Shown piece after piece: positions 1-64,000 of a DNA stretch of 64,000 nt. The notes under the pieces are model-generated. The model did not search any database, was not told where the DNA came from, and worked only from the letters and a program-made list of their open reading frames with translations. Made by a program: the position numbers and the translations under genes. The stretch's first letter is position 1. Every line of letters begins with the position of its first letter. Source of the DNA: Syntrophomonadaceae bacterium (GTDB lineage Bacteria; Bacillota; Dethiobacteria; DTU022). Location: positions 1 to 64,000 of the forward strand of contig PWYU01000058.1 of assembly GCA_003567725.1 (NCBI GenBank). Reading direction: 5' to 3'.

Positions 1-64
1 AGCGGAAATTTAGTGTTTTTTTTTGCAAAAAAGAAAATATTTCCAGTGCATAGCTAATTTTTTT

Positions 65-210
65 GTAACTACTAAAGCATAGCCCGCTAAGCCACGGGGG
101 ACGGTTCCACCGTCTCCCCTTCGGCCTTAAAGCTATTCTTTAAGGGACGTTCGAACCGTCCCCCGTGGCGCCGCTTATTATTCAACAAGGGCAATAGGCT
201 GTGTGGTTAC
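65..210. repeat. MITE-like palindromic repeat, copy 1 (full length)
   Basis: This 146-bp element begins GTAACTACT and ends in the near inverse GTGGTTAC. Inside, the arms GCCACGGGGGACGGTTC and GAACCGTCCCCCGTGGC are inverted, so the whole can fold into a long hairpin. Related copies occur near 5450, 11473, 24919, 45690, 51746, 55062 and 57398. No open reading frame lies inside, so it would be a non-autonomous element or a structural repeat. Confidence 0.75.
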
Positions 211-474
211 ATTATTTTTAGGGTCAGATCATTTCTGGCAAAGAAGCGGAATTGATAAAATCATAAAATAGAAGGTTCTGCTCAGCCGCTACCGGGCTGA
301 TAATTAAATGACCTGCGCTATAATATGGCTCATTTGCAGACAGGTATAAATTAAATACTTGTTGAAGGCTTTACATAAATTACATTTTTAAGAGGCTTTC
401 AACATTATTAAGAAGTATGATTGTTGAGGTAAAGCTGATTAGCTTTTAGAGAGAAAAACTAAAGACACAAAAGC
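211..474. other. Intergenic stretch downstream of mgtE
   Basis: AT-rich sequence between the repeat and the 3' end of mgtE. Apart from a short CAGCC/GGCTG hairpin around 277-293, I see no gene, RNA or terminator in it. Confidence 0.4.
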
Positions 475-1797
475 TTAACGCAGGTATTCTATAAAAGTAG
501 AGGCGGTAACAAAGTAGATCATCAGGCCGGTAACATCTTTGATGGTGGTAACAAAGGGCCCGGCAGTAATAGCCGGATCAATATTGTTCATACTGCAGAT
601 CAAGGGTACCAGGGTGCCGATCAGGGCAGCTACACTAATTGTTGCCAGCATAGAAATGCCTACAACCACACCTAAATAGGGGTTGCCCTGCCATATAAAA
701 GCAGCCACAGAGATAAGGACACCACAAATAATCCCCAGGGTTAAACCAATTCTAATTTCCCTGAAAAAGTAAGGCCAGACTTCATTTCGATCTATTTCAC
801 CGGTGGCCAGTCCCCGCACAAATATGGTGGAAGACTGTGTCCCCACATTTCCTCCCATATCCATGATTACCGGGATAAAAACGGCCAAAACCACGATTGC
901 TTCCAGGGTACTTTCATAACCACCAATGACACTGCCGGAAATAAACCCGCCTACCATGCTAATCAAAAGCCAGGGCAAGCGTAAACGAACCACTTTGCTG
1001 ACGGGAGCTTCTGTTAACTCCATATCAACGATTTCGCTGGCTCCAGCCAGGCGATAGATATCTTCAGTAGCCTCCTGCTCCATAACATCGATGACATCAT
1101 CAACCGTAATAATACCCAGCAATCTTTCCTGTTCATCGACAACCGGAACAGCCAGCAGATCGTATTTTGATACTAATCTGGCCACTTCTTCCTGGTCCAT
1201 AGCAGCATTAACGCTGATCACATTGCTGCGCATAATCGCTTTAAGAAAGGTTCCGTCGGAAGCAGCAATCAGATCGCGCAAAGATAGGACACCGATCAGG
1301 TGTCCTTCCTGATCGACCACATAAACGTAATAGATTGTTTCGGCTTCAGGAGCTATTTCTCTTAAACGATCTATAGCATCTTCTGCTGGAATATCGGCGG
1401 GTAAAGAGATAAATTCGGTGGTCATGATCCCGCCGGCGCTCTCTTCGGGGTATTTCAGCAGGCTGCTGAAATCTGACGGGGCTCCTTCATCAATCAACTG
1501 CAGCATTTCCTCTGTTTCTTCCGGCGAAAGCTTGCCCAGGACATCGGCAGCATCATCAGGAGCCAGATTGGTGAGGATTTCTCTGATGCGTTCCCGATCC
1601 AAATGCCTGATGATCTCTGCCTGCTCAAAATCTTCCATTTCCTGGAGTATAAGGGAGGCGTCTTTGCTTGATAATTCCTGCATAAGCTCTGCTTTTTCTT
1701 CTATTTCTAAATCTTCGATCTTTTCGAGCAGGTCACCCGGATGGGCGCCCGCCTTTAATCCCCTGCTGATGGAGCGACGTAGCTCATTTGCTGTCAA
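475..1797 (-). CDS. mgtE: Magnesium transporter MgtE
   Basis: MgtE-family Mg2+ channel of the cytoplasmic membrane. The roughly 440-residue product has the family layout: a cytosolic N-domain of helical repeats (about 1-130), two CBS domains (about 130-255) that sense Mg2+, and five membrane helices at the C-terminus. The pore signature MGGNVGTQSST, with the conserved GLATGE after it, is intact. The ORF track starts at a GTG (1806), but the GGGAGG ribosome site overlaps that codon. The TTG at 1797, about seven bases downstream of the site, is the better start. A TATAAT box lies at 1847-1852 on this strand, just past the 3' end of the putative 6S RNA. Length and domain order are normal; no Mg2+ riboswitch is visible in the short leader. 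Confidence 0.93.
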   Translation of the reverse strand: MTANELRRSISRGLKAGAHPGDLLEKIEDLEIEEKAELMQELSSKDASLILQEMEDFEQAEIIRHLDRERIREILTNLAPDDAADVLGKLSPEETEEMLQLIDEGAPSDFSSLLKYPEESAGGIMTTEFISLPADIPAEDAIDRLREIAPEAETIYYVYVVDQEGHLIGVLSLRDLIAASDGTFLKAIMRSNVISVNAAMDQEEVARLVSKYDLLAVPVVDEQERLLGIITVDDVIDVMEQEATEDIYRLAGASEIVDMELTEAPVSKVVRLRLPWLLISMVGGFISGSVIGGYESTLEAIVVLAVFIPVIMDMGGNVGTQSSTIFVRGLATGEIDRNEVWPYFFREIRIGLTLGIICGVLISVAAFIWQGNPYLGVVVGISMLATISVAALIGTLVPLICSMNNIDPAITAGPFVTTIKDVTGLMIYFVTASTFIEYLR

Positions 1798-1846
1798 TAT
1801 CCTCACCTCCCTCAGGATACTAATAGAACATTGTCAAACAAGCTTT

Positions 1847-1852
1847 ATTATA
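1847..1852 (-). promoter_or_regulatory. Candidate -10 box for mgtE
   Basis: TATAAT on the minus strand about 50 bases upstream of the mgtE start. The -35 region falls in the T-tract that ends the preceding RNA and is not a good consensus match, so this is a weak promoter call. Confidence 0.35.
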
Positions 1853-1868
1853 GCATTTAAAAAAGCAT

Positions 1869-2028
1869 AAAAAAACCCCGCCATGCCGTGGACCGTTGGT
1901 TTTGAACAGTTCCCTCAAAAGGTGGGTGCCCTCTCAGCTGTTTTGCAGGTCCTCTTTGCAAAGGCTGCTGCTCCGCAGCTGAAGTCCAGACTCCCGTCTG
2001 ATCAATGTTGGCTCAAAACTTAATAGGC
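1869..2028 (-). ncRNA. ssrS: Probable 6S RNA (SsrS/BsrA type)
   Basis: A roughly 160-nt non-coding stretch directly downstream of the aspS part of the fusion gene, where Bacillus subtilis carries its 6S-1 RNA. By eye it folds as one long rod: outer stem GTTTTGA/TCAAAAC (2013-2019 with 1899-1905), a large internal bubble whose 5' strand holds a small CAGAC-GGGA-GTCTG hairpin, then an inner stem TCAGCTG/CAGCTGA (1976-1982 with 1934-1940) with further pairing inside. The 3' end runs into a tract of seven T. This architecture (closing stem, central bubble, terminal arm) fits 6S RNA, which binds the housekeeping RNA polymerase. The ends are approximate. I used no covariance model, so another structured RNA is possible. 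Confidence 0.5.
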
Positions 2029-2278
2029 TACCACAAACACAGCAGGGTTATTCCCGTAATTACCTAACTATTTGCATAAAAATCATAGCACATAATAAGC
2101 CGGCTGGCAAGTTCTCCTTAAAGATGTTTAAAAATATAATGCAGGCATTACAGTGCCATACAGTTTCTTTCGAAAAATTAGTATACCGGGACACGGTCTT
2201 ATTGCCTAACCTGCCGTACTTTTGCTCTACTACAGTGAAAATCAAACCGTCTCTGCAGGCACTGCCCAGGTTGCTTTA

Positions 2279-5200
2279 TTATTTTTCTTCCTGCTTTTCT
2301 TCAATCGAAAGCTTCAATTCCTGCAGCTGCTGATCTGAAACTGGTGCAGGTGCACCGGTCATCAGGCAGCTTGCGTTTGCCGTTTTAGGAAAAGGTATAA
2401 CCTGCCTGATGGAATCATCGCCGTTTAAAAGGGCAATCAAACGGTCCAAACCAAGCGCTATCCCACCATGGGGAGGAGCGCCGTAAGAAAGAGCTTCAAG
2501 TAAAAACCCAAACTTTTCGGTGCTCTCTTCTTTTGAAAGGCCTAAAAGCTCAAATATACGGGATTGTATGACACTGTCATGAATACGCATACTACCGCCT
2601 CCAATTTCTACCCCGTTTAAAACCAGGTCGTAAGCCTGGGCCCTAACTGAAAGCGGATCTTCTTCGAGCAAAGGCATGTCTTCAGGACGCGGTGCCGTGA
2701 AAGGATGATGATCCGAATCATAGCGCTGTTCTTCCTCGTTATAGTGGAAGAGGGGAAAATCTATAACCCATAAAAAATGGGGCTCTTTCGGCAGATTCTC
2801 AGGGGCAAATTTGACCCTCAGGTGCCCTAAAACCGTACAGGATGTCTCCCACTTATCGGCTACAAAAAGCAGGACATCTCCCGGTCTGGCCGCCATTTTA
2901 TGGTTTATGGCTTCGATAAGCGGCTGTTTAAAGAATTTAGCGATAGGTGACCGCCAGCCTTCATCTTCCACGTAAGCCCAGGCCAGGCCTTTTGCGCCAA
3001 GCTGGCGGGCCAGCAGGGTTAAATCATCTAAATCTTTACGGCTGAGGCTAACACCACCGGGTAAACAAAGCCCTTTAACTGCTCCGCCATTTTCCAGGGC
3101 TGTTTTAAAAACCTTAAAATCGCTTTTTCCGGCCGCCTCATTTAAGTCAACCAGTTCCATACCATAACGCAAATCAGGCTTATCAGTACCAAAACGGTTC
3201 ATAGCTTCCCGGTAAGGCATTTTAGTAAAGGGCTGGCTTATCTCAGTTCCATGGATCTTTTCCCAAAGCTCTTTTACCAGGCCTTCGGTGAGAAAAAACA
3301 GGTTTTCTGCATTTAAAAAAGAAGTTTCAATATCAACCTGAGTAAATTCAGGCTGACGATCCGCTCTTAAATCTTCATCCCGAAAACAGCGCACAACCTG
3401 GAAATAACGTTCAATGCCGCTAACCATAAGCAGCTGTTTGAAAAGCTGGGGCGACTGGGGAAGAGCGTAAAATTCTCCACCCTGCATCCTGCTGGGAACC
3501 AGGAAATCCCTTGCTCCTTCCGGGGTACTGCGTGTGAGGACCGGCGTCTCCACTTCCAGGAAATCATAACGATCCATATAATCACGAATCAGCTTTATCG
3601 TACGGTGCCGCAGCTTTAAACGGTTAAGCATTTCCGGACGCCTCAGATCTAAATAACGGTAGCGCAGGCGCAGATTTTCATCCACATTAATATTATCTTC
3701 AATATAAAATGGGGGCGTTTTAGCACTATTTAGAATATCCATTGAGTTAACACTGACTTCAATTTCACCTGTCGGTATGGAGCGGTTGATTGTTTCTTCC
3801 GATCGCTTTATAACTTCTCCTTTGATCGCTATAACATACTCATTACGCAGGCTTTCGGCCAGGTTAAAAAGATCATTGCCCTGACGCTGGTCGAAAACCA
3901 GTTGAACCTGGCCGCTGCGATCGCGCAGGTCAATAAAAATCAGCCCTCCATGGTCACGGCGCTTGCCTACCCAACCGGCAAGCTTTACTGCCTGATTGAC
4001 ATAATCAATATTTAACTTGCCACAGTAATGGGTTTTTTGAACATCTTCTGTAACTCCAGGTATAATTATTTCTCCATCATCAACTGCAGTGCGATCACCA
4101 TTTAGCCCTGCCAGTTTTACTTCCCCTGCAGATATTTCATCCAGCAGCTCTTTCTTAGGCATTTCTTTTTGCTCACCGCTTTGCATATTACGCAAAATAA
4201 CCCTGCCGGCTGCGATTTCTTTTTCACCCATAATCACTACTTGTTTATAATCCTGACGGCCGGAGTATTTCATCTGGGCCTTCAGGCTTCTTTCAAGCAG
4301 GTCCGCTTCTGCCGGCACCCCCAGGAGGCGTAGCTCATGAGCCAAAGCCAGGGCTTCTCCTTCCAGTTCGCTTCCAGCAGTGGCAATAAAAACAGGTGGC
4401 CTGAGTTCAGTCTCAATTATTTCCCAGTTCATGGCCAGCATAATCCGCTCAATGCCAAAAGCAACTCCTACTCCGGGTACATGCGGCCCGCCAATATGCT
4501 CAACCAGATGGTCATAGCGACCGCCACCACACAGGGAAGCCTGGGCCCCTTTTCCTCCAGCGCTAATTTCAAAAGCCGTTCGGGTATAGTAATCCAGTCC
4601 CCGGACCAGTTTGTTGTTATGCTGATAAGGAATCTTAAGCCTGTTCAAAAGCTTTTGGAGAACCTCAAAACTATGATCACATTCAGAACAAAGATGATCG
4701 ATCAGGCGAGGGGCATTTTTAACCTGCTCGCGACAGCTTTCTTCTTTACAATCGAGCACTCTCAAGGGGTTGTTTTGATAACGATTACGACAATCACGGC
4801 ACAGGTTACTTTCTAAACTTTCCAGGTAAGGCACCAGGCTATCTTTATAAAGGGGGCGACACCGGGGGCAACCCACACTGTTTATTTCTATGGTAATATT
4901 TTCAATTTGCAACACTTTAAAAAAGTTATAACAAAACGATATTACTTCCACATCGGCAGCAGCATGCTCAGAACCAAATATTTCCAGGCCGAATTGATTA
5001 AACTGGCGGTAGCGGCCGGCCTGAGGCCGATCATAGCGAAACATGGGTCCGCTGTAGTAAAGCTTAATCGGCTGGGGTTTTTCCCCTAAATTATGCTCCA
5101 GGTAGGCCCTGGCCACTGCAGCGGTAAGTTCCGGTCGCAAAGTCAAATCACGCCCGCTGCGATCCTTAAAAGTGTACATCTCCTTGGATACAATATCACT

Positions 5201-5371
5201 GTCTTCACCCACACTGCGGGCGAATAATTCAGTCTGCTCAAATATGGGGGTCCGAATTTCACCGAAACCGTAGAGATCACAGTATTTTTGAAACACTGAT
5301 TCCAGGTAATGCCATTTTTTTGCTTCATCTGGTAATATGTCCCTTGTCCCACGCGGTGCTTTGAATTTCAT
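2279..5371 (-). CDS. hisS-aspS: Fused histidyl-tRNA synthetase / aspartyl-tRNA synthetase
   Basis: One continuous 1030-residue frame carries two complete class II synthetases. Residues 1 to about 425 are HisRS: the start MKFKAPRGTRDILP, motif 2 region YRQFNQFGLEIFG, the histidine motif RGLDYYTRTAFE and a C-terminal anticodon domain. From about residue 450 on is AspRS: an OB-fold (YCGKLN..AGWVGKRRDHGG), PVLTRSTPEGARDF, FRDEDLRADRQPEFTQ and the closing GLDRL. A linker of about 35 residues joins them and contains no ATG, GTG or TTG. The nearest internal ATG (4162, residue 404), with a weak GGTGAG upstream, lies inside the HisRS tail. In most Firmicutes these are two adjacent genes, so this is a gene fusion or, less likely, a sequence error at the junction. 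It would charge tRNA-His and tRNA-Asp (or also tRNA-Asn) in the cytosol. Confidence 0.9.
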   Translation of the reverse strand: MKFKAPRGTRDILPDEAKKWHYLESVFQKYCDLYGFGEIRTPIFEQTELFARSVGEDSDIVSKEMYTFKDRSGRDLTLRPELTAAVARAYLEHNLGEKPQPIKLYYSGPMFRYDRPQAGRYRQFNQFGLEIFGSEHAAADVEVISFCYNFFKVLQIENITIEINSVGCPRCRPLYKDSLVPYLESLESNLCRDCRNRYQNNPLRVLDCKEESCREQVKNAPRLIDHLCSECDHSFEVLQKLLNRLKIPYQHNNKLVRGLDYYTRTAFEISAGGKGAQASLCGGGRYDHLVEHIGGPHVPGVGVAFGIERIMLAMNWEIIETELRPPVFIATAGSELEGEALALAHELRLLGVPAEADLLERSLKAQMKYSGRQDYKQVVIMGEKEIAAGRVILRNMQSGEQKEMPKKELLDEISAGEVKLAGLNGDRTAVDDGEIIIPGVTEDVQKTHYCGKLNIDYVNQAVKLAGWVGKRRDHGGLIFIDLRDRSGQVQLVFDQRQGNDLFNLAESLRNEYVIAIKGEVIKRSEETINRSIPTGEIEVSVNSMDILNSAKTPPFYIEDNINVDENLRLRYRYLDLRRPEMLNRLKLRHRTIKLIRDYMDRYDFLEVETPVLTRSTPEGARDFLVPSRMQGGEFYALPQSPQLFKQLLMVSGIERYFQVVRCFRDEDLRADRQPEFTQVDIETSFLNAENLFFLTEGLVKELWEKIHGTEISQPFTKMPYREAMNRFGTDKPDLRYGMELVDLNEAAGKSDFKVFKTALENGGAVKGLCLPGGVSLSRKDLDDLTLLARQLGAKGLAWAYVEDEGWRSPIAKFFKQPLIEAINHKMAARPGDVLLFVADKWETSCTVLGHLRVKFAPENLPKEPHFLWVIDFPLFHYNEEEQRYDSDHHPFTAPRPEDMPLLEEDPLSVRAQAYDLVLNGVEIGGGSMRIHDSVIQSRIFELLGLSKEESTEKFGFLLEALSYGAPPHGGIALGLDRLIALLNGDDSIRQVIPFPKTANASCLMTGAPAPVSDQQLQELKLSIEEKQEEK

Positions 5372-5449
5372 CCTTAAGCTCCTCTCTATCTATCATAATT
5401 CCTGAATCAGTTTATTATATAATCTAAAACCAGCTTAAATTAATCCGTT

Positions 5450-5587
5450 GTAACTATTCAGGCATAAGCATCAGGGGACGGTTCTACCGTCTCCCCTTCG
5501 GCCTTAAAGCTATGCTTTAAGGGACGTTCGAGCCGTCCCCATGGCGCCGCTTATCATTCAACAAGGGCACTAGGGCTGAGTAGTTAT
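5450..5587. repeat. MITE-like repeat, copy 2
   Basis: Starts GTAACTATTCAGGC and ends GGCTGAGTAGTTAT, with the same hairpin-forming core (GGGGACGGTTCTACCGTCTCCCC, then GGGACGTTCGAGCCGTCCCC) as copy 1. The left arm has lost the CCCGCTAAGCCAC block. It lies between dtd and the hisS-aspS fusion. Confidence 0.7.
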
Positions 5588-5613
5588 AATCCGCTTAGAA
5601 CAACTCAGCCCTA
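5571..5613. repeat. Inverted pair of repeat termini
   Basis: TAGGGCTGAGTAGTT and AACAACTCAGCCCTA face each other across about 13 bases. This makes a second, tail-to-tail copy of the MITE terminus and a hairpin of its own. The remaining sequence to 5837 holds no gene that I can see, and no T-box leader for the synthetase fusion. Confidence 0.5.
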
Positions 5614-5837
5614 TTTAGCTGCGGTTGCCTGCTAAAGAAAACCGTACTCACTGATCGTTTAAGCTAAAACTGCAGCGGCTTAGCTTCACCGGCATTTCCA
5701 AACCTGCTTATGCTCGCTTCAGCTTTATTCAGCAGGCTTTACTGGATCATGACAGCAGAAGCTGTGCAGCTACTCCGTTTATTAACCCAGATTTATCATG
5801 GGCCGCCTGACACTCTTTCTCACACCTGTCAATTGTC

Positions 5838-6287
5838 CTAAAACTGCTTCTTGCTGTCAAGCAGTAAGGTAACCGGACCGTCATTATCAACCATTATCCT
5901 CATGTTTTCTTGAAATTGCCCCGTGGCAACGGTGAGGCCGCTTTTTTTTAGATTCTCACAAAAATGATCATACATGGAAAGGGCTTTTTCAGGCTGGGCT
6001 GCTGCTGAAAACCCGGGGCGACGGCCTTTACGGCAGTCACCGTAAAGGGTAAACTGCGAGATACAAAGCACCTGGCCGCCATTTTCCTTGACCGACAGGT
6101 TCATTAAGCCTGCATTATCTTCAAAAATCCGAAGGCCTGAAATTTTTGTGGCCAGATAATCGCTATCTTTCACTGAATCTTCCCGACCCACTCCCAAGAA
6201 TACTACCATACCCGGACCGATTTTTCCTACTTTTTCGCCATTAACTTCTACATAGGCTTTATGCACCCTTTGGACTACAGCCCTCAT
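5838..6287 (-). CDS. dtd: D-aminoacyl-tRNA deacylase
   Basis: Hydrolyses D-amino acids wrongly attached to tRNA, such as D-Tyr-tRNA, in the cytosol. The 149-residue product is the normal family length and begins MRAVVQRV. It keeps the catalytic-site motif SQFTLYGD (LCISQFTLYGD here) and the C-terminal NDGPVT box of the cross-subunit Gly-cisPro type active site region. It lies between relA and hisS as in Bacillus, in the same leftward gene string. A good AGGGGAGGG ribosome site lies upstream of the ATG. Confidence 0.95.
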   Translation of the reverse strand: MRAVVQRVHKAYVEVNGEKVGKIGPGMVVFLGVGREDSVKDSDYLATKISGLRIFEDNAGLMNLSVKENGGQVLCISQFTLYGDCRKGRRPGFSAAAQPEKALSMYDHFCENLKKSGLTVATGQFQENMRIMVDNDGPVTLLLDSKKQF

Positions 6288-6340
6288 CTATTCCCTCCCC
6301 TATATTTCTTATTATTAGTTCAAAAAGAGTATGGATAGAT

Positions 6341-8527
6341 TTAATTATTTGATCCATAAACATAGCGACGGACTTCGTATACTTCTTTAACCTTTTTGAT
6401 TTTATTCATAATCTGATCTAGATGAACCTGGTTTTTAACCACCATGGTCATGTAAATAGTAGCAATACTGTTTTTATCAGCCCTGGCGTTGACTGCAGTA
6501 ATATCAACTTTACTTTCGTTCACCGAGGCCATAATATCGGCAAGAAGGTTTTTACGATCATCTGCTGTTATCTCAATTTCCACCGGATAGGAAGCATCGG
6601 GCTCACCTTCCCATGAAGCTTCCAGGAACCGGCCATTTTCGTTAGATTTTTGAGCCAGGTTGGGACAATCGCACCTGTGCACAGAAACCCCCCGCCCCCG
6701 GGTTATAAAACCGATAATCTCGTCGCCGGGCACCGGATTACAGCAACGGGCAACCCTAACCAGCAATCCTTCCATCCCTTCAATAGAGATACCGATGGAC
6801 TGCTGCCTGGGCCGTTTGACCGGTTTGATATCCGGCACTGTTTTGTCTTTTTCCTGATCGCCATATTTGCGCTTGTATTCCTCGCGCAGGCGGCTAACAA
6901 CCTGGTTGACCGAGACTCCGCCGTAGCCAACTGCAGCATAAAGATCCTCAACAGTTAGAATATTAAAAGAACGTCCCACCTCTTCGAGCATCTCACTTTT
7001 TAAGGAGAGGCGCTGCTCTGTATTGATACGCCGGATTTCTTTTTCCAGCATTTCCCTGCCTTTTTCGATGTTTTCTTCCCGGCGTTCTTTTTTAAACCAG
7101 TTGCGGATTTTGTTCTTGGCATGGGAGGTTTTAACCAGCTTGAGCCAGTCCCTGCTGGGCGATCCCTGCTTGGAAGTGACCACTTCCACCATGTCACCGG
7201 TTTTTAGCTGATAGTCAAGAGGTACCAGACGCCCGTTAACTTTTGCTCCCGTGCAGCGGTTGCCGATATCGGTATGTATTTTATAAGCAAAGTCCAGGGT
7301 TACTGAACCGGCCGGTAGATCGATCACATCGCCCTTTGGGGTGAAAACAAATACTTCGTCGGTAAAAAGATCCCCTTTAACATCTTTTATAAAGTCACGA
7401 GCATCTCGATAATCATTCTGCCACTCCAGCAGCTGCCGCAACCAGGTCAGTTTTTCATCAGGGGTATCCGTTTCCTTAACATTTTCTTTATAGCGCCAGT
7501 GCGAGGCTATACCGTATTCCGCAGTACGGTGCATATCCCAGGTTCTAATTTGAATTTCAGCCAATTCATTCTCGGCGGCAAAGACAGTAGTGTGTAATGA
7601 TTGATACATATTAGGCTTGGGCATGGCAATAAAGTCTTTAAAGCGTCCGGGGATGGGTTTCCAGATAGTGTGAACAATACCCAGGGTGTGATAACAGTCT
7701 TTTACGCTGTCAACTATAATCCGGATCGCTGTCAGGTCATAAATTTCATTTAAATCTTTGCCCTGAGATTTCATCTTATTATAAATACTATACAGGTGCT
7801 TGGGACGGCCCTGTATTTCTGCCTCTATTGAAGATTCAGAAAGATAATCCTGTAAAATCCAAATAATCCGGTTGATAAATTTTTCGCGTTCCCGCCTCTT
7901 TTTGGCCAGCTTATCAACCAGCTCAAAATAATCATCGGGCTGCAAATAGCGAAATGCGAGATCTTCAAGTTCCCATTTAATCATGTAAATCCCCAGGCGG
8001 TGAGCCAAAGGAGAATATATTTCCAGGGTTTCCCGGGCGATCTCTTTTTGTTTATGAGTATTTAAATAACGCAGGGTTCTTAAGTTATGGGTTCTATCGG
8101 CCAGTTTAATCAAAACAACCCGAATATCCTGAGCCATGGCAATAAACATTTTACGCAGGGTCTCAGCCTGCTGTTCTTCTTTGGAAGTGAAATCAAGGCG
8201 GCTTAGTTTAGTTACCCCATCCACCAGGGCGGATACTTCTTCACCGAATTCCTCATGGATCTGTTCCAGGGTCACCTCTGTATCTTCAACGACATCATGC
8301 AACAGCCCGGCTACTATAGTCACCAGATCCAGTTCCAGCTCAGTCAGGATTAAAGCCACGCCGAGCGGATGGGTAATATATGATTCGCCAGATTCACGCA
8401 ACTGTCCTGAGTGGGCTTTTACAGAATAGTTGTAAGCCCTTTCTACCAGTTCCCAGTCTTCCAGTTCAGGATAGTAACGCCTGATTCTTTTTTGTAATTC
8501 CTTTAGTTTTTTTTCTTTAACGACCAT
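6341..8527 (-). CDS. relA: Bifunctional (p)ppGpp synthetase/hydrolase RelA/SpoT
   Basis: Long RSH enzyme that makes and degrades the alarmone (p)ppGpp on or off the ribosome. In order it has an HD hydrolase domain (about 45-145, with HDVVEDTEV), the synthetase domain (about 240-350, with RFKDFIAMPKPNMYQSLHTT), a TGS domain (about 390-450) and a C-terminal ACT domain. The length of 728-731 residues is usual for Firmicutes Rel. The ORF track begins at ATG 8536, but GGGAG abuts that codon, so ATG 8527 is better placed. The apt gene that sits between recJ and relA in Bacillus is absent here. Confidence 0.95.
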   Translation of the reverse strand: MVVKEKKLKELQKRIRRYYPELEDWELVERAYNYSVKAHSGQLRESGESYITHPLGVALILTELELDLVTIVAGLLHDVVEDTEVTLEQIHEEFGEEVSALVDGVTKLSRLDFTSKEEQQAETLRKMFIAMAQDIRVVLIKLADRTHNLRTLRYLNTHKQKEIARETLEIYSPLAHRLGIYMIKWELEDLAFRYLQPDDYFELVDKLAKKRREREKFINRIIWILQDYLSESSIEAEIQGRPKHLYSIYNKMKSQGKDLNEIYDLTAIRIIVDSVKDCYHTLGIVHTIWKPIPGRFKDFIAMPKPNMYQSLHTTVFAAENELAEIQIRTWDMHRTAEYGIASHWRYKENVKETDTPDEKLTWLRQLLEWQNDYRDARDFIKDVKGDLFTDEVFVFTPKGDVIDLPAGSVTLDFAYKIHTDIGNRCTGAKVNGRLVPLDYQLKTGDMVEVVTSKQGSPSRDWLKLVKTSHAKNKIRNWFKKERREENIEKGREMLEKEIRRINTEQRLSLKSEMLEEVGRSFNILTVEDLYAAVGYGGVSVNQVVSRLREEYKRKYGDQEKDKTVPDIKPVKRPRQQSIGISIEGMEGLLVRVARCCNPVPGDEIIGFITRGRGVSVHRCDCPNLAQKSNENGRFLEASWEGEPDASYPVEIEITADDRKNLLADIMASVNESKVDITAVNARADKNSIATIYMTMVVKNQVHLDQIMNKIKKVKEVYEVRRYVYGSNN

Positions 8528-8608
8528 GCCATTCATTCTCCCGCGCTCAGATTGCTAGAGATCATGTCTATAATACTAAAAAAAGGGATTAATATCTACC
8601 GGTATGCT

Positions 8609-11035
8609 TTAATCTTTAGCCATGCCGGTAAAAAAAGCAGCCAGTTCCAGGGGGGCTGCATTAAGAAGGAGCTCCTGGAAGTGCTTACATTGTTCACGTA
8701 TGGTTTTTACATTCTTGAAGGTAGGAGAGAATGTAAGGCAGTCCGGCCAGTCATCCATTATTTTTTGCCAGTCCGGTGCTAAACAGCCTTCCTGTGTAAG
8801 GCCAATTTCACCAAATATTTTTTCGCACCGCTCCCAAAAGCTGGCCACCGGCTTAAAATCTAAAACCTCTAACTTCAGACCACTATAATCGCTTTGGGGA
8901 AAAGCGGCGGGATTTTTAACCAGGACAGCGGCAATGTTTTTTAGATTATTTTCTGAAGGCAGGGAGAGATCCATCAGGCGTTGATTACGCTTTAGATCAT
9001 CACGACCGTAAACCAGGTAGACTGTTAGTGGATTGGGGGGGGCACCATCACCAAAAAGCGGTTCAATCAGGCCTTCATAGAGAGGAAGATCGTACAAAAT
9101 GATGGAATTGCTATCAGATGGTAAGCTTGCAGCCTTATTTAAAGTGCCGCTGGTTACAAAAAAGGGCAGGTCTTCTCCAAAATAACTGTCTTTGATTTCT
9201 TTAGAACGGGCTCTAGTAGATGTAAATACAATACTTTTGCTGCCATTTCGATCGAGAATGTCCCGGGCCAGGGCCAGGCGGTTTTTATTATAGCGCAGAT
9301 CAATTATCTCCAAATTCCCGTTTTTAACATTGTCACTATATGCTAAATCTTTTACTTCAACATCTAAGGTCTTTTGATTTTTAAAAAAGCCGTTTTTAAG
9401 CTTAAAAGCCAGGTCAACCCGCCTCCCTTTTTCGAGCTGGGGCTCTAAAAATGAACCGGAAAAAAAGATGGTATTTAAGCCACGGCTGCCTTTTTTAACC
9501 TGCAGCTTGAGATGCTTTTGATCGGATCCAACCAGCCGCCAGGATTGTATTTCCCAGCTGCGGCTGGCAAATAGCGGGGCCGGATTGGCGGTGCCAAAAG
9601 GCTGCATCTGATCAAGACAGTCGGTAAAATCACAGCTGATCTCTGAATCATCCAGCTCAGATTCAATAAAGAGGCGCGGCCTTAAATCACTTTGCCGCAG
9701 GTTAAGAGCAGCATAGCGGTTTAAACCTTTTCTCAAAGCTTCAAGCTGGTCTACCCGAACTGTAAAACCGGCCGCCTGCTCATGGCCGCCGAATTTTTCC
9801 AGGCTGGAGGAACAGGCTGTAAGGGCAGCTGTTATATCAAAACCTTTAACACTACGGGCAGAGCCTCGCCCTTCTTCTCCTTCAAGGGCAATTAAACAAA
9901 AGGGGTGGTTATATTTCTCGACCAGCCTGGAAGCGACTATACCGATTACTCCATGATGCCAGTTTTCTCCTGCCAGGGTGATAACTCTCTGATCTCCGGC
10001 CGTAAGATAGTTAATGGCGGCCTCTTCTGCCTGCAGAAGGATCTTTTGCTCGGTGTTACGCCGCAGTTGATTGGCGCGCTTTAAAGCTTCGGCCAGGTTC
10101 TGCGCCCGGGCCGGATCATCTTCCAAGAGGATTTGAGCCGCGGGCAGAGCTTCCCCCATTCTTCCCGCGGCATTAATGGCCGGGGCCAGGATAAAGGCAA
10201 GGGCTGTGCTGGTAATTCTATCCCGTTCTAAACCGACCGCTTCAGCCAGGGCTTTAAAGCCGATCCGATCCATATGCCTTAAAACCTTCAGACCATGATG
10301 GACAATGGCCCTGTTTTCCCCCAGCAGGGGAACAACATCTGCTGTAGTGCCCAGGGCGGCCAGATCTAGCAAATATTCAGGAAAAGGTTTTCCCGCTTTT
10401 TCCATTAACGCTGTAGCCATTTTAAAGGCCACACCGGCGCCGGAGAGTTCTTTAAAGGGATATGAACAATCTTTCTGATGCGGATTGATTACCGCTACTG
10501 CCTCAGATGGGATCTTAAGCGGTTGATGATGGTCGGTTATAATCATATCAAGGCCATTAGCTGAAGCCCAGCCGACCTCTTCAACTGCATTAATGCCGCA
10601 GTCGACGGTAACTACAAGTGCGGCTCCGGCTTCTTTAATGGCTTTCAAAGGCTCGAGATGAAGGCCGTAACCTTCTTCGAAGCGGCTGGGAAGATGATAA
10701 TCAACCCGCCCTCCCAGGCAGTAAAGGGTTTCTACCAGGATAACGGTGGCAGCAATGCCATCGGCATCGTAGTCGCCATGAATAACAATTTTTTCATCCC
10801 GGTTAAGGGCTTCAAGCAGCCTCTTAATGGCTTCAGCCATACCCGCCAGCGCCCATGGCGAATGAAAATGATCAAACGAGGGGTATAAAAAAACCCCGGC
10901 CTCCGCAGGATCTGTAATCCCGCGGTTAACAAGTAATCGGGCCAGGGCGGGGCTTATGCCAGGGTCTTTAGTTAATTGTTCTACCAGGGCCCGATCTTGA
11001 TCAGGCCATACCCACTGTTTTCCACTAAGGCTCAT
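8609..11035 (-). CDS. recJ: Single-stranded-DNA exonuclease RecJ
   Basis: 5'-3' ssDNA exonuclease of recombination and mismatch repair. The 808-residue protein has the DHH phosphoesterase core, with HGDYDADGI and TDHHQP metal-binding motifs in the first 200 residues. It then has a DHHA1 domain with the GGHEQAAGF motif around residue 415 and an OB-fold. A long C-terminal extension (about 570-808), seen in Firmicutes RecJ, includes a vestigial helicase-like segment (SIVFTSTRAR). Its ATG overlaps the stop of the upstream LapA-domain gene by four bases, which points to translational coupling. Confidence 0.94.
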   Translation of the reverse strand: MSLSGKQWVWPDQDRALVEQLTKDPGISPALARLLVNRGITDPAEAGVFLYPSFDHFHSPWALAGMAEAIKRLLEALNRDEKIVIHGDYDADGIAATVILVETLYCLGGRVDYHLPSRFEEGYGLHLEPLKAIKEAGAALVVTVDCGINAVEEVGWASANGLDMIITDHHQPLKIPSEAVAVINPHQKDCSYPFKELSGAGVAFKMATALMEKAGKPFPEYLLDLAALGTTADVVPLLGENRAIVHHGLKVLRHMDRIGFKALAEAVGLERDRITSTALAFILAPAINAAGRMGEALPAAQILLEDDPARAQNLAEALKRANQLRRNTEQKILLQAEEAAINYLTAGDQRVITLAGENWHHGVIGIVASRLVEKYNHPFCLIALEGEEGRGSARSVKGFDITAALTACSSSLEKFGGHEQAAGFTVRVDQLEALRKGLNRYAALNLRQSDLRPRLFIESELDDSEISCDFTDCLDQMQPFGTANPAPLFASRSWEIQSWRLVGSDQKHLKLQVKKGSRGLNTIFFSGSFLEPQLEKGRRVDLAFKLKNGFFKNQKTLDVEVKDLAYSDNVKNGNLEIIDLRYNKNRLALARDILDRNGSKSIVFTSTRARSKEIKDSYFGEDLPFFVTSGTLNKAASLPSDSNSIILYDLPLYEGLIEPLFGDGAPPNPLTVYLVYGRDDLKRNQRLMDLSLPSENNLKNIAAVLVKNPAAFPQSDYSGLKLEVLDFKPVASFWERCEKIFGEIGLTQEGCLAPDWQKIMDDWPDCLTFSPTFKNVKTIREQCKHFQELLLNAAPLELAAFFTGMAKD

Positions 11036-11436
11036 GAAGGTTCTTCATCCACCTCTTCATCATTCAGCTCATCTTCAGCATAACTTTCATCAAATTCTGG
11101 TGATAGCTCTTCCTGTTCTTCACTAACAGAAAGAACCTTATTTAATTCAGCCTGCAGGAATATTTTTTCTTCCTCTAATTCTTTAGTCTGCTTGTGCAGG
11201 GCCTCTTTCTCCTGCCTGACCTGGCGGAAAGCAAGAACAGTCTTAATCCCGCGGAAAAGACTGATCATACCCATAACCAGGGCTCCGGCAAAAGCCGAAC
11301 CGAGAATAAGTATAATCAGGGAAACATCGGATCGCCCGAAAATATAATTAACGGTTACCGGCTCTGTATTAGCAATCGCTACCAGAGCAATAACCAGGCT
11401 GAGAACCAGGGCCAGGATTAAATAAAATGAACTCAC
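11032..11436 (-). CDS. LapA-domain membrane protein (YrvD-like)
   Basis: Small 134-residue inner-membrane protein with two hydrophobic helices (about 3-22 and 38-60). A basic stretch, a predicted coiled coil rich in Glu and Lys (about 72-105) and a strongly acidic tail follow. The pattern IANTEPVTVNYIFG after the first helix is typical of the LapA/DUF1049 family. In the same place B. subtilis has yrvD, next to recJ. The role is not established in Firmicutes; in proteobacteria LapA regulates lipopolysaccharide synthesis, which need not apply here. Four-base overlap with recJ. Confidence 0.8.
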   Translation of the reverse strand: MSSFYLILALVLSLVIALVAIANTEPVTVNYIFGRSDVSLIILILGSAFAGALVMGMISLFRGIKTVLAFRQVRQEKEALHKQTKELEEEKIFLQAELNKVLSVSEEQEELSPEFDESYAEDELNDEEVDEEPS

Positions 11437-11472
11437 TTTGTCCTCTCCTCCAGTATCAATTATAAATATAAT

Positions 11473-11534
11473 CAGTAAGCCACAGGAGACGGTGGAACCG
11501 TCCCCATAGCGCCGCTAATAGGCTGAGTAGTTAT
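11473..11534. repeat. MITE-like repeat, copy 3 (truncated)
   Basis: Only the core hairpin and right end are left: AGTAAGCCACAGGAGACGG, then GAACCGTCCCCATAGCGCCGC, then AATAGGCTGAGTAGTTATG. The left terminus is missing. It lies between the LapA-domain gene and secF. Confidence 0.65.
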
Positions 11535-11618
11535 GTTTAATCCAATAAATCAACCGGCCCTGATCAACAATCACGCTGCCGGTTAACCACAACGCCAGGG
11601 GCACTTAAAATATTCTCA

Positions 11619-12542
11619 TTAAGCCGCTTTACGGCGCTTTAAGCTCAAGTTATAGTCCTGTAAATTCAACCACAGGGGACTGGCGATAAAAATTGACGAA
11701 TATGTTCCGATAAAAACGCCCATGATCAAAGCAATGACAAATGTAACTAAATCAAGACTGCCAATAAAGTAATGGAAGCCAAATAGCAGTGCTGTTAAAA
11801 CAAACAGAGTGGTTAGTGATGTGTTAATTGAACGCATCAGGTTTTGATTTATACTCTGGTTTACTACTTCTGCGTATTCATTTCTTTTCCTGTGTTTAAT
11901 ATTTTCCCTGATCCGATCCATAATAACAATAGTGTCATTAACCGAATAGCCAAATATGGTTAGAATAGCCGCCACAAAGGGAACATTAATTTCCATCTGC
12001 AATATGGAGAAAATTCCCAGAACAATAATGATGTTGTGAAGAAGAGCAGTTATCGTGGCAACAGCAAACTTAAATTCAAAGCGAAAAGTAATGTAGGCAA
12101 TCATAGCCAGGATCGCCACAAATAGTGAAAGCAGCGCTTGACGGGTCAGTTCTCCACCAATAACAGCCCCAACGCTTTCTACTCTGAGGTCGCCGGCGCT
12201 CATTTCCGGAAAACGGCTTTGAAACTCAGCTATTAAAGCATCCCGGCGTTCTTCCGCCATAACCGGCCCCCTGATAATCACACCTTCTTCAGTCGGATCA
12301 CCGGCCAAATCCCGTCCCTGGATGACTTGCACAGCAGCACCTTCCAGTTCATCAAATGGCTCCAGGGCCGCTTCGACTTCTTCCATAGCCAGATCTTCTC
12401 CCAAGGTCAGCTGAAGCACTGTGCCGCCCGCAAAATCTATCCCTAAATTTAAACCGAATACCGCCAGGGACAAAACTCCGGCTACAATGATGATTAAAGA
12501 TAACAGGTACGCTTTGCGGCGGTTGCCGATAAAATCAATCAT
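11619..12542 (-). CDS. secF: Protein translocase subunit SecF
   Basis: Partner of SecD in the RND-type accessory complex that uses the proton gradient to help preproteins leave the Sec channel. The 307 residues show an N-terminal helix followed by the conserved LGIDFAGG motif, a periplasmic (extracytoplasmic) domain of about 90 residues, and five more helices. The signatures FGYSVNDTIVIMDRIREN and TSLTTLFVL are present. It overlaps the end of secD by four bases, so the two are cotranslated. Confidence 0.95.
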   Translation of the reverse strand: MIDFIGNRRKAYLLSLIIIVAGVLSLAVFGLNLGIDFAGGTVLQLTLGEDLAMEEVEAALEPFDELEGAAVQVIQGRDLAGDPTEEGVIIRGPVMAEERRDALIAEFQSRFPEMSAGDLRVESVGAVIGGELTRQALLSLFVAILAMIAYITFRFEFKFAVATITALLHNIIIVLGIFSILQMEINVPFVAAILTIFGYSVNDTIVIMDRIRENIKHRKRNEYAEVVNQSINQNLMRSINTSLTTLFVLTALLFGFHYFIGSLDLVTFVIALIMGVFIGTYSSIFIASPLWLNLQDYNLSLKRRKAA

Positions 12543-13780
12543 GATAGTTTCACCCCCACGTAAGCGCCGCTCCGGATCAAGCCTGATTTAAAAGCAAGAC
12601 GCATTAAAATTCGGGTCAGGACTATGGCAGTAAACATGCTGCAGATAATGCCGATAAATAAAGTTACCGCAAATCCCCTGACCGGACCGCTGGCCATTAT
12701 AAATAAGACAATGGTCACAATCAGGGTGGTAACATTGGCATCTAAAATAGCCCGGAAAGCGCGCCTGAAACCACCTTCCATGGCGCTGCGGATAGTGCGC
12801 CCTAAACGAAGTTCGTCTTTAATCCTTTCAAAAATGATTACATTGGCATCAACAGCCATCCCAATGGAGAGAATTAAGCCGGCAATTCCCGGCAGGGTAA
12901 GGGTTGTGGGCAGGTAATTTAGAGCCCACAAAACCAGAGACAGATAAAAAATCAAAGCTACTCCGGCTATAACCCCGGCCAGGCGGTAATAAAGAATCAT
13001 AAAAAGAAGCACCAAAATCAAGCCCACAGCAGCGGAGTAAGCAGCAATCTCTTCCGTTCTTTGACCCAGGGTCGGTCCGACCAGACGGGATTCAAGCTCT
13101 CTTAATTCAACCGGCAAAGAACCGCTGCGCAGCAACAGGGCCAGGTCTGAAGCTTCTTCAAAATCAAAATTGCCTTCAATGGTAGCCTGGCCTTCAGTAA
13201 TCACCGCCCTGACCACCGGTTCAGATATTTTTTCATCATCAAGATAAATGGCAATCGGCTGCCCGTAATATTTTTCTGTTGCTTCAGCAAAAAGCCTGGC
13301 TCCTTCACTGTCAAATTCCAGACTGACAAAAGGATAGGGCGATACTTCGGGCTGTCTTTCCGCCCTGGCCCGCTCCAGGTGCGCGCCGGTCACTATTTCT
13401 TCACCATCCGGACCGACAAAAGTCAGCATTGCTGTTCGCCCGATAATATCCCGCGCCTGTTCCACATCTTCCAAATCGGGAAGCTCTATGCGGATCCGAT
13501 CTTCACCCTGCGGGGCAATGACCGGTTCAGCCACTCCCAGCTCATCAACCCGGTTGCGGATTACAGTTATGGCCCGTTCAATAGCATCATCATCAATTTC
13601 ACGATCGCCGGTTTCCACTGCTTCCATCAAAACATACAGTCCCCCGGCAATGTCAAGGCCCCGCCTGATCCCTTCGTCCCGATCAGCAGCGCTTTTAAAA
13701 GCCTGATATCCTGAATAAATGATCAGCAGGCACAAAATAACCAGCAGTGCAAAACGTCCGGGGTTAAAAGCTGTTTTCAT
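12539..13780 (-). CDS. secD: Protein translocase subunit SecD
   Basis: SecD subunit of the Sec accessory complex. The 413-residue form is of the short bacterial type: one N-terminal helix, the motif GLDIAGG, an extracytoplasmic P1 domain (about 50-230), then five helices with SIGMAVDANVIIFERIKDE and a final TRILMRL helix. The ORF track begins twelve codons early; ATG 13780 has a well-placed AAGGAG site and starts MKTAFNPGR. secD and secF are separate genes here, unlike the fused secDF of B. subtilis. Confidence 0.95.
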   Translation of the reverse strand: MKTAFNPGRFALLVILCLLIIYSGYQAFKSAADRDEGIRRGLDIAGGLYVLMEAVETGDREIDDDAIERAITVIRNRVDELGVAEPVIAPQGEDRIRIELPDLEDVEQARDIIGRTAMLTFVGPDGEEIVTGAHLERARAERQPEVSPYPFVSLEFDSEGARLFAEATEKYYGQPIAIYLDDEKISEPVVRAVITEGQATIEGNFDFEEASDLALLLRSGSLPVELRELESRLVGPTLGQRTEEIAAYSAAVGLILVLLFMILYYRLAGVIAGVALIFYLSLVLWALNYLPTTLTLPGIAGLILSIGMAVDANVIIFERIKDELRLGRTIRSAMEGGFRRAFRAILDANVTTLIVTIVLFIMASGPVRGFAVTLFIGIICSMFTAIVLTRILMRLAFKSGLIRSGAYVGVKLS

Positions 13781-13919
13781 ATAATCACTCCTTATCCAAC
13801 AAGACCGGAAAAGCAAAAAAAACCGGCCGCTTAAGGCTTCTTCAAGATGCTTTGATAAACAAAACCCTGTTCAGTATAGCGGAGAAAACTCTAAATGTCA
13901 TTATGTTTTTATAAAAAAA

Positions 13920-15047
13920 CTATTGCTTAAGGTATGAGCTAACCAGATGAGCAATCAGATCCCTGTCATTTACAGGAACTATTACTGCAGAACCAATTTG
14001 ATCAGGCAAAATAAAAATCAAATCATCACACTGGCGTTTTTTATCATGCTCCAGTTTATCGATTACTTGATCTGCAGTCAAGCCCGCGGGAGCCTTGCGT
14101 ATTTTTAAATGCCCCAGGAGGCGGCTAATGCGCTCTGCCTCGCGGTGATTTAGATAAGACATTTCTTCGGCCATTTTAACAGCGAGCAACATTCCAACCA
14201 GTACCGCTTCACCATGCAGATAGTAACGATAAAAAGTGGCCGCTTCCAGGGCATGTCCGATGGTATGTCCAAAATTAAGGATTCGCCTGTAATCGCTTTC
14301 AAATTCATCTTTTTCAACCACCCTGGATTTAGAACGAATTGATTGACCGATGGCTTCAGATAAAAATTCAGAGTCAGGCTTTAATAAGCGTTGCGCCTTT
14401 TTTTCCAAATAGCTAAAAAAACTTTCATTTTCGATGATGCCGTATTTTATTATTTCAGGCAATCCAGCCTGATACTCTCTTTCCGGGAGGGTTTTTAAGA
14501 CCTGAGGATCTATAAGAACCAGCCGCGGCGGATAGATAGCCCCGATCATATTTTTACCAAAGGGATGATTGACAGCTACCTTCCCACCCACACTGCTATC
14601 CACCTGAGCCAGCAAAGAGGTGGGGATCATGATCAAGGGCACACCGCGCATGAATGTAGCGGCAACAAAACCGGCTAAATCGCCTATCACTCCACCCCCT
14701 AAAGCCAGAATAGGCGAATTGCGGTCCAGTCCAGCTTCAAAACATGCTTCATATAAGCGTTTTGCTTCAGATAAAGACTTCGACCGCTCACCTGGTTTTA
14801 CCAGCTCAGTTTTAATCTTCCATTTACTGGAAGCAAGAGGTTGCCTGATTTTCCCACCATAAAACTCATGGACATTATAATCACTAATCAGTAAGGCCTT
14901 TTTTGAATGAAAAAGCAAATCAATCGCTTTGCCGCTTTCAGAGGTAAGGTGATCTTCAATCAGAACCTTGTATTCAAAGCCTCTGGTTTTAATGATTATT
15001 TCTTGCCTTTTCAGGTTCTTCAACCTCCCATTACCTAACCCGGACAA
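13920..15047 (-). CDS. aroB: 3-dehydroquinate synthase
   Basis: Converts DAHP to 3-dehydroquinate in the shikimate pathway, using NAD+ and a divalent metal. The 375-residue frame has the nucleotide-binding GGGVIGDLAGFVAATFMRG, the SSVGGKVAVNHP region and the metal ligands in RILNFGHTIGHALEA and LHGEAVLVGM. The start is uncertain. The track uses TTG 15047, but the best ribosome site, GGGAGG, lies about eight codons further in, immediately before another TTG and eight bases before a CTG. A start near the segment LKNLKRQE is likely. It follows aroC directly. Confidence 0.93.
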   Translation of the reverse strand: MSGLGNGRLKNLKRQEIIIKTRGFEYKVLIEDHLTSESGKAIDLLFHSKKALLISDYNVHEFYGGKIRQPLASSKWKIKTELVKPGERSKSLSEAKRLYEACFEAGLDRNSPILALGGGVIGDLAGFVAATFMRGVPLIMIPTSLLAQVDSSVGGKVAVNHPFGKNMIGAIYPPRLVLIDPQVLKTLPEREYQAGLPEIIKYGIIENESFFSYLEKKAQRLLKPDSEFLSEAIGQSIRSKSRVVEKDEFESDYRRILNFGHTIGHALEAATFYRYYLHGEAVLVGMLLAVKMAEEMSYLNHREAERISRLLGHLKIRKAPAGLTADQVIDKLEHDKKRQCDDLIFILPDQIGSAVIVPVNDRDLIAHLVSSYLKQ

Positions 15048-15078
15048 GCCGGTACCATAAAAGCTGGTATTAAAAAGA

Positions 15079-16248
15079 CTACTTTTTCCTTAAACGGCTA
15101 TTTACAGTGTCCATATAGGATCGGAAAGATTGCTCCAGTTCCTGCATACAATCCCCGCCGAATTTTTCCATAAAGGCAGCAGCCAGTTCCCAGGCAGCAA
15201 CCGCTTCAGCTACAACAGCTGCAGAAGGAACGGCGCAAATATCGGATCGCTCCAATGCGCCGGAAGCATCCTGCCCTGTATTTAGATCTACACTGGGCAG
15301 AGGACAGGAAAGGGTGGGAATAGGCTTCATGGCCAGCCTAATAATCAGCGGCTCTCCGTTGGTAATTCCTCCTTCTATTCCCCCGGCCCGGTTGGAAGGG
15401 CGCCAGATACCTGTTTTATGGTTCACAGCCAGGGGATCATGCACCTGGGATCCACGCTTGCCTGCCGAAGCAAAACCAGCTCCGATCTCTACCCCTTTTA
15501 TACCTTGAATACTGAACAGCGCTCCACCCAACCGTCCATCAAAACGCCGGTCCCAGTGAACATGACTGCCCAGACCGGGAGGGACACCCGTAATTACCAG
15601 TTCGATTAACCCACCCAGGGTATCGCCTTCTGCTTTAGCCCTATCAACTTCTTCTGACATAACCGCTTCAGCCTGAGCATCAGCACATCGTAAAGGAGAG
15701 TTTTCAACTTTTTCAAAAAGGGCAGGCAGATCTTCAGGGTTAACCGGAGAGTTGACAGCCCCAATAGCAGCCACATGGCTGAAAATTTTTAGGTTAAAAT
15801 GTTCCATTATAATTCTTCCCACGGTGCCCACAGCTACGCGCATCGCTGTTTCCCTGGCACTGGAGCGCTCCAACACCAGCCGTAAGTCTTGATGGTTGTA
15901 TTTCAGCCCTCCGGCCAGGTCAGCATGCCCGGGGCGAGGCCGGGTCACCGCTTTTACTTCCGATGGGCAAATCCCTTCAGGCGCCATTAACTTGCACCAG
16001 TTTTCCCAGTCGCGATTTTTAATTTGCAGGGTAAGGGGGCTGCCGATCGTCCGGTTAAAGCGTAATCCGGATAGAAAAGTTATTTCATCTTTCTCGATAG
16101 ACATTCTTCCGCCTCGTCCATAGCCGCGCTGCCGGCGTTCCAGCTGATTATTGATCTGTTCTCCGGTCACTTCCAGGCCGGACGGCAATCCTTCGATTAT
16201 CCCGGTCAGGCAAGGGCCATGCGATTCGCCGGCGTTTAAAAAACGCAT
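15079..16248 (-). CDS. aroC: Chorismate synthase
   Basis: Last shared step to aromatic amino acids: EPSP to chorismate, using reduced FMN. The 389-residue protein starts MRFLNAGESHGPCL, with the FMN-site GESHG, and carries RRQRGYGRGGRM, RPGHADL and SSARETAMRVAVG. All conserved blocks appear intact. The start is ATG 16248, three codons inside the tracked ORF, with AGGAGG upstream inside the 3' end of ogt. aroC therefore appears coupled to ogt. Confidence 0.95.
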   Translation of the reverse strand: MRFLNAGESHGPCLTGIIEGLPSGLEVTGEQINNQLERRQRGYGRGGRMSIEKDEITFLSGLRFNRTIGSPLTLQIKNRDWENWCKLMAPEGICPSEVKAVTRPRPGHADLAGGLKYNHQDLRLVLERSSARETAMRVAVGTVGRIIMEHFNLKIFSHVAAIGAVNSPVNPEDLPALFEKVENSPLRCADAQAEAVMSEEVDRAKAEGDTLGGLIELVITGVPPGLGSHVHWDRRFDGRLGGALFSIQGIKGVEIGAGFASAGKRGSQVHDPLAVNHKTGIWRPSNRAGGIEGGITNGEPLIIRLAMKPIPTLSCPLPSVDLNTGQDASGALERSDICAVPSAAVVAEAVAAWELAAAFMEKFGGDCMQELEQSFRSYMDTVNSRLRKK

Positions 16249-16250
16249 GC

Positions 16251-16736
16251 TCACCACCTCCTGTTATGAACCGCTTCAAGCTCCAGCAGCATTTGCTTCC
16301 AACCTGATGGCCCGCTGAAACCGCCAATTTTACCGCCGGTGGCAACAACCCGGTGGCAGGGAACAATGATGGGATGCCGGTTGGCTTTTAAGGCCTGGCC
16401 GGCAGCACGCCAGGCTTTTGGAGAACCAGACCGTTCAGCTGACTCCCGGTAAGTCCAAACCTGTCCGTATGGGATCTGCTTAATAGCGGCAAGAAGGGTT
16501 GCAGTAAAAGGTTGATAGCAGCTTGTATCAAGAGGGTAAGAGTTCCAATCTACAATCTCACCGCATAAATAACGATTTAAATCTTCCTCCAAACTTTTCC
16601 AGGGCAGTTTGCGGGCAGGGTATTGACAGGCCGGCTCCTGGCCCGGAAAATAAACCCTGGATAAAGCTTTAGCATGAAATATAATCAAAAAAACGCCTTT
16701 TGGCGTATCAATACGGTTAGAGTACAGCTCAGGCAA
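16251..16736 (-). CDS. ogt: Methylated-DNA--protein-cysteine methyltransferase
   Basis: Suicide repair protein that takes the alkyl group from O6-alkylguanine onto its own cysteine. The 161-residue protein has the active-site box IIVPCHRVV, the helix-turn-helix region with YGQVWTYRE and the asparagine-hinge type segment. The probable start is TTG 16736 after GGAG. It sits between aroC and hisK in a biosynthetic operon, and its 3' end contains the ribosome site of aroC. A role in aromatic or histidine synthesis is not implied. Confidence 0.93.
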   Translation of the reverse strand: MPELYSNRIDTPKGVFLIIFHAKALSRVYFPGQEPACQYPARKLPWKSLEEDLNRYLCGEIVDWNSYPLDTSCYQPFTATLLAAIKQIPYGQVWTYRESAERSGSPKAWRAAGQALKANRHPIIVPCHRVVATGGKIGGFSGPSGWKQMLLELEAVHNRRW

Positions 16737-16758
16737 ATTCTAATCTCCTTTTCTTTTT

Positions 16759-17556
16759 TTAAAGCGGTTGCGCTATTTTTTCCCGCTGTTTAAAAAGCGT
16801 CAGACTGCGGTAGCCGGTTTGTTTTAACAATTCTAAAGCTTCGGTAAAATACCGGCCTACCTGATCAGGGGCATGGGCATCTGAGCCAAGGGTTATGTCC
16901 ACCCCTTCAGCACAGCACAGAGCCAAAAAATCTCGGTCAGGATAAAATTCTCCTACGGGAGCATCTTTACCGGCAGTGTTAAGTTCCAGGCAGGTATTTG
17001 TCTCTTTTAACAACCTTGCTATTGCCAGGCGGGTCGAGTCGAAATTAGATGCCGGCCGGTAACCGAATTTCTTTACAACATCGATATGGCCAATAATATC
17101 AAAAAGTCCGGATTTAATGGCCTGGCTTACCAGTTCATAATAATGGCGGTAAATCTCCTCTAAATCTTTGTGTTTATAGTCATCTGCATATACAGGATGG
17201 GTAAAATCCCAGTCCCCGATGAAGTGAATCGATCCGATAACATAATCAAATTCAAACCTGCCGAGCAATTCATTTATCCTGTCCTCATACCCGGGCAGGT
17301 AATCTATCTCTATGCCCAATTTGATGGATATGGATGAAGAACGTTTTTTTAAAACGTTAACCTGGTTCATATAAGTTTCGAGCTCTTCAGGATGCATCGT
17401 AACCTGCTTACGTGGTTCATAACCCAGCAAACCGAGCGGAAAGTGATCGGCAAAGCCTATTTCTTCTAAGCATTTTTTTTCCGCTTCGGTCAGGTATTCT
17501 TCCAGGGTACCGGCGGCATGGCAGCAGCGTGCAGTGTGCAGATGATAATCAATCAT
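16759..17556 (-). CDS. hisK: Histidinol-phosphatase, PHP family
   Basis: Removes phosphate from L-histidinol phosphate (HisJ/HisK type of Firmicutes, unrelated to the HAD-type phosphatase). PHP motifs are present: MIDYHLHTARCCHA at the N-terminus, EIGFADHFPL, GIEIDYLPGYE, GSIHFIGDWDF, DIIGHIDVVKKFG and LGSDAHAPDQVG, which supply the metal ligands. The ORF track starts 56 codons too early, in the reverse reading of hisI. ATG 17556, with GGAGG upstream, gives the normal 265 residues and an eight-base overlap with hisI. Confidence 0.93.
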   Translation of the reverse strand: MIDYHLHTARCCHAAGTLEEYLTEAEKKCLEEIGFADHFPLGLLGYEPRKQVTMHPEELETYMNQVNVLKKRSSSISIKLGIEIDYLPGYEDRINELLGRFEFDYVIGSIHFIGDWDFTHPVYADDYKHKDLEEIYRHYYELVSQAIKSGLFDIIGHIDVVKKFGYRPASNFDSTRLAIARLLKETNTCLELNTAGKDAPVGEFYPDRDFLALCCAEGVDITLGSDAHAPDQVGRYFTEALELLKQTGYRSLTLFKQREKIAQPL

Positions 17557-17935
17557 TATTGATCCTCCGCTGCTCAAAACCGGCAAGGGTATTGAAAAAA
17601 CAGGAATAGCGGCCGGTATGGCAAGCCAGACCGGGTCCCAGGGGAATGACCTTTGCCAGTAAAGTATCAGCGTCACAATCAGCATAAATAGATTGTAAAG
17701 CAAAAAAATTACCCGAGGTTTCACCTTTTACCCAGTATTCCTGCCGGCTGCGGCTCCAAAAACAAACTTTACCGCTGTTTAACGTGCGCCTGATCGCTTC
17801 TTCATTCATGTATCCAACCATTAATACGGCATTATTACGTTCATCCTGGATTACGGCCGGCAGTAAGCCATTTTGATCATATTTTAGTTCTTTAATTTCT
17901 AAAGGTTTGAGCGCCTCTTTTTGATGTTCTTCCAA
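17549..17935 (-). CDS. hisI: Phosphoribosyl-AMP cyclohydrolase
   Basis: Opens the adenine ring of PR-AMP in histidine synthesis. The 128-residue protein is the stand-alone HisI form without the HisE pyrophosphohydrolase domain. Conserved motifs are VLMVGYMNEEAI, CFWSRSRQEYWVKGETSGN, the zinc/magnesium site ADCDADTLL and a C-terminal ACHTGRYSCF. The probable start is a TTG with GGAGG seven bases upstream. No separate hisE is visible in the window. Confidence 0.95.
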   Translation of the reverse strand: MEEHQKEALKPLEIKELKYDQNGLLPAVIQDERNNAVLMVGYMNEEAIRRTLNSGKVCFWSRSRQEYWVKGETSGNFFALQSIYADCDADTLLAKVIPLGPGLACHTGRYSCFFNTLAGFEQRRINND

Positions 17936-17989
17936 AATAAATCCTCCATTTTATGGTTATATGGTCAGCATCCCTTGTTTAGAGGGATT

Positions 17990-18709
17990 TTAAGCAAACA
18001 CGCCCATAGCATCAGGGAGCGTCAACTGGTTAGTATAAAGGGCTTTACCGATAATTACTCCTTTAACTCGATTATTATAAGGCTTGAGTGAAAGCAAGTC
18101 TTCCCTGGAAGAGATTCCTCCTGAGACTATAACTTGCAGCGAGGTTTGACTGATAATCTCTTCTAAGCCGTCCAAAGAAGGGCCTTGCATGGTCCCATCT
18201 TTCTTGATGTCAGTATAAATTATTTCTTTTACCCCCCACTGTTCAATACGCAGCGCCAGCTCAATGGTTTCCACCGCTGATGACTCTGTCCAGCCTTGCA
18301 CAGCCACTTTCCCATCACGAGCATCTATACCAACCACAATGCCATCCCCAAATTCCTTAATTAGTTCTTTGGCAAGCTGAGAATCTTTTATTGCTATCGT
18401 TCCAATAATCACTCTTGAGACACCAAAAGATATCGCTTTCTCCACAGCTTCCCTGGACCTAATGCCTCCTCCCAATTGCAGGGGAATGTGAACACTGTCA
18501 CCGATAGAACCGATTACTTTTGCATTCTCAGAGAGACCGGTAAAAGCGCCATCTAAATCGACCAGGTGCAGCATCTTTGCTCCCAGCTGCTCCCACTGCA
18601 GGGCTATTTCCACAGGGTTCTCACCGTAAACAGTTTCTTTTTCAGGATCTCCCTGATAAAGCCGGACACATCGTCCTTTCCTTAAATCTATGGCAGGTAT
18701 TACCAGCAT
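17990..18709 (-). CDS. hisA: ProFAR isomerase HisA
   Basis: (Beta-alpha)8-barrel isomerase that turns ProFAR into PRFAR. It starts MLVIPAIDLRKGRCVRL, and has LGGGIRS, the catalytic aspartates in AIDLRKG and YTDIKKDGTMQGP, and VSGGISS. The tracked ORF begins 25 codons early, inside hisB. ATG 18709, eleven bases after the hisB stop and with GAGGTG upstream, gives the usual 239 residues. The hisH and hisF genes that normally flank hisA are missing on both sides. Confidence 0.95.
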   Translation of the reverse strand: MLVIPAIDLRKGRCVRLYQGDPEKETVYGENPVEIALQWEQLGAKMLHLVDLDGAFTGLSENAKVIGSIGDSVHIPLQLGGGIRSREAVEKAISFGVSRVIIGTIAIKDSQLAKELIKEFGDGIVVGIDARDGKVAVQGWTESSAVETIELALRIEQWGVKEIIYTDIKKDGTMQGPSLDGLEEIISQTSLQVIVSGGISSREDLLSLKPYNNRVKGVIIGKALYTNQLTLPDAMGVFA

Positions 18710-18719
18710 TGCTTTCACC

Positions 18720-19310
18720 TCATTCCAGTTTTCCCTTGGTGGAGAGAATTTCATCATAGCCTTTAAGCAAAGCAACTGCTTCACTTAAAGATCTGGCAGC
18801 CGCTTTAAAAGAAGCTTCTACAATATGATGTTTGTTTCGGCCGTGATTTAAAATCAGGTGAAGGTTGAAACGCCCCTCGTTAACAAAAGCCTGCCAGAAT
18901 ACTTCAAAAAGCTCAATGTCCATTCTACCCACTTCACCGGAGGAGATTGCAATATCGTAATGCAGCCAGGGGCGTCCGGAAAGATCGGTTGCAGCAGTAA
19001 TCAAAGCTTCATCCATAGGAGTAATGGTAAATCCATAACGCCTGATCCCCCGTTTGTCACCCAGGGCCTCGCGCCAGGTCCGTCCCAGGCAAATTCCAAT
19101 ATCTTCAACCAGATGGTGCGGATCTACCTCCAGGTCGCCTTCCGCTCTGATCATTAAATCAAAAAAACCGTGGCGGCACCACAGGTTTATCATATGTTCA
19201 AAAAAAGGCAGGCCTGTTTTTAAGTCGGACCTACCGCTACCATCAATATTCAGTTCCAATGAAATGGCAGTTTCATTTGTTCTTCGTTCAATCTTAGCCC
19301 TGCGGTTCAT
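18720..19310 (-). CDS. hisB: Imidazoleglycerol-phosphate dehydratase
   Basis: Dehydrates IGP to imidazole acetol phosphate; manganese enzyme of 196 residues (single-domain HisB). The metal-binding histidine motifs are visible: FFEHMINLWCRHG, DPHHLVEDIGI and the C-terminal pair NHGRNKHHIVEASFKA. Start ATG lies inside the 3' end of hisD with GGAGG before it, a 17-base overlap that indicates coupling. Confidence 0.95.
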   Translation of the reverse strand: MNRRAKIERRTNETAISLELNIDGSGRSDLKTGLPFFEHMINLWCRHGFFDLMIRAEGDLEVDPHHLVEDIGICLGRTWREALGDKRGIRRYGFTITPMDEALITAATDLSGRPWLHYDIAISSGEVGRMDIELFEVFWQAFVNEGRFNLHLILNHGRNKHHIVEASFKAAARSLSEAVALLKGYDEILSTKGKLE

Positions 19311-20583
19311 TTTTACGCCTCCTTAACAGCACAGCCCTGGCATGCGCTTCCAGACCCTCCGCCCGGGCCAATGCAGCTATTTGTGATGCTGATTGATTCA
19401 ATGCTTCTGAAGTATAGCATAACACATGGGATCTCTTTATGAAATCACTTACACCAAGGGCAGAAGCATAACGCGCCGCCCCGGCGGTCGGAAGGACATG
19501 ATTGGAGCCGGCCCAGTAATCACCCAGCGATTCAGGACTGTAAGGCCCAATAAAAACCGCTCCTGCGCTGTCTATATAGTCTAAGCAAGGCCAGGCATTT
19601 TCAAGCTGCAGTTCTAAGTGCTCCGGGGCAATCTCATTTACCGCCGACCAGGCTTCATCTAATCCGGAGACGATAATAATCGCTCCCTGTTCTTGTAAGG
19701 ATTGTTCGGCAATTTTTTTCCTGGGCAAAGTCATAATTTGCTCTTCCAGGTAATTAACAACCTGCTGCGCCAGATCCTGGTCCGGAGTGATCAATATTGA
19801 TCGCGATAATGGATCATGCTCAGCCTGGGATAATAAATCAGCGGCCAGATAAGCCGGATCGGCATACTCATCAGCGACAATCACTATTTCACTGGGACCG
19901 GCCAGCATATCAATACCGACCCGGCCAAAAACCTCTTTTTTAGCCAATGTTACATAGATGTTACCCGGGCCGACTATTTTTTGCACCGCCGGCACCGATT
20001 CTGTTCCATAAGCAAGGGCGGCCACTGCCTGAGCACCGCCAATTTTATAGACAGCTGACGCGCCTGCTTCAGCAGCCGCTGCTAGAGTAACCGGATTAAT
20101 CTTACCGTCACTGCCGGGAGGCGTACAAAGATAAACATTTTTAACGCCGGCTACTTTCGCCGGTATGACTGTCATCAGTACCGAAGAGGGATAAGCCGCC
20201 GTTCCGCCGGGAATATAGGCTCCCACTGATTGCAAGGGCAAATAACGCTGGCCCGCTATCCAACCAGGCCCGTTATCCCACCAGCTATTCTCCAGCTGGT
20301 GGCTATGAAACCTGGTTATATTTTTCTTTGCCCCTTTAATCGCTTCAATTAATTCTTCAGATACAGAGCTGGCAGCCTTTTTTTGTTCTTCAGCGCCAAC
20401 TTTCAGCTGATCCAGATCAGCCTGATCAAATTGCAGGGTATATTTTTTCAGGGCAGTATCGCCCTTAGATCGAACTTCTTCTATAATCTTCAGGACCTGT
20501 TCTCGCTCATTGCTGTAATCACCGATTGAAGAGGTAGATTGTCTTTTTTGATACTGCCTGTAAGTATAGATCGGTATAACCAT
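19294..20583 (-). CDS. hisD: Histidinol dehydrogenase
   Basis: Oxidises histidinol to histidine in two NAD+-dependent steps; zinc enzyme. The 429 residues include the substrate and zinc region YIPGGTAAYPSSVLM, the signature ID(M)LAGPSEIVIVAD, LLSQAEHDPLSRS and EIAPEHLEL. Length and motifs are normal. It is the first gene of the hisD-hisB-hisA-hisI-hisK string, reading away from aroA with a gap of about 130 bases. Confidence 0.95.
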   Translation of the reverse strand: MVIPIYTYRQYQKRQSTSSIGDYSNEREQVLKIIEEVRSKGDTALKKYTLQFDQADLDQLKVGAEEQKKAASSVSEELIEAIKGAKKNITRFHSHQLENSWWDNGPGWIAGQRYLPLQSVGAYIPGGTAAYPSSVLMTVIPAKVAGVKNVYLCTPPGSDGKINPVTLAAAAEAGASAVYKIGGAQAVAALAYGTESVPAVQKIVGPGNIYVTLAKKEVFGRVGIDMLAGPSEIVIVADEYADPAYLAADLLSQAEHDPLSRSILITPDQDLAQQVVNYLEEQIMTLPRKKIAEQSLQEQGAIIIVSGLDEAWSAVNEIAPEHLELQLENAWPCLDYIDSAGAVFIGPYSPESLGDYWAGSNHVLPTAGAARYASALGVSDFIKRSHVLCYTSEALNQSASQIAALARAEGLEAHARAVLLRRRKNEPQG

Positions 20584-20716
20584 TATAATCTCCTGAGTGG
20601 GGTAAACCTGTTAAAATTGCTTAAGAGCATTTAAAGCTATAATACTCTGGAAACAACAACAATATGTTAGCACAAGCAGCGGTTAAGGTCAATTTAGTTA
20701 AAATTTTGCCAGGCCG

Positions 20717-21997
20717 CTACTTGTCAAGCAGTGAACGCAGTGACTGCATAAAACCGGGAAATGAAATATTGATTACTTCAGCGCCGCTAACAGCTGTCTC
20801 ACCTTGAGCAGCCAGGCCTGCTATAGCTAAAGCCATTGCTATGCGATGATCCCCGCAAGCTTCTACATCAGCACCTTTAAGCTTTTCTGTACCTTCGATT
20901 ATCATACCGTCTGCAGTTTCTACTATTTTAGCCCCCATTTTTTTCAACTGGACAGCTAAAGTAGAAATCCGATCCGATTCTTTAACCCTCAATTCGGAAG
21001 CATCACTGATAACTGTTTGCCCTTCGGCCAGTGAAGCTGCCACCGCCAAAGCAGGTATCTCATCAATCAGGCGAGGGATCATTTCACCGCTCACATGCAC
21101 TCCTTTCAGCCTTGCTCCTCCTTGCACAAATATATCGGCAACCCGCTCCTTGCCCCAGAGTTTTTCATCCTGCAACTCAACATGAGCTCCCATTTTTAAG
21201 AGCAGCTCAATGATCCCTTTTCTGGTGTCATTAACGCCTACTTCTTTTAAAAGCAGTTCCGAGCCGGGTGTAATTACTGCGGCAACAATCAAGAAGGCCG
21301 CCGCTGAAATATCGCCTGGAACAATAACCTGGGATCCTTTTAATGCAACACCACCCTTGATACCAACCTGGTTACCTTCCACTTCAGGTTCGACTCCGAA
21401 GCAAGATAGCATCAACTCGGTATGATTACGACTCTGGTAGGGTTCCTTTACTATTGTTTGGCCCTGTGCATAAAGGCCGGCCAGCAAAATCGCAGATTTT
21501 ATCTGGGCGCTGGCCCGGGGAGTTTTGTAAACTATCGGTTGCAAAGAACCTCCCCTGATTGTCAACGGTAAATTGTCAGTATTTTCATCAAAAGCCGCGC
21601 CCATTTGTTCCAGCGGATCCACCACCCTTTTCATCGGCCGTTTCTGAAGAGAGTGATCCCCGGTAATCCTGGCTTGAAAATCCTGCCCGGCCAGGAGGCC
21701 TAGCATAAGCCTGGCTGTAGTTCCTGAATTACCGGCATCCAAATCAGCGGCGGGTTTAAGCAACTTTTTATTACGCCCTTCTATCAAAAGCCGGTTTCCT
21801 TTTCTGGATATTTTTACGCCCAGGGCGCGCAAACAGTTAACCGTTGACCAACAATCATCGGCATCGAGAAAACGCTTTATTTCAGTTGTTCCATGAGCTA
21901 AAGCCCCCAACATGATCGCCCGATGAGTTATTGACTTGTCGCCCGGCACTGATAATTCTCCGGTTAATATTTCCTGGGGGGAAGTAATAATGATCAT
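20717..21997 (-). CDS. aroA: 3-phosphoshikimate 1-carboxyvinyltransferase (EPSP synthase)
   Basis: Transfers enolpyruvyl from PEP to shikimate 3-phosphate. The 426-residue protein has the substrate motifs PGDKSITHRAIMLGALA, LDAGNSGTTARLMLGLLAG and, near the C-terminus, ELRVKESDR and CGDHRIAMALAIAG. The sequence around LDAGNSGTT is of the common bacterial kind. ATG start has AAGGAG upstream. It is followed by the his genes and, further on, aroC and aroB, which places aromatic and histidine synthesis in one leftward block. Confidence 0.95.
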   Translation of the reverse strand: MIIITSPQEILTGELSVPGDKSITHRAIMLGALAHGTTEIKRFLDADDCWSTVNCLRALGVKISRKGNRLLIEGRNKKLLKPAADLDAGNSGTTARLMLGLLAGQDFQARITGDHSLQKRPMKRVVDPLEQMGAAFDENTDNLPLTIRGGSLQPIVYKTPRASAQIKSAILLAGLYAQGQTIVKEPYQSRNHTELMLSCFGVEPEVEGNQVGIKGGVALKGSQVIVPGDISAAAFLIVAAVITPGSELLLKEVGVNDTRKGIIELLLKMGAHVELQDEKLWGKERVADIFVQGGARLKGVHVSGEMIPRLIDEIPALAVAASLAEGQTVISDASELRVKESDRISTLAVQLKKMGAKIVETADGMIIEGTEKLKGADVEACGDHRIAMALAIAGLAAQGETAVSGAEVINISFPGFMQSLRSLLDK

Positions 21998-22102
21998 TAG
22001 GGTTTCTCCTTATGATGAAGAATTATTGGTAATATGTTATAATAATAAACAGTTTTACATTCCGGTGCAAGTACCAGAAAGTTAAATTTTTTGAGGTTTG
22101 TT

Positions 22103-22993
22103 ATGGATGTATATGCACTGATAGGCCATAGTGGAACCGGTAAAAGCCATCATGCCCCGGTTCTGGCCACCAAGTACAAAATTGAATATATCATTGATGA
22201 CGGGTTGTTGATAAAAGGCAACTCCAACCTGGCCGGACGCTCGGCTAAACGGGAAAGCACCCGCTATGGTGCTATCAAGCGCGCCGTTTTTAAAGACCCT
22301 GAACATGCCCGGCAGGTGAGGGAAAAACTGGAGTTAATTAAACCAGATAAAATATTAATCCTGGGAACTTCCAGGCGCATGACTGAAGTTATTGCTGAAA
22401 ATTTGGGCTTACCAAAACCAACTTTCATATACAATATTGAAGAAGTTTCCTGCCCTGAATCCATTAAACAGGCACTGGCCATAAGAGCCAAAGATAATCG
22501 CCATGTTATACCGCTGCCTACCTTTGCTATAAAAAAAGAATTTCCCGGCTACCTTATCGATCCGCTCCGTTCTTTTTTTAGCCTACCACCGGCAAAAACT
22601 ACCGATGTCCAGGTAGAGCGCTCAGTGATTCGCCCTATCTTTAGCAATCTGGGTAACTTTTATATTGCTGAACATGTTATCACAGATTTAGCCAAATACC
22701 TGGTCTCAAACATGCCCGGTGTTTATAAAGTACTTGAGCTGGAGCTGGAAAACGGAAGGAAAAAAGTAGTTCTGGAAATTGAACTGGCTATTGATTTAGC
22801 TTATCTCCCGGAAATGCGTTTGGATAAACTGCTCCATGAGGTTCAGCAAACGGTTAAAGAAGAAGTCGAGTATCGGACCGGTTTTTATTTAGACGAAGTT
22901 AATATCCATGCTAAAAAACTGCATATGAACGAAAATATCATAAAGGATAAAGTTTTATTCCGTAAGATAGTCTCCTCAAGCGCAACCGGTTAA
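22103..22993 (+). CDS. P-loop NTPase with C-terminal Asp23-like domain
   Basis: The 296-residue product begins MDVYALIGHSGTGKSHH, a clean Walker A motif at the extreme N-terminus, followed by a nucleotide-kinase-like segment (KILILGTSRRM). After about residue 190 comes a stretch resembling Asp23/Gls24 alkaline-shock proteins: IAEHVITDLAKYLV, then VLEIELAIDLAYLP and VEYRTGFYLDEVNIHAKKL. Asp23 proteins are envelope-stress related, but the function of the fusion is unknown to me. ATG 22103 with GAGG upstream is preferred to the tracked TTG 22091. It is divergent from aroA; the shared spacer has a TATAAT box at about 22039 facing this gene. Confidence 0.75.
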   Translation: MDVYALIGHSGTGKSHHAPVLATKYKIEYIIDDGLLIKGNSNLAGRSAKRESTRYGAIKRAVFKDPEHARQVREKLELIKPDKILILGTSRRMTEVIAENLGLPKPTFIYNIEEVSCPESIKQALAIRAKDNRHVIPLPTFAIKKEFPGYLIDPLRSFFSLPPAKTTDVQVERSVIRPIFSNLGNFYIAEHVITDLAKYLVSNMPGVYKVLELELENGRKKVVLEIELAIDLAYLPEMRLDKLLHEVQQTVKEEVEYRTGFYLDEVNIHAKKLHMNENIIKDKVLFRKIVSSSATG

Positions 22994-23030
22994 TTAATAA
23001 TAATGCCTGATAATCATAAGAAATTAGCAT

Positions 23031-24005
23031 TTAGCGGTTTATTTCCGGGTTGATAAGGTTAGGGATTTTTTCTCCTTTCAAACCGGTCAGGAGATTCTCA
23101 GCGGCCATAACTGCCATCCTGGTCCTGGTTTCAACCGTGGCGCTGGCGATATGAGGGGCTAAGGTTACGTTTTTCAGTTCAGCCAATCCCGGCGCCAGTT
23201 CAGGTTCTTCTTCATATACATCAAGGGCTGCTCCAGCCAGTTCATCGTCCCGCAAAGCTTGAACCAGTGCTTTTTCATTGATAACAGGGCCCCGTGAAGT
23301 ATTGATCAGATAAGCACTTTTTTTCATTCGCTTTAACTCCTGCTCACCGATCAGGTGCCTGGTCTTTTCAGATAAGGGAACATGTATAGAGATATAATCG
23401 GCTTCCTTTAACAGGGTTTCCAGATCCCTGTATAATATGCCCAGCCTCCGCTCTTCTTCCAGGCTTTTTCTTGTGGGATTGTAATATATTACAGGCATGT
23501 TAAAACCGACGGCCCTTTTTGCCACCGCCATGCCGATCCGGCCCATTCCTATAACACCAAGCACTTTACGGTTAACTTCCCGGCCCAAAAAAAGCATGGG
23601 CGCCCAGCCCTTGAACTTTCCTTTCCGCACATACTGGTCTGCTTCAACCACCCTCCGGGCTGCAGCCATTAATAAAGCCCAGGCCATATCTGCAGTTGTT
23701 TCAGTCAGAACACCGGGGGTATTAGATACGGCTATATTTCTTTGCGTGCAAGCCTGAACATTGATATTGTCATAACCGACAGCGCAGTTTGCTACTAATC
23801 TTAACCGGGGCAGTTGATCCAGCAGTTCTGCATCGATTTGATCGGTCAGCAAACACAGCAATCCTTCTGCACCATAAGCCGCTGCAACCAGTTCCTCTTT
23901 TTCTAAAACCCGGTCATGGGGATTTACTTCCAGCTGGCATTCAGGTCTTAGTATATCAAGGGCCTTTTGCGGGATCAGGCGGGTTACATATACTTTCTTC
24001 ATCAT
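23031..24005 (-). CDS. D-2-hydroxyacid dehydrogenase (glyoxylate/hydroxypyruvate reductase type)
   Basis: NAD(P)H-dependent reductase of 324 residues, of the GyaR/GhrB branch. It has the Rossmann motif GVIGMGRIGMAVAKRA and the catalytic Arg in LINTSRGPVINEKAL. The Glu in ALDVYEEEPE and the catalytic His in NVTLAPHIASAT follow. The most likely substrates are glyoxylate, hydroxypyruvate or another small 2-oxoacid; the sequence does not decide. ATG 24005, three codons into the track, has GGTGG five bases before. It lies alone, convergent with the P-loop gene and just downstream of fdhD. Confidence 0.88.
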   Translation of the reverse strand: MMKKVYVTRLIPQKALDILRPECQLEVNPHDRVLEKEELVAAAYGAEGLLCLLTDQIDAELLDQLPRLRLVANCAVGYDNINVQACTQRNIAVSNTPGVLTETTADMAWALLMAAARRVVEADQYVRKGKFKGWAPMLFLGREVNRKVLGVIGMGRIGMAVAKRAVGFNMPVIYYNPTRKSLEEERRLGILYRDLETLLKEADYISIHVPLSEKTRHLIGEQELKRMKKSAYLINTSRGPVINEKALVQALRDDELAGAALDVYEEEPELAPGLAELKNVTLAPHIASATVETRTRMAVMAAENLLTGLKGEKIPNLINPEINR

Positions 24006-24058
24006 ATTATCCACCTTTCCAGATTTAAGCTTAATAATATAAAAATACGTACCTGCCT

Positions 24059-24100
24059 AGCCTGCTTAAGAAAACTGCACTTACTGATTGATTAGCTGAA
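24059..24100. repeat. Short dispersed repeat, second copy
   Basis: AGCCTGCTTAAGAAAACTGC and the bases that follow resemble 5625-5665 in about four positions of five. It covers the stop codon of fdhD. Too short and diverged to classify. Confidence 0.35.
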
Positions 24101-24889
24101 GGGCAGAGTTATTCTCCAGGGGTGAGTATAAATATTGCAGCGCTTCCCCCTTGCAAAACCGACCAGGGTTATATTCAGGTTTTCAGCCAGTTCGATACAG
24201 AGGTTAGTGGGAGCAGCCCTGGAAATAAGCAGCTGTATTTTAAGCTTGGCTGCTTTAAGCAATATTTCTGAACTGAGACGCCCGCTGGAGACTATAATCT
24301 TATCCTCTGTTGAGATGCCTTCGCAAAGGCACTGGCCTACTATCTTATCAATAGCATTGTGACGACCGATATCTTCACAAAAATTAAGGAGCTCATCTTG
24401 ATCCGCCAGGGCGGCGCTGTGGACCCCTCCGGTCGCTTTATAGAGCACCGCTTTTTCCTGTAAGGAATCCATTAAGTTAATTATTGCCTCTGAACTTATA
24501 TTTAAATCGCCTTTTAGGGGACTGCTGCGCAGGGAATCCAGGGCATTGAAAAAAACCGTTCCTTTTCCACAGCCAGAGGTTACAGTTCTTTTGCCGTAAA
24601 GCTTTTCGGCAAGGCCTTCTTTTTCCTTTAAATCAACTTCAACCAGACCTTCTTCTTCCTTGACCCGGATCGACTCCAGTTCTTCCATGCCGGAAAGAAT
24701 CCCTTCAGAGCGTAAAAACCCCAGGGCCAGGTATTCAAGTTTTTCAGGGGTGCAGAGAAGAGTTACCAGTTCACTGCCATTTAAGTAAATCGTAACAGGT
24801 GTTTCTATCGTAACCAGATCATCAATTTGCTCCAGTTCACCCTGACGAATTCTTACAATCTTCTTTTTTACCGTTTGTTCAGAGCTCAT
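24092..24889 (-). CDS. fdhD: Formate dehydrogenase accessory sulfurtransferase FdhD
   Basis: FdhD brings sulfur from a cysteine desulfurase to the molybdenum/tungsten bis-MGD cofactor of formate dehydrogenases. The 265 residues show LALGFLRSEGIL, TSGCGKG with the key cysteine, TGGVHSAAL and FCEDIGRHNAIDKIVGQ, then SGRLSSEILLKAAKL. Only one cysteine is present in the TSGCGKG loop, whereas E. coli FdhD has a CxxC pair. It lies downstream of the formate dehydrogenase operon on the same strand, past a terminator, which fits its job. Confidence 0.93.
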   Translation of the reverse strand: MSSEQTVKKKIVRIRQGELEQIDDLVTIETPVTIYLNGSELVTLLCTPEKLEYLALGFLRSEGILSGMEELESIRVKEEEGLVEVDLKEKEGLAEKLYGKRTVTSGCGKGTVFFNALDSLRSSPLKGDLNISSEAIINLMDSLQEKAVLYKATGGVHSAALADQDELLNFCEDIGRHNAIDKIVGQCLCEGISTEDKIIVSSGRLSSEILLKAAKLKIQLLISRAAPTNLCIELAENLNITLVGFARGKRCNIYTHPWRITLPFS

Positions 24890-24918
24890 TTTACTCCCCC
24901 TGTTAATATATCATTTTT

Positions 24919-24950
24919 TGACTACAAAGGCATAGCCCGCTAAGTCACAG
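24919..24950. repeat. MITE-like repeat, copy 4 (left half only)
   Basis: GACTACAAAGGCATAGCCCGCTAAGTCAC matches the left arm of copy 1 (ACTACTAAAGCATAGCCCGCTAAGCCAC). It stops exactly where homology to a GH1 glucosidase remnant begins, so it marks a recombination or deletion junction. Confidence 0.55.
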
Positions 24951-25112
24951 GCAATGTCTCCGGCGGCATGATCAAAGATATTACCCTCCGACCGGGCCAA
25001 GCGATCCCATATAGCACCTATCCTTTCCATCTGCTTCTGGTGATCCCTCAACCTGGTAGGAAGAAGTTGTTGCTCCCCAAATGAAATCAACCGGGAATAG
25101 ATATTGCGACAT
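24944..25112 (-). pseudogene. GH1 beta-glucosidase N-terminal remnant
   Basis: Reading leftward from ATG 25112, the frame gives MSQYLFPVDFIWGATTSSYQ, the unmistakable start of family 1 glycosidases. It continues VEGSPEADGK and then shifts frame. The next frame continues IGAIWDRLARSEGNIFDHAAGDIACD, which matches the following GH1 block. About 56 codons of homology remain, and then the sequence runs into the left arm of a MITE-like repeat. With one frameshift and loss of roughly 390 codons, this is dead. Confidence 0.8.
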
Positions 25113-25256
25113 TTTAAGCCCTCTTAAAAGCCATTCTTAACCATAAATCCTTAAATAAGGTTTCTGTTGAACAATTATCGGATCGACAGCCACAAAAAAA
25201 GATGTTTTTATCTCTACAATTTTTTATTCTGCAAACGCTGATTAGTTCCCTGCACA
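25113..25256. other. Intergenic stretch upstream of the glucosidase remnant
   Basis: No gene visible. It presumably held the promoter of the lost glucosidase gene and separates it from the terminator of the formate dehydrogenase operon. Confidence 0.35.
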
Positions 25257-25285
25257 AAAGCGCCCCCATTATATGAGGGCGCTTT
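25257..25285 (-). terminator. Terminator of the formate dehydrogenase operon
   Basis: AAAGCGCCC pairs with GGGCGCTTT across an eleven-base loop; on the minus strand the stem is followed by TTTTG. It lies 40 bases past the fdhA stop. Confidence 0.7.
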
Positions 25286-25325
25286 ATGGTTCTTATTATT
25301 AACAGATCCTTATCCTAAAAAGAGC

Positions 25326-27767
25326 TTACACGCAGCATCCTTTTTTGAAAGCGCTGATTACTGATCGCCTGGTTAAAGTTTCGCTCAAACACTGACAGCT
25401 GTGTACTCCGGTAGCGCAGCATTCTGCAGCATGCCCTTCATCCATCTGCAGCGCTTCCGGCTTATAATCTACTCCGGCAAAAAGGCCTTTGCCGCGACTA
25501 AAACTGTTTTGATGCAGATATTTGGTTCCCGGATGGTCATCGGCAGGGCAGGGCCACTGCAGACCTTGTTCCACCAGGCGACGATAGGACATTCCGCTAT
25601 AGTCTGGAGTAAGAGAAGCAATTTCATCAAATACTTCCTCCGGCCCGACGTAGTCCCATTCAAACCCAAACCACTCGGCCAGTTCAACCAGGACCGCCCA
25701 ATCGGGGTACACTTCTCCAGGAGGCTCCAGAGCAGGCTGGTTAAGCTGAACTCTGCGCTCTGTATTGGTATAAGTTCCCAGTTTTTCGGCAAATGCTGAA
25801 GCCGGCAGGATAACATCAGCCAGTGAAGCCGTTTCGGTCATAAAAATATCCTGGACTACCAGAAAATCAAGGTTAGACAGAAACTGAACCAGATCTGCCT
25901 GATCTCCTCCACAGGCCACCGGGTTTTCACCCATAATATACATAGCCTTAATCCTGGAATTTTTACCATCTGCAAAGGCCTCTGCAGCTGTCATGCCCGG
26001 TTCATCACTGATCTTGACGCCCCATGCTTTAGAAAACTTTTCACGGACAGCTTCTTCACCAAGGTGTTGATAACCGGTCGCAACATTGGGCAATGCTCCC
26101 ATATCGGCCATGCCCTGTAGATTATTTTCGCCATATGGCAAATAAACCCCAGCAGATTCTTTACCGACATTGCCGGTCAGCATGGCCAGGTTGGCCAGGG
26201 CCCGGACAAAATCAGCAGCCCCAATTTTGTTGCTGACAGCAGCATCGGATAGAATAACCGCTTTTTCTGCAGAAGCGTACGCCCGGGCAGCAGATAGAAT
26301 CTCTTGCTCGTCTAACCCGGTTATTCCGGCCACGTATTCCGGAGTATATTTTTCGACTGCTTTTTTCAGCTGATCAAACCCTTCTGTCCTGTTGTCGATA
26401 AAGGCTTGATCGTGCAACCCCTCGTTAATAATGACATTGGCCATTGCATTCAACAGGGCCAGTTCTGTGCCCTGCTTAAGGGGCAAATAACCTGTAGATA
26501 CATCAACCAGTCCAATCATCTCAGGGGCGGCAACTATTAATTTTGCACCGTTCCGGGCCGCTTCACGAACACGGTAATCCAGAATTGGATGGGTTTCAGC
26601 GGGATTGGCTCCAATCACCAGAACGGCATCGGTAGCCGCGATTTCATCAATGCTGTTAGTAGTAGCCGCATTACCGAAGGCATCCATCATACCGTTTACG
26701 GAAGAAGCATGGCAGTGCTTGCTATAACTGTCCACATTGTTGGTGCCAAGGGAACGGATCAGTTTCTGGAAAAGGTAGCTGTCTTCGTTACTGGCCTTGG
26801 GTGAACTCAAGCCCATCAAAGCGTCAGCGCCGTAACGGGTTTGTACTTCTTTGATATTGTCAACTATGTAATCAAGAGCCTCTTCCCAGCTTACTTCAAC
26901 AAAGACACCGTCACTCTTAACCAGTGGAGCGGTAACCCTGTCTCCGCTGTGGATAAAGTCCCAGCCAAATTTACCCTGCACGCAAAGATGGCCCCGGTTA
27001 ACAGGACTTTCCTTAACCGGACTAACCTCGATCACTTCATTGTCTTTAACATGCAGATTAATATTACAACCTAAACTGCAATAGGGACATACAGAAGGGA
27101 CGCTTTCAGTCTGCCATGGTCGCCCTTTACCGGTTACATATTTAGGGATCAAGGCTCCTACCGGGCAGTTGTCAATACACATCCCGCAGAAAACACAACT
27201 TGATTCTTCAATTGGATCTTCAAAACCGGCACTAACATTGGTAACAAATCCGCGCTTGGTAAAGTCTATTGCTCCGGCTCCCACTACCAGCTGACATTTC
27301 CCGACGCAAATTCCGCATAGAATGCACTTATTCATGTCGCGGTAGAAAAATTCATTGGTATCATCATAGGGCAGATTTTTAACTTCACCTTCAAATTCAC
27401 TGGTAGCTACCCCATATTGATAACAGTAATCCTGTAGTTTACAGGTCCCGGTCTTCTCACAGGTAATACAATCCAGGGGATGGTTGGCCAGCATCAGGCC
27501 GAGGTTATTTTTCCGGGCATTGATTACCCGTTCAGATTCAGTATACACTACCATATCAGGGCCGACAGGCGCAACACAGGAAGCCACCAGGGCGCGGGCT
27601 TTTTCTACTTCAACCACGCAAATCCGGCAAGCCCCGTTAGGGGGCAGTTCCGGATCTTGGCAAAAAGTCGGAATGTCGATCCCAAGCTGCCGAGCGGCTT
27701 CGAGGATCGTCGTACCGGGAGCCACTTCGATTTCTTGTCCGTCTATGGTTAATTTAATTGCCGACAT
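25326..27767 (-). CDS. fdhA: NAD-dependent formate dehydrogenase alpha subunit, shortened C-terminus
   Basis: Molybdopterin oxidoreductase of the NuoG-fused formate dehydrogenase type, 813 residues. The order is [2Fe-2S] ferredoxin domain (CQDPELPPNGACRICVVEV), a His/Cys cluster (HPLDCITCEKTGTCKLQ), two [4Fe-4S] motifs (CILCGICVGKC and CVFCGMCIDNC), then the Mo/W domain with CPYCSLGCN. The active-site residue is Cys352 in YSKHCHASS, read from TGC, so this is not a selenocysteine enzyme. The molydopterin-binding C-terminal domain seems missing. After GLFAGVDYKPEAL the chain ends in a short Cys-rich tail (AECCATG, CQCL, KKGCCV). ATG 27767 overlaps nuoF by 14 bases. With nuoF and nuoE it should couple CO2/formate to NAD(H). 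Confidence 0.85.
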   Translation of the reverse strand: MSAIKLTIDGQEIEVAPGTTILEAARQLGIDIPTFCQDPELPPNGACRICVVEVEKARALVASCVAPVGPDMVVYTESERVINARKNNLGLMLANHPLDCITCEKTGTCKLQDYCYQYGVATSEFEGEVKNLPYDDTNEFFYRDMNKCILCGICVGKCQLVVGAGAIDFTKRGFVTNVSAGFEDPIEESSCVFCGMCIDNCPVGALIPKYVTGKGRPWQTESVPSVCPYCSLGCNINLHVKDNEVIEVSPVKESPVNRGHLCVQGKFGWDFIHSGDRVTAPLVKSDGVFVEVSWEEALDYIVDNIKEVQTRYGADALMGLSSPKASNEDSYLFQKLIRSLGTNNVDSYSKHCHASSVNGMMDAFGNAATTNSIDEIAATDAVLVIGANPAETHPILDYRVREAARNGAKLIVAAPEMIGLVDVSTGYLPLKQGTELALLNAMANVIINEGLHDQAFIDNRTEGFDQLKKAVEKYTPEYVAGITGLDEQEILSAARAYASAEKAVILSDAAVSNKIGAADFVRALANLAMLTGNVGKESAGVYLPYGENNLQGMADMGALPNVATGYQHLGEEAVREKFSKAWGVKISDEPGMTAAEAFADGKNSRIKAMYIMGENPVACGGDQADLVQFLSNLDFLVVQDIFMTETASLADVILPASAFAEKLGTYTNTERRVQLNQPALEPPGEVYPDWAVLVELAEWFGFEWDYVGPEEVFDEIASLTPDYSGMSYRRLVEQGLQWPCPADDHPGTKYLHQNSFSRGKGLFAGVDYKPEALQMDEGHAAECCATGVHSCQCLSETLTRRSVISAFKKGCCV

Positions 27768-29571
27768 CAGCTTCACTCCCTACACGAGTAATCATAATAC
27801 AATCCTGGCGACATTTTTCTATACAGCTGCCACAGCGGGTACAAAGGTCCTGGATTATTTCATGGGGCTCTTTCTTTTCACCTTTAATTGCCTCTACCGG
27901 ACAAACCCTGACACAGGCTCTGCAACCGTTGCAATTATCCTGATCAATTTCATACTGGAATAAGGGTTTGCATATACCCGATTGGCAGTACTTTTCGTTG
28001 ATATGTTCTTCATATTCATGGCGGAAGTAGCGAATGGTAGTTAAAACCGGGTTGGGGCAGGTCTGGCCCAGCCCGCAAAGGGCGCTGTCTTTGATACTGT
28101 GCGCTAAGCTGTCCAGGGTATCAAGATCCTCCGGCTTTCCTTTTCCTTCGGTGATCCGATCAAGAATTTCAAGCATCCGCTTGGTGCCTTCCCGGCAGGG
28201 AGTGCATTTGCCGCAGGATTCTTTCTGGGTAAAGCTCAAGAAATAATTGGCCAGATCAACCATACAGGTCCGATCGTCCATTACTACAAGACCGCCGGAA
28301 CCCATGATCGCTCCCGCCTTGGTCAGCGAATCATAGTCAATAGGCAGATTAATCAGGTCTTTCGGAATACAACCGCCCGAAGGGCCACCGGCCTGAACAG
28401 CCTTAAACTCACGGCCGCCCTGAATACCTCCACCGACATCAAAGATAATCTCTTCAACGGTGATACCCATCGGCACTTCAACCAGGCCGGTATTACGAAC
28501 TTTCCCGGCCAGGGCGAAAACCTTGGTCCCTTTGCTGCCTTCGGTTCCAATTTTCTTAAACTCCTCTGCCCCGCCTTCCCTGACGATCAGGGGGATATTG
28601 GCCAGAGTCTCTACGTTATTGATCGTGGTCGGTTTACCGAAAACTCCCACCTGGGCAGGGAATGGCGGCCTGGGGCGAGGCATACCTCTTTTACCCTCAA
28701 TAGAAGCCAGAAGGGCTGTTTCTTCGCCGCAGACAAATGCGCCTGCACCTTCCTTAATATTAATCTTAAAATTAAAATCAAAACCGAGAATATTATTGCC
28801 AATCAGTCCGTACTCTTCGGCCTGCTTAATAGCGTCTCTAAGCCTCTTGATGGCCAGAGGGTACTCGGCCCGGCAGTAAATATAACCTTCATCAGCGCCG
28901 CAGGCTTTTCCGGCAATCAGCATCCCCTCTATAATGGCATGGGGATCGCCTTCAAGAATACTACGGTCCATGAATGCGCCGGGGTCACCTTCATCGGCGT
29001 TACAAACAATATATTTCTTAGGCCCAGGAGCCTTGTTGGTAAAGCCCCATTTTACCCCGGTCGGGAATCCGGCGCCGCCGCGGCCTCGCAAACCGGCATC
29101 TTTAACTTCGTCGCAAACAGCCTGGGAATCCATCTGAAGAGCTCGTTTCAGGGCCCGGTACCCGCCGCGCATAATATATTCGTCAATGCTTTCAGGGTCA
29201 ATAACACCGCTGTTGCGAAGGACATTAAATAATTGTTTAGAATAAAAGGGGATAGTATCGTAAAAACGGGCCGGTGCATCTACATCCGGTCCCTTGTAAA
29301 GCAAACGCTCCACGATTTCTCCACCGATCAAGTGCTGATCTACCAGTTCAGCCATGTCTTTTGCCTTCAGACGGCAGTAGAACACCTCGTCTGGAAATAT
29401 CACTATAATGGGCCCGACTTCACAAAAACCGGGGCAACCGCCCATAACCAGGCGATATTTATCCCTAATTCCCCGGCTTTCAAGTTCCTGGGTCAAAGCT
29501 TCAGCGATCTTGTTTGAACCCGATGAAAGACAGCCGGTGGCTCCACAAATCATTATATGCTTCTCATACAA
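27754..29571 (-). CDS. nuoF: NuoF-like NADH-binding subunit of the formate dehydrogenase complex
   Basis: Flavin and NADH module, 605 residues. An N-terminal thioredoxin-like [2Fe-2S] domain (ICGATGCLSSGSNK..CPGFCEVGP) is followed by the FMN/NADH core (GRGGAGFPTGVKWGF, NADEGDPGAFMDRSILEGDPH, GAGAFVCGEETALLASIEG). Then come the N3-type cluster ESCGKCTPCREGTKR and a C-terminal double [4Fe-4S] ferredoxin (CNGCRACVRVCP and CTRCGSCIEKC). This layout is that of HydB/NuoF proteins in soluble bifurcating or NAD-linked hydrogenases and formate dehydrogenases. The start is a TTG with GGGAGG ten bases ahead. Electron bifurcation is possible but cannot be read from sequence alone. Confidence 0.92.
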   Translation of the reverse strand: MYEKHIMICGATGCLSSGSNKIAEALTQELESRGIRDKYRLVMGGCPGFCEVGPIIVIFPDEVFYCRLKAKDMAELVDQHLIGGEIVERLLYKGPDVDAPARFYDTIPFYSKQLFNVLRNSGVIDPESIDEYIMRGGYRALKRALQMDSQAVCDEVKDAGLRGRGGAGFPTGVKWGFTNKAPGPKKYIVCNADEGDPGAFMDRSILEGDPHAIIEGMLIAGKACGADEGYIYCRAEYPLAIKRLRDAIKQAEEYGLIGNNILGFDFNFKINIKEGAGAFVCGEETALLASIEGKRGMPRPRPPFPAQVGVFGKPTTINNVETLANIPLIVREGGAEEFKKIGTEGSKGTKVFALAGKVRNTGLVEVPMGITVEEIIFDVGGGIQGGREFKAVQAGGPSGGCIPKDLINLPIDYDSLTKAGAIMGSGGLVVMDDRTCMVDLANYFLSFTQKESCGKCTPCREGTKRMLEILDRITEGKGKPEDLDTLDSLAHSIKDSALCGLGQTCPNPVLTTIRYFRHEYEEHINEKYCQSGICKPLFQYEIDQDNCNGCRACVRVCPVEAIKGEKKEPHEIIQDLCTRCGSCIEKCRQDCIMITRVGSEADVGN

Positions 29572-29606
29572 TAGCTTCTAACCTCCCTTTCCCTGGAATA
29601 TAGCAA

Positions 29607-29786
29607 TTAACTGACTACAAATCTTTCATCCAGGGCTACTTTTTCAATTAGCGCTTTACGTTTTTTAGCACATTCATCGTTATCATGGCATATCGGCCCT
29701 TCCACACAACACTCTACAAAATCTTTACAAGGAGTGTCCTTGGTATGGGTACATTTTTCACAACAAGGATCGATAAACTTCTCCAT
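29607..29786 (-). CDS. Small cysteine-rich protein between nuoE and nuoF
   Basis: A 59-residue frame missing from the ORF track. It starts MEKFIDPCCEKC, continues with further cysteines in DTPCKDFVECCVEGPICH and NDECAKKRKAL, and ends ALDERFVVS. AGGAGG sits nine bases before the ATG. Eight cysteines in the first 39 residues suggest metal or Fe-S binding. It fits snugly between two genes of one complex (18 bases after nuoE, 35 before nuoF), so it is probably cotranscribed and may be an assembly factor or a small subunit. I recognise no family. Confidence 0.8.
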   Translation of the reverse strand: MEKFIDPCCEKCTHTKDTPCKDFVECCVEGPICHDNDECAKKRKALIEKVALDERFVVS

Positions 29787-29804
29787 CAGGCCACCTCCTA
29801 ATCC

Positions 29805-30290
29805 TTATTCATAACTTTCCAGAATATCTTTTACCTTATCCGGCGTTAACCTTCCATGCGGGTCATCATTGACCATGATTACCGGAGCCAGGGCACAACA
29901 ACCGATGCAGGCTACTTCTTCCAAAGTAAACCGTAAATCATCAGTGGTTTCGCCGCTTTCTACATCCAAAATATCTTCAATTCTTTCAGATATTTTTGGA
30001 CTGCCCTGGATATGACAGGCCGTGCCTTTGCACACCCTGATAATGTTTCGACCCCGGGGTTTTAGTTTAAACTGGGCATAAAACGTTGTAACGCCGTAAA
30101 GACGGCTTAGAGGGATATGCATCCGGAGAGCTACTTGTTCCATGGCCGGGCGCGGCAGGTAGCCGAAATGTTCCTGCACTTTTTGCAAAATTGGAATGAC
30201 CATTTCTTTCTTTCCCAGGTACGGTTCAACAATCGAATCGACCTGGCTCAAATCAATGTCCTCGTTGAGGGCTGCAACCTCATTGCTCAA
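29805..30290 (-). CDS. nuoE: NuoE-like [2Fe-2S] subunit of the formate dehydrogenase complex
   Basis: 24-kDa thioredoxin-like ferredoxin subunit, 161 residues. The four cluster cysteines are seen in VCKGTACHIQGS and ACIGCCALAPVIMVND. The N-terminal helical segment (YLGKKEMVIPILQKVQEHFGYLP) is typical. It passes electrons with NuoF and begins the nuoE-(small Cys-rich)-nuoF-fdhA operon. The start is a TTG after GGAGG. Confidence 0.93.
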   Translation of the reverse strand: MSNEVAALNEDIDLSQVDSIVEPYLGKKEMVIPILQKVQEHFGYLPRPAMEQVALRMHIPLSRLYGVTTFYAQFKLKPRGRNIIRVCKGTACHIQGSPKISERIEDILDVESGETTDDLRFTLEEVACIGCCALAPVIMVNDDPHGRLTPDKVKDILESYE

Positions 30291-30425
30291 ATCATTTACC
30301 TCCTTATAGTTTCTTATCTAAGTATTAAAAAACTTAGTTTTAACCTGCTTTAATTATTCTCGTTAACATAGATAAATCCTGCTCAAAAAAATAGAATTTG
30401 AGAAAAATAGAACATAACCACCTTT

Positions 30426-31118
30426 TTAAACCACCAGTACAGGCGTAAAACAGTTGCCATCAGCAGCCACAAAAAGATATTTTACCCCGTTTCTTAAGCC
30501 CTGGTAAATATGATCCCGGCCTTCATCATGAATATGACCAAACAGGCAATATTTGACTTTGTAATCTTCTAATAGCCCAGTAAAAGCGCTGGACTGCCCC
30601 TTGCGGTTAAAAGGCGGAAAATGCAGCGCAACAATAATATCCTGAAATCTTTTTTGGCGGGCGCTTTCCAGGGACAGCTGCAGGCGTTGAATCTCCCTTT
30701 GATATATCTTTTGATCCTGATCATGATCAAAACTTTCTTCACCAGGGCAGATCCAGCCCCTGGTTCCGCAAACAGCCCAATTATCCCAGGATAAATGATC
30801 ATTTTGCAATGCATAGACAGAAGATGGTAAATAAGCCCGTACTTTACCGATTGATGACCACCAGTAATCATGGTTGCCCCTGATCAGCAACTTTGTTCCT
30901 TTAAGCTTTGATAGCCAAATCAGATCAGGGATAGCCTCGGGTAAACGCATGGCCCAGGAAATGTCTCCCGGGATAATTACCAAATCATCTTCATCAACCA
31001 GGCCATCCCAGTTTTCTTTAATTTTAACATTATGATTCTCCCATGCAGATCCAAATATATCCATCGGTTTCTCTTGATTGTGAGAAAGATGCAAATCGCC
31101 GAGTGCAAAAATAGCCAT
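30426..31118 (-). CDS. Calcineurin-like metallophosphoesterase
   Basis: 230-residue protein with the binuclear metal motifs of the family: GDLHLSH at the N-terminus, GDISWAM, RGNHDYWW, ALHFPPFN and the closing FGHIHDEG. It looks like the YkuE/MPPE group of unknown substrate; no membrane segment is seen. It stands alone between the formate dehydrogenase operon and a divergent tetR gene. Confidence 0.88.
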   Translation of the reverse strand: MAIFALGDLHLSHNQEKPMDIFGSAWENHNVKIKENWDGLVDEDDLVIIPGDISWAMRLPEAIPDLIWLSKLKGTKLLIRGNHDYWWSSIGKVRAYLPSSVYALQNDHLSWDNWAVCGTRGWICPGEESFDHDQDQKIYQREIQRLQLSLESARQKRFQDIIVALHFPPFNRKGQSSAFTGLLEDYKVKYCLFGHIHDEGRDHIYQGLRNGVKYLFVAADGNCFTPVLVV

Positions 31119-31229
31119 ATCCTAAACCCCGCTTGGAATATATACTATCTAATCTTACTAAAAGAAACATTGAAAATCAAAAGTAAATTTTTTCTGCTTA
31201 TTAAAACTTTTTTCAGCTTAAATTAAGCT

Positions 31230-31258
31230 TTGCAAATATTTTTATAAAATGATAAAAT
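31230..31258 (+). promoter_or_regulatory. Promoter of the TetR gene
   Basis: TTGCAA, a 17-base spacer and TAAAAT form a good vegetative promoter, about 50 bases before the GTG start. Confidence 0.6.
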
Positions 31259-31309
31259 ATCAATACATTTTAATGCTATTCTCAAAAATTGAAGGAGGTT
31301 AATCAAACT

Positions 31310-31933
31310 GTGGAACCATATAGATCCCGGAGGCCACGTCGTTATTTACGCAGTCGGATAACAAGAAAACTAATTTTAGATACTGCATTAGATGTTTTTC
31401 TTAATGAAGGATATGCCAAAACTACAATCGCTAAAATCAGCGAACAGGCTAAAGTAGGTTATGGGACGGTATACAGCCATTTTAAAGGAAAAGATGACAT
31501 TTTATGCAAAGTCATTGACAATGTTCTGGTAGATTTTTATAACTTGCTTGAAGTGCCCTTTGCACCCAATACTTTAGAAGACGCCCGCAAGATATATGGT
31601 GAGCTGATTTTAACCTCTTTTCGCCTTGCTGATCAGCATCGCCCGATAATGAAGATATACCAGGAAGCGCTTGCTTTATCAGATGCGATAGAGAGCCACT
31701 GGTTTGGAGTACAGGCCCAGTTTATAGAAAGCTCCGCCCAATCTTTTAAATATGCCAAAGAAAAAGGACTGGCTAAAGAATTTGACCTTGAACGCGGTGC
31801 AAAGGCATACATTTTATTGATAGATCGTTTCATTTGGGAAGTAGTCAATGAAAGAGAAGATAATATGGAAAAAACCGCTGATATCATTATCGATATGCTG
31901 TTTCACGGCTTTTTTGTTAACCCGAAGTCCTGA
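31310..31933 (+). CDS. TetR-family transcriptional regulator
   Basis: The N-terminal DNA-binding domain is plain: ILDTALDVFLNEGYAKTTIAKISEQAKVGYGTVYSHFKGKDDIL holds the helix-turn-helix. The C-terminal half is an all-helical ligand domain of no specific type. Length 207. The tracked start TTG 31289 lies on the ribosome site AAGGAGG, so GTG 31310 is the start. A consensus-like promoter lies upstream. Neighbours are not clearly its targets: the gene on its left is divergent and the operon on its right is convergent. Confidence 0.88.
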   Translation: MEPYRSRRPRRYLRSRITRKLILDTALDVFLNEGYAKTTIAKISEQAKVGYGTVYSHFKGKDDILCKVIDNVLVDFYNLLEVPFAPNTLEDARKIYGELILTSFRLADQHRPIMKIYQEALALSDAIESHWFGVQAQFIESSAQSFKYAKEKGLAKEFDLERGAKAYILLIDRFIWEVVNEREDNMEKTADIIIDMLFHGFFVNPKS

Positions 31934-32107
31934 TCATAAGGTTGTTAGTAAATATGGCATACTTTCTATCTATACTTCAAACTGGATCAAAGTTTAGAGC
32001 ACTTAAAAACTATAATTTCTAAATCAGGGCATACAAAGATATAAGCTTTAATGAGAGGTTAGACAGGGAATAAACAGCGTCAAGAACTTAAAAAACTTAA
32101 AGGTGTA

Positions 32108-32686
32108 CTAATTTCTGGTAATGACCCTTTGCTCTGTTATAATCATGTCAACCCGCCTGTCCCACTGCTCTAGAGGGATATCGGGGATAATTTGCATTTC
32201 AAAGGCAAGGGCAACCAAAGGCACCCCCGGCTTGAGCAGTTCAAAGAAACGATCGTAATAACCGCCTCCATAACCCAAGCGCCCCCCATCAAGATCAAAA
32301 CCGACCCCGGGAACAATCAGAAGATCGATAATTTCCGGATCTCTGGGGCGCAGTGTTTCTGGGCCGGGTTCTGGAATATTATAAGCTCCAGGCTCGAGAT
32401 CACGCATCCAGTCAATAATCTGGGAAGGTATTAATGCGCGGGTTTCAGGTACTGCTTTAGGGGCAAGTGCCAGCTTGCCCCGTTGAATAGTATCCTCAAT
32501 CATCAACCTGGTATCAACTTCACTGCCGAAGGAAATAAAAAACATTACCGCATTTGCTTCCCGGTATACCGAAAGAGCATATAAGTTTTTAGCTATAGAA
32601 GCGCTCTTTTCAGAAACTTCTTGTTTTGAAAAGCGGTCTCGCTCCTGGATAATTTTTTTGCGAAGGGCACCTTTTTCTTTTTTCAT
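32108..32686 (-). CDS. 5-formyltetrahydrofolate cyclo-ligase
   Basis: Returns 5-formyl-THF to 5,10-methenyl-THF with ATP. The 192-residue product has the usual N-terminal KKEKGALRKKIIQERD, the FISFGSEVDTR segment and the signature PGVGFDLDGGRLGYGGGYYDRFF. It is the last gene of a leftward operon, nine bases after proS. In an organism with folate-dependent one-carbon metabolism this is a salvage enzyme. Confidence 0.92.
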   Translation of the reverse strand: MKKEKGALRKKIIQERDRFSKQEVSEKSASIAKNLYALSVYREANAVMFFISFGSEVDTRLMIEDTIQRGKLALAPKAVPETRALIPSQIIDWMRDLEPGAYNIPEPGPETLRPRDPEIIDLLIVPGVGFDLDGGRLGYGGGYYDRFFELLKPGVPLVALAFEMQIIPDIPLEQWDRRVDMIITEQRVITRN

Positions 32687-32695
32687 TTCTATTTA

Positions 32696-34168
32696 TTAAT
32701 AAGCCCTGGCAAAGTATACAACGTGCTCCGCTTTTTTATCACAAACCAGGCAGGTTTCATGTTCCAATTCCTTATTAAAGGGAATACAGCGGATAGTAGC
32801 TTTGGTATCATCTTTAACTTTCTCTTCACATTCAGGATCACCGCACCAGGGAGTCAGGTAAAATCCGCGTTCTGTTTCCATAATTTTTTTAAAATCTTCA
32901 TAATCAGTTCCAGTACGGGTATTCTCTTCTCTGAATTCCATAGCCTTCGTAAGCATATCTTTTTGGATATCTTCCATCAAACCAGGCAGATAGGCGGCCA
33001 GCTCTTCTCTATCTATACTCTCTTTTTTTCCACTATTACGACGAACCACTACCACTTTGCCCTGTTCCAGGTCTTTCGGGCCGACTTCAATCCGCACCGG
33101 CACTCCGCGCATTTCCCAATCGTTATATTTCCAACCGGGTGAATACTCTTCCCGATCATCAAGCTTGACTCTAACCACGTCTTTAAGCTGGTCGGCCAAT
33201 TCTTGCACGGATTTGAGAACCTTTTCCCGTTCTTTTTTAGTCAAAATAGGCACTATCACGGCTTGATAAGTCGATATCCGAGGAGGAATCTTAAGGCCTC
33301 GATCATCTCCGTGAACCATGATTAAAGCACCAATCAACCTGGTTGAAACTCCCCAGGATGTTTGCCAGACATATTTTAGCTGATCGTCCTGGTCCAGGAA
33401 TTTAATATCAAAAACCCTGGCGAAATGCTGACCCAGGTTATGGGATGTTCCTGCCTGCAGAGCTCTACTATCGCTCATTAAGGCCTCTACGGTATAAGTG
33501 CGCAGAGCTCCGGCAAATTTTTCACGATCCGTTTTACGGCCAACCACACAGGGAATGGCCAGTTCCGTTTCAATGCATTCTCTGTAAACTTCAAGCATTT
33601 TCAAAGCTTCTTCTTCAGCTTCTTCTTCAGTTCGATGACAGGTATGGCCCTCCTGCCATAAAAACTCAGAGGTGCGCAAGAAAGGGCGCGTCGATTTTTC
33701 CCAGCGTATAACATTGCACCACTGGTTAATCAAAACCGGCAGATCCCGCCAGGACTGAACCCAGCGTGAATAAAAATCGCAGATGATTGCTTCAGAAGTA
33801 GGCCTGACTACCAGGGGTTCGTTTAATATTTCATCCCCCCCTTTGGTTACCCAGGCTACCTCTGGAGCAAAGCCTTCAACGTGCTCCGCTTCTTTCTCCA
33901 GAAGTCCCTGAGGAATAAGCATGGGGAAATAGGCATTTTCATGGCCGGTTTCCTTAAACCGGCGATCAAACTGCTTTTTAATATTCTCCCAAAGAGCATA
34001 CCCGGCCGGTCGAATGGCCATAAAACCTTTTACAGGAGAGTAGTCCATTAGTTTTGCTTTTAGGATTACATCGATATACCACTGCGAATAGTCTACCGCC
34101 TTTGGAGTAATAGCTTTTACAAATTCTTTCTGCTGATTATTCTTTTCCTGCCCGGCTTTTTGCTCCAC
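32696..34168 (-). CDS. proS: Prolyl-tRNA synthetase, archaeal/eukaryotic-like type
   Basis: Class II synthetase without the editing insertion of the bacterial type. It has the motifs ENAYFPMLIP, RPTSEAII, WRDLPVLINQWCNVIRWE and FLRTSEFLWQEGHT, and a C-terminal zinc domain with CGDPECEE and CLVCDKKAEHVVYFARAY, ending at tyrosine as this type does. Start uncertain: the track uses TTG 34210, but the site GAGGGTGA points to GTG 34168, giving 490 residues. It shares the operon with the aminotransferase fusion and the folate cyclo-ligase. Confidence 0.92.
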   Translation of the reverse strand: MEQKAGQEKNNQQKEFVKAITPKAVDYSQWYIDVILKAKLMDYSPVKGFMAIRPAGYALWENIKKQFDRRFKETGHENAYFPMLIPQGLLEKEAEHVEGFAPEVAWVTKGGDEILNEPLVVRPTSEAIICDFYSRWVQSWRDLPVLINQWCNVIRWEKSTRPFLRTSEFLWQEGHTCHRTEEEAEEEALKMLEVYRECIETELAIPCVVGRKTDREKFAGALRTYTVEALMSDSRALQAGTSHNLGQHFARVFDIKFLDQDDQLKYVWQTSWGVSTRLIGALIMVHGDDRGLKIPPRISTYQAVIVPILTKKEREKVLKSVQELADQLKDVVRVKLDDREEYSPGWKYNDWEMRGVPVRIEVGPKDLEQGKVVVVRRNSGKKESIDREELAAYLPGLMEDIQKDMLTKAMEFREENTRTGTDYEDFKKIMETERGFYLTPWCGDPECEEKVKDDTKATIRCIPFNKELEHETCLVCDKKAEHVVYFARAY

Positions 34169-34231
34169 TTTAGTCACCCTCTTCAAATCTTTAATAGTTG
34201 ATATCAACACCTGCTTATTCTATCACAGTTT

Positions 34232-36850
34232 TTAGCGAAGGGCCAACTCTCTGCGCTTCTCCAATACTCTTTGCCACTTTTCATCACTCAGTGGACGATT
34301 AAAGCTTCTAAAATTAGCCAGTTTAAAACCATGTTCACCAGCCCAGTAACGAGTCTGTAAAATAGTTTCAAGGTTAACTCCAGAAGAACCCAGGCTAAAG
34401 TGCTTGTAACGTTTTTCTAAAGCAAGCAGCATTGTTTCAGCCATGCAGGCATAAGCCAGACCCCGATCAAAGCCAAAATCCCAACCCAAAGATGGCAGAC
34501 CGGGCACCTCAATGATTCCTCCGTCGATAACCAGAACATCGGGCCGGGCTTCGTCAACTTCTTCGCTTACATTAGCTGGACGGGATATATCACACACCAC
34601 GGCACCCTCTTTAAGGTTGCCGGCATGAATTACCTTGCCGGTGGCGCTGGTGGCACTAATTACCACGTCAGCCCTGGAAAGGACAGCATCAATATCGGTG
34701 GAAAAATCAATCAACCCTGTTCTGCGCCCCTCACCATCGGCAAAAACTTCAAATTCTGCCATAGGCGCTTCAGGCGAAGGCAGTTCAGAGCATTCGGCCA
34801 GTAAGTGCCCCATGCTACCAGGCTTCAAAGGGCGGCCCTGGTTCAGCAGGGCTGACTGGTAGCGGTATATCTCTGCTGCGACCAGATGCAGCCTTTCACT
34901 GGAAGTCTTGTTGTTAGGATTGCCGATTAAGACCAGGCGGGGAACAGTTTCTGATAATAAAAGAGAAATCCCCCGGCCGATAGATCCTGCCGCCCCTACA
35001 ATGCCGGCTGTTATCTGGGAACGGTCCATCTGCAGTTTTTCGGTAGCGGTATTGACAGCATCGACAGCGGATACCACCGTATAGCTGTTTCCAGTGGTAA
35101 TAGGCACTCCTTCATTTTTAAGATAGAGGCCGCCCATGGATGCCACAGCTGTAAAAGCGCCCAACCCCACTATTCGAGCGCCCCGGTCCCTGGCCATAGC
35201 TACCGCTTCTTTTAATTCTTCCATAACCTGCTTACGAGGCATCTCTAAAAATTCATCAGTAGTGCGGGGCAAGCCGATAAATTCACCATAAGCAGTACTG
35301 CCGGTCAAGGATTTGATCCTGGTCTTTCCTGCCAAAAAAGGTCCAACCATATCGCCAACCCTTCCGGTCAGCTCTGCAAGCTCTTCTTCACTAAAAGCAA
35401 GGAGACTATTATCAAACTGATGATAGCTTTCCAGGTCGAGAGCATGAATGAGGAAAGCAAAGCGCCCTTCATCTTCATCGCCTGCGGGCTCCACTTTATT
35501 CTCAAGATAAGGTACAAATTCTGGAAAATCGACATCTTCCTGCGGCCTCACCAAATAGGCCAGGAAACGGGCTGTATTGCCCTGGTTTAACACTGTTAAC
35601 ATTGAATCCAATTTTTGTAAAGCTTCTAAGCACTGCTCTTCACTGATCGTTAGCGGCGGCTCAACGCGAATTACTTCATTACCGTTGAGGGTAGGAGCTA
35701 CCCGAACTTTTTCAACATTCAAAAGGTAGGAAGAAATAGCCGGAGTTAATAGTTCCTGTTCGGCCATCACACCGAGTAAACTACCCGGAAATTGATTACG
35801 GTCGAGGTTGAATTCAAGGCCCAACATTAAACCCCGACCCCGAACCGCTTTAATCAGGCTGGGGTATTTATCCTGTAATTTCAAAAGACCATTTTTAAGA
35901 AAGCGGCCCCTCTTTCCCACTGCTTTGATTAAAGCGTTTTCATTTTCGGTCAACACTTCAAGAACTTTTATCCCAACCCGGCAAGCCAGCGAATTAGCAG
36001 CAAAGGTAGAAGAATGTTTCATCCCAAATTCTTCGGTATAAACCCGGGCCGAGCTAAGGCAGGCGCCTATGGGCATAACTCCACCACCCAGGGCTTTGGC
36101 CAGGACTAATACATCGGGCGTAATATTATCTTGTTCAAAAGCAAAGAGTCTTCCCGTCCGCCCCAAACCAGTCTGAATTTCATCTAGAATCAAAAGGACT
36201 TCGTGACGTTCACAAATCTCTTTTACAGCATTTAGATAACCGGAAGGTGGCTCGACAATACCGCCTTCTCCCTGGATCGGTTCCACTATGAAGGCAGCAT
36301 AATAACCGGGATTAGCACTTAACTCCTCTTCCAGGGCTTTTACGTCTCCGAATTTAATATGGCGGAAGTGTTCAGCCGGAGCCATAAAGACATTCTGGTA
36401 ACTGCTGTTGCCGGTGGCAGAAAGGGCCCCGAAAGTTTTTCCGTGAAAACTGTTATCGGTGGCCAGAATCCCCGGGTGCCCGGTTGCCGCACGGCATAGC
36501 TTTATGGCTGCTTCAACCGCTTCGGCGCCACTGTTGGTAAAAGTAACAAAATCAAGCCCATCCGGGCTCAGTTCAACCAGGCGGCGGGCCAGCTCCCCGG
36601 CCGCCTCCAGGGCGGAAGGTTGGACAAAGTTGGGTTCAGCAGAATCCCGGTAGCTGTTTATGGCTTCCCAGATCCGGCCGGGGTTATGTCCAAAAGGCAG
36701 GGCTCCGTAAGCAGCGATACAGTCCAGGTAGCAGTTGCCTTCTTCGTCATAAAGATAACTGCCCTCTCCGCGAACATAGTTTTGATCTAACTTGATATTT
36801 TCAAGCATTTCACCCAGGTGAGGATTTACATACCTGGTAAACTTTTTCAT
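34232..36850 (-). CDS. Class III aminotransferase fused to an acyl-ACP/CoA reductase-like domain
   Basis: 872 residues from ATG 36850 (AGGAGG upstream; the track starts 13 codons early). Residues 1 to about 420 are a class III PLP enzyme like ornithine or acetylornithine aminotransferases: NSGAEAVEAAIK, SFHGKTFGALS, LILDEIQTGLGRTG and the PLP lysine Lys252 in LAKALGGG. From about 464 the chain follows cyanobacterial acyl-ACP reductase: FLIHALDLES, then VGLGAFTAVASMGG, ITTGNSYT, the dinucleotide motif VGAAGSIGRG (about 616) and YACMAETMLLALE. Cys802 aligns with the catalytic cysteine of that reductase, and HFSLGSSG also matches. The two halves could make a primary amine from an acyl thioester by way of the aldehyde, or run the reverse. 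The natural substrate is unknown. Confidence 0.85.
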   Translation of the reverse strand: MKKFTRYVNPHLGEMLENIKLDQNYVRGEGSYLYDEEGNCYLDCIAAYGALPFGHNPGRIWEAINSYRDSAEPNFVQPSALEAAGELARRLVELSPDGLDFVTFTNSGAEAVEAAIKLCRAATGHPGILATDNSFHGKTFGALSATGNSSYQNVFMAPAEHFRHIKFGDVKALEEELSANPGYYAAFIVEPIQGEGGIVEPPSGYLNAVKEICERHEVLLILDEIQTGLGRTGRLFAFEQDNITPDVLVLAKALGGGVMPIGACLSSARVYTEEFGMKHSSTFAANSLACRVGIKVLEVLTENENALIKAVGKRGRFLKNGLLKLQDKYPSLIKAVRGRGLMLGLEFNLDRNQFPGSLLGVMAEQELLTPAISSYLLNVEKVRVAPTLNGNEVIRVEPPLTISEEQCLEALQKLDSMLTVLNQGNTARFLAYLVRPQEDVDFPEFVPYLENKVEPAGDEDEGRFAFLIHALDLESYHQFDNSLLAFSEEELAELTGRVGDMVGPFLAGKTRIKSLTGSTAYGEFIGLPRTTDEFLEMPRKQVMEELKEAVAMARDRGARIVGLGAFTAVASMGGLYLKNEGVPITTGNSYTVVSAVDAVNTATEKLQMDRSQITAGIVGAAGSIGRGISLLLSETVPRLVLIGNPNNKTSSERLHLVAAEIYRYQSALLNQGRPLKPGSMGHLLAECSELPSPEAPMAEFEVFADGEGRRTGLIDFSTDIDAVLSRADVVISATSATGKVIHAGNLKEGAVVCDISRPANVSEEVDEARPDVLVIDGGIIEVPGLPSLGWDFGFDRGLAYACMAETMLLALEKRYKHFSLGSSGVNLETILQTRYWAGEHGFKLANFRSFNRPLSDEKWQRVLEKRRELALR

Positions 36851-36870
36851 AATATGGCCTCCTGTTGTGT

Positions 36871-36890
36871 TGTGCACACTAATGTGCACA
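36871..36890. promoter_or_regulatory. Candidate operator upstream of the aminotransferase-reductase gene
   Basis: TGTGCACACTAATGTGCACA is a 20-bp dyad: two copies of the self-palindrome TGTGCACA around a four-base centre. It lies 20 to 40 bases upstream of the start codon, next to the ribosome site, where a repressor would block transcription or a regulator could act. The cognate protein is not identified. Confidence 0.45.
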
Positions 36891-36953
36891 TCAATGGTGC
36901 CATTTTAACTTGATCTGCAATAAAAATCAACAGGATTTTTAAAGCCACAGCTG

Positions 36954-38261
36954 TTACTCTTCTGGAGACGGCACTATTAGCGATATAACATGATAGGCTG
37001 GATCGAAATTTTCTTCTGCAACAGCCATAGCTTCCTCTATTGTAATATCCTGCAAGACAGAAGGAAGCTCAAACATTTCATTATCTCTAAACCGGTAAGC
37101 CAGGTAGTTATTAGCTATGAATTCAAGAGAGTTAAAGCGCCTGATATAACCACCTAAGATTTTCCGGCGATGCCGTTCAAATTGTTCTTTAGTAATTCCT
37201 TCTTTTTTTACATTTTCTATTGCTTCCATAATGCGGCTGTACAACTGATCGGGATCTCTTGTTTCTCCGCCGATCATAGCATAACCATAATTAATTTCAT
37301 TAGTGTATTCAGCCCCAAAGTTTTCATCGATCAGGTTGTCCCGGTAAAGTTCATTATAAAGCTTTTCACTTGAGCCAAAGAGAATATCTAAAACCAGCTC
37401 CATCAATATTTCACGTCGCATCTTTTGACGGCTTTCCAATTTAGCTACTATATTATCTTTTAAACCGATAAACATGATTGGCTCAGATACAACAAGCTCC
37501 TGAACAGTTTTTTGCTGATTAATTTCAAAAGGTTCATCAGGGAATTGGCGCACTATTTGACCCATGGGGCTGTAATCTCGGCCCAGCAGGTTTTTTTCTA
37601 CCTGCCGCCCCACCTCCTCCGGATCGAGGTTACCAACTACAAAGACGGCCATATTGCTGGGATGGTAAAAAGTATGATAACAGCGATATAGCAATTCCGG
37701 GCTTATTTTATTGATGCTTTCTATAGTCCCGGCAATGTCATTACGAACGGGATGCATCTGATATAGTCCTGCCAGGAGGTTAAAAAAAACTCTCCAGTGG
37801 GGGTGATCTTCATACATTTTTATTTCCTGTCCGATAATGCCCTGTTCTTTCTGCACTGTTTTATCAGTAAAATAAGGTTCCTGCACAAAATTGAGCAAAA
37901 GGTCAAAGTTCTGTTCAAAGCTGGCAGTGCAGGAAAAGAGATATGAAGTCTGGGTAAAGGATGTAAAAGCATTGGCAGAAGCCCCCAGGGCGGCGAAGCG
38001 ATCAAATACATTGCCCCGTTCATCTTCAAAAAGCTTATGCTCTAGAAAGTGGGCCACTCCATCGGGTAATTCTGTAACTTCAGGATGGGGTTCGACTCGA
38101 AAGCGGTTATCTATAGAACCAAAACGAGTGGAAAAGACAGCGTACTTCTTCTGATAACCGGTGCGGGGCAAGACATACAAATCCAGACCAGGATGAAACT
38201 GGTAGTGATAAAGGGTTTCATGCAGTTCCCGGTTTTCAATTAACTTTAAATTCTCTCTCAT
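36954..38261 (-). CDS. M16-family zinc peptidase (YmfH-like)
   Basis: 435-residue pitrilysin/processing-peptidase relative. The inverted zinc motif HFLEH is present at about residue 70 in GVAHFLEHKLFED. The downstream Glu-containing segment follows, and the typical second half carries NYGYAMIGGETRD. In B. subtilis the ymfF-ymfH pair has this arrangement. It forms a pair with the upstream M16 gene, overlapping it by four bases, and probably works as a heterodimer whose active half is this one. Substrate unknown. Confidence 0.88.
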   Translation of the reverse strand: MRENLKLIENRELHETLYHYQFHPGLDLYVLPRTGYQKKYAVFSTRFGSIDNRFRVEPHPEVTELPDGVAHFLEHKLFEDERGNVFDRFAALGASANAFTSFTQTSYLFSCTASFEQNFDLLLNFVQEPYFTDKTVQKEQGIIGQEIKMYEDHPHWRVFFNLLAGLYQMHPVRNDIAGTIESINKISPELLYRCYHTFYHPSNMAVFVVGNLDPEEVGRQVEKNLLGRDYSPMGQIVRQFPDEPFEINQQKTVQELVVSEPIMFIGLKDNIVAKLESRQKMRREILMELVLDILFGSSEKLYNELYRDNLIDENFGAEYTNEINYGYAMIGGETRDPDQLYSRIMEAIENVKKEGITKEQFERHRRKILGGYIRRFNSLEFIANNYLAYRFRDNEMFELPSVLQDITIEEAMAVAEENFDPAYHVISLIVPSPEE

Positions 38262-39550
38262 TTTATAGAGCCTCCTTCCTGGGGCCGCAAGACATACACG
38301 GTATCGAGTTTTACTCTTTCAGCTGCCTCCTGGATTTCTTGTTTTCCCACTGTTTCAATACCTTTAATTAATTCCGCTGCGGTGTACGTTTTACCACCAA
38401 TTGAGCCGTCAAGATGGCTAATTATTAATTGAATAGGACTGTCTTGCTGGGAACGCAGGCGGTTAATCAAACCCTGCCTGGTATTGTCAAGTTCCTCATC
38501 GCTAATATTGCCGGCAGCCATATCTTCAAGCTGGCGCTCAATTATTTCCCGGGCATTATCATAATCTTCATAATTAATTCCGGCAGCAATAATCATCAAA
38601 CCTTTATGCTTTTCCAGGCGAGAGTGAACATAGTAAGCCAGGCCCGCTTCTTCACGCACTTTCATAAACAGTTTGGAATGCGGAAAACCGCCTAAAATAC
38701 CGCTATAGAGTAAAAGAGGGCAATACAAATCATCACCGTAAGCAGTATATGTACGTAATCCGAGGACTATCTTAGCCTGGTTAACGGGAAGCGCTTCCTC
38801 GTAATACCTGACTTCTTGCACTGTTTTTTTCGTATCTGTAAGGGGCAGCCGGTTTTGCTCTTTCAAACGGGACAAACTAAAGGCTTCACCAGTCGCGTCC
38901 AAAACCTCTTTTTCCTTTAAATCTCCAATCACATAGAGATCAATAGGATTGGCAGAAAAAACATGGTTGTAATATTGATAAAGACTCTCTTCATTTATAT
39001 TATTATAATCTTCTATTGAACCGAGTTTATAGGTGCCAAACCTTTCTTCTGAACACATCAAAGCAATGCAACGTTCATAAGCATAAGTTGCTTTATCGTT
39101 AAGCATAGCTTTAATATCTTTTATCAGTTGTTTTTTTTCCTGTTCTACATACTCTTTTTTAAAACTCCCGTTTTCAAGCAATGGATCGCCTGAAACAGAG
39201 CCAAGGACGGACAAACCTTCTTTAACCAGGGCTTTTCCTTCACCCAGGTACTTATCATGGGCAGTTTCGCAGCCAAAAGTCATGATGTGCCTCTCTCCGC
39301 TTTTTATTATATCTGCAGTAAGATCGGCTCCATACAGGTTCTCGAGCTTGCGCTGTAAAATTAGTTTGTCGGGATACTGCCTGCTGCCCTGTTCCAAAAC
39401 GGCTGGTAACAGGGCACTCATAGCTGCCAACTTACTGTTCAGCTCCTGATGGATAAACAAAGCGATGGAAATAGTTTTAAATTTGTCTGTTGGCATAAAA
39501 AATAGCCTGATTCCGTTTGGCAAATGATGCTCTATATAATTTGTAATCAA
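38258..39550 (-). CDS. M16-family protein without zinc motif (YmfF-like)
   Basis: 430-residue partner of the preceding M16 peptidase. It has the M16 fold signatures (PNGIRLFFMPTDKFKTISIALFI, LYVIGDLKEKEV, LRSQQDSPIQLI), but the HxxEH position reads as ALLPAVLEQGS, so it is probably non-catalytic. The track begins at 39574 inside a REP repeat. GGGGAGG seven bases before TTG 39550 identifies the real start, LITNYIEHHL. The REP copy at 39567-39607 lies immediately upstream. Confidence 0.85.
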   Translation of the reverse strand: MITNYIEHHLPNGIRLFFMPTDKFKTISIALFIHQELNSKLAAMSALLPAVLEQGSRQYPDKLILQRKLENLYGADLTADIIKSGERHIMTFGCETAHDKYLGEGKALVKEGLSVLGSVSGDPLLENGSFKKEYVEQEKKQLIKDIKAMLNDKATYAYERCIALMCSEERFGTYKLGSIEDYNNINEESLYQYYNHVFSANPIDLYVIGDLKEKEVLDATGEAFSLSRLKEQNRLPLTDTKKTVQEVRYYEEALPVNQAKIVLGLRTYTAYGDDLYCPLLLYSGILGGFPHSKLFMKVREEAGLAYYVHSRLEKHKGLMIIAAGINYEDYDNAREIIERQLEDMAAGNISDEELDNTRQGLINRLRSQQDSPIQLIISHLDGSIGGKTYTAAELIKGIETVGKQEIQEAAERVKLDTVYVLRPQEGGSIK

Positions 39551-39566
39551 AATCAATCCTCCCCTG

Positions 39567-39607
39567 TGGGACACGGGGACAGGTCCCTTGTCCCAGGTTA
39601 TGTAAAC
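39567..39607. repeat. REP element, outer left copy (41-bp perfect inverted repeat)
   Basis: Begins TGGGACACGGGGACAGG, continues through TCCCTTGTCCCAGG and ends TTATGTAAAC. It is the exact reverse complement, over 41 bases, of 40798-40838. It is itself an imperfect hairpin (GGGACA..GGGAC / GTCCC..TGTCCC). The two copies flank a RAYT gene. Confidence 0.85.
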
Positions 39608-39620
39608 TATACAGCTAATG

Positions 39621-39652
39621 GGATAGAGCGACAGGTTCCTTGTCTCAGACTA
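39621..39652. repeat. Degenerate REP, inner left copy
   Basis: GGATAGAGCGACAGGTTCCT and TGTCTCAGAC align with the outer REP with several changes, in the same orientation. Found 14 bases inside the outer copy. Confidence 0.55.
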
Positions 39653-39689
39653 ACTGCCCAAAATTACCTTACTTCTTTTTTCAGGTTTT

Positions 39690-40448
39690 TTAAAGCCTGG
39701 CGATATAACTCTTTGAAATACCCGTTATCCTTGATAACTGCCTGATTGTCAAACCTTCAACTGCTTTAAGTTCAGTCAAGATAAAATCTCTGTCATTTTT
39801 ATTTATTTTCGATAGTTCTGCTAGGTTTGAGTTGTTATATTCTTCCAGCAAAGCTCTAACGTTTTGATCGGTAAGCTTCTTTTTATCATCTATATCAAGG
39901 CAGACATCACTATTTTGTTTTTCCATAAATGTTTTTAATAGCTTGATCCCTTGATTACAGTTAGGTGAAAAAATATTTAAGGCAAATTCTCGATCAACTA
40001 AGATTGGTTCATGCAAATACTCACTTAAGCTGGTCCAGTTATAATCAAGAACATTTTTAACCAAACCAGCCTTCAGCGGGTTCTGATGAATGTACCTTAA
40101 AACAGTCAAAAAGTAAATATCATCTTCAACCGTTTCACTTCTATATCTTTCTTGGAATAAATGACCGCATCGCCCATGTTTGTTATTATACCAATAAACA
40201 TAACTACCACTTATTCTTTTTACCACCAGGGACAAGGGCTCTGAAATCTCTTTAAGCAAGATATGAACGTGGTTGTCCATGAAGCAGTATCCGTAAATCA
40301 AATAATCACTAAGCTTTTTATAGCGTAATAAAATTTCGTAAAACCTTTTTTTGTCCTCACTGTCGTAAAATATGTGATCTTTATTAATACCTCTCATAAT
40401 GATGTGATAGATGCCGGATTCACTTTTTCCTCTAGCTCGTCTTGCCAT
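39690..40448 (-). CDS. REP-associated tyrosine transposase (RAYT, TnpA_REP family)
   Basis: 252-residue member of the Y1/HUH superfamily that nicks REP hairpins in relatives. The HUH pair is in YGYCFMDNHVHILLKE. The presumed nucleophile tyrosine region SYVYWYNNKHGRCGHLFQERYRS and the helix YLTVLRYIHQNPLKAGLV-like block are intact. The C-terminal part (AVEGLTIRQLSRITGISKSYI) is a DnaA-C-like helix-turn-helix seen in many RAYTs. Perfect 41-bp REP copies in opposite orientation lie outside both ends, with degenerate copies inside them. GAGGTGGTG precedes the ATG. The gene looks intact, so it may be active or domesticated. Confidence 0.9.
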   Translation of the reverse strand: MARRARGKSESGIYHIIMRGINKDHIFYDSEDKKRFYEILLRYKKLSDYLIYGYCFMDNHVHILLKEISEPLSLVVKRISGSYVYWYNNKHGRCGHLFQERYRSETVEDDIYFLTVLRYIHQNPLKAGLVKNVLDYNWTSLSEYLHEPILVDREFALNIFSPNCNQGIKLLKTFMEKQNSDVCLDIDDKKKLTDQNVRALLEEYNNSNLAELSKINKNDRDFILTELKAVEGLTIRQLSRITGISKSYIARL

Positions 40449-40688
40449 TTCACCACCTCACAAGTATTTTAACTTAATTCCATCTAAAAACAAACACACA
40501 AATATCAAGAATAATTAATCTGAATGTATTTACACCTTCAGCTCTTGAATACAGGGATTTAAATATTCCTTGTTATGATTAAATCCTTCCATAACAGATT
40601 AATCCACTTATGCATTATTTATAACCTCTTCTTCATGAAAAATAAATTTATTCTATATCATCTTCTTTTCCATAAACCCCTGCCTTTT
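40449..40688. other. AT-rich leader of the RAYT gene
   Basis: Sequence between the RAYT start and the inner right REP copies. It presumably contains the RAYT promoter, but I find no clear -35/-10 pair. Confidence 0.35.
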
Positions 40689-40743
40689 GGGACAAAAGAC
40701 CTGTCTCCGCGTCTCAGGACCTCTTTTCTCTGTCCTATGTCTC
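40689..40743. repeat. Degenerate REPs, inner right copies
   Basis: GGGACAAAAGACCTGTCTCC with GCGTCTCAGG, then a worse copy GACCTCTTTTCTCTGTCC, both inverted relative to the left-hand copies. They mirror the inner left copy at 39621, so the transposase gene lies in a nested pair of inverted REPs. Confidence 0.55.
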
Positions 40744-40797
40744 AAACAACTTAGCCCGCACTTCTTAATCTCCGCCTGGATCAATAAAAACAAAATG

Positions 40798-40838
40798 GTT
40801 TACATAACCTGGGACAAGGGACCTGTCCCCGTGTCCCA
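40798..40838. repeat. REP element, outer right copy (41-bp perfect inverted repeat)
   Basis: Begins GTTTACATAACCTGGGACAA and ends CCCCGTGTCCCA, the exact reverse complement of 39567-39607. It ends about 50 bases before the tRNA-Arg gene. Confidence 0.85.
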
Positions 40839-40891
40839 GGTTTGACTTGTATTGGGGGTGGTGGTATCATAGCAGTGAATAATTCAGCCAG

Positions 40892-40966
40892 GCGCCCGTG
40901 GTGAAAGGGATATCACGCAGGCCTCCGGAGCCTGAAGTCGGGGTTCGAATCCCTGCGGGCGTACCA
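40892..40966 (+). tRNA. tRNA-Arg (anticodon CCG)
   Basis: 75 nt with encoded CCA. The acceptor stem GCGCCCG pairs with CGGGCGT (a G-U at the first pair). The anticodon stem is CAGGC/GCCTG and its loop CTCCGGA gives anticodon CCG. The T-arm GGGGTTCGAATCCC is canonical. It reads the rare-to-moderate CGG codon. Confidence 0.95.
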
Positions 40967-40974
40967 TCATGTGA

Positions 40975-41001
40975 AGGAGCAACCTGCTTCAGGTTGCTCC
41001 T
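40975..41001 (+). terminator. Strong hairpin after tRNA-Arg
   Basis: AGGAGCAACCT and AGGTTGCTCCT form a perfect 11-bp stem over a GCTTC loop. No T-tract follows, so it may be a processing or stability hairpin or a small dispersed repeat rather than an intrinsic terminator. Confidence 0.5.
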
Positions 41002-41060
41002 ACCTATAATTAGCTAGCTTAACTCTACCAATCATCTTATGCTAAAGGAGTGTTTCCGTT

Positions 41061-42896
41061 ATGCCCAAAATAGTTTTTATTCCCCAGAATAAAGAGATTA
41101 CAGTTGAATCCGGCACCAATCTTTTAAAAGCAGCCGATCAAGCCGGCTTATATGTAGAAGGAGACTGCGCCGGAAAAGGAACTTGCGGCAAATGCAAGGT
41201 AAAAATTGTTAAAGGTGATGGCGGCAACCCGACTAAAGCAGAGCAAAAACACCTTTCTGAAAAAGAGCTGTCCGAAGGATGGATCCTTTCCTGTCAAAAA
41301 AAGGCAAAAGAAGATCTCACCATTGAAGTACCGGTTCAAAAAGCAGCTTACCTGCGTAAAACTACCCTGGCTGGCGGCGTGGAAGACATGGAAGCTGATC
41401 CAATGGTTGAAAAAATAGCAGTCAAATTGAGCCGGCCGGCAGTTAAAGATCAAACCGCCGACCTGGAGCGTTTGCTGCAACAGCTGGAACGGGAAGATTT
41501 ATCGGTAGAACTACGAGAGCTATCAAAACTGCCGGGCATGCTTCGCGATAATAATTATTCCGTAACTGCCGCCATTATCGGTAAGAGAATCATTTCTATC
41601 GAGCCGGGCGATACCTCCGATCAACTCTACGGAATTGCTTTTGATATTGGGACCACTACTATCATGGGATCTTTGCTAGACCTGCAAAAAGCAGAAGTAA
41701 TTGCGGTTGCGGCTGCAACCAACCCTCAGAATATATATGGAGCTGATGTTATTTCCAGGATCAACTACGCTTCCGAAGGGGAAGACGAACTAAAAATGCT
41801 CCAGAAAAAAGTAATTGAAGCAGCTAACGAGATTATTAGCGACCTTTTAAAACAGACAAAAGTAGCAAAAGATCGGGTTTATGAAATAGTTGCTGTCGGC
41901 AATACCACGATGAGTCATTTATTTATGGGAGTGGATCCCACATACCTGGCCCCGGCTCCTTTTATTCCAGCTTACAGTCGGGCTTTGGAAGTTGAAGCCT
42001 CAGAACTTAACCTTACTATCAATCCGGCGGGACGAGTAATTTTTCTGCCCAATATTGCCGGTTATGTTGGTTCGGATACACTGGGTGTAATCCTGGCCAC
42101 AGAAATGGACCAAAACTCAAGCGATTGCGCCGCCATAGATATTGGAACCAACGGTGAACTGGTCCTGGCCGCCAACGGTAGGCTGATGGCCTGTTCTACT
42201 GCAGCAGGCCCGGCATTTGAAGGCGCCCAGATCAAGCAAGGTATGCGTGCCTCAGCCGGAGCCGTAGAAGCTGTGCAATACATCGATAATGACTTTAAAA
42301 TTAGCACTATTGATGATGCTCCCGCCAGGGGGATCTGTGGTTCGGGGCTGATCGACGCCGCCGCTGCCCTGGTTGATGCCGGCCTGATCAATGCTACCGG
42401 CAAACTTATCAATCCTGAAGAAAATCCTGATCAAGTTCCTGAAAAATTTAAAACAAGGCTTAAGCAGGCAGAAGGTGGAATGGAATTCATTCTGGTATCC
42501 GGAGGTGATTCAGAATCCGGAGAAGATATTGTGCTCAGCCAGAGTGATTTACGTGAACTGCAGCTGGCCAAAGGAGCAATTTACGCAGGTTTAAAAATTC
42601 TTTTAAAAGAAGCTGAGCTTAAAGAAAATGATCTTGATAAAATCCTTCTGGCCGGTGCTTTTGGAAATTATGTGCGCAAAGAAAGTGCCCTGACTATCGG
42701 GCTTTTGCCTCAGCTTTCCCCGGAAAAAATAGTAGCTGTAGGCAATGCGGCCGGTGACGGATCGAGAATGGCCCTTGCTTCAAAAAAAGTTCGAGAAAGA
42801 GCTTTCGGGTTACCTGAAATAGTAGAACACCTGGAGTTATCAACCCGCCAGGATTTTCAAGAAATCTTTGTTGATGCTCTTAAGTTCGGTCAGTAA
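41061..42896 (+). CDS. Reductive activator of corrinoid proteins ([2Fe-2S] + ASKHA, DUF4445)
   Basis: 611 residues. An N-terminal plant-type ferredoxin domain has the cluster motif CAGKGTCGKCKVKI and a fourth cysteine in WILSCQKK. A linker follows, and from about residue 190 an ASKHA ATPase core: GIAFDIGTTTIMGSL, AVGNTTMSHLFMG, AAIDIGTNGELVL and LAGAFGNYV. Such proteins (RamA, RACo and relatives) reduce inactive Co(II) corrinoid proteins to Co(I) at the cost of ATP. The likely client is the methyltransferase system at 58.7-64 kb, although the genes lie 18 kb apart. ATG start with AAAGGAG upstream. Confidence 0.88.
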   Translation: MPKIVFIPQNKEITVESGTNLLKAADQAGLYVEGDCAGKGTCGKCKVKIVKGDGGNPTKAEQKHLSEKELSEGWILSCQKKAKEDLTIEVPVQKAAYLRKTTLAGGVEDMEADPMVEKIAVKLSRPAVKDQTADLERLLQQLEREDLSVELRELSKLPGMLRDNNYSVTAAIIGKRIISIEPGDTSDQLYGIAFDIGTTTIMGSLLDLQKAEVIAVAAATNPQNIYGADVISRINYASEGEDELKMLQKKVIEAANEIISDLLKQTKVAKDRVYEIVAVGNTTMSHLFMGVDPTYLAPAPFIPAYSRALEVEASELNLTINPAGRVIFLPNIAGYVGSDTLGVILATEMDQNSSDCAAIDIGTNGELVLAANGRLMACSTAAGPAFEGAQIKQGMRASAGAVEAVQYIDNDFKISTIDDAPARGICGSGLIDAAAALVDAGLINATGKLINPEENPDQVPEKFKTRLKQAEGGMEFILVSGGDSESGEDIVLSQSDLRELQLAKGAIYAGLKILLKEAELKENDLDKILLAGAFGNYVRKESALTIGLLPQLSPEKIVAVGNAAGDGSRMALASKKVRERAFGLPEIVEHLELSTRQDFQEIFVDALKFGQ

Positions 42897-42994
42897 AGTT
42901 CCTGGTTTCAGTTACAAAAGAAGGCAGAAAACCGGTAAAAATGATAGAATAGGGTAAGACTTACTATTACGATTAACCTACCCGGAGGTTTAAA

Positions 42995-43459
42995 ATGCAA
43001 AAAGCCAAAGATATAATGAGTTCACCACCAATCAATATTCGCGAAGATCAAACCCTGCAGGATGCCATTAAATTATTGGCCGAACACCGTTTCAGCGGAG
43101 TCCCTGTAGTAAACAGCGCCGGAAAAATCATGGGGATAATATCGGATACAGATATAATACGTTACTCTGAAAAAGTAAAAGTCGTGCCAAATACCAATCT
43201 TTCAGGTTGGATATCCCCTTATGCCGATGTTTCGACCCTGGCCACCATGCGTAAAGGGATGGATACTTTGCACCAGACCAGGGTTAGCGATGTTATGACT
43301 AAAAAGGTCTATGTTGTCAATGAAGAAGCAGAAGCCAGTGATATTGCCAGGTTAATGAACCGCCGCAATATCAACCGCATCCCGGTTGTAAACAGCGATA
43401 ATGAACTGGTCGGCATTGTCACCAGGGCCGACATGGTCCAGTGTATGGCACAAATGTAA
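42995..43459 (+). CDS. Tandem CBS-domain protein
   Basis: 154 residues made of two CBS motifs: AKDIMSSPPINI..EHRFSGVPVVNS and VSDVMTKKVYVV..RRNINRIPVVNSDNELVGIVTRADM. CBS pairs bind adenosine nucleotides and act as energy sensors, usually on a partner protein. The stop lies 10 bases before murT, which suggests cotranscription but says nothing about function. GGAGG precedes ATG. Confidence 0.88.
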   Translation: MQKAKDIMSSPPINIREDQTLQDAIKLLAEHRFSGVPVVNSAGKIMGIISDTDIIRYSEKVKVVPNTNLSGWISPYADVSTLATMRKGMDTLHQTRVSDVMTKKVYVVNEEAEASDIARLMNRRNINRIPVVNSDNELVGIVTRADMVQCMAQM

Positions 43460-43469
43460 AAAGTGAGCC

Positions 43470-44939
43470 GTGAATAGCTTGGATAAGCATGATAAGCAAT
43501 TGCATAGTAAAGATCCCGGCCGTATTAAACAGGGCAGAGTTTCCGGCCTGAGGCTGCTAAGCGCTATTTGGATTGGCAAGGCCCTGATTGGCTTGACCAG
43601 AATCCTGGGGCGGGGAGGCACCACCCTGCCGGGTAGAACCGCCCTGACAATTGCTCCTGATCTAAGCTACTTATTGGCGAACCGCCTTGAAATGGGCACA
43701 ATAATAATTACCGGAACCAATGGTAAAACTACAACAGCTGCTTTGATCAACGGAATCCTTAAAGAAGCAGGTTTAAGATGTATCCATAATCAATCGGGAT
43801 CTAATCTAACATGGGGCATTGCTTCGACTTTTATAGAAAACAGCACCTGGTTGGGCCGCATAAACGGAGATTTAGCTGTACTGGAGGTTGATGAAGGAGC
43901 CTTTCCAACTTTAACCGCCAGTTTACAACCTCGCGGAATAATAGTAACTAATATATTTCGCGATCAACTGGATCGTTTTGGTGAAATCGACTCAATCCAA
44001 GGGTTAATTCAAAAAGGCCTGGATCATTTGCCATCAGATAGTTTTCTGATCATTAATGCCGACGATCCTACTTTAGCTTCACTTAAGAACAGTACTAATT
44101 CTTCAAGATGGACTTATGGACTGGAGTTAAAACTTCCGGCCCATAATTTCAATAATACCGGGCGTGATATAAAAACCTGCCCCGTTTGTTTTAAGAGGCT
44201 TGCATACAATATGATATATTTTGCCCATATTGGCCATTATTATTGTCCTTCCTGCAGTTTCAAGCGGCCGGAAGTAAAGGTTAAGCTTACCAGAAACAAC
44301 ATTGACAGCAAAGGGCTTAACCACGTCCAGGTCTGCTTGCCAGATCAAAAATTAGATTTGACAATCCCTTTGCTCGGAATATATAACCTTTACAATGTCC
44401 TGGCAGCGGCAACCTGTGCCATAGCTCTTAATATTTCGTCCAGCATTATTAGCTCTTCCTTGGAAAAAGCGGCACCCTCTTTCGGGCGAATGGAAAGGTT
44501 TGAAAAAGAAAACAAAGAAATAATTATGGCTCTGATTAAAAACCCGGTCGGCGCTAATGAAGTGCTGCGCACTATCCTTGACCAACCCGGTAATATTAAC
44601 CTGATAGTGGCAATAAATGACAGAATTGCCGATGGCACAGACATATCCTGGATATGGGATGTGGATTTTGAACAGCTGTCGACTACAAAAAACCGCATCA
44701 CAACAGTTATCGCCTCGGGTCTGCGAGCCTTTGATATGGCCGTGCGCTTTAAGTATGCCGGTTTTGAACCTGAACAGCTGCTGGTTACAGAAAGCCTAAA
44801 CCAGGCTATCGAGACAGCCCTGGAACAAACTGCACCCGGTAGCAGGTTATTTATCCTGCCCACTTATACAGCCATGCTGGAAATGAGACGTTACCTGAAT
44901 AAACTAGGTCTGGGTAAACCGTACTGGGGGGGCTCTTAA
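43470..44939 (+). CDS. murT: Lipid II isoglutaminyl synthase subunit MurT
   Basis: Mur-ligase-like subunit that activates the D-Glu carboxylate of lipid II for amidation. The 489 residues have the ATP-binding ITGTNGKTTTAALI. Then come a Cys4 zinc ribbon (CPVCFKRL..YYCPSCSF), typical of MurT, and the C-terminal DUF1727 domain (KNPVGANEVLRTI, ADGTDISWIWDVDFE). The stop TAA overlaps the ATG of gatD, an arrangement conserved in Gram-positive bacteria. Start ATG/GTG choice is uncertain by a few codons. Confidence 0.93.
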   Translation: MNSLDKHDKQLHSKDPGRIKQGRVSGLRLLSAIWIGKALIGLTRILGRGGTTLPGRTALTIAPDLSYLLANRLEMGTIIITGTNGKTTTAALINGILKEAGLRCIHNQSGSNLTWGIASTFIENSTWLGRINGDLAVLEVDEGAFPTLTASLQPRGIIVTNIFRDQLDRFGEIDSIQGLIQKGLDHLPSDSFLIINADDPTLASLKNSTNSSRWTYGLELKLPAHNFNNTGRDIKTCPVCFKRLAYNMIYFAHIGHYYCPSCSFKRPEVKVKLTRNNIDSKGLNHVQVCLPDQKLDLTIPLLGIYNLYNVLAAATCAIALNISSSIISSSLEKAAPSFGRMERFEKENKEIIMALIKNPVGANEVLRTILDQPGNINLIVAINDRIADGTDISWIWDVDFEQLSTTKNRITTVIASGLRAFDMAVRFKYAGFEPEQLLVTESLNQAIETALEQTAPGSRLFILPTYTAMLEMRRYLNKLGLGKPYWGGS

Positions 44940-45682
44940 TGGGAGCAATTAATATTTACCATCTCTATCCAGATCATTTAAACCTCTATGGCGACCGGGG
45001 TAATATGCTGGCTCTCTGTCGACGGGCTGAATGGCATGGTATTAAGGTGAAAATCATCGCCGTAAATCCCGGTGATCCAATAAATTTTTCCAATTGTGAT
45101 TTACTGTTTATGGGCGGCGGACAGGATAGTGATCAAAAGCTGGTAGCCGAAGATTTAAAAGGCCGCAGCCGGGAAATACACCAGGCCGTCGAAGATAATA
45201 TGGTAATTTTTGCCGTATGTGGTTCATATCAACTACTGGGCCACTATTACACTACCGCCCGGGGAGAAAAAATTAATGGCCTGGAAATCATGGAACTCAA
45301 CACTGAAGCCGGTAAAAGCAGGTTAATCGGAAATGCTGCCATCAACTGTTTCCTCTGGGATCCACCGCGCACTCTGGTAGGCTTTGAAAATCACGGGGGT
45401 AGAACTTTCCTGGGGCCAGGCTTGCAGCCGCTGGGTAAAGTTTTATACGGTTTTGGAAATAACGGATCTGAAAAAACAGAAGGCGCCGTTTACAAAAATG
45501 TAATTGGCACCTACCTGCATGGTTCACTTCTTCCTAAAAACCCCTGGTTAACGGATTATTTGCTGAAAAAAGCTCTGGAGTACCGCCACCAGGAAATATA
45601 TTTTTGCAAGCTGGATGATTCCCTGGAAGAAAAAGCCCACCAATTTGCACTTAATCTTGCTGCTGGAAATCGCCATAAATAA
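44939..45682 (+). CDS. gatD: Lipid II isoglutaminyl synthase subunit GatD
   Basis: Class I glutamine amidotransferase of the CobB/CobQ type that supplies ammonia to MurT. 247 residues with the catalytic cysteine in FAVCGSYQLLG and the histidine in GTYLHGSLLPKNP. It starts MGAINIYHLYPDHLNLYGDRGN, as in other GatD proteins. Together with MurT it amidates D-Glu in peptidoglycan on the inner membrane face. Confidence 0.93.
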   Translation: MGAINIYHLYPDHLNLYGDRGNMLALCRRAEWHGIKVKIIAVNPGDPINFSNCDLLFMGGGQDSDQKLVAEDLKGRSREIHQAVEDNMVIFAVCGSYQLLGHYYTTARGEKINGLEIMELNTEAGKSRLIGNAAINCFLWDPPRTLVGFENHGGRTFLGPGLQPLGKVLYGFGNNGSEKTEGAVYKNVIGTYLHGSLLPKNPWLTDYLLKKALEYRHQEIYFCKLDDSLEEKAHQFALNLAAGNRHK

Positions 45683-45689
45683 AAATAAC

Positions 45690-45782
45690 GGAACTACTCA
45701 GGCTTAGCCCGCTAAGCCACAGGTGACGGTAAAACCGTCCCCATGGCGCCGCTTATCATTCAACAAAGACAATAGGCTGTCA
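45690..45782. repeat. MITE-like repeat, copy 5 (short form)
   Basis: GGAACTACTCAGGCTTAGCC, CGCTAAGCCAC, then a reduced hairpin GACGGTAAAACCGTCCCCATGGCGCCGC and GCTTATCATTCAACAAAGAC ending AATAGGCTG. The middle block CTCCCCTTCGGCC is deleted. It lies between gatD and the PpiC gene; the 80 bases after it contain nothing I recognise. Confidence 0.65.
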
Positions 45783-45866
45783 GGTCGAGAACTGGCTTCG
45801 ATGCTTTGGTCTCCCGCTGAGCGCCTTAGCCTTTGCTGGGCATACGAGTAGTTGCAAAATCAACAA

Positions 45867-46802
45867 TTAAAGCAGGTATTCAATTTCAGCCTGATCACGA
45901 AGCTCAGGGACCAGTTCGTTTAGAATAATAGAAACCTGCTCATCGGCCAGGGTGTCCATTACCTGTTCACTCACTTCTTCAAAGGTAACTTCTTCTTTTT
46001 CCGTTCGATCCAGAACTTCAATAATATGATAGCCAAATTCGGTTTCTACCGGTTCGCTAATATCACCAATATCCAGGGAAAATGCCATCTCTTCAAAGGG
46101 TTCAACCATATTCCCCCTTCCAAAAAATCCGAGATAACCGCCATCATCTTTGTTTGATTGATCTGTAGAATACTCTGACGCTAAATTCTCAAAATTTTCT
46201 CCCTCAACCAAAAGCCCGGCTACTTCTTCAGCCTCAGCTTCGCTTTCAACCAAAATATGCCTTGCTTCAACTTCTTCTTCCTGCTCAAATAGATAGCGGT
46301 GTTCTTCAAAGAATTCCCGGCCATCCTCTTCTGTAAAGTCAGTCTGCTCCATAGCTATTTTACGAGCCAGCAAATTCAGGCGGGCATCTTCGCGAAAAGA
46401 TTCAACTGCAACTCCATATTGTTCCAGGAGCTTTAAAAAATCTTCTTCTGACCCCAAAAAGTTTTCTTCTATTACCTTATCTATTTCTTCATCTAATTCA
46501 CTTTCAGCTACCGTTATGCCTAACCTGCCCGCTTCCTGAATAATCAACTGCCTGATAATCAGATCTTCAAGAATCTCACTGCCCCCTTGAGCGTACATTA
46601 AATCAAACAGCTCATCTTTCATAATCGGATCGCCATTAACCAGGGCAGCTACCTGATCTTCCTGCGGTTCTTGCTGCAGCATAACCACACCCATAGCTAC
46701 CACTGCAATTAACAAAACCGCAATAGCTGCCCAGAGAACCTGTGGTCTGGCAGCTGCTCCTTTCAAGCCCTCTTTTGATTTAGAATAGGCTTCTTTTTCC
46801 AT
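45867..46802 (-). CDS. Membrane-anchored peptidyl-prolyl isomerase (SurA/PrsA-like)
   Basis: 311 residues: a short basic N-terminus, one hydrophobic anchor (about 23-44, VLWAAIAVLLIAVVAMGVVM) with no lipobox cysteine, a SurA-N-like helical domain and a parvulin domain (about 175-285). The parvulin motifs are EVEARHILVESE, STDQSNKDDGGYLGFFGRGNMVEPFEEMAF and TEFGYHIIEV. It should help fold secreted proteins outside the membrane. Very acidic overall. It follows hisG on the same strand, 25 bases apart. Confidence 0.9.
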   Translation of the reverse strand: MEKEAYSKSKEGLKGAAARPQVLWAAIAVLLIAVVAMGVVMLQQEPQEDQVAALVNGDPIMKDELFDLMYAQGGSEILEDLIIRQLIIQEAGRLGITVAESELDEEIDKVIEENFLGSEEDFLKLLEQYGVAVESFREDARLNLLARKIAMEQTDFTEEDGREFFEEHRYLFEQEEEVEARHILVESEAEAEEVAGLLVEGENFENLASEYSTDQSNKDDGGYLGFFGRGNMVEPFEEMAFSLDIGDISEPVETEFGYHIIEVLDRTEKEEVTFEEVSEQVMDTLADEQVSIILNELVPELRDQAEIEYLL

Positions 46803-46827
46803 TTTTCACCCTCATTTCTAATATCCT

Positions 46828-47700
46828 TTATGGAATTATTTTATTCATGGGAAACTCAAGGATGCCTTCGGCCCCGGCTTCCTGCAATTCACAGATCAGT
46901 GTTCTTACTTTCTTCTCTTCCACCACGCTTTCAACCGCCACCCATTCGTCGGAAATCAAATTAGAGATGGTCGGTTTTCTTAAAGCTGGAAGGAGCTCTA
47001 TAACTTTATCCAGATTACTATTATGAACATTCATTTTAAGCATTACTTTTTGTTCAGCCAGAAGAGCCCCTTTCAAAAGAGTTATCATGCGTTCAACTTT
47101 TTTCCTTTTCCAGGAATCATTATAGCTATTATGGTTCATAATGATCCTTGGGGTAGAAACCAAAATGGTTTCAATAATACGCAGTTGATTTGCTTTCAGA
47201 GAGCGGCCAGTTTCGGTCAGTTCGGCAATCGCATCAGCCAGTAAAGGCGGCTTGACTTCAGTAGCCCCCCAGGAGAAAAAAACAGAAGCATTGACTCCCT
47301 TTTCCTTAAGATACCGCTTGGTTGATTCAACCAGTTCAGTGGCAACACGCTTTCCTTCCAAATCTGCAGCACTATTAATATCTGAATCATTGGGCACGGC
47401 CAGGACCAATCGCACCGGCCTCAACCCCCGCTTGGAATAATTCAGATCGGTAAGTTCCCTGACGTCGGCTGCAGTTTCATTGATCCAATCTTTGCCTGTC
47501 AAACCGACATCGAGGACCTGATCTTCTACATATTTGGCTATTTCCTGAGCCCTCATCAGAACACATTCAATCTCTTCATCGTCTATATAAGGATAATAAG
47601 AACGATCACCGATTTGAATATTGAAACCTGCCTTTTTGAATATCTCCAGGGTAGTATTCTGGAGGCTTCCAGCCGGCAGACCCAATTTTAGCTTATTCAC
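46828..47700 (-). CDS. hisG: ATP phosphoribosyltransferase, long form
   Basis: First step of histidine synthesis. It starts [24 protein letters not shown], has the [10 protein letters not shown] segment and [19 protein letters not shown] of the PRPP site. The regulatory C-terminal domain of the long type is present ([36 protein letters not shown]). The long form needs no HisZ. The track starts at 47763; GTG 47700 with GGGGTG upstream gives the usual N-terminus and 290 residues. It lies about 26 kb from the other his genes. Confidence 0.93.
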
Positions 47701-47902
47701 TACTGTCACCCCTTTAGGATTTAATAATAGTATTAAGTTAGCACGTCTACTATACGCTGTCAACGCAGTGACGGCTTATGGACAGGATTATTATAGCAAA
47801 TTCGAGAATTAACAACTCTAAAAAATATCTTGTATCACAAGGCCATATATGAGAGAATAATAGCATTCATTCTAAAAGCAGTTTCCTTCGCAGCAAAGGT
47901 GT

Positions 47903-49150
47903 GTGATAAAATTGGCATTAATTGTTAAAAAGTTCGGCGGCAGCTCTGTAGCCTCCCTGGGCCATATCCGCCGTGTAGCATGGGCAATAGCATCAGCCAA
48001 GGAAAAGGGAGAACAGGTTGTTGTGGTAGTTTCGGCAATGGGTGGAGAAACCGATCGCCTGCTTAAACTGTCAGAAGAGATAACATCCATGCCCGCAGGA
48101 AGAGAACAGGACGCTCTTTTAGCTACCGGTGAACAAGCCTGCTCAGCTCTGCTGGCCATTACCCTGGAAAGCCTTGGCCACCGGGCTCATTCATTTACCG
48201 GTATGCAGCTTCCCTTAATCACAGATGAAAACCAATCCAAAGCGCGCATCATTGATTTGAAAACAGACATCTTAAAAAAAGCTATTAATGATGGTATTAT
48301 ACCTGTTGTAGCCGGTTTTCAGGGAGTGTCAGAAAGTGGCAATATCACTACCCTGGGGCGAGGAGGTTCTGACACAACAGCAGTAGCTTTAGCCGCAGCT
48401 TTAAAGGCTAACTGCTGTGAAATTTATACAGATGTAGACGGAGTATATACAGCCGATCCCAATATCTGCCCCAAAGCTCGTCATATCGAAAAGATAGCAT
48501 TTTCTGAAATGCTGGAGCTGGCCAGCCTTGGCGCTAAAGTAATGCACGTCCGCTCCATAGAGTTGGCACAAAAATTCCAGGTCCCCCTGGTCGTTAAATC
48601 TTCTTTCAATGGAGAAAGGCAAACCTGGATTGTTAATGAGGAGGATATTATGGAAAACTCTATTATTAAAGGGGTTACGCTGGAGAAAAATGTATCGAAG
48701 ATATCGCTGATCAGGATTCCCGATTGTCCGGGCATCGCCCATCAAATCCTGGAACCGCTGGCTGAAGCAGCAATTAATGTGGATATGATCATTCAAAATG
48801 CTAGTATCGATGGCTATACCGATCTTACCTTCACCATTCCTACTACGGATTTAAACATAGCAAATGAACTGGTCAATAAAGTTGCCCGAGAAATTAAAGC
48901 CCTGGAAGTAAGAGCCGATAACAATATTGTTAAAGTGTCGGCTGTTGGCATAGGGATCAAAACCAATCCCGGTGTAGCAGCGAGGATGTTCAAAGCCCTG
49001 TCGGAAGAAAATATTAATATTGAAATGATCAGCACCTCCGAATATCGTATCTCCTGCGTTATTGAAGAAAAGTATGGTGAGCTTGGAGTGAGAGCAGTCC
49101 ATCACGCTTTTGGCCTTGAAAATAAAAATAACCATCAAAAAGAACAATAA
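47903..49150 (+). CDS. lysC: Aspartate kinase
   Basis: Phosphorylates aspartate for lysine, threonine and methionine synthesis. 412-415 residues: the kinase motif VKKFGGSSVASL, GFQGVSESGNITTLGRGGSDTTAVALAAAL and YTDVDGVYTADPNI, then two ACT domains that bind lysine and/or threonine (VSKISLIRIPDCPGIAHQIL and VSAVGIGIKTNPGVAARMF). GTG 47903 and TTG 47912 both fit; the second gives the common start MALIVKKFGG. No lysine riboswitch is visible in the 200 bases upstream. The UbiA gene follows 17 bases downstream. Confidence 0.94.
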   Translation: MIKLALIVKKFGGSSVASLGHIRRVAWAIASAKEKGEQVVVVVSAMGGETDRLLKLSEEITSMPAGREQDALLATGEQACSALLAITLESLGHRAHSFTGMQLPLITDENQSKARIIDLKTDILKKAINDGIIPVVAGFQGVSESGNITTLGRGGSDTTAVALAAALKANCCEIYTDVDGVYTADPNICPKARHIEKIAFSEMLELASLGAKVMHVRSIELAQKFQVPLVVKSSFNGERQTWIVNEEDIMENSIIKGVTLEKNVSKISLIRIPDCPGIAHQILEPLAEAAINVDMIIQNASIDGYTDLTFTIPTTDLNIANELVNKVAREIKALEVRADNNIVKVSAVGIGIKTNPGVAARMFKALSEENINIEMISTSEYRISCVIEEKYGELGVRAVHHAFGLENKNNHQKEQ

Positions 49151-49167
49151 TAAAAAGGAAAGCGCTT

Positions 49168-50103
49168 ATGATCGATTGTGAAAAGAAACGTCTTTGGAAT
49201 GGGTTTTGGCAGATATCCGACCCGAAAATATGGATTGCTTCGACTATACCTATGGCTGTAGGGGCGGCCATCGCTTATTCACATCAGGGCAGCTTCAACT
49301 GGTACTGGTTTTTAGTAGGAGTAGCGGCTATTTACCTGCTGGAGATTGGGAAAAATGCCATCAATGAATATATAGACTATTTGAGTGGCGTAGACAGGTT
49401 TGTTACTCCGGAAAAAAGAACTCCTTTTAGTGGAGGTAAGAAAACCATTATCGATGGCAAACTGACTTTAAAGGAAAATTTAATTATAGGAGTTATTACG
49501 GTATTGGCCGGTTCACTGCTAGGCCTTTACATCGTTTTAAACCGGGAATTTTTGGTGCTCTGGATTGGCCTGGCCGGCGTGTTTTTCGCACTTTTTTACA
49601 GCCTGCCTCCATTTAAATTTGCCTACCGGGGAATTGGAGAAATAGTAGTAGGTTTTACCTTTGGGCCTTTAATCACAACAGGTACTTACCTGGTGCAAAC
49701 CCATACCATTAGCGCTGAAGTTCTTATCGCTTCACTTCCTTTGGGATTGATCATCGCCAATGTCCTCTGGATCAATCAGTATCCCGATTATGAAGCGGAT
49801 TTAAAAGGCGGCAAAATGAACGGGGTAGTGAGACTGGGCAGGGAAAAAGGAGTAATTGTTTTCGCAGCGCTGTTCGCTCTCGCCTATTTAGTTTTGCTCA
49901 CATTAACCTTGATGAGCGGAAATGTTTTTTGGCTACTTCCTTTTATCAGTATCCCTCTTGCCGTGAAGGCGATTAAAGTGGCTCGAAAACATTTCGACAA
50001 TATCCCTAAACTTATAGAAGCAAATGCCAAGACAATCCAAATCTATCAGCTCACAGGCCTGACCATGATGGCTGCCGTTTTGCTTCCACTGTTAATAGGA
50101 TAA
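49168..50103 (+). CDS. UbiA-family prenyltransferase (MenA-like)
   Basis: Integral membrane protein of 311 residues with about eight or nine helices. The first prenyl-diphosphate motif is NAINEYIDYLSGVD (NxxxDxxxD) and the second is NQYPDYEADLKGGK. The closest type by feel is 1,4-dihydroxy-2-naphthoate polyprenyltransferase of menaquinone synthesis. No other menaquinone gene is here, so the aromatic acceptor is open. It probably shares a transcript with lysC and ends at a strong terminator. Confidence 0.85.
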   Translation: MIDCEKKRLWNGFWQISDPKIWIASTIPMAVGAAIAYSHQGSFNWYWFLVGVAAIYLLEIGKNAINEYIDYLSGVDRFVTPEKRTPFSGGKKTIIDGKLTLKENLIIGVITVLAGSLLGLYIVLNREFLVLWIGLAGVFFALFYSLPPFKFAYRGIGEIVVGFTFGPLITTGTYLVQTHTISAEVLIASLPLGLIIANVLWINQYPDYEADLKGGKMNGVVRLGREKGVIVFAALFALAYLVLLTLTLMSGNVFWLLPFISIPLAVKAIKVARKHFDNIPKLIEANAKTIQIYQLTGLTMMAAVLLPLLIG

Positions 50104-50163
50104 TTATTAACTACACAGCCTATGCGGTCAAAAGAGAAAGATAATCGTTTTTTTAGCATAATT

Positions 50164-50206
50164 AAACCGGAGCCACCAAATCAAAGGGAGGCTCCGGTTT
50201 TAATTT
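50164..50206 (+). terminator. Terminator after the UbiA gene
   Basis: AAACCGGAGCC and GGCTCCGGTTT form an 11-bp GC-rich stem followed by TAATTTGT. It ends the lysC-ubiA transcript. Confidence 0.8.
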
Positions 50207-50236
50207 GTCTTCAATTAAACCCAATCAATCATATAT

Positions 50237-50359
50237 TTACTTAGACTGCAGTTCCATGGGTTTATCACAACAAACCAGGGTTCCAACGCCTTCTTCAACT
50301 ACTTTGACGACATTGGTGCATACCTGGCAGTTATATACCTGCTCTTTTTTAGTAGCCAT
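50237..50359 (-). CDS. Desulforedoxin-like small iron protein
   Basis: A 40-residue frame below the ORF-track threshold: MATKKEQVYNCQVCTNVVKV, then EEGVGTLVCCDKPMELQSK. The spacing Cys-x2-Cys ... Cys-Cys is that of desulforedoxin and of the N-terminal domain of desulfoferrodoxin, which hold Fe(Cys)4. GGAGG lies upstream. It follows the HesB-like selenoprotein gene by 63 bases, so arsR, hesB and this gene may form a redox or metal operon. Confidence 0.85.
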   Translation of the reverse strand: MATKKEQVYNCQVCTNVVKVVEEGVGTLVCCDKPMELQSK

Positions 50360-50422
50360 TGTTTAGCCTCCTTTTAAAGTATACAGCATGAACTTCAATC
50401 ATCGAGCTCAGCAATCTTATCA

Positions 50423-50740
50423 TTAGCAAGAACAACCATCACATGATCCGCCTGGAGCGGTATCAGTGATAGAAAAACCCCCACGAGGTCCTTCATAATA
50501 GTCAATATTTTTGCCTTCAAGATAAGAGGCTATGGTTTTGTCGTAAACAAACTTAACGGTCCCTTTTTCTTCAACAACATCTTTTTCTTCTTGAACTGAC
50601 TCATCCAGAGTCAAGCCGTACTTCGGCCCTCCTCAACCTACTCCGCTTACATAAATGCGTACATAAGCGTCTTCGACCTCTTTTTCCTGAGCCAAAACTT
50701 CATTAATTTTTTTCTCTGCAGCTTCTGAAATCTGAAACAT
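50423..50740 (-). CDS. HesB/IscA-like selenoprotein (in-frame UGA = Sec36)
   Basis: 105 residues when the TGA at 50633-50635 is read as selenocysteine; the ORF track shows only the last 63. Start ATG 50740 has GGGAGG eight bases ahead. The N-terminus is MFQISEAAEKKINEVLAQEK, then IYVSGVG-U-GGPKYGLTLDE. This aligns with the first cysteine of IscA/HesB (SGGCSG.YG); the C-terminal ligands are in GGSCDGCSC. Directly after the UGA the RNA can form TGACTC-TGGAT-GAGTCA, a 6-bp stem whose loop G is about 27 nt from the UGA, which fits bacterial SECIS rules. A selC gene lies 1.2 kb away. HesB-like selenoproteins are a known but little-studied family; a role in Fe-S or redox metabolism is inferred. Confidence 0.9.
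50598..50616 (-). promoter_or_regulatory. SECIS-like hairpin for the HesB selenoprotein
   Basis: Six base pairs, TGACTC with GAGTCA, around the loop TGGAT, beginning 19 nt after the UGA codon. Stem position and loop G match the bacterial SECIS pattern recognised by SelB. Confidence 0.65.
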
Positions 50741-50783
50741 AAATATACCTCCCTTTAGCTAATTATCAGTTATGCCTTTATGT

Positions 50784-51065
50784 TTAGAAGAGAACCTTGA
50801 TAATTTCTGCCGCTTCTTCGCTCAAGATGCGGTAATATACTTCTGTTCCTTTGCGCTCACAGGTTATAATTCCCATATCTCTCAAACGACCAAGGTGCTG
50901 AGATACTGTTGATTGGGACAACTCCAGGCAGTTTTGCATGGCAGAAACATTACATTGCCCCCGCTTCATCAATTCTCTTACTATACAGAGCCTGACCGGG
51001 TTAGATAAAGCTTTAAGTAGAGTCGCTTTTTCTCTAATCACGTTTATCTCTGACAGTGTATCCAT
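50784..51065 (-). CDS. ArsR-family transcriptional regulator
   Basis: 93-residue winged-helix repressor: ALSNPVRLCIVRELMKRGQCNV, then the recognition helix LELSQSTVSQHLGRLRDMGIITCERKGTEVYYRI. Cysteines occur at CIVREL, QCNV, QNCLEL and ITCER, so a thiol, polysulfide or metal signal is possible, but no standard ArsR metal motif (ELCVCDL) is seen. It leads the arsR-hesB-desulforedoxin string with 43 bases to hesB and probably regulates it. AGGAGG start. Confidence 0.88.
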   Translation of the reverse strand: MDTLSEINVIREKATLLKALSNPVRLCIVRELMKRGQCNVSAMQNCLELSQSTVSQHLGRLRDMGIITCERKGTEVYYRILSEEAAEIIKVLF

Positions 51066-51174
51066 TTAGGTTCCTCCTAATGGTATTATTATATCATAAT
51101 ATTATAATTATGCAACCATCAATCACAACTTCAATATTTAGTCCAATTCAGCCTGGGTCAAGCTGCCGGCTTAT

Positions 51175-51693
51175 TCAATCTTTATTATGGTTTAAGCTAA
51201 ACTCCCAGGCGCAGAAACTGTCTTTGGGATGATTATCTGGGGGACAATAAAGGCATTTTGTTTCTATCCTGGAATCAATGGTCCTGGCAAAACCTGAATA
51301 CTCAACTAATCCTACCGGCCTGCATGGAAATTCAGGCAGTTGCTTGCGCTGCCGGGCCGCCTGAACACGGCATTCATTCATTCTAAATATGATGGTATTG
51401 CTGTCTTTTTCAATGATTTCCTGTTTATTGATAAAGCTGTACATTCTATAGTGCAAAGCCTTTTTTAGGTTTTCCAGGCCCCCGTCCGGCTCCATCTCTA
51501 AAAAAGCCATAATTCTTTTGGCTTCTATAATGGTAAATTGTTCCCAGGAACCGGCATCCAAGCGGATTGCTTCTTCCATACCATGATTCTGCTCAACCTG
51601 TTGAAACCATAACCCATCGTGAGCTAACCATCTTTTTGCAAAATCAACCAGCAGATTTTCCAGTTGCCCTCTGCTTAATTCTGTCAATTGCAA
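51175..51693 (-). CDS. Conserved hypothetical protein (DUF6125-like)
   Basis: 172-residue soluble protein. The C-terminal half has a cysteine pattern, MNECRVQAARQRKQLPEFPC, then IDSRIETKCLYCPPDNHP and SFCAWEF. It resembles a small family found in anaerobes, sometimes listed as DUF6125; I name this from memory and no function is known. The start is a TTG after a run of five G. It stands between selC and arsR with gaps on both sides. Confidence 0.6.
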   Translation of the reverse strand: MQLTELSRGQLENLLVDFAKRWLAHDGLWFQQVEQNHGMEEAIRLDAGSWEQFTIIEAKRIMAFLEMEPDGGLENLKKALHYRMYSFINKQEIIEKDSNTIIFRMNECRVQAARQRKQLPEFPCRPVGLVEYSGFARTIDSRIETKCLYCPPDNHPKDSFCAWEFSLNHNKD

Positions 51694-51745
51694 CTTAAAT
51701 GCCCCCTATCCAGTACTAAATTGCACAGCTTTTTATTGATAGAAA

Positions 51746-51821
51746 GTAATTACTCAGGCCTGGCCCGCTAAGCCACGGGGAACGGTTATCATTCAACAAG
51801 GGCACTAGGCTAAGTAGTTAC
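51746..51821. repeat. MITE-like repeat, copy 6 (internal deletion)
   Basis: GTAATTACTCAGGCCTGGCC, CGCTAAGCCACGGGGAACGG, then directly TTATCATTCAACAAGGGCAC and TAGGCTAAGTAGTTAC. The inner hairpin arm is deleted, leaving both termini 76 bases apart. The rest of the gap to selC holds nothing that I recognise. Confidence 0.65.
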
Positions 51822-51957
51822 CTTGCATGTAATTATTGAATGCAGGCAAGCCTGGTAGAATGGATAAATCTGTGGAAATATATGGCCCGGCATAATATAG
51901 GCACAAAAACAAAACTAGCTACTAAAGGAAATGTTAAAACAGACTGTCAACCTTATA

Positions 51958-52051
51958 TGGCGGGAGTAGATGGGAATCGAACCCACCGCAGAGGGCTGCC
52001 CTGCCACTGGATTTGAAGTCCAGGAGCGCCACCAGGCCGCTAACTACTCCC
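51958..52051 (-). tRNA. selC: tRNA-Sec (anticodon UCA), selC
   Basis: 94 nt with encoded CCA. The acceptor stem is eight pairs (GGGAGTAG with CTACTCCC), as in bacterial tRNA-Sec. The anticodon arm CTGGACTTCAAATCCAG presents UCA. A long variable arm (GGCAGGGCAGCCCTCTGC region) and a GGGTTCGATTCCC T-arm complete it. It pairs with SelB to decode UGA at a SECIS. No selA, selB or selD is in the window, so they must be elsewhere in the genome. Confidence 0.95.
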
Positions 52052-52264
52052 ATAAAAGTGGAAAGGCCATACAATGGTCTTTCCAAGATCTTAATTATAT
52101 CTTGACCTTTAATGCTTTTCAAGGGGATTTTCATTTTCGCCTTGATCATTTTAAATAAGTATTTATTTATATCCTTTATTAATGGCTTGAAATAGTTTAC
52201 AATCATGGAGTAGCAACAGTTGCTATTAGCGGGCAAACTAATTATTCTAATCTAAAAGGGGAGG

Positions 52265-52732
52265 TTGTTAACAATTACACCTATATACAGTGGTGAAGTG
52301 TCTGAAGGAGAAAAACTCCTCAAAGGCGAGAAGATAGGCAGGTTAGGGATGCATGGGGATCAATACCCCTATGTTATTCCACTTTGTTATACTTACCATG
52401 ATGGAGCGATCTACTTTCATGCCAGAAAAAAAGGCCAAAAGCTTGATTACATCAGAAATAATAACCGGGTTTGTTTCCAGGTTGATAAGGTTAACACTTT
52501 AAGAACAGCCAGCTCTCCCTGTGATTATAGCCTTAAGTATACCAGCGTGATCTTGTTCGGACTGGCAGAAGAAGTTCAAGATTTCAATGAAAAAGCTGAA
52601 GTCCTCGATTTATTGACAGCAGCTTTTTCCAATGGACAACCAACAACGCCAATTGAAAAACATGAAATTGATAATGTAGCAGTCATTAAAATCAGTGTTG
52701 ATAATATGATGGTAAAAGTGAATACAGATTAG
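52265..52732 (+). CDS. Pyridoxamine 5'-phosphate oxidase-family flavin protein
   Basis: About 153 residues with the split beta-barrel FMN-binding pattern: GRLGMHGDQYPYVIPLCYTYHDGAIYFHARKKGQKLDYIRNN, then VCFQVDK and YTSVILFGLAEEV. This matches the nitroimidazole-resistance (NimA-like) or PNPOx-related group. Substrate unknown. The start is unclear: GGGGAGG abuts TTG 52265, and an ATT nine bases further on has better spacing. No ATG or GTG fits. It is divergent from selC. Confidence 0.82.
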   Translation: MLTITPIYSGEVSEGEKLLKGEKIGRLGMHGDQYPYVIPLCYTYHDGAIYFHARKKGQKLDYIRNNNRVCFQVDKVNTLRTASSPCDYSLKYTSVILFGLAEEVQDFNEKAEVLDLLTAAFSNGQPTTPIEKHEIDNVAVIKISVDNMMVKVNTD

Positions 52733-52755
52733 AAATATTAACCATAATAAAGGTT

Positions 52756-54177
52756 TTAAAGCAGGCTTATAAACATTTCCACCAGACCCGGATCGAATTG
52801 AGATCCGGAAAACTGTTTTAACTCTTTAAGTGCTTCAACTCTTGATTTAGCTTTACGATAAGGGCGATCATTGATCATGGCATCATAAGCATCTACAATT
52901 GAAAGGATCCTGCATTCCAGAGGTATTTCCTTGCCTTTTAGGCCCAGGGGATAACCACTGCCATCCCATTTCTCATGATGGCGTAAAATTAAATCGGCTA
53001 CATGAGCAAGATCAGGTGAGGCTTTAGCAATCCTGTACCCTTTTTCAGGATGCTGACGCATGATCTCCCATTCTTCTTCAGTTAATCCTCCTTCCTTAAA
53101 TAATATTCGATCCGGAATACCAACCTTTCCCAAATCGTGGACCTTTGCTACCAGGGAAAGAGCTGTTAAGCGGTGTTGATCTAAATCCAGCCTTTCTCCC
53201 ATCTCTAAACACAACTCTTCAAGCCGATCAGCGTGGCCGTTTGCAATATAATCCCTTTCAGATAGAGCGGCCAATAGTGCTTTAACCACTTGAGTTCTTG
53301 CGCTTTCACCACGGTTTTCTTTATCCAATCTCATGTTGTTAATTGCTTGCTTTAATCCATTTTCCAAAGAATCTGCTTTGCTCCAGCAAACTGAAAAACC
53401 TAAAGAAATGTTGATAGGCAGATTATCATTACCGCTGTTATAGTTTTCTATTTCAGCCCTGATTAAACTAATTATTTCCTCACCCGTTTTGGATTGGGCG
53501 CGAGGTATTAACGCTACAAATTCATCACCGCCCACCCTGGCCAGGACATCGTCTTTTTCCAGGAGATTCTTTAGCAGCTCAGCGCAAATTTTTAAGCTCC
53601 GGTCTCCTTCTTTCTGCCCCATGGTGTCATTTATTAGCCTTAACCCATCAAGATCGGCTGAGAGAATGACAACTGGATAAGCATCGCTTCCTTCCAGGCG
53701 TTTTAACTCGTTTTCAAAAAAAGCACGGTTGTAGAGGCCGGTTAGCTGATCATGCAGGCTTAAAAATTTTAGTTGATCTTCATAAAAACGATGCTGTTCC
53801 CTGACCTTGGAGTCACGCAATTCGCGTTCGACCGCTGGAGCTAAACGCGAAAGGTTATCTTTCATGATATAGTCATGAGCACCAGTTTTCATAGCATCAA
53901 CGGCAACATCTTCCCCAATGGTTCCCGAAACAATTATAAATGGAAGATCACGCTGGCTCTCTTTTAAAACTTCCAGAGCTTCCGGAGCACTGAATCTGGG
54001 CATGGCATGATCTGATATAATCAGCTGCCAGGTTTGATCCTCAAGCGCTTCCTGCAAGCCTTCCCTGGTTTCAACACAGGTATAAATCGGCTCATAACCA
54101 CCTTTTTTCAAAGACCGCAGTAACAATAGCAGATCATCTTCGGAATCTTCAACTATAATTACCTTTAACAAGGACAT
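52756..54177 (-). CDS. Response regulator with GGDEF and HD-GYP domains
   Basis: 473 residues in three parts. The receiver domain (1-125) has phospho-site Asp in LIISDHAMP. The GGDEF domain (about 155-285) has RVGGDEFVAL, a synthase-type active site. The HD-GYP domain (about 300-473) has HDLGKVGIPD, HHEKWDGSGYP and DAYDAMINDRPYR. It probably makes and/or breaks cyclic-di-GMP under phosphorelay control. The receiver is closely similar to that of the kinase at 55.9 kb. Convergent with the flavin protein gene. Confidence 0.9.
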   Translation of the reverse strand: MSLLKVIIVEDSEDDLLLLLRSLKKGGYEPIYTCVETREGLQEALEDQTWQLIISDHAMPRFSAPEALEVLKESQRDLPFIIVSGTIGEDVAVDAMKTGAHDYIMKDNLSRLAPAVERELRDSKVREQHRFYEDQLKFLSLHDQLTGLYNRAFFENELKRLEGSDAYPVVILSADLDGLRLINDTMGQKEGDRSLKICAELLKNLLEKDDVLARVGGDEFVALIPRAQSKTGEEIISLIRAEIENYNSGNDNLPINISLGFSVCWSKADSLENGLKQAINNMRLDKENRGESARTQVVKALLAALSERDYIANGHADRLEELCLEMGERLDLDQHRLTALSLVAKVHDLGKVGIPDRILFKEGGLTEEEWEIMRQHPEKGYRIAKASPDLAHVADLILRHHEKWDGSGYPLGLKGKEIPLECRILSIVDAYDAMINDRPYRKAKSRVEALKELKQFSGSQFDPGLVEMFISLL

Positions 54178-54220
54178 AAATGAACCTCCCTCGTTCCTTT
54201 AAGAGATTGATAAGCAGCAG

Positions 54221-54715
54221 CTAAGCAGAAGCATCTTTAGTAGTCTTTGAAATATCATCCAGTGCAACTTTTTCTTTATCGCTGAGAAGTTCATCGATGT
54301 TAAGGATTATCAGCATCCTTTGATCAATTTTACCAACGCCCTTGATTAAATCATTCCGATCACCGGCTATCCGATCGGGGGCTTCCTGTATTTGTTTATG
54401 CGGCAGGCGAGCAACTTCACTGACAGAGTCGACAATCAAACCAAAAAGGCGTTCATTAACTTCTACAATTATAATTCTACTTTCGGAAGTGCGGTCCACA
54501 TCAGCAAGGTTAAAGCGTTTGCGCAAATCGATAACCGGTATCACCTCTCCACGCAGGTTGATAACTCCTTCTACAAATTCAATGGAACGCGGGAGTGGTG
54601 TCACTTTGACCATCTTTAATACTTCAGCAACATTTTTTATTTCACAAGCAAATTCTTCTTCTCCCAACATAAAAACCACTAATTGAATTTCTTGATCCTG
54701 AGTATTATCATCCAT
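54221..54715 (-). CDS. cheW: CheW-like chemotaxis coupling protein
   Basis: 164 residues, single CheW domain: VVFMLGEEEFACEIKNVAEVLKM, then PRSIEFVEGVINLRGEVIPVIDLRKRF and IIIVEVNERLFGLIVDSVSEVARLP. CheW links chemoreceptors to CheA; here no cheA or complete receptor gene is nearby. It is 43 bases upstream of the REC-GGDEF-HD-GYP gene, so the pair may be a single transcript. A receptor remnant lies 180 bases upstream. Confidence 0.92.
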   Translation of the reverse strand: MDDNTQDQEIQLVVFMLGEEEFACEIKNVAEVLKMVKVTPLPRSIEFVEGVINLRGEVIPVIDLRKRFNLADVDRTSESRIIIVEVNERLFGLIVDSVSEVARLPHKQIQEAPDRIAGDRNDLIKGVGKIDQRMLIILNIDELLSDKEKVALDDISKTTKDASA

Positions 54716-54896
54716 AAAAATGACCTCCCACGTTTAAACCTCTTGAAGCTTTCAATTCTGTTATGCCCATTATACTTCAATATACAATTGTCATAAACCT
54801 GCCCGCATCAAATTTTTTCCTGTTAGTTGGAAAAACGCTGTTAAAGCCTCGTCAATACTGAGCCCCTTCATTCTTACGCTCCAGGGCTTTCTTGCT
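54716..54896. other. Intergenic stretch upstream of cheW
   Basis: Contains no coding potential that I can support; probably the cheW promoter region and the tail of the decayed receptor gene. Confidence 0.3.
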
Positions 54897-55034
54897 TTAT
54901 TCCTGGGTGAAAATGATCAGGCTACCGATCTCCTGGGCTGCTTCCGCCGACTGCTCGGCCAGTTTGCGCACTTCTTCGGCCACCACGGCAAAACCCCGGC
55001 CCTGTTCACCGGCCCGGGCCGTCTCAATAGCAGC
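54897..55034 (-). pseudogene. Methyl-accepting chemotaxis protein remnant
   Basis: About 45 codons on the minus strand reading [22 protein letters not shown], then [15 protein letters not shown], the hairpin tip of chemoreceptor signalling domains, ending soon at a TAA. The sensory and membrane parts and the rest of the coiled coil are gone. A MITE-like repeat begins 28 bases to the right, on the side where the missing N-terminal part would be. Confidence 0.8.
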
Positions 55035-55061
55035 ACTTTACATATTACATCAATATATTAT

Positions 55062-55201
55062 GTAACTACTGAGGCCTAGCCCGCTAAGCCACTGGGACGG
55101 TTCCATCGTCTCCCCTTCGGCCTACGCTGCGCTCCGGGACGCTCGAATCGTCCCCGTGGCGCTGCTTATCATTCAACAAAGACAATAGGCTGAGTAGTTA
55201 C
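55062..55201. repeat. MITE-like repeat, copy 7 (full length)
   Basis: Starts GTAACTACTGAGGCCTAGCC and ends GGCTGAGTAGTTAC, 140 bp, with the hairpin arms GGGACGGTTCCATCG and CGAATCGTCCC. Apart from a few changes it is the same as copies 1 and 2, so it was probably mobile fairly recently. Confidence 0.75.
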
Positions 55202-55213
55202 GATATTATTTTG

Positions 55214-55858
55214 TTATCCGGTCAGGCCGAAGCGGCCAGCCAACAGCCTGAGTTCTTTATCTTTTTTCGTTTCCAATTTATCTTTGAGGTTTTCTTTATG
55301 CCGATCAACCGTTTTGACACTTATTGATAAAAGCTCTGCAATTTGGGTCCTGGTTTTACCTTCTGAAAAAAGCTGTAAGATCTCTCTTTCACGTGGTGAT
55401 AATCGCTCCAGGAGAATCTGATCCTGCTGCTTTTGCGTACTGATCTGCAAAAAACCATTCACCAAAACCTGAGACACCGCTGAACTTAAAAAAACTTCTC
55501 CTTTGAGCACAGCACGCATAGCTAATTCCAAATCATCAAAAGCAGAACCTTTATAAACAAAACCGGATGCCCCTAAACGTAAAGCCCGGGACACATAATT
55601 TTCTTCAACATGCATTGATAATATAATAACTTTTACCTGAGGGTAATAAACCTGGATCTGCTGCAAAGCTTCAAGGCCGTTCAATCCTGGCATTGCAATA
55701 TCTAAAATAATCAAATCCGGCTGAAGTTTTTCAGTTAAAGCCAGAGCCTCCCTTCCATCAGAGGCCTCACCCATTACTTCAATCCCCAACTTTGTTTCAA
55801 GAAGAGATCTCAAGCCCTGTCGGACTATGGTATGATCATCTGCCAGTACCACTTTCAT
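55214..55858 (-). CDS. NarL/FixJ-family response regulator
   Basis: 214 residues: receiver domain (1-120) starting MKVVLADDHTIVRQGLRSLLE with phospho-site Asp in LIILDIAMPGLNG, and a LuxR-type helix-turn-helix LSPREREILQLFSEGKTRTQIAELLSISVKTVDRHKENLKDKL. The HisKA_3-type kinase just upstream is its natural partner. The gap between the two genes is 27 bases. Confidence 0.93.
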   Translation of the reverse strand: MKVVLADDHTIVRQGLRSLLETKLGIEVMGEASDGREALALTEKLQPDLIILDIAMPGLNGLEALQQIQVYYPQVKVIILSMHVEENYVSRALRLGASGFVYKGSAFDDLELAMRAVLKGEVFLSSAVSQVLVNGFLQISTQKQQDQILLERLSPREREILQLFSEGKTRTQIAELLSISVKTVDRHKENLKDKLETKKDKELRLLAGRFGLTG

Positions 55859-55885
55859 CTTTTTAAGCCCCTCAAATAAGATATT

Positions 55886-57334
55886 TTAACAGGGAACCCT
55901 GATCATAATTTTTGTCCCCCGGCCTGTGGAAGAATCAATTCTAAATTCGCCATCCAGCAGTTTAATTCTTTCATGCATACCTATTAAACCGATGCTATCT
56001 GAGGATTTATTATGCTGTTCGGGTTCAAACCCAATTCCGTCATCGATAATGTCAAGCAGAAGTAAACCGTTTTGTTTTTTTAAATTAATTTTAACTGTAG
56101 CAGCTTCTGCATGACGTGCCACATTAGTCAGTGACTCCTGCACGCAACGATATAAAGCTGTTTCCACCGGCCCTGGCAAACGCTTTGAATATCCATTATT
56201 TGAAATCTCGGTTTTTATGCCGGTCCTTTTCATAAACCCTTTAATCATCTCATCTATGGCCGGCAAAAGGCCCATATCATCCAGCGCCGGCGGACGTAAA
56301 GATACGGACTGGCGCCGGACAAGGTTTATGGTATAATCAACCAGGTCAATAGTTTGCTTGAGACGGTTTAGTTTGCCATGAGAAGCACTTAATTGCGAAC
56401 CAAGAAGCTGAAGATCTAACTTCACCGCAGTAAGGGCTTGCCCGAGCTCATCGTGCAATTCGCGCGCCAAGCGGGTTCGCTCTTCTTCCATAGCCGTAAG
56501 AATACGGCTTGACAAAGCTTCAATCTGAGCATGGTTTGTTTTCAGTTTCTGTTCACTCAGGATACGTTCAGTAATATCTCTGGCAATACCCTCAATTGCC
56601 TTAAGCGTACCCTCTTCATCATAGACGCCGACACTGCGTTGTTCAGTCCAGGTGATTGAGCCTTTTTTATGGAACCAGCGCATTATTAATGGATAGGCAA
56701 ATGAAACTTCACCTCGCAGGAGCCCTTCAAAGATATGACGATCATCTGGATGAATGATTTCAAAACACAGCTCCGGATTATTATAGAAATTTTCCGGATT
56801 AAAACCGGTAAATGTTTTAACGGAAGGACTGATATATTCAAATTCTAATTCAGGAACTAACCGGATGCGGCAGATTAAATCTTGAGCATTCTCGGCCAAG
56901 CGACGGAAACTTTCTTCACTCTCTTTAAGAGCTGCCCTGACTTTTTTACGTTCTGCTCTAACCTGAGCATCATGTAGAATTCGCTGGACGATAGGAGCCA
57001 GCCGAGCCATATTGTTTTTCATAATATAATCCTGCGCGCCCGCTTTCATAGCGGCAACAGCAGTTTCCTCCCCGATGACACTGGAAACAATGATAAAAGG
57101 CAGGTCTTTATCGCTGTTATTTAAAGCATTTAAGGCCTCAGGTGCGCTAAAATTTGGTAAAGCGTGATCGGATATTATTAAATCCCAGGAACCATTTTCA
57201 AGCGCAGATAAAAGTTCTTCGCCAGTTTCAACACGGACATAATCAACGTTATATCCCGCTTTCTTTAGCTGATGAAGCAGCAAGATTGTATCATCTTCAG
57301 AATCTTCCACTATAATCAGGCGAAGATTTTTCAT
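55886..57334 (-). CDS. REC-PAS sensor histidine kinase (HisKA_3 type)
   Basis: 482 residues. A receiver domain at the N-terminus (Asp in LIISDHALP) precedes a PAS domain (about 140-260: LICRIRLVPELEFEYISPSVK) and a HisKA_3 dimerisation helix with the phospho-His in ARELHDELGQALTAVKLDLQ. A HATPase with NVARHAEAATVKI and DIIDDGIGF completes it. No membrane helix, so a cytosolic sensor. The receiver resembles the one in the GGDEF-HD-GYP protein, and the paired NarL regulator follows. Inputs unknown. Confidence 0.92.
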   Translation of the reverse strand: MKNLRLIIVEDSEDDTILLLHQLKKAGYNVDYVRVETGEELLSALENGSWDLIISDHALPNFSAPEALNALNNSDKDLPFIIVSSVIGEETAVAAMKAGAQDYIMKNNMARLAPIVQRILHDAQVRAERKKVRAALKESEESFRRLAENAQDLICRIRLVPELEFEYISPSVKTFTGFNPENFYNNPELCFEIIHPDDRHIFEGLLRGEVSFAYPLIMRWFHKKGSITWTEQRSVGVYDEEGTLKAIEGIARDITERILSEQKLKTNHAQIEALSSRILTAMEEERTRLARELHDELGQALTAVKLDLQLLGSQLSASHGKLNRLKQTIDLVDYTINLVRRQSVSLRPPALDDMGLLPAIDEMIKGFMKRTGIKTEISNNGYSKRLPGPVETALYRCVQESLTNVARHAEAATVKINLKKQNGLLLLDIIDDGIGFEPEQHNKSSDSIGLIGMHERIKLLDGEFRIDSSTGRGTKIMIRVPC

Positions 57335-57397
57335 TGTGTAATCCTTTCCGGGCCTTTCAATGAATTAAACTAGTTCTACAGCGAAAGATTAAGAGTT
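57335..57397. other. Short spacer upstream of the kinase gene
   Basis: Nothing beyond the presumed promoter region for the kinase gene. Confidence 0.3.
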
Positions 57398-57490
57398 AGC
57401 GGAGCCAAGGGGACGGTTCGAGCGTCCCGAAGCGCAGCGTAGGCCAAAGGGAAGACGATGGAACTGTCCCCGTGGCTTAACGGGCCCTGG
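57398..57490. repeat. MITE-like repeat, copy 8 (inverted, ends missing)
   Basis: AGCGGAGCCAAGGGGACGGTTCGAGCG up to GGAACTGTCCCCGTGGCTTAACGGGCC is the core in reverse orientation, with both outer termini lost. Its middle (GAAGCGCAGCGTAGGCC) resembles copy 7 rather than copies 1 and 2. Confidence 0.6.
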
Positions 57491-57842
57491 TTCACGACAT
57501 AAGTTTCACTGTAGAGATAGAAGGATGAAGCATTTTACCCGTTCATAAACGGAATAAAATCTTTATCCTGCTAAACTCTCTTGATTAGATTATCGGCTGG
57601 AAATATAGATTATTAAGATATAAAAGCCTGTTTACCGGCAAATGCGATAATTTAGAAGTAATCCCTATCAGCCCCTAAAAACTATAATTCTGCACAAATT
57701 TAGAAAGACCATTTTAGTGATCGCAAAAACACCGATATACAAAAGGTATAAAAGGACTCATTTTAAACCACCTTTTATGGAGCTGGCTCGTCCAGGTTAG
57801 GGTTACAAGCGGCAGGCTGGATAGTTATATTTATCCCAAATA
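57491..57842. other. Intergenic stretch of 350 bases
   Basis: AT-rich sequence between a repeat and the methyltransferase gene. I see no gene, tRNA or stable hairpin. Confidence 0.4.
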
Positions 57843-58496
57843 TTATGAAGGATTATCAGTTTTAAAATGAATTAACCTGTTTTCAACCTGAAAATCGTTA
57901 AAGGAGTATTGCTTTTTGATCCATTCTAAAGACAGGTTATGATAGAAGAATACATGGGTAGGATCATTTTTATAATACCATTGCTCAAAATTCAAATGTT
58001 CATGATACAAGTTGGTAAGGCAAAATAGTGATCCTCCCGGCATTAATAGAGAACGCAGTAATTTAAAATCTTCAGAGGGACAATGAAAATGTTCCATCAC
58101 CTCAGAGCAAACAATAAAATGATATTTCTTTTTCAATACAGAGCGATCAGGATGGTAAAAAGGATCATATAAATTAATAGACCTGTAACCTTTTTCTTTA
58201 AGCATAACGGTAGCAACCGGCCCCGGGCCTGCCCCATAATCAAGACCACTTGCCTCAGGGCTATAGTGCAGCAAGATTTTTTCCACCAGTGGCATAACAA
58301 ATTTTCGGTATCCCTGATCATAGACATCATTATTATGCTCTTCATAGCGCTGTTTTTCTTCCCGGGGAGATAAAAAGAAAGCCGGATCCAGCATAACTGA
58401 TAAACAATTTGTACAGCGATAATAGCGCTTGTCACGGAAGTTAAGGATTAAATCAGTAGAACTTCCACAGAGCAAACAGTTTAATCTGGAATCCAT
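57843..58496 (-). CDS. SAM-dependent methyltransferase with N-terminal zinc-ribbon
   Basis: 217 residues. A Cys4 motif, CLLCGS..YRCTNCLSVMLDP, is at the N-terminus. It is followed by a class I fold with the SAM motif SGLDYGAGPGPVATVML and a post-motif FIVCSEVMEHFHCPSEDF. It is of the Methyltransf_23-like group that often modifies sugars or lipids; substrate unknown. AAGGTG before ATG. Stands alone. Confidence 0.82.
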   Translation of the reverse strand: MDSRLNCLLCGSSTDLILNFRDKRYYRCTNCLSVMLDPAFFLSPREEKQRYEEHNNDVYDQGYRKFVMPLVEKILLHYSPEASGLDYGAGPGPVATVMLKEKGYRSINLYDPFYHPDRSVLKKKYHFIVCSEVMEHFHCPSEDFKLLRSLLMPGGSLFCLTNLYHEHLNFEQWYYKNDPTHVFFYHNLSLEWIKKQYSFNDFQVENRLIHFKTDNPS

Positions 58497-58561
58497 GATT
58501 ATTCACCTTCCTGCTAAATAATTATACAAGAAAAATCCAGGCCCTTGAATACTCATCGCCT

Positions 58562-58582
58562 GATAGCAGGCTGAGTAATTAT
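58562..58582. repeat. Possible MITE right-end remnant
   Basis: GATAGCAGGCTGAGTAATTAT resembles the right terminus GGCTGAGTAGTTAC. Too short to be sure. Confidence 0.3.
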
Positions 58583-58623
58583 ATTCAGGATATTTAAAGG
58601 GGAAAGCTTATGATATGGCAAAA

Positions 58624-58666
58624 TAAAGGGTGGCTGTCTTTCATTTTTGAAGACAGCCACCCTTTA
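58624..58666 (-). terminator. Terminator of the methyltransferase operon
   Basis: A perfect 17-bp stem (TAAAGGGTGGCTGTCTT with AAGACAGCCACCCTTTA), loop of nine bases. On the minus strand it is followed by TTTTG. It lies 40 bases beyond the mttB stop. Confidence 0.8.
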
Positions 58667-58668
58667 AA

Positions 58669-58700
58669 GTGAAACAAGGGGACAGATTTCCTTATTTCAC
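58669..58700. repeat. REP-like hairpin
   Basis: GTGAAACAAGGGGACAGATT and TCCTTATTTCAC pair at their ends (GTGAAA with TTTCAC, AAGG with CCTT) and carry the GGGGACAG core of the REP copies at 39.6 kb. Possibly a distant REP family member. Confidence 0.4.
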
Positions 58701-58707
58701 CTACCAC

Positions 58708-60138
58708 CTATGATTCTGCTTTTATTTGATCAATATACTGACTCAATTCTTCTTCAATTTTTTCATCAAGGAGCGGATCTTTGTATTCTTCAAGCACTTG
58801 CTTACAATACTCATGAGCTGTCTCCGCAGCATCATTAGCATCGCCCGGAGCTTTGTAATTTTTACGACTGCTAATTAGCGGTATGCGTGTATTTTTCATA
58901 TGCCTGAAAGTATGCATATCATCCATGTAGTGCCCACCACTACCATGTTTAAGGATTGTATCAATAGCAAGATGTTCATCATCAACATTAATCGACCCTG
59001 CATATTCTTTAATCATGCCAATAATTTCAGCATCAATAATGAATTTTTCATAGGACATGGTCATATAATTTTCCAGCATGCCGGCAGAATGCAGCATAAA
59101 ATTAATCCCGCTGGAAACACAGTTCATCGCCACCATCATTGATTCGAAACCACTCTGGGCATCAGGGGAAATGGAATCGGTTAAAGACCCACCGCCTCTG
59201 GAAGGAATGCCGTAATAACGAGCCATCTGAGCTATAACACAAAACATTTTTATCGATTCCGGGCTACCAATGGCTAAATTTCCAGTCCTTAAATCAACAA
59301 CACTGGAAGATGAACCAAACACAACCGGGGTTCCAGGGTTAATCAGTTGAGCCAGGACTACCCCAGACAGGATTTCGGCAGTCTGCTGGACCAATGAGCC
59401 AGCAAGAGTAACTGGAGCAGTCGTCCCATTCATAGCCAGGGCGGATATGAGGATCGGCTGGTTATTGCGGGCATAAACCATCAGCGCTTCAACCATACGA
59501 CCATCAAACTGCAGAGGGCTTTGGGTATTCACTAAAGTAATCAAAGCAGGGTTATTGCGAACTGTATGAATTCCACCAAAGAGTATTCCGGCCATTTCAA
59601 GGCTTTCTTTGGCTTTTTTTTCTCCTAAAGCACTGCCCATCAAGCACAGATCGGTATGCTTTACAGCAGCTTGAAACATTTTTGCATGCCGGATGTAAGA
59701 GGGGAGATCATTTGGCTCAACTATAACGCCGCCAGCTACATCAAAACTACTGCTGTGGCCACAAAGCTTTGTAAAAGCGATGTAATCTTTATAATTAGAG
59801 ACTCTCCTCTTGCTGTTAATATAATCCATCACATAAGGTGAGCCATAACCGGGAGCATTTACTGTGGAATTACCGCCAATTACTACACTTTTCTCCGGAT
59901 TTCTGGCATGGAGAGTAAATTCGGAAGGAGCCTGCGCTACCTGTTCAACAACCAGCTCCCTGGGAATAAAAACATTATCTCCTTTTACCTTTGCTCCTGC
60001 TTTTTGTAATATATTCCTTGCTTCCGGGCAAAAAAATTCAACCCCGTCGCCTTCCAGCACAGTCATAGCACCCAGGTGAATCTGATCCAATTGTTCCCGT
60101 TTTAAATAGTTAATTGGCTCGTATTCGCGAATAATCAA
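58708..60138 (-). CDS. MttB-family corrinoid methyltransferase (non-pyrrolysine)
   Basis: About 476 residues, full length with no in-frame TAG, so not a pyrrolysine enzyme. It carries MttB features: NAPGYGSPYVMDY, SYIRHAKMFQAAVKHTDLCLMGS, GGGSLTDSISPDAQSGFESMM and HGSGGHYMDDMHTFRHMKNT. Relatives (MtgB, MtpB, MtcB) demethylate glycine betaine, proline betaine or carnitine and pass the methyl group to a corrinoid protein. Which amine is used cannot be read here. The TTG at 60138 has better spacing from AGGAAGG than the tracked ATG 60147. Last gene of the operon before the terminator. Confidence 0.9.
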   Translation of the reverse strand: MIIREYEPINYLKREQLDQIHLGAMTVLEGDGVEFFCPEARNILQKAGAKVKGDNVFIPRELVVEQVAQAPSEFTLHARNPEKSVVIGGNSTVNAPGYGSPYVMDYINSKRRVSNYKDYIAFTKLCGHSSSFDVAGGVIVEPNDLPSYIRHAKMFQAAVKHTDLCLMGSALGEKKAKESLEMAGILFGGIHTVRNNPALITLVNTQSPLQFDGRMVEALMVYARNNQPILISALAMNGTTAPVTLAGSLVQQTAEILSGVVLAQLINPGTPVVFGSSSSVVDLRTGNLAIGSPESIKMFCVIAQMARYYGIPSRGGGSLTDSISPDAQSGFESMMVAMNCVSSGINFMLHSAGMLENYMTMSYEKFIIDAEIIGMIKEYAGSINVDDEHLAIDTILKHGSGGHYMDDMHTFRHMKNTRIPLISSRKNYKAPGDANDAAETAHEYCKQVLEEYKDPLLDEKIEEELSQYIDQIKAES

Positions 60139-60215
60139 GAATGTCATCCTTCCTGCAAAACAACTTAACAGGGCTCAATATGAATAACTTGATCCTTATT
60201 GGGGATGTTTTTAAG

Positions 60216-61010
60216 CTACTCTAATTTATCAGCCCGTGCTGCTTTTAGATAGTTCATAGCATATGGATCAAGGTTTAATATGACTTCCGCTGCTTTAACC
60301 AGGCTCATTTTCTTTTTATCGAGAGGATCAACTATTGCCGCATCCATACCTCTACCCATAGCCAGAACTATGAAGGCCTGGTTCAATAAAGCCCTGTGGG
60401 GCAAGCCAAATGAGATGTTACTCAAGCCGCTGGTGATATGACAGCCCGATTCCAACTTGGCTATTCTTTCAATAGCATCTAAAGCCTGCGGCCCATATTC
60501 CCCGTTAACGCTAACCGGTTTAATTAAAGGATCGAGATAAACATCTGTAAGCTTAACCTCATCCTTATCCAGATCATCCAGGAGCTTTTTAGCTACTTCC
60601 AGGCGATCGTCTGCTGTCTCAGGCATGCCTTCATCGCTCATGCAAAGAGCCACAACCGGGGTATTGGTACCCTTTAACAGGGGTATAAGCTGCTCATAGC
60701 GCTCTTTTTCAGCGCTGATGGAATTGATCATTGGGGTTCCTTCATGCACTTTCATCGCTTCATCCAGGGCTTTGGGACTGGGGCTGTCCAGAGCTAAGGG
60801 TTTACTGACCACTTCCTGCACAGTTTTTACTAACCAGACCAAATACTTTACTTCATCATGAACATAGGCACCGGCGTTGACATCAATATAGTCTGCGCCC
60901 GCCTCTTCCTGCTTAACGGCTAAATCCTGGATATATTTCACATCCTGCTCATCAATAGCCTGTTTAATTTTTTTCCGGGTAGAGTTAATCAACTCTCCAA
61001 TAATGATCAT
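60216..61010 (-). CDS. Methyltetrahydrofolate:corrinoid methyltransferase (MtgA/MtvA-like)
   Basis: 264-residue TIM-barrel of the pterin-binding (DHPS) family that takes the methyl group from a corrinoid protein onto tetrahydrofolate. It starts MIIIGELINSTRKKIKQAI, with EAGADYIDVNAGAY, LALDSPSPKALDEAM, DVYLDPLIKPVS and SGLSNISFGLPHRALLNQ. The length suits MtgA rather than MetH or AcsE. GGAGG start. It lies between the ASKHA gene and the first mttB. Confidence 0.92.
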   Translation of the reverse strand: MIIIGELINSTRKKIKQAIDEQDVKYIQDLAVKQEEAGADYIDVNAGAYVHDEVKYLVWLVKTVQEVVSKPLALDSPSPKALDEAMKVHEGTPMINSISAEKERYEQLIPLLKGTNTPVVALCMSDEGMPETADDRLEVAKKLLDDLDKDEVKLTDVYLDPLIKPVSVNGEYGPQALDAIERIAKLESGCHITSGLSNISFGLPHRALLNQAFIVLAMGRGMDAAIVDPLDKKKMSLVKAAEVILNLDPYAMNYLKAARADKLE

Positions 61011-61034
61011 ACTTTTTCTCCTCCTTATATAGGT

Positions 61035-63056
61035 TTAGCTGCTCCAGGGCCTCCCTACAGCTGATATTTCGATAACACTCTCAATAAAAATTTTCGTTTC
61101 CATGCTCTGGGTATCATCTTCGGAAAAAGCTGTCATTTTGCTGTACCGATCCTGCCGCTCCATAACTGTTTCGATATCTTTAGCTCCCCCTTCAGAAGCC
61201 TGTTCATTAACATATTTTTGCCCTTCTTCACAGGCATAATCGATTGCTTCTTCAAAAATCATAAAGAATTCTCTCTTTGTAGGAGTATGGACTAAAAATC
61301 CTCCACCTTCGCCCGGTTTGACCAGGACTGTTATCCGCTCCATAGCCTGGCCGCTGACCGTTCCTACCGCATTGGCAACATCAGCATATTCAGGTAAATA
61401 GAGCTCTGCATTAAGTTTATCCGCTAAAGAAGGAAAATAAGCCTCCACCGGAGCGCCGACAGCAACCAGCGGTAATCCCAGGTTAATTTTAAAATCAAAG
61501 AGTTGTTCTTTATTATTTATTTTTTGCCCTAGGGCCTTGCGCAGCAAATTTTGCCTGCCATCTTCCTGGTTGAAAGAAAATCCTAAAGCCTCTTCTTCTA
61601 ATAACCGATCGATTGTTACCAGAGCCAGCTTATAGACTGTCTCTTCAATAACTTGATCTGAAAACTCTTCTATTGCAGTGCGGTATCGGGCAGCCAGCAT
61701 TTGAGTGCCCAGCTTTGCAGCACGACAGTCCCATAAATCAAGTTCACCGCGAACATGCAATACATCGGTCGGGGTCAATGCCGCCCGGTGAACGGAAGCT
61801 ACATTAACCAGCCTTTGCCATGGCAAAAGGTCGATCGCTTTCCCCAGTTTTTTACTGATATAGTGAAGGGTGTGCGGTCCATCTTTTATCAGATCCAGAA
61901 TCTGTTTTTCAGTTTCAGTCAACTTTAGATAAAAAGGATCACGGATATAGGCCAGGATGAAATTGGGCTGGGTATCCATCATAGAGTAGTCAACCGTTTT
62001 AATATCTTCTAATTCTTCGGTAAGGTAAGGATATTGTGACGCTATCCAGCACAGAGGAAAGACCCTCTGTGGGCCAATAGTCAGAACAGCACTTTTTGAC
62101 ACCTGGACTAAACTGTCACCGCCCAGGCCGATAGTGGTTATTTGGGCTGCTTTTACCCTGGTCAACCAACCCCCCACTTTTGCCCCTTCTTTGTTTAAGG
62201 AGGGGCGGCCGTCTTTCAAAACCGCCACATCAGTAGTAGTACCGCCCATATCGACAACCAGGCCTTCTTTGACCCCCGTCAGGGTTAAAGCTCCGATAAT
62301 ACTCGCAGCAGGGCCTGAAAGTATTGTTTCAATCGGCTTTTCGCGAGCTTTTAATTCACTAATCAGGCTACCGTCTCCACGCACCACCATCAGCGGCGCT
62401 TCTATGCCCATCCTTTCCATACCCTGCTTGACTGAATCCATTAAATCAGTAATCAAAGGCATTAAGCGGGCATTAAGGATGGCTGTTACCGTTCTTTCAT
62501 GCATTCCCAGTTCGCTGCTGAGCTGGTGAGCAGCAACAACCGGATAGCCGGTTAGGTTGCGAATTAGTTCAGCTACTTCTATCTCCTGAATGGGGTTTCG
62601 AATACACAGGTAACCGGAAACGGCAAAAGCATCAACATGATCTTTCATCTCTAAAATCGCCTTTTCGGCCGCTTCCATGTCCACTTCCTTCGTGATTCGG
62701 CCTTTGATATTACAACCGCCGGCAATTACTTCATAGTAGGAAGTAGGCAGGCCCTCCCGGGCTTCAAACCCGATTTGGATCAGGCCCACCTCTGCTCCCT
62801 GTCCTTCTACGATTGCGTTGGTGGCAAGGGTAGTAGAAACCGAAACCATCTTGATCTGCCCAATATCAACCTGTTCGCCATTTTTTTGTTTGAAAGCGGC
62901 GATGAGCTGATCTAAACAGCGGTTTACCGCCAAAGTTAAATCGTGCCTGGTGGTTTCTACTTTTGTTTTTGCTTCTACTGTTCTGCTGTCGAGATCAAAA
63001 ATCACTCCATCGGTAAATGTTCCCCCTGTATCAATTCCTAAAGCCAAATTTGCCAT
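61035..63056 (-). CDS. Hydantoinase-A-like ASKHA protein of the methyltransferase operon
   Basis: 673 residues from ATG 63056 (six codons after the tracked start, with GGTGG upstream). The N-terminus MANLALGIDTGGTFTDGVIFD and VVDMGGTTTDVAVLKDG are hydantoinase/oxoprolinase signatures of the ASKHA ATPase fold, and SVSTTLATNAIVEGQG is also typical. A middle part (about 400-445) looks like a small winged helix. It may reactivate the corrinoid protein or act on a hydrolysis product of the methylated amine; the sequence does not settle it. No ferredoxin domain is present. Confidence 0.8.
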   Translation of the reverse strand: MANLALGIDTGGTFTDGVIFDLDSRTVEAKTKVETTRHDLTLAVNRCLDQLIAAFKQKNGEQVDIGQIKMVSVSTTLATNAIVEGQGAEVGLIQIGFEAREGLPTSYYEVIAGGCNIKGRITKEVDMEAAEKAILEMKDHVDAFAVSGYLCIRNPIQEIEVAELIRNLTGYPVVAAHQLSSELGMHERTVTAILNARLMPLITDLMDSVKQGMERMGIEAPLMVVRGDGSLISELKAREKPIETILSGPAASIIGALTLTGVKEGLVVDMGGTTTDVAVLKDGRPSLNKEGAKVGGWLTRVKAAQITTIGLGGDSLVQVSKSAVLTIGPQRVFPLCWIASQYPYLTEELEDIKTVDYSMMDTQPNFILAYIRDPFYLKLTETEKQILDLIKDGPHTLHYISKKLGKAIDLLPWQRLVNVASVHRAALTPTDVLHVRGELDLWDCRAAKLGTQMLAARYRTAIEEFSDQVIEETVYKLALVTIDRLLEEEALGFSFNQEDGRQNLLRKALGQKINNKEQLFDFKINLGLPLVAVGAPVEAYFPSLADKLNAELYLPEYADVANAVGTVSGQAMERITVLVKPGEGGGFLVHTPTKREFFMIFEEAIDYACEEGQKYVNEQASEGGAKDIETVMERQDRYSKMTAFSEDDTQSMETKIFIESVIEISAVGRPWSS

Positions 63057-63103
63057 ATCTCTGCCACCACCCATTCATAGATGCATAACCAACATCATGA
63101 TGT

Positions 63104-64000
63104 TTATTTGTTCAGTTTAGACTCCGCATTGCTTATAATATCTTTGATTTTCTGCTGCACATTCTTCGGCAGCGGTTCTGGTTCGTAATTCTCAAGGATA
63201 TCAATAACTTTTTCATTAGCTTTATCAAACAGTGTCTTGCTGCCGTCTGCTTCCCATTTTTCATATATCTGACGCACAAAGAACCGGGGATACCAGGTTT
63301 CCTTTTTAAAGTGCTCCAGGGTATGTTCTTCCCCAAGGAAATGGCCACCCGGGCCCACCTTATCTATCACATCAAGGGCCAGGGTTTCATCACTGACTTC
63401 AATACCGTTAACAATTTTGCGAGCCATTCCGATTAAATCGTCACAAATAGTCAGATATTCTAGAGAGGCGGTGTTGCCATGCTCAATGTACCCAACATCA
63501 TGGTTAAGATTTGCTCCCGACTGGGCAGTCATCAAAATTGAAAGGGCCCCTTCGATTAAAGCCTGCTCATCAACCATCTTTGCGTCTGTGCAGCCGCAGG
63601 TACCAAACATGGGGATGTCCAGGAAGTTTGAAACATCACCAAGAGCAGCCATCATCAAATCGAATTCAGGCGCACCATAAGAAAATATGGTGGTCTGCAT
63701 ATCCATCACCGTAAAAACACCGCCCATGATAAAGGGGCTGCCTTCTGAAGTAACCTGGTTCAAAACAAGACCGCTCAGACTTTCAGCCAGGCCGTTAGCC
63801 ATGGCTCCCGCTAAAGTAGCAGGAACGGTACCTCCGGCCATGATGCAGGGGGTATATACAACAGGCAAGCCTTTTTTAGCTGCCAGCATCAACTTGCGGG
63901 CTGAATCACCGGGGTGCTGCAGTGGGGAAATCGGCTCTGCATAAAGGGTTAAGAAGGGATTCCTCCTTAACTCTTCTTCACTGCCGGCAATATATTCACA
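63104..64000 (-). CDS. Second MttB-family methyltransferase (5' end beyond the window)
   Basis: The tracked ORF starts at an internal TTG, but the same frame is open to base 64000 (SEEELRRNPFLTLYAEPISPLQ and on), so the gene runs off the edge. At least 298 residues are present. MttB features are AYP-type PCIMAGGTVPATLAGAMANG, GGVFTVMDMQTTIFSYGAPEFDLMM, GTCGCTDAKMVDEQAL and VGPGGHFLGEEHTLEHFKKE. It differs clearly from the first MttB, so two substrates or a two-step demethylation are possible. It is upstream of the ASKHA gene in the same operon. Confidence 0.88.
   Translation of the reverse strand, partial: CEYIAGSEEELRRNPFLTLYAEPISPLQHPGDSARKLMLAAKKGLPVVYTPCIMAGGTVPATLAGAMANGLAESLSGLVLNQVTSEGSPFIMGGVFTVMDMQTTIFSYGAPEFDLMMAALGDVSNFLDIPMFGTCGCTDAKMVDEQALIEGALSILMTAQSGANLNHDVGYIEHGNTASLEYLTICDDLIGMARKIVNGIEVSDETLALDVIDKVGPGGHFLGEEHTLEHFKKETWYPRFFVRQIYEKWEADGSKTLFDKANEKVIDILENYEPEPLPKNVQQKIKDIISNAESKLNK

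Follow-up and report, generated by a model that had tools for sequence, protein, structure and literature searches.

The 64,000-nucleotide stretch of DNA analysed here (the window) comes from a Syntrophomonadaceae genome (G000) and contains a single-copy RAYT gene between identical inverted hairpins, the cores of which recur almost unchanged at other sites of the genome. We consider it probable that this element is a TIRtron, in which a resident single-copy Y1 RAYT strand-transfers hairpin cores among existing sites, and that the cores decay after RAYT has been lost. The system bears on the role of RAYTs in their hosts and on the way in which REP families are kept homogeneous. A sister species that shares the hairpin sites but apparently lacks RAYT allows insertion, which is old and common to both, to be separated from upkeep, which is seen only where RAYT is present. 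What is unusual in these genome comparisons is the concerted change of the cores, which stay identical in the species with RAYT and have decayed in the one in which none was detected.

A RAYT gene between nested inverted hairpins

The RAYT ORF is flanked by perfect 41-bp inverted repeats (44 bp at 98%), which scored 42 compared to at most 13 across 40 shuffles (Table 1). Each outer repeat is composed of a 29-bp palindromic core, TGGGACACGGGGACAGGTCCCTTGTCCCA, for which single-stranded DNA folding gave a z of about −5, and a 12-bp tail pointing inward. A preliminary description of the window had reported a complete RAYT gene inside nested inverted REP-like hairpins, with degenerate inner copies in mirrored orientation, and both observations were confirmed.

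Table 1. Positions in the window of the RAYT element, its repeats and the features that border them
Feature	Position	Strand	Details
Peptidase gene as listed, presumably M16-type	38258..39574	-	left-hand boundary of the site
Left outer TIR	39567..39607	+	perfect reverse-complement match (100%) to 40798-40838; core 39567-39595, reading GGGGACAGG inward; inward tail GGTTATGTAAAC
Inner decayed core copy	39619..39647	+	23/29; orientation as left TIR
RAYT/TIRYT gene	39690..40448	-	complete ORF, 252 aa
Inner decayed core copy	40688..40716	-	24/29; mirrored
Right outer TIR	40798..40838	-	tail GTTTACATAACC 40798-40809; core 40810-40838
Putative tRNA-Arg promoter	40842..40870	+	-35 TTGACT 40842-40847, -10 TATCAT 40865-40870; read from sequence
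tRNA-Arg(CCG)	40892..40966	+	right-hand boundary of the site

The RAYT unit separates two divergent transcription units. The true start of the peptidase, which we take from its sequence to be of the M16 type, probably lies downstream of the listed GTG, after a Shine-Dalgarno sequence (39558-39564), with the left TIR beginning some 2 bp further upstream. The putative tRNA-Arg promoter adjoins the right TIR on the outside, and GTTTGACTTG recurs in occupied as well as empty relatives. Since the TIR edges touch the peptidase Shine-Dalgarno on one side (within 39558-39567) and the putative tRNA-Arg −35 box on the other (within 40838-40847), the unit may affect either the peptidase gene or tRNA-Arg.

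The 252-aa ORF matched Pfam Y1_Tnp (E=5e-15) and NCBIfam REP_Tyr_transpos (NF047646), the latter with 64.8 bits, which is under the curated cut-off of 80. Its HUH-Tyr domain spans about residues 12-126 and is followed by a C-terminal helical extension. The HUH residues H60/H62, Tyr119 and N123-P124 were invariant in 28 aligned sequences, and the motifs NHVH and YIHQNP are found, the second of which has the Y---NP signature of class 2 with L replaced by Q. The best solved relative of the predicted structure model (pLDDT 88) was 4er8, a RAYT bound to a REP hairpin (E=5e-7). In the model, helices are located at residues 194-251 and the last 60 residues are helical; several HTH profiles weakly matched residues 223-252 (E 0.01-0.2), while other members reached 2e-4. 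The gene is single copy in the genome and its nearest paralogue is 49% identical at the amino acid level.

The core belongs to a dispersed family of near-identical hairpins

A genome-wide count of REP copies and their orientation, which the preliminary description had proposed as a check, gave 24 core copies (within one mismatch) in the 2.39-Mb draft genome, 22 of which are perfect at 29/29. Most clusters are REPIN-like mirrored pairs with the tails inward. All checked copies are intergenic and located at gene borders, many of them 10 bp or less from stop codons. Identity among the copies stops abruptly at the core edge, the information content dropping at once outside the 29 bp. A conserved GT[AG]G was absent at both feet of the 24 copies, and the exact core was not found in viral contigs. 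When up to three mismatches were allowed, the core type was found 26, 17, 24 and 18 times in G000, G034, G038 and G040, respectively, and 0-4 times elsewhere. The two other RAYTs of the genome (C40 and C52) have hairpin families of their own, CACAGGGGGACGGTTCTTYTGTG and TGTCANAGGGACGGTTCTTTTGACA, which together are present at only 12 exact motif sites.

Two copies, L009:3666 and L015:1855, showed 7-9 bp of strong extra complementarity directly outside the core, which gives the impression of a core inserted into the loop of a pre-existing hairpin. Extended flanking complementarity around the cores was weak overall (141/5000 shuffles) and was dropped.

Hairpin ends are found across RAYT clades of the bacterial family. 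Because a score of GGGAC hairpins over all flanks would be biased by stem selection, inverted repeats were identified from left-right similarity before their self-complementarity was assessed. Such repeats border 29 of 37 RAYTs in clade A and 9 of 10 in clade B, and the arms were self-complementary beyond shuffles (p=9e-17 for clade A and 2e-8 for clade B; as the rows are related, these combined values are underestimates, although they leave no doubt about the direction). All but one of the clade-A and clade-B arms contain GGGAC, and the stems differ from RAYT to RAYT. In an independent count, GGGAC hairpins pointed inward in 41 of 74 clade-A flanks and outward in 5, with about 1 expected. For subclass-2.1-like proteins, these data suggest recognition of a hairpin that combines a RAYT-specific stem with a common GGGAC motif. 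In the third clade, C (L106-L123), the hairpin ends of the RAYTs contain different cores, namely GGTGTCWGACACC, GGGGTCAGG and GCCAGGC.

The tRNA-Arg/peptidase site in related genomes

In G034 and G038, a RAYT (53-56% aa identity) with similar TIRs occupies the tRNA-Arg(CCG)/peptidase gap and is oriented towards the peptidase as in G000, and in G014 a tRNA-adjacent RAYT is followed by two extra ORFs before the peptidase. Together with that of G000, these RAYTs form one clade (100/98 in the RAYT tree) spanning three genera. In the sister species G007 (83% nt identity), the RAYT body has been deleted, and the 5′ start region of RAYT and a decayed left TIR remain. The same-clade RAYTs at the same site and the remnant in G007 therefore indicate that the unit is old here. 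As far as the genome comparison goes, RAYT is inherited at this site and has been kept over a genus-level time span, during which it was lost several times; repeated insertion into one spot is the less likely alternative. Empty sites, a second feature that the preliminary description had singled out for comparison, are present in G004, G027, G032 and G035 as short gaps without RAYT or TIR. No target-site duplication was readable between occupied and empty sites, the intergenic DNA being too diverged.

A scan of genome contigs brought five loci, from Dethiobacter sp., Clostridiales and Bacillota MAGs, among which there was no close strain of the same species. The Dethiobacter MAG L187 contains a 54%-identical RAYT with a core that differs in one base. 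As this RAYT lies in flanks without a match to our locus, RAYT relocation or transfer may be possible on longer time scales. The earlier proposal that the element could still be a mobile unit may hold in that long-term sense; at this site, RAYT is resident. In G001 (L062), the tRNA-Arg/peptidase gap contains an unrelated ORF and hairpins of another GGGGAC family, GGGGACGTTTC, which is cognate to a different RAYT of G001.

Cores at shared sites in genomes with and without RAYT

The hairpins at sites common to G000 and G007 are one-to-one orthologous. At L011, for instance, the hairpin directly follows a stop codon that G000, G007 and G001 have in common, and L016 is an orthologous REPIN with an alignable spacer in G000 and G007. 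Among seven orthologous cores, most of which were found via their perfect G000 copies, we counted 1 lineage change in G000 compared to 32 in G007 (p=8e-9). A G007-led search independently reached the L009 and L016 sites, where the cores of G000 are either intact or differ at one base. The mean paralog divergence of the cores was 0.01 in G000 and 0.26 in G007. Furthermore, core position 8 is C in 7/7 G000 copies and G in 7/7 G007 copies. Because the sites are orthologous and position 8 differs at all seven loci, the comparison indicates that the cores evolve in concert in place and not by new insertion. Homogenisation has not reached the inner copies at 39619 and 40688, a point that speaks against upkeep by RAYT.

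No RAYT was detected in G007, a 77%-complete draft that could hold a copy elsewhere. G001, which is also without RAYT at the site, showed the same decay trend at two sites, and G004, G005 and G009 had no recognisable core at most of the shared sites. This comparative evidence, with essentially one clean loss event, suggests that the hairpins stay identical in place when RAYT is present and decay when it is gone. We infer, mainly from the contrast with one sister species, that the RAYT protein causes the upkeep of the cores, rather than host recombination.

In a second genus, G034, G038 and G040 carry species-specific cores at three sites (A-C), mostly identical within a site, and no recognisable copy was found in G035, G036, G037 and G039 where these were examined. 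G040 is REP-rich, yet no intact cognate RAYT was found in its draft. At site A, the corresponding intergenic gap of G036 and G037 (L223, L225) instead contains a hairpin of clade-C type, AATAAGTT...AACTTATT, and G037 also has an apparent decayed GGGGAC hairpin there.

A model for core upkeep and its alternatives

In the mechanism that we propose, RAYT would bind the single-stranded hairpin via the RAYT-specific stem and the common GGGGAC motif, and Tyr119 would nick beside the hairpin. The cores would be strand-transferred onto existing hairpin sites and seldom onto new intergenic sites. The biochemistry of the E. coli RAYT (PMC8266576) serves as the analogy for hairpin recognition, nicking and strand transfer. 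The RAYT gene and its flanking TIRs would stay put and be inherited, while the roughly 24 dispersed cores would be copied and rewritten in place, which would keep them identical; after loss of RAYT they would decay neutrally. It is possible, and we propose it tentatively, that RAYT-type transposases persist in general by rewriting 29-bp cores in place, in a manner akin to gene conversion, the protein and its sites forming one concerted system in which the sites would become neutral and decay upon deletion of RAYT.

If ordinary gene conversion of the RecA type homogenised the dispersed cores, RAYT would not be needed. Concerted evolution is what such conversion typically leaves behind, and the process was proposed for REPs in 1988 to judge from the title by Higgins cited in PMC3116915. 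However, the homology ends sharply at 29 bp, which is short for homologous recombination, and G007 (83% nt identity) shows decay at the same sites with no detectable RAYT, so that we regard gene conversion by the host as unlikely. Purifying selection could also keep the hairpins perfect as 3′-end or terminator elements, the link to RAYT being incidental. The many copies within 10 bp of stop codons would fit this, as would the mttB-linked copy (see below), which is identical in six genomes, some of them without a RAYT at the site. The same sites are decayed in G007 and empty in congeners, though, and selection for a fixed sequence leaves the change of one position at all seven loci unexplained; we consider this explanation improbable.

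Two further alternatives invoke recent movement. The near-identity of the 24 copies could reflect a burst of insertion in this lineage only, but the REPs have one-to-one orthologues in G007, and for one site also in G001, with exactly matching positions, among them the stop-codon junction of L011 and the REPIN spacer of L016. This contradicts a burst at the checked sites, and although unchecked clusters could be new, we consider it very improbable as a general explanation. Least credible is a recent IS-like jump of RAYT and its TIRs into the tRNA-peptidase gap. The outer TIRs are identical and empty sites exist in G004, G027, G032 and G035, as would be expected from a jump. Nevertheless, RAYTs of the same clade are at the site in three genera (G034, G038 and G014 in addition to G000), G007 has a deletion remnant and the gene is single copy; the common site already contradicts a jump, which would have to be saved by postulating a hot spot with repeated independent insertions. 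The preliminary description had taken the perfect outer pair to suggest recent movement or gene conversion. The latter reading stood, whereas the former was not supported: almost all cores of the genome (22/24) are identical, which accounts for the identity of the outer TIRs. Upkeep of the cores by the resident RAYT is the reading that we consider most likely.

Relation to known systems

The element fits the TIRtrons (TIRYTs) of Di Nocera et al. 2013 (PMC3733652) and not the canonical GTAG REPtrons. TIRtrons have GGGGWSAS repeats, some of which are self-complementary and which can be dispersed as families arranged in dimers or clusters; the 2013 paper names neither Firmicutes nor Clostridia in its main text. 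As in TIRtrons, a tyrosine transposase gene lies between inverted repeats unrelated to GTAG REPs, GGGGACAG in the core fits GGGGWSAS exactly, and the TIR is part of a dispersed family (24 copies, mostly in mirrored clusters). In contrast to TIRtrons, self-complementarity and an inward GGGAC are here the rule within the clade, with RAYT-specific stems.

Quentin et al. 2018 (PMC6006769) placed such proteins in TnpA_Y1 subclass 2.1, which corresponds to Bertels group 1, and found no REP-like secondary structures beside them. Members of this subclass have the Tyr motif Y[IV][HE]LNP and a C-terminal HTH-like domain (Bac_DnaA_C, HTH_23, HTH_28). Our RAYT shares with them NHVH, FQ replacing the W motif, Y..NP, a length of about 240-260 aa and the TIR motif GGGG[AT][CG]A[CG], and its C-terminal region, with weak HTH matches, may correspond to the HTH-like domain. 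Unlike in subclass 2.1 as surveyed, significant REP-like hairpins adjoin the gene. The RAYT is therefore only a candidate member of subclass 2.1, although we regard the missing hairpins as a gap of the earlier survey and not as a defining feature.

RAYTs are single-copy and vertically inherited, and in E. coli REPINs are commoner in RAYT-positive genomes (2021 Genetics paper, PMC8049555). Both features resemble what we observed, with hairpins commoner in RAYT-positive genomes, and the intergenic, dispersed and mirrored hairpin pairs also resemble the canonical REPtron/REPIN systems of E. coli and Pseudomonas (PMC3116915, PMC8049555). Different from these are the absence of GTAG at the foot, the far smaller number of copies and the longer protein with its C-terminal extension. 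The HUH/Y1 fold and subterminal hairpins are shared with IS200/IS605 elements (IS608, ISDra2). Unlike these, our element has one copy, a fixed inherited site and a dispersed hairpin family, and no TnpB was seen alongside. Multiple near-identical whole units, the mark of an active IS200/IS605 element, are absent here, with one RAYT copy.

A hairpin linked to mttB

A hairpin of the core family, TGGGACAAGGGGACAGGTTCCTTATCTCA, is located just 3′ of an mttB-like gene and 5′ of a terminator-like hairpin (G000:C92:3247-3275, L148), and also at L134, L136, L138, L154 and L196. An Rfam search with it gave no match. Six genomes from two genera carry it unchanged and a seventh with one mismatch, and some of the genomes that carry it have no RAYT at the tRNA-Arg/peptidase site. 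This hairpin is possibly a co-opted 3′-UTR element, or was carried with a transferred operon.
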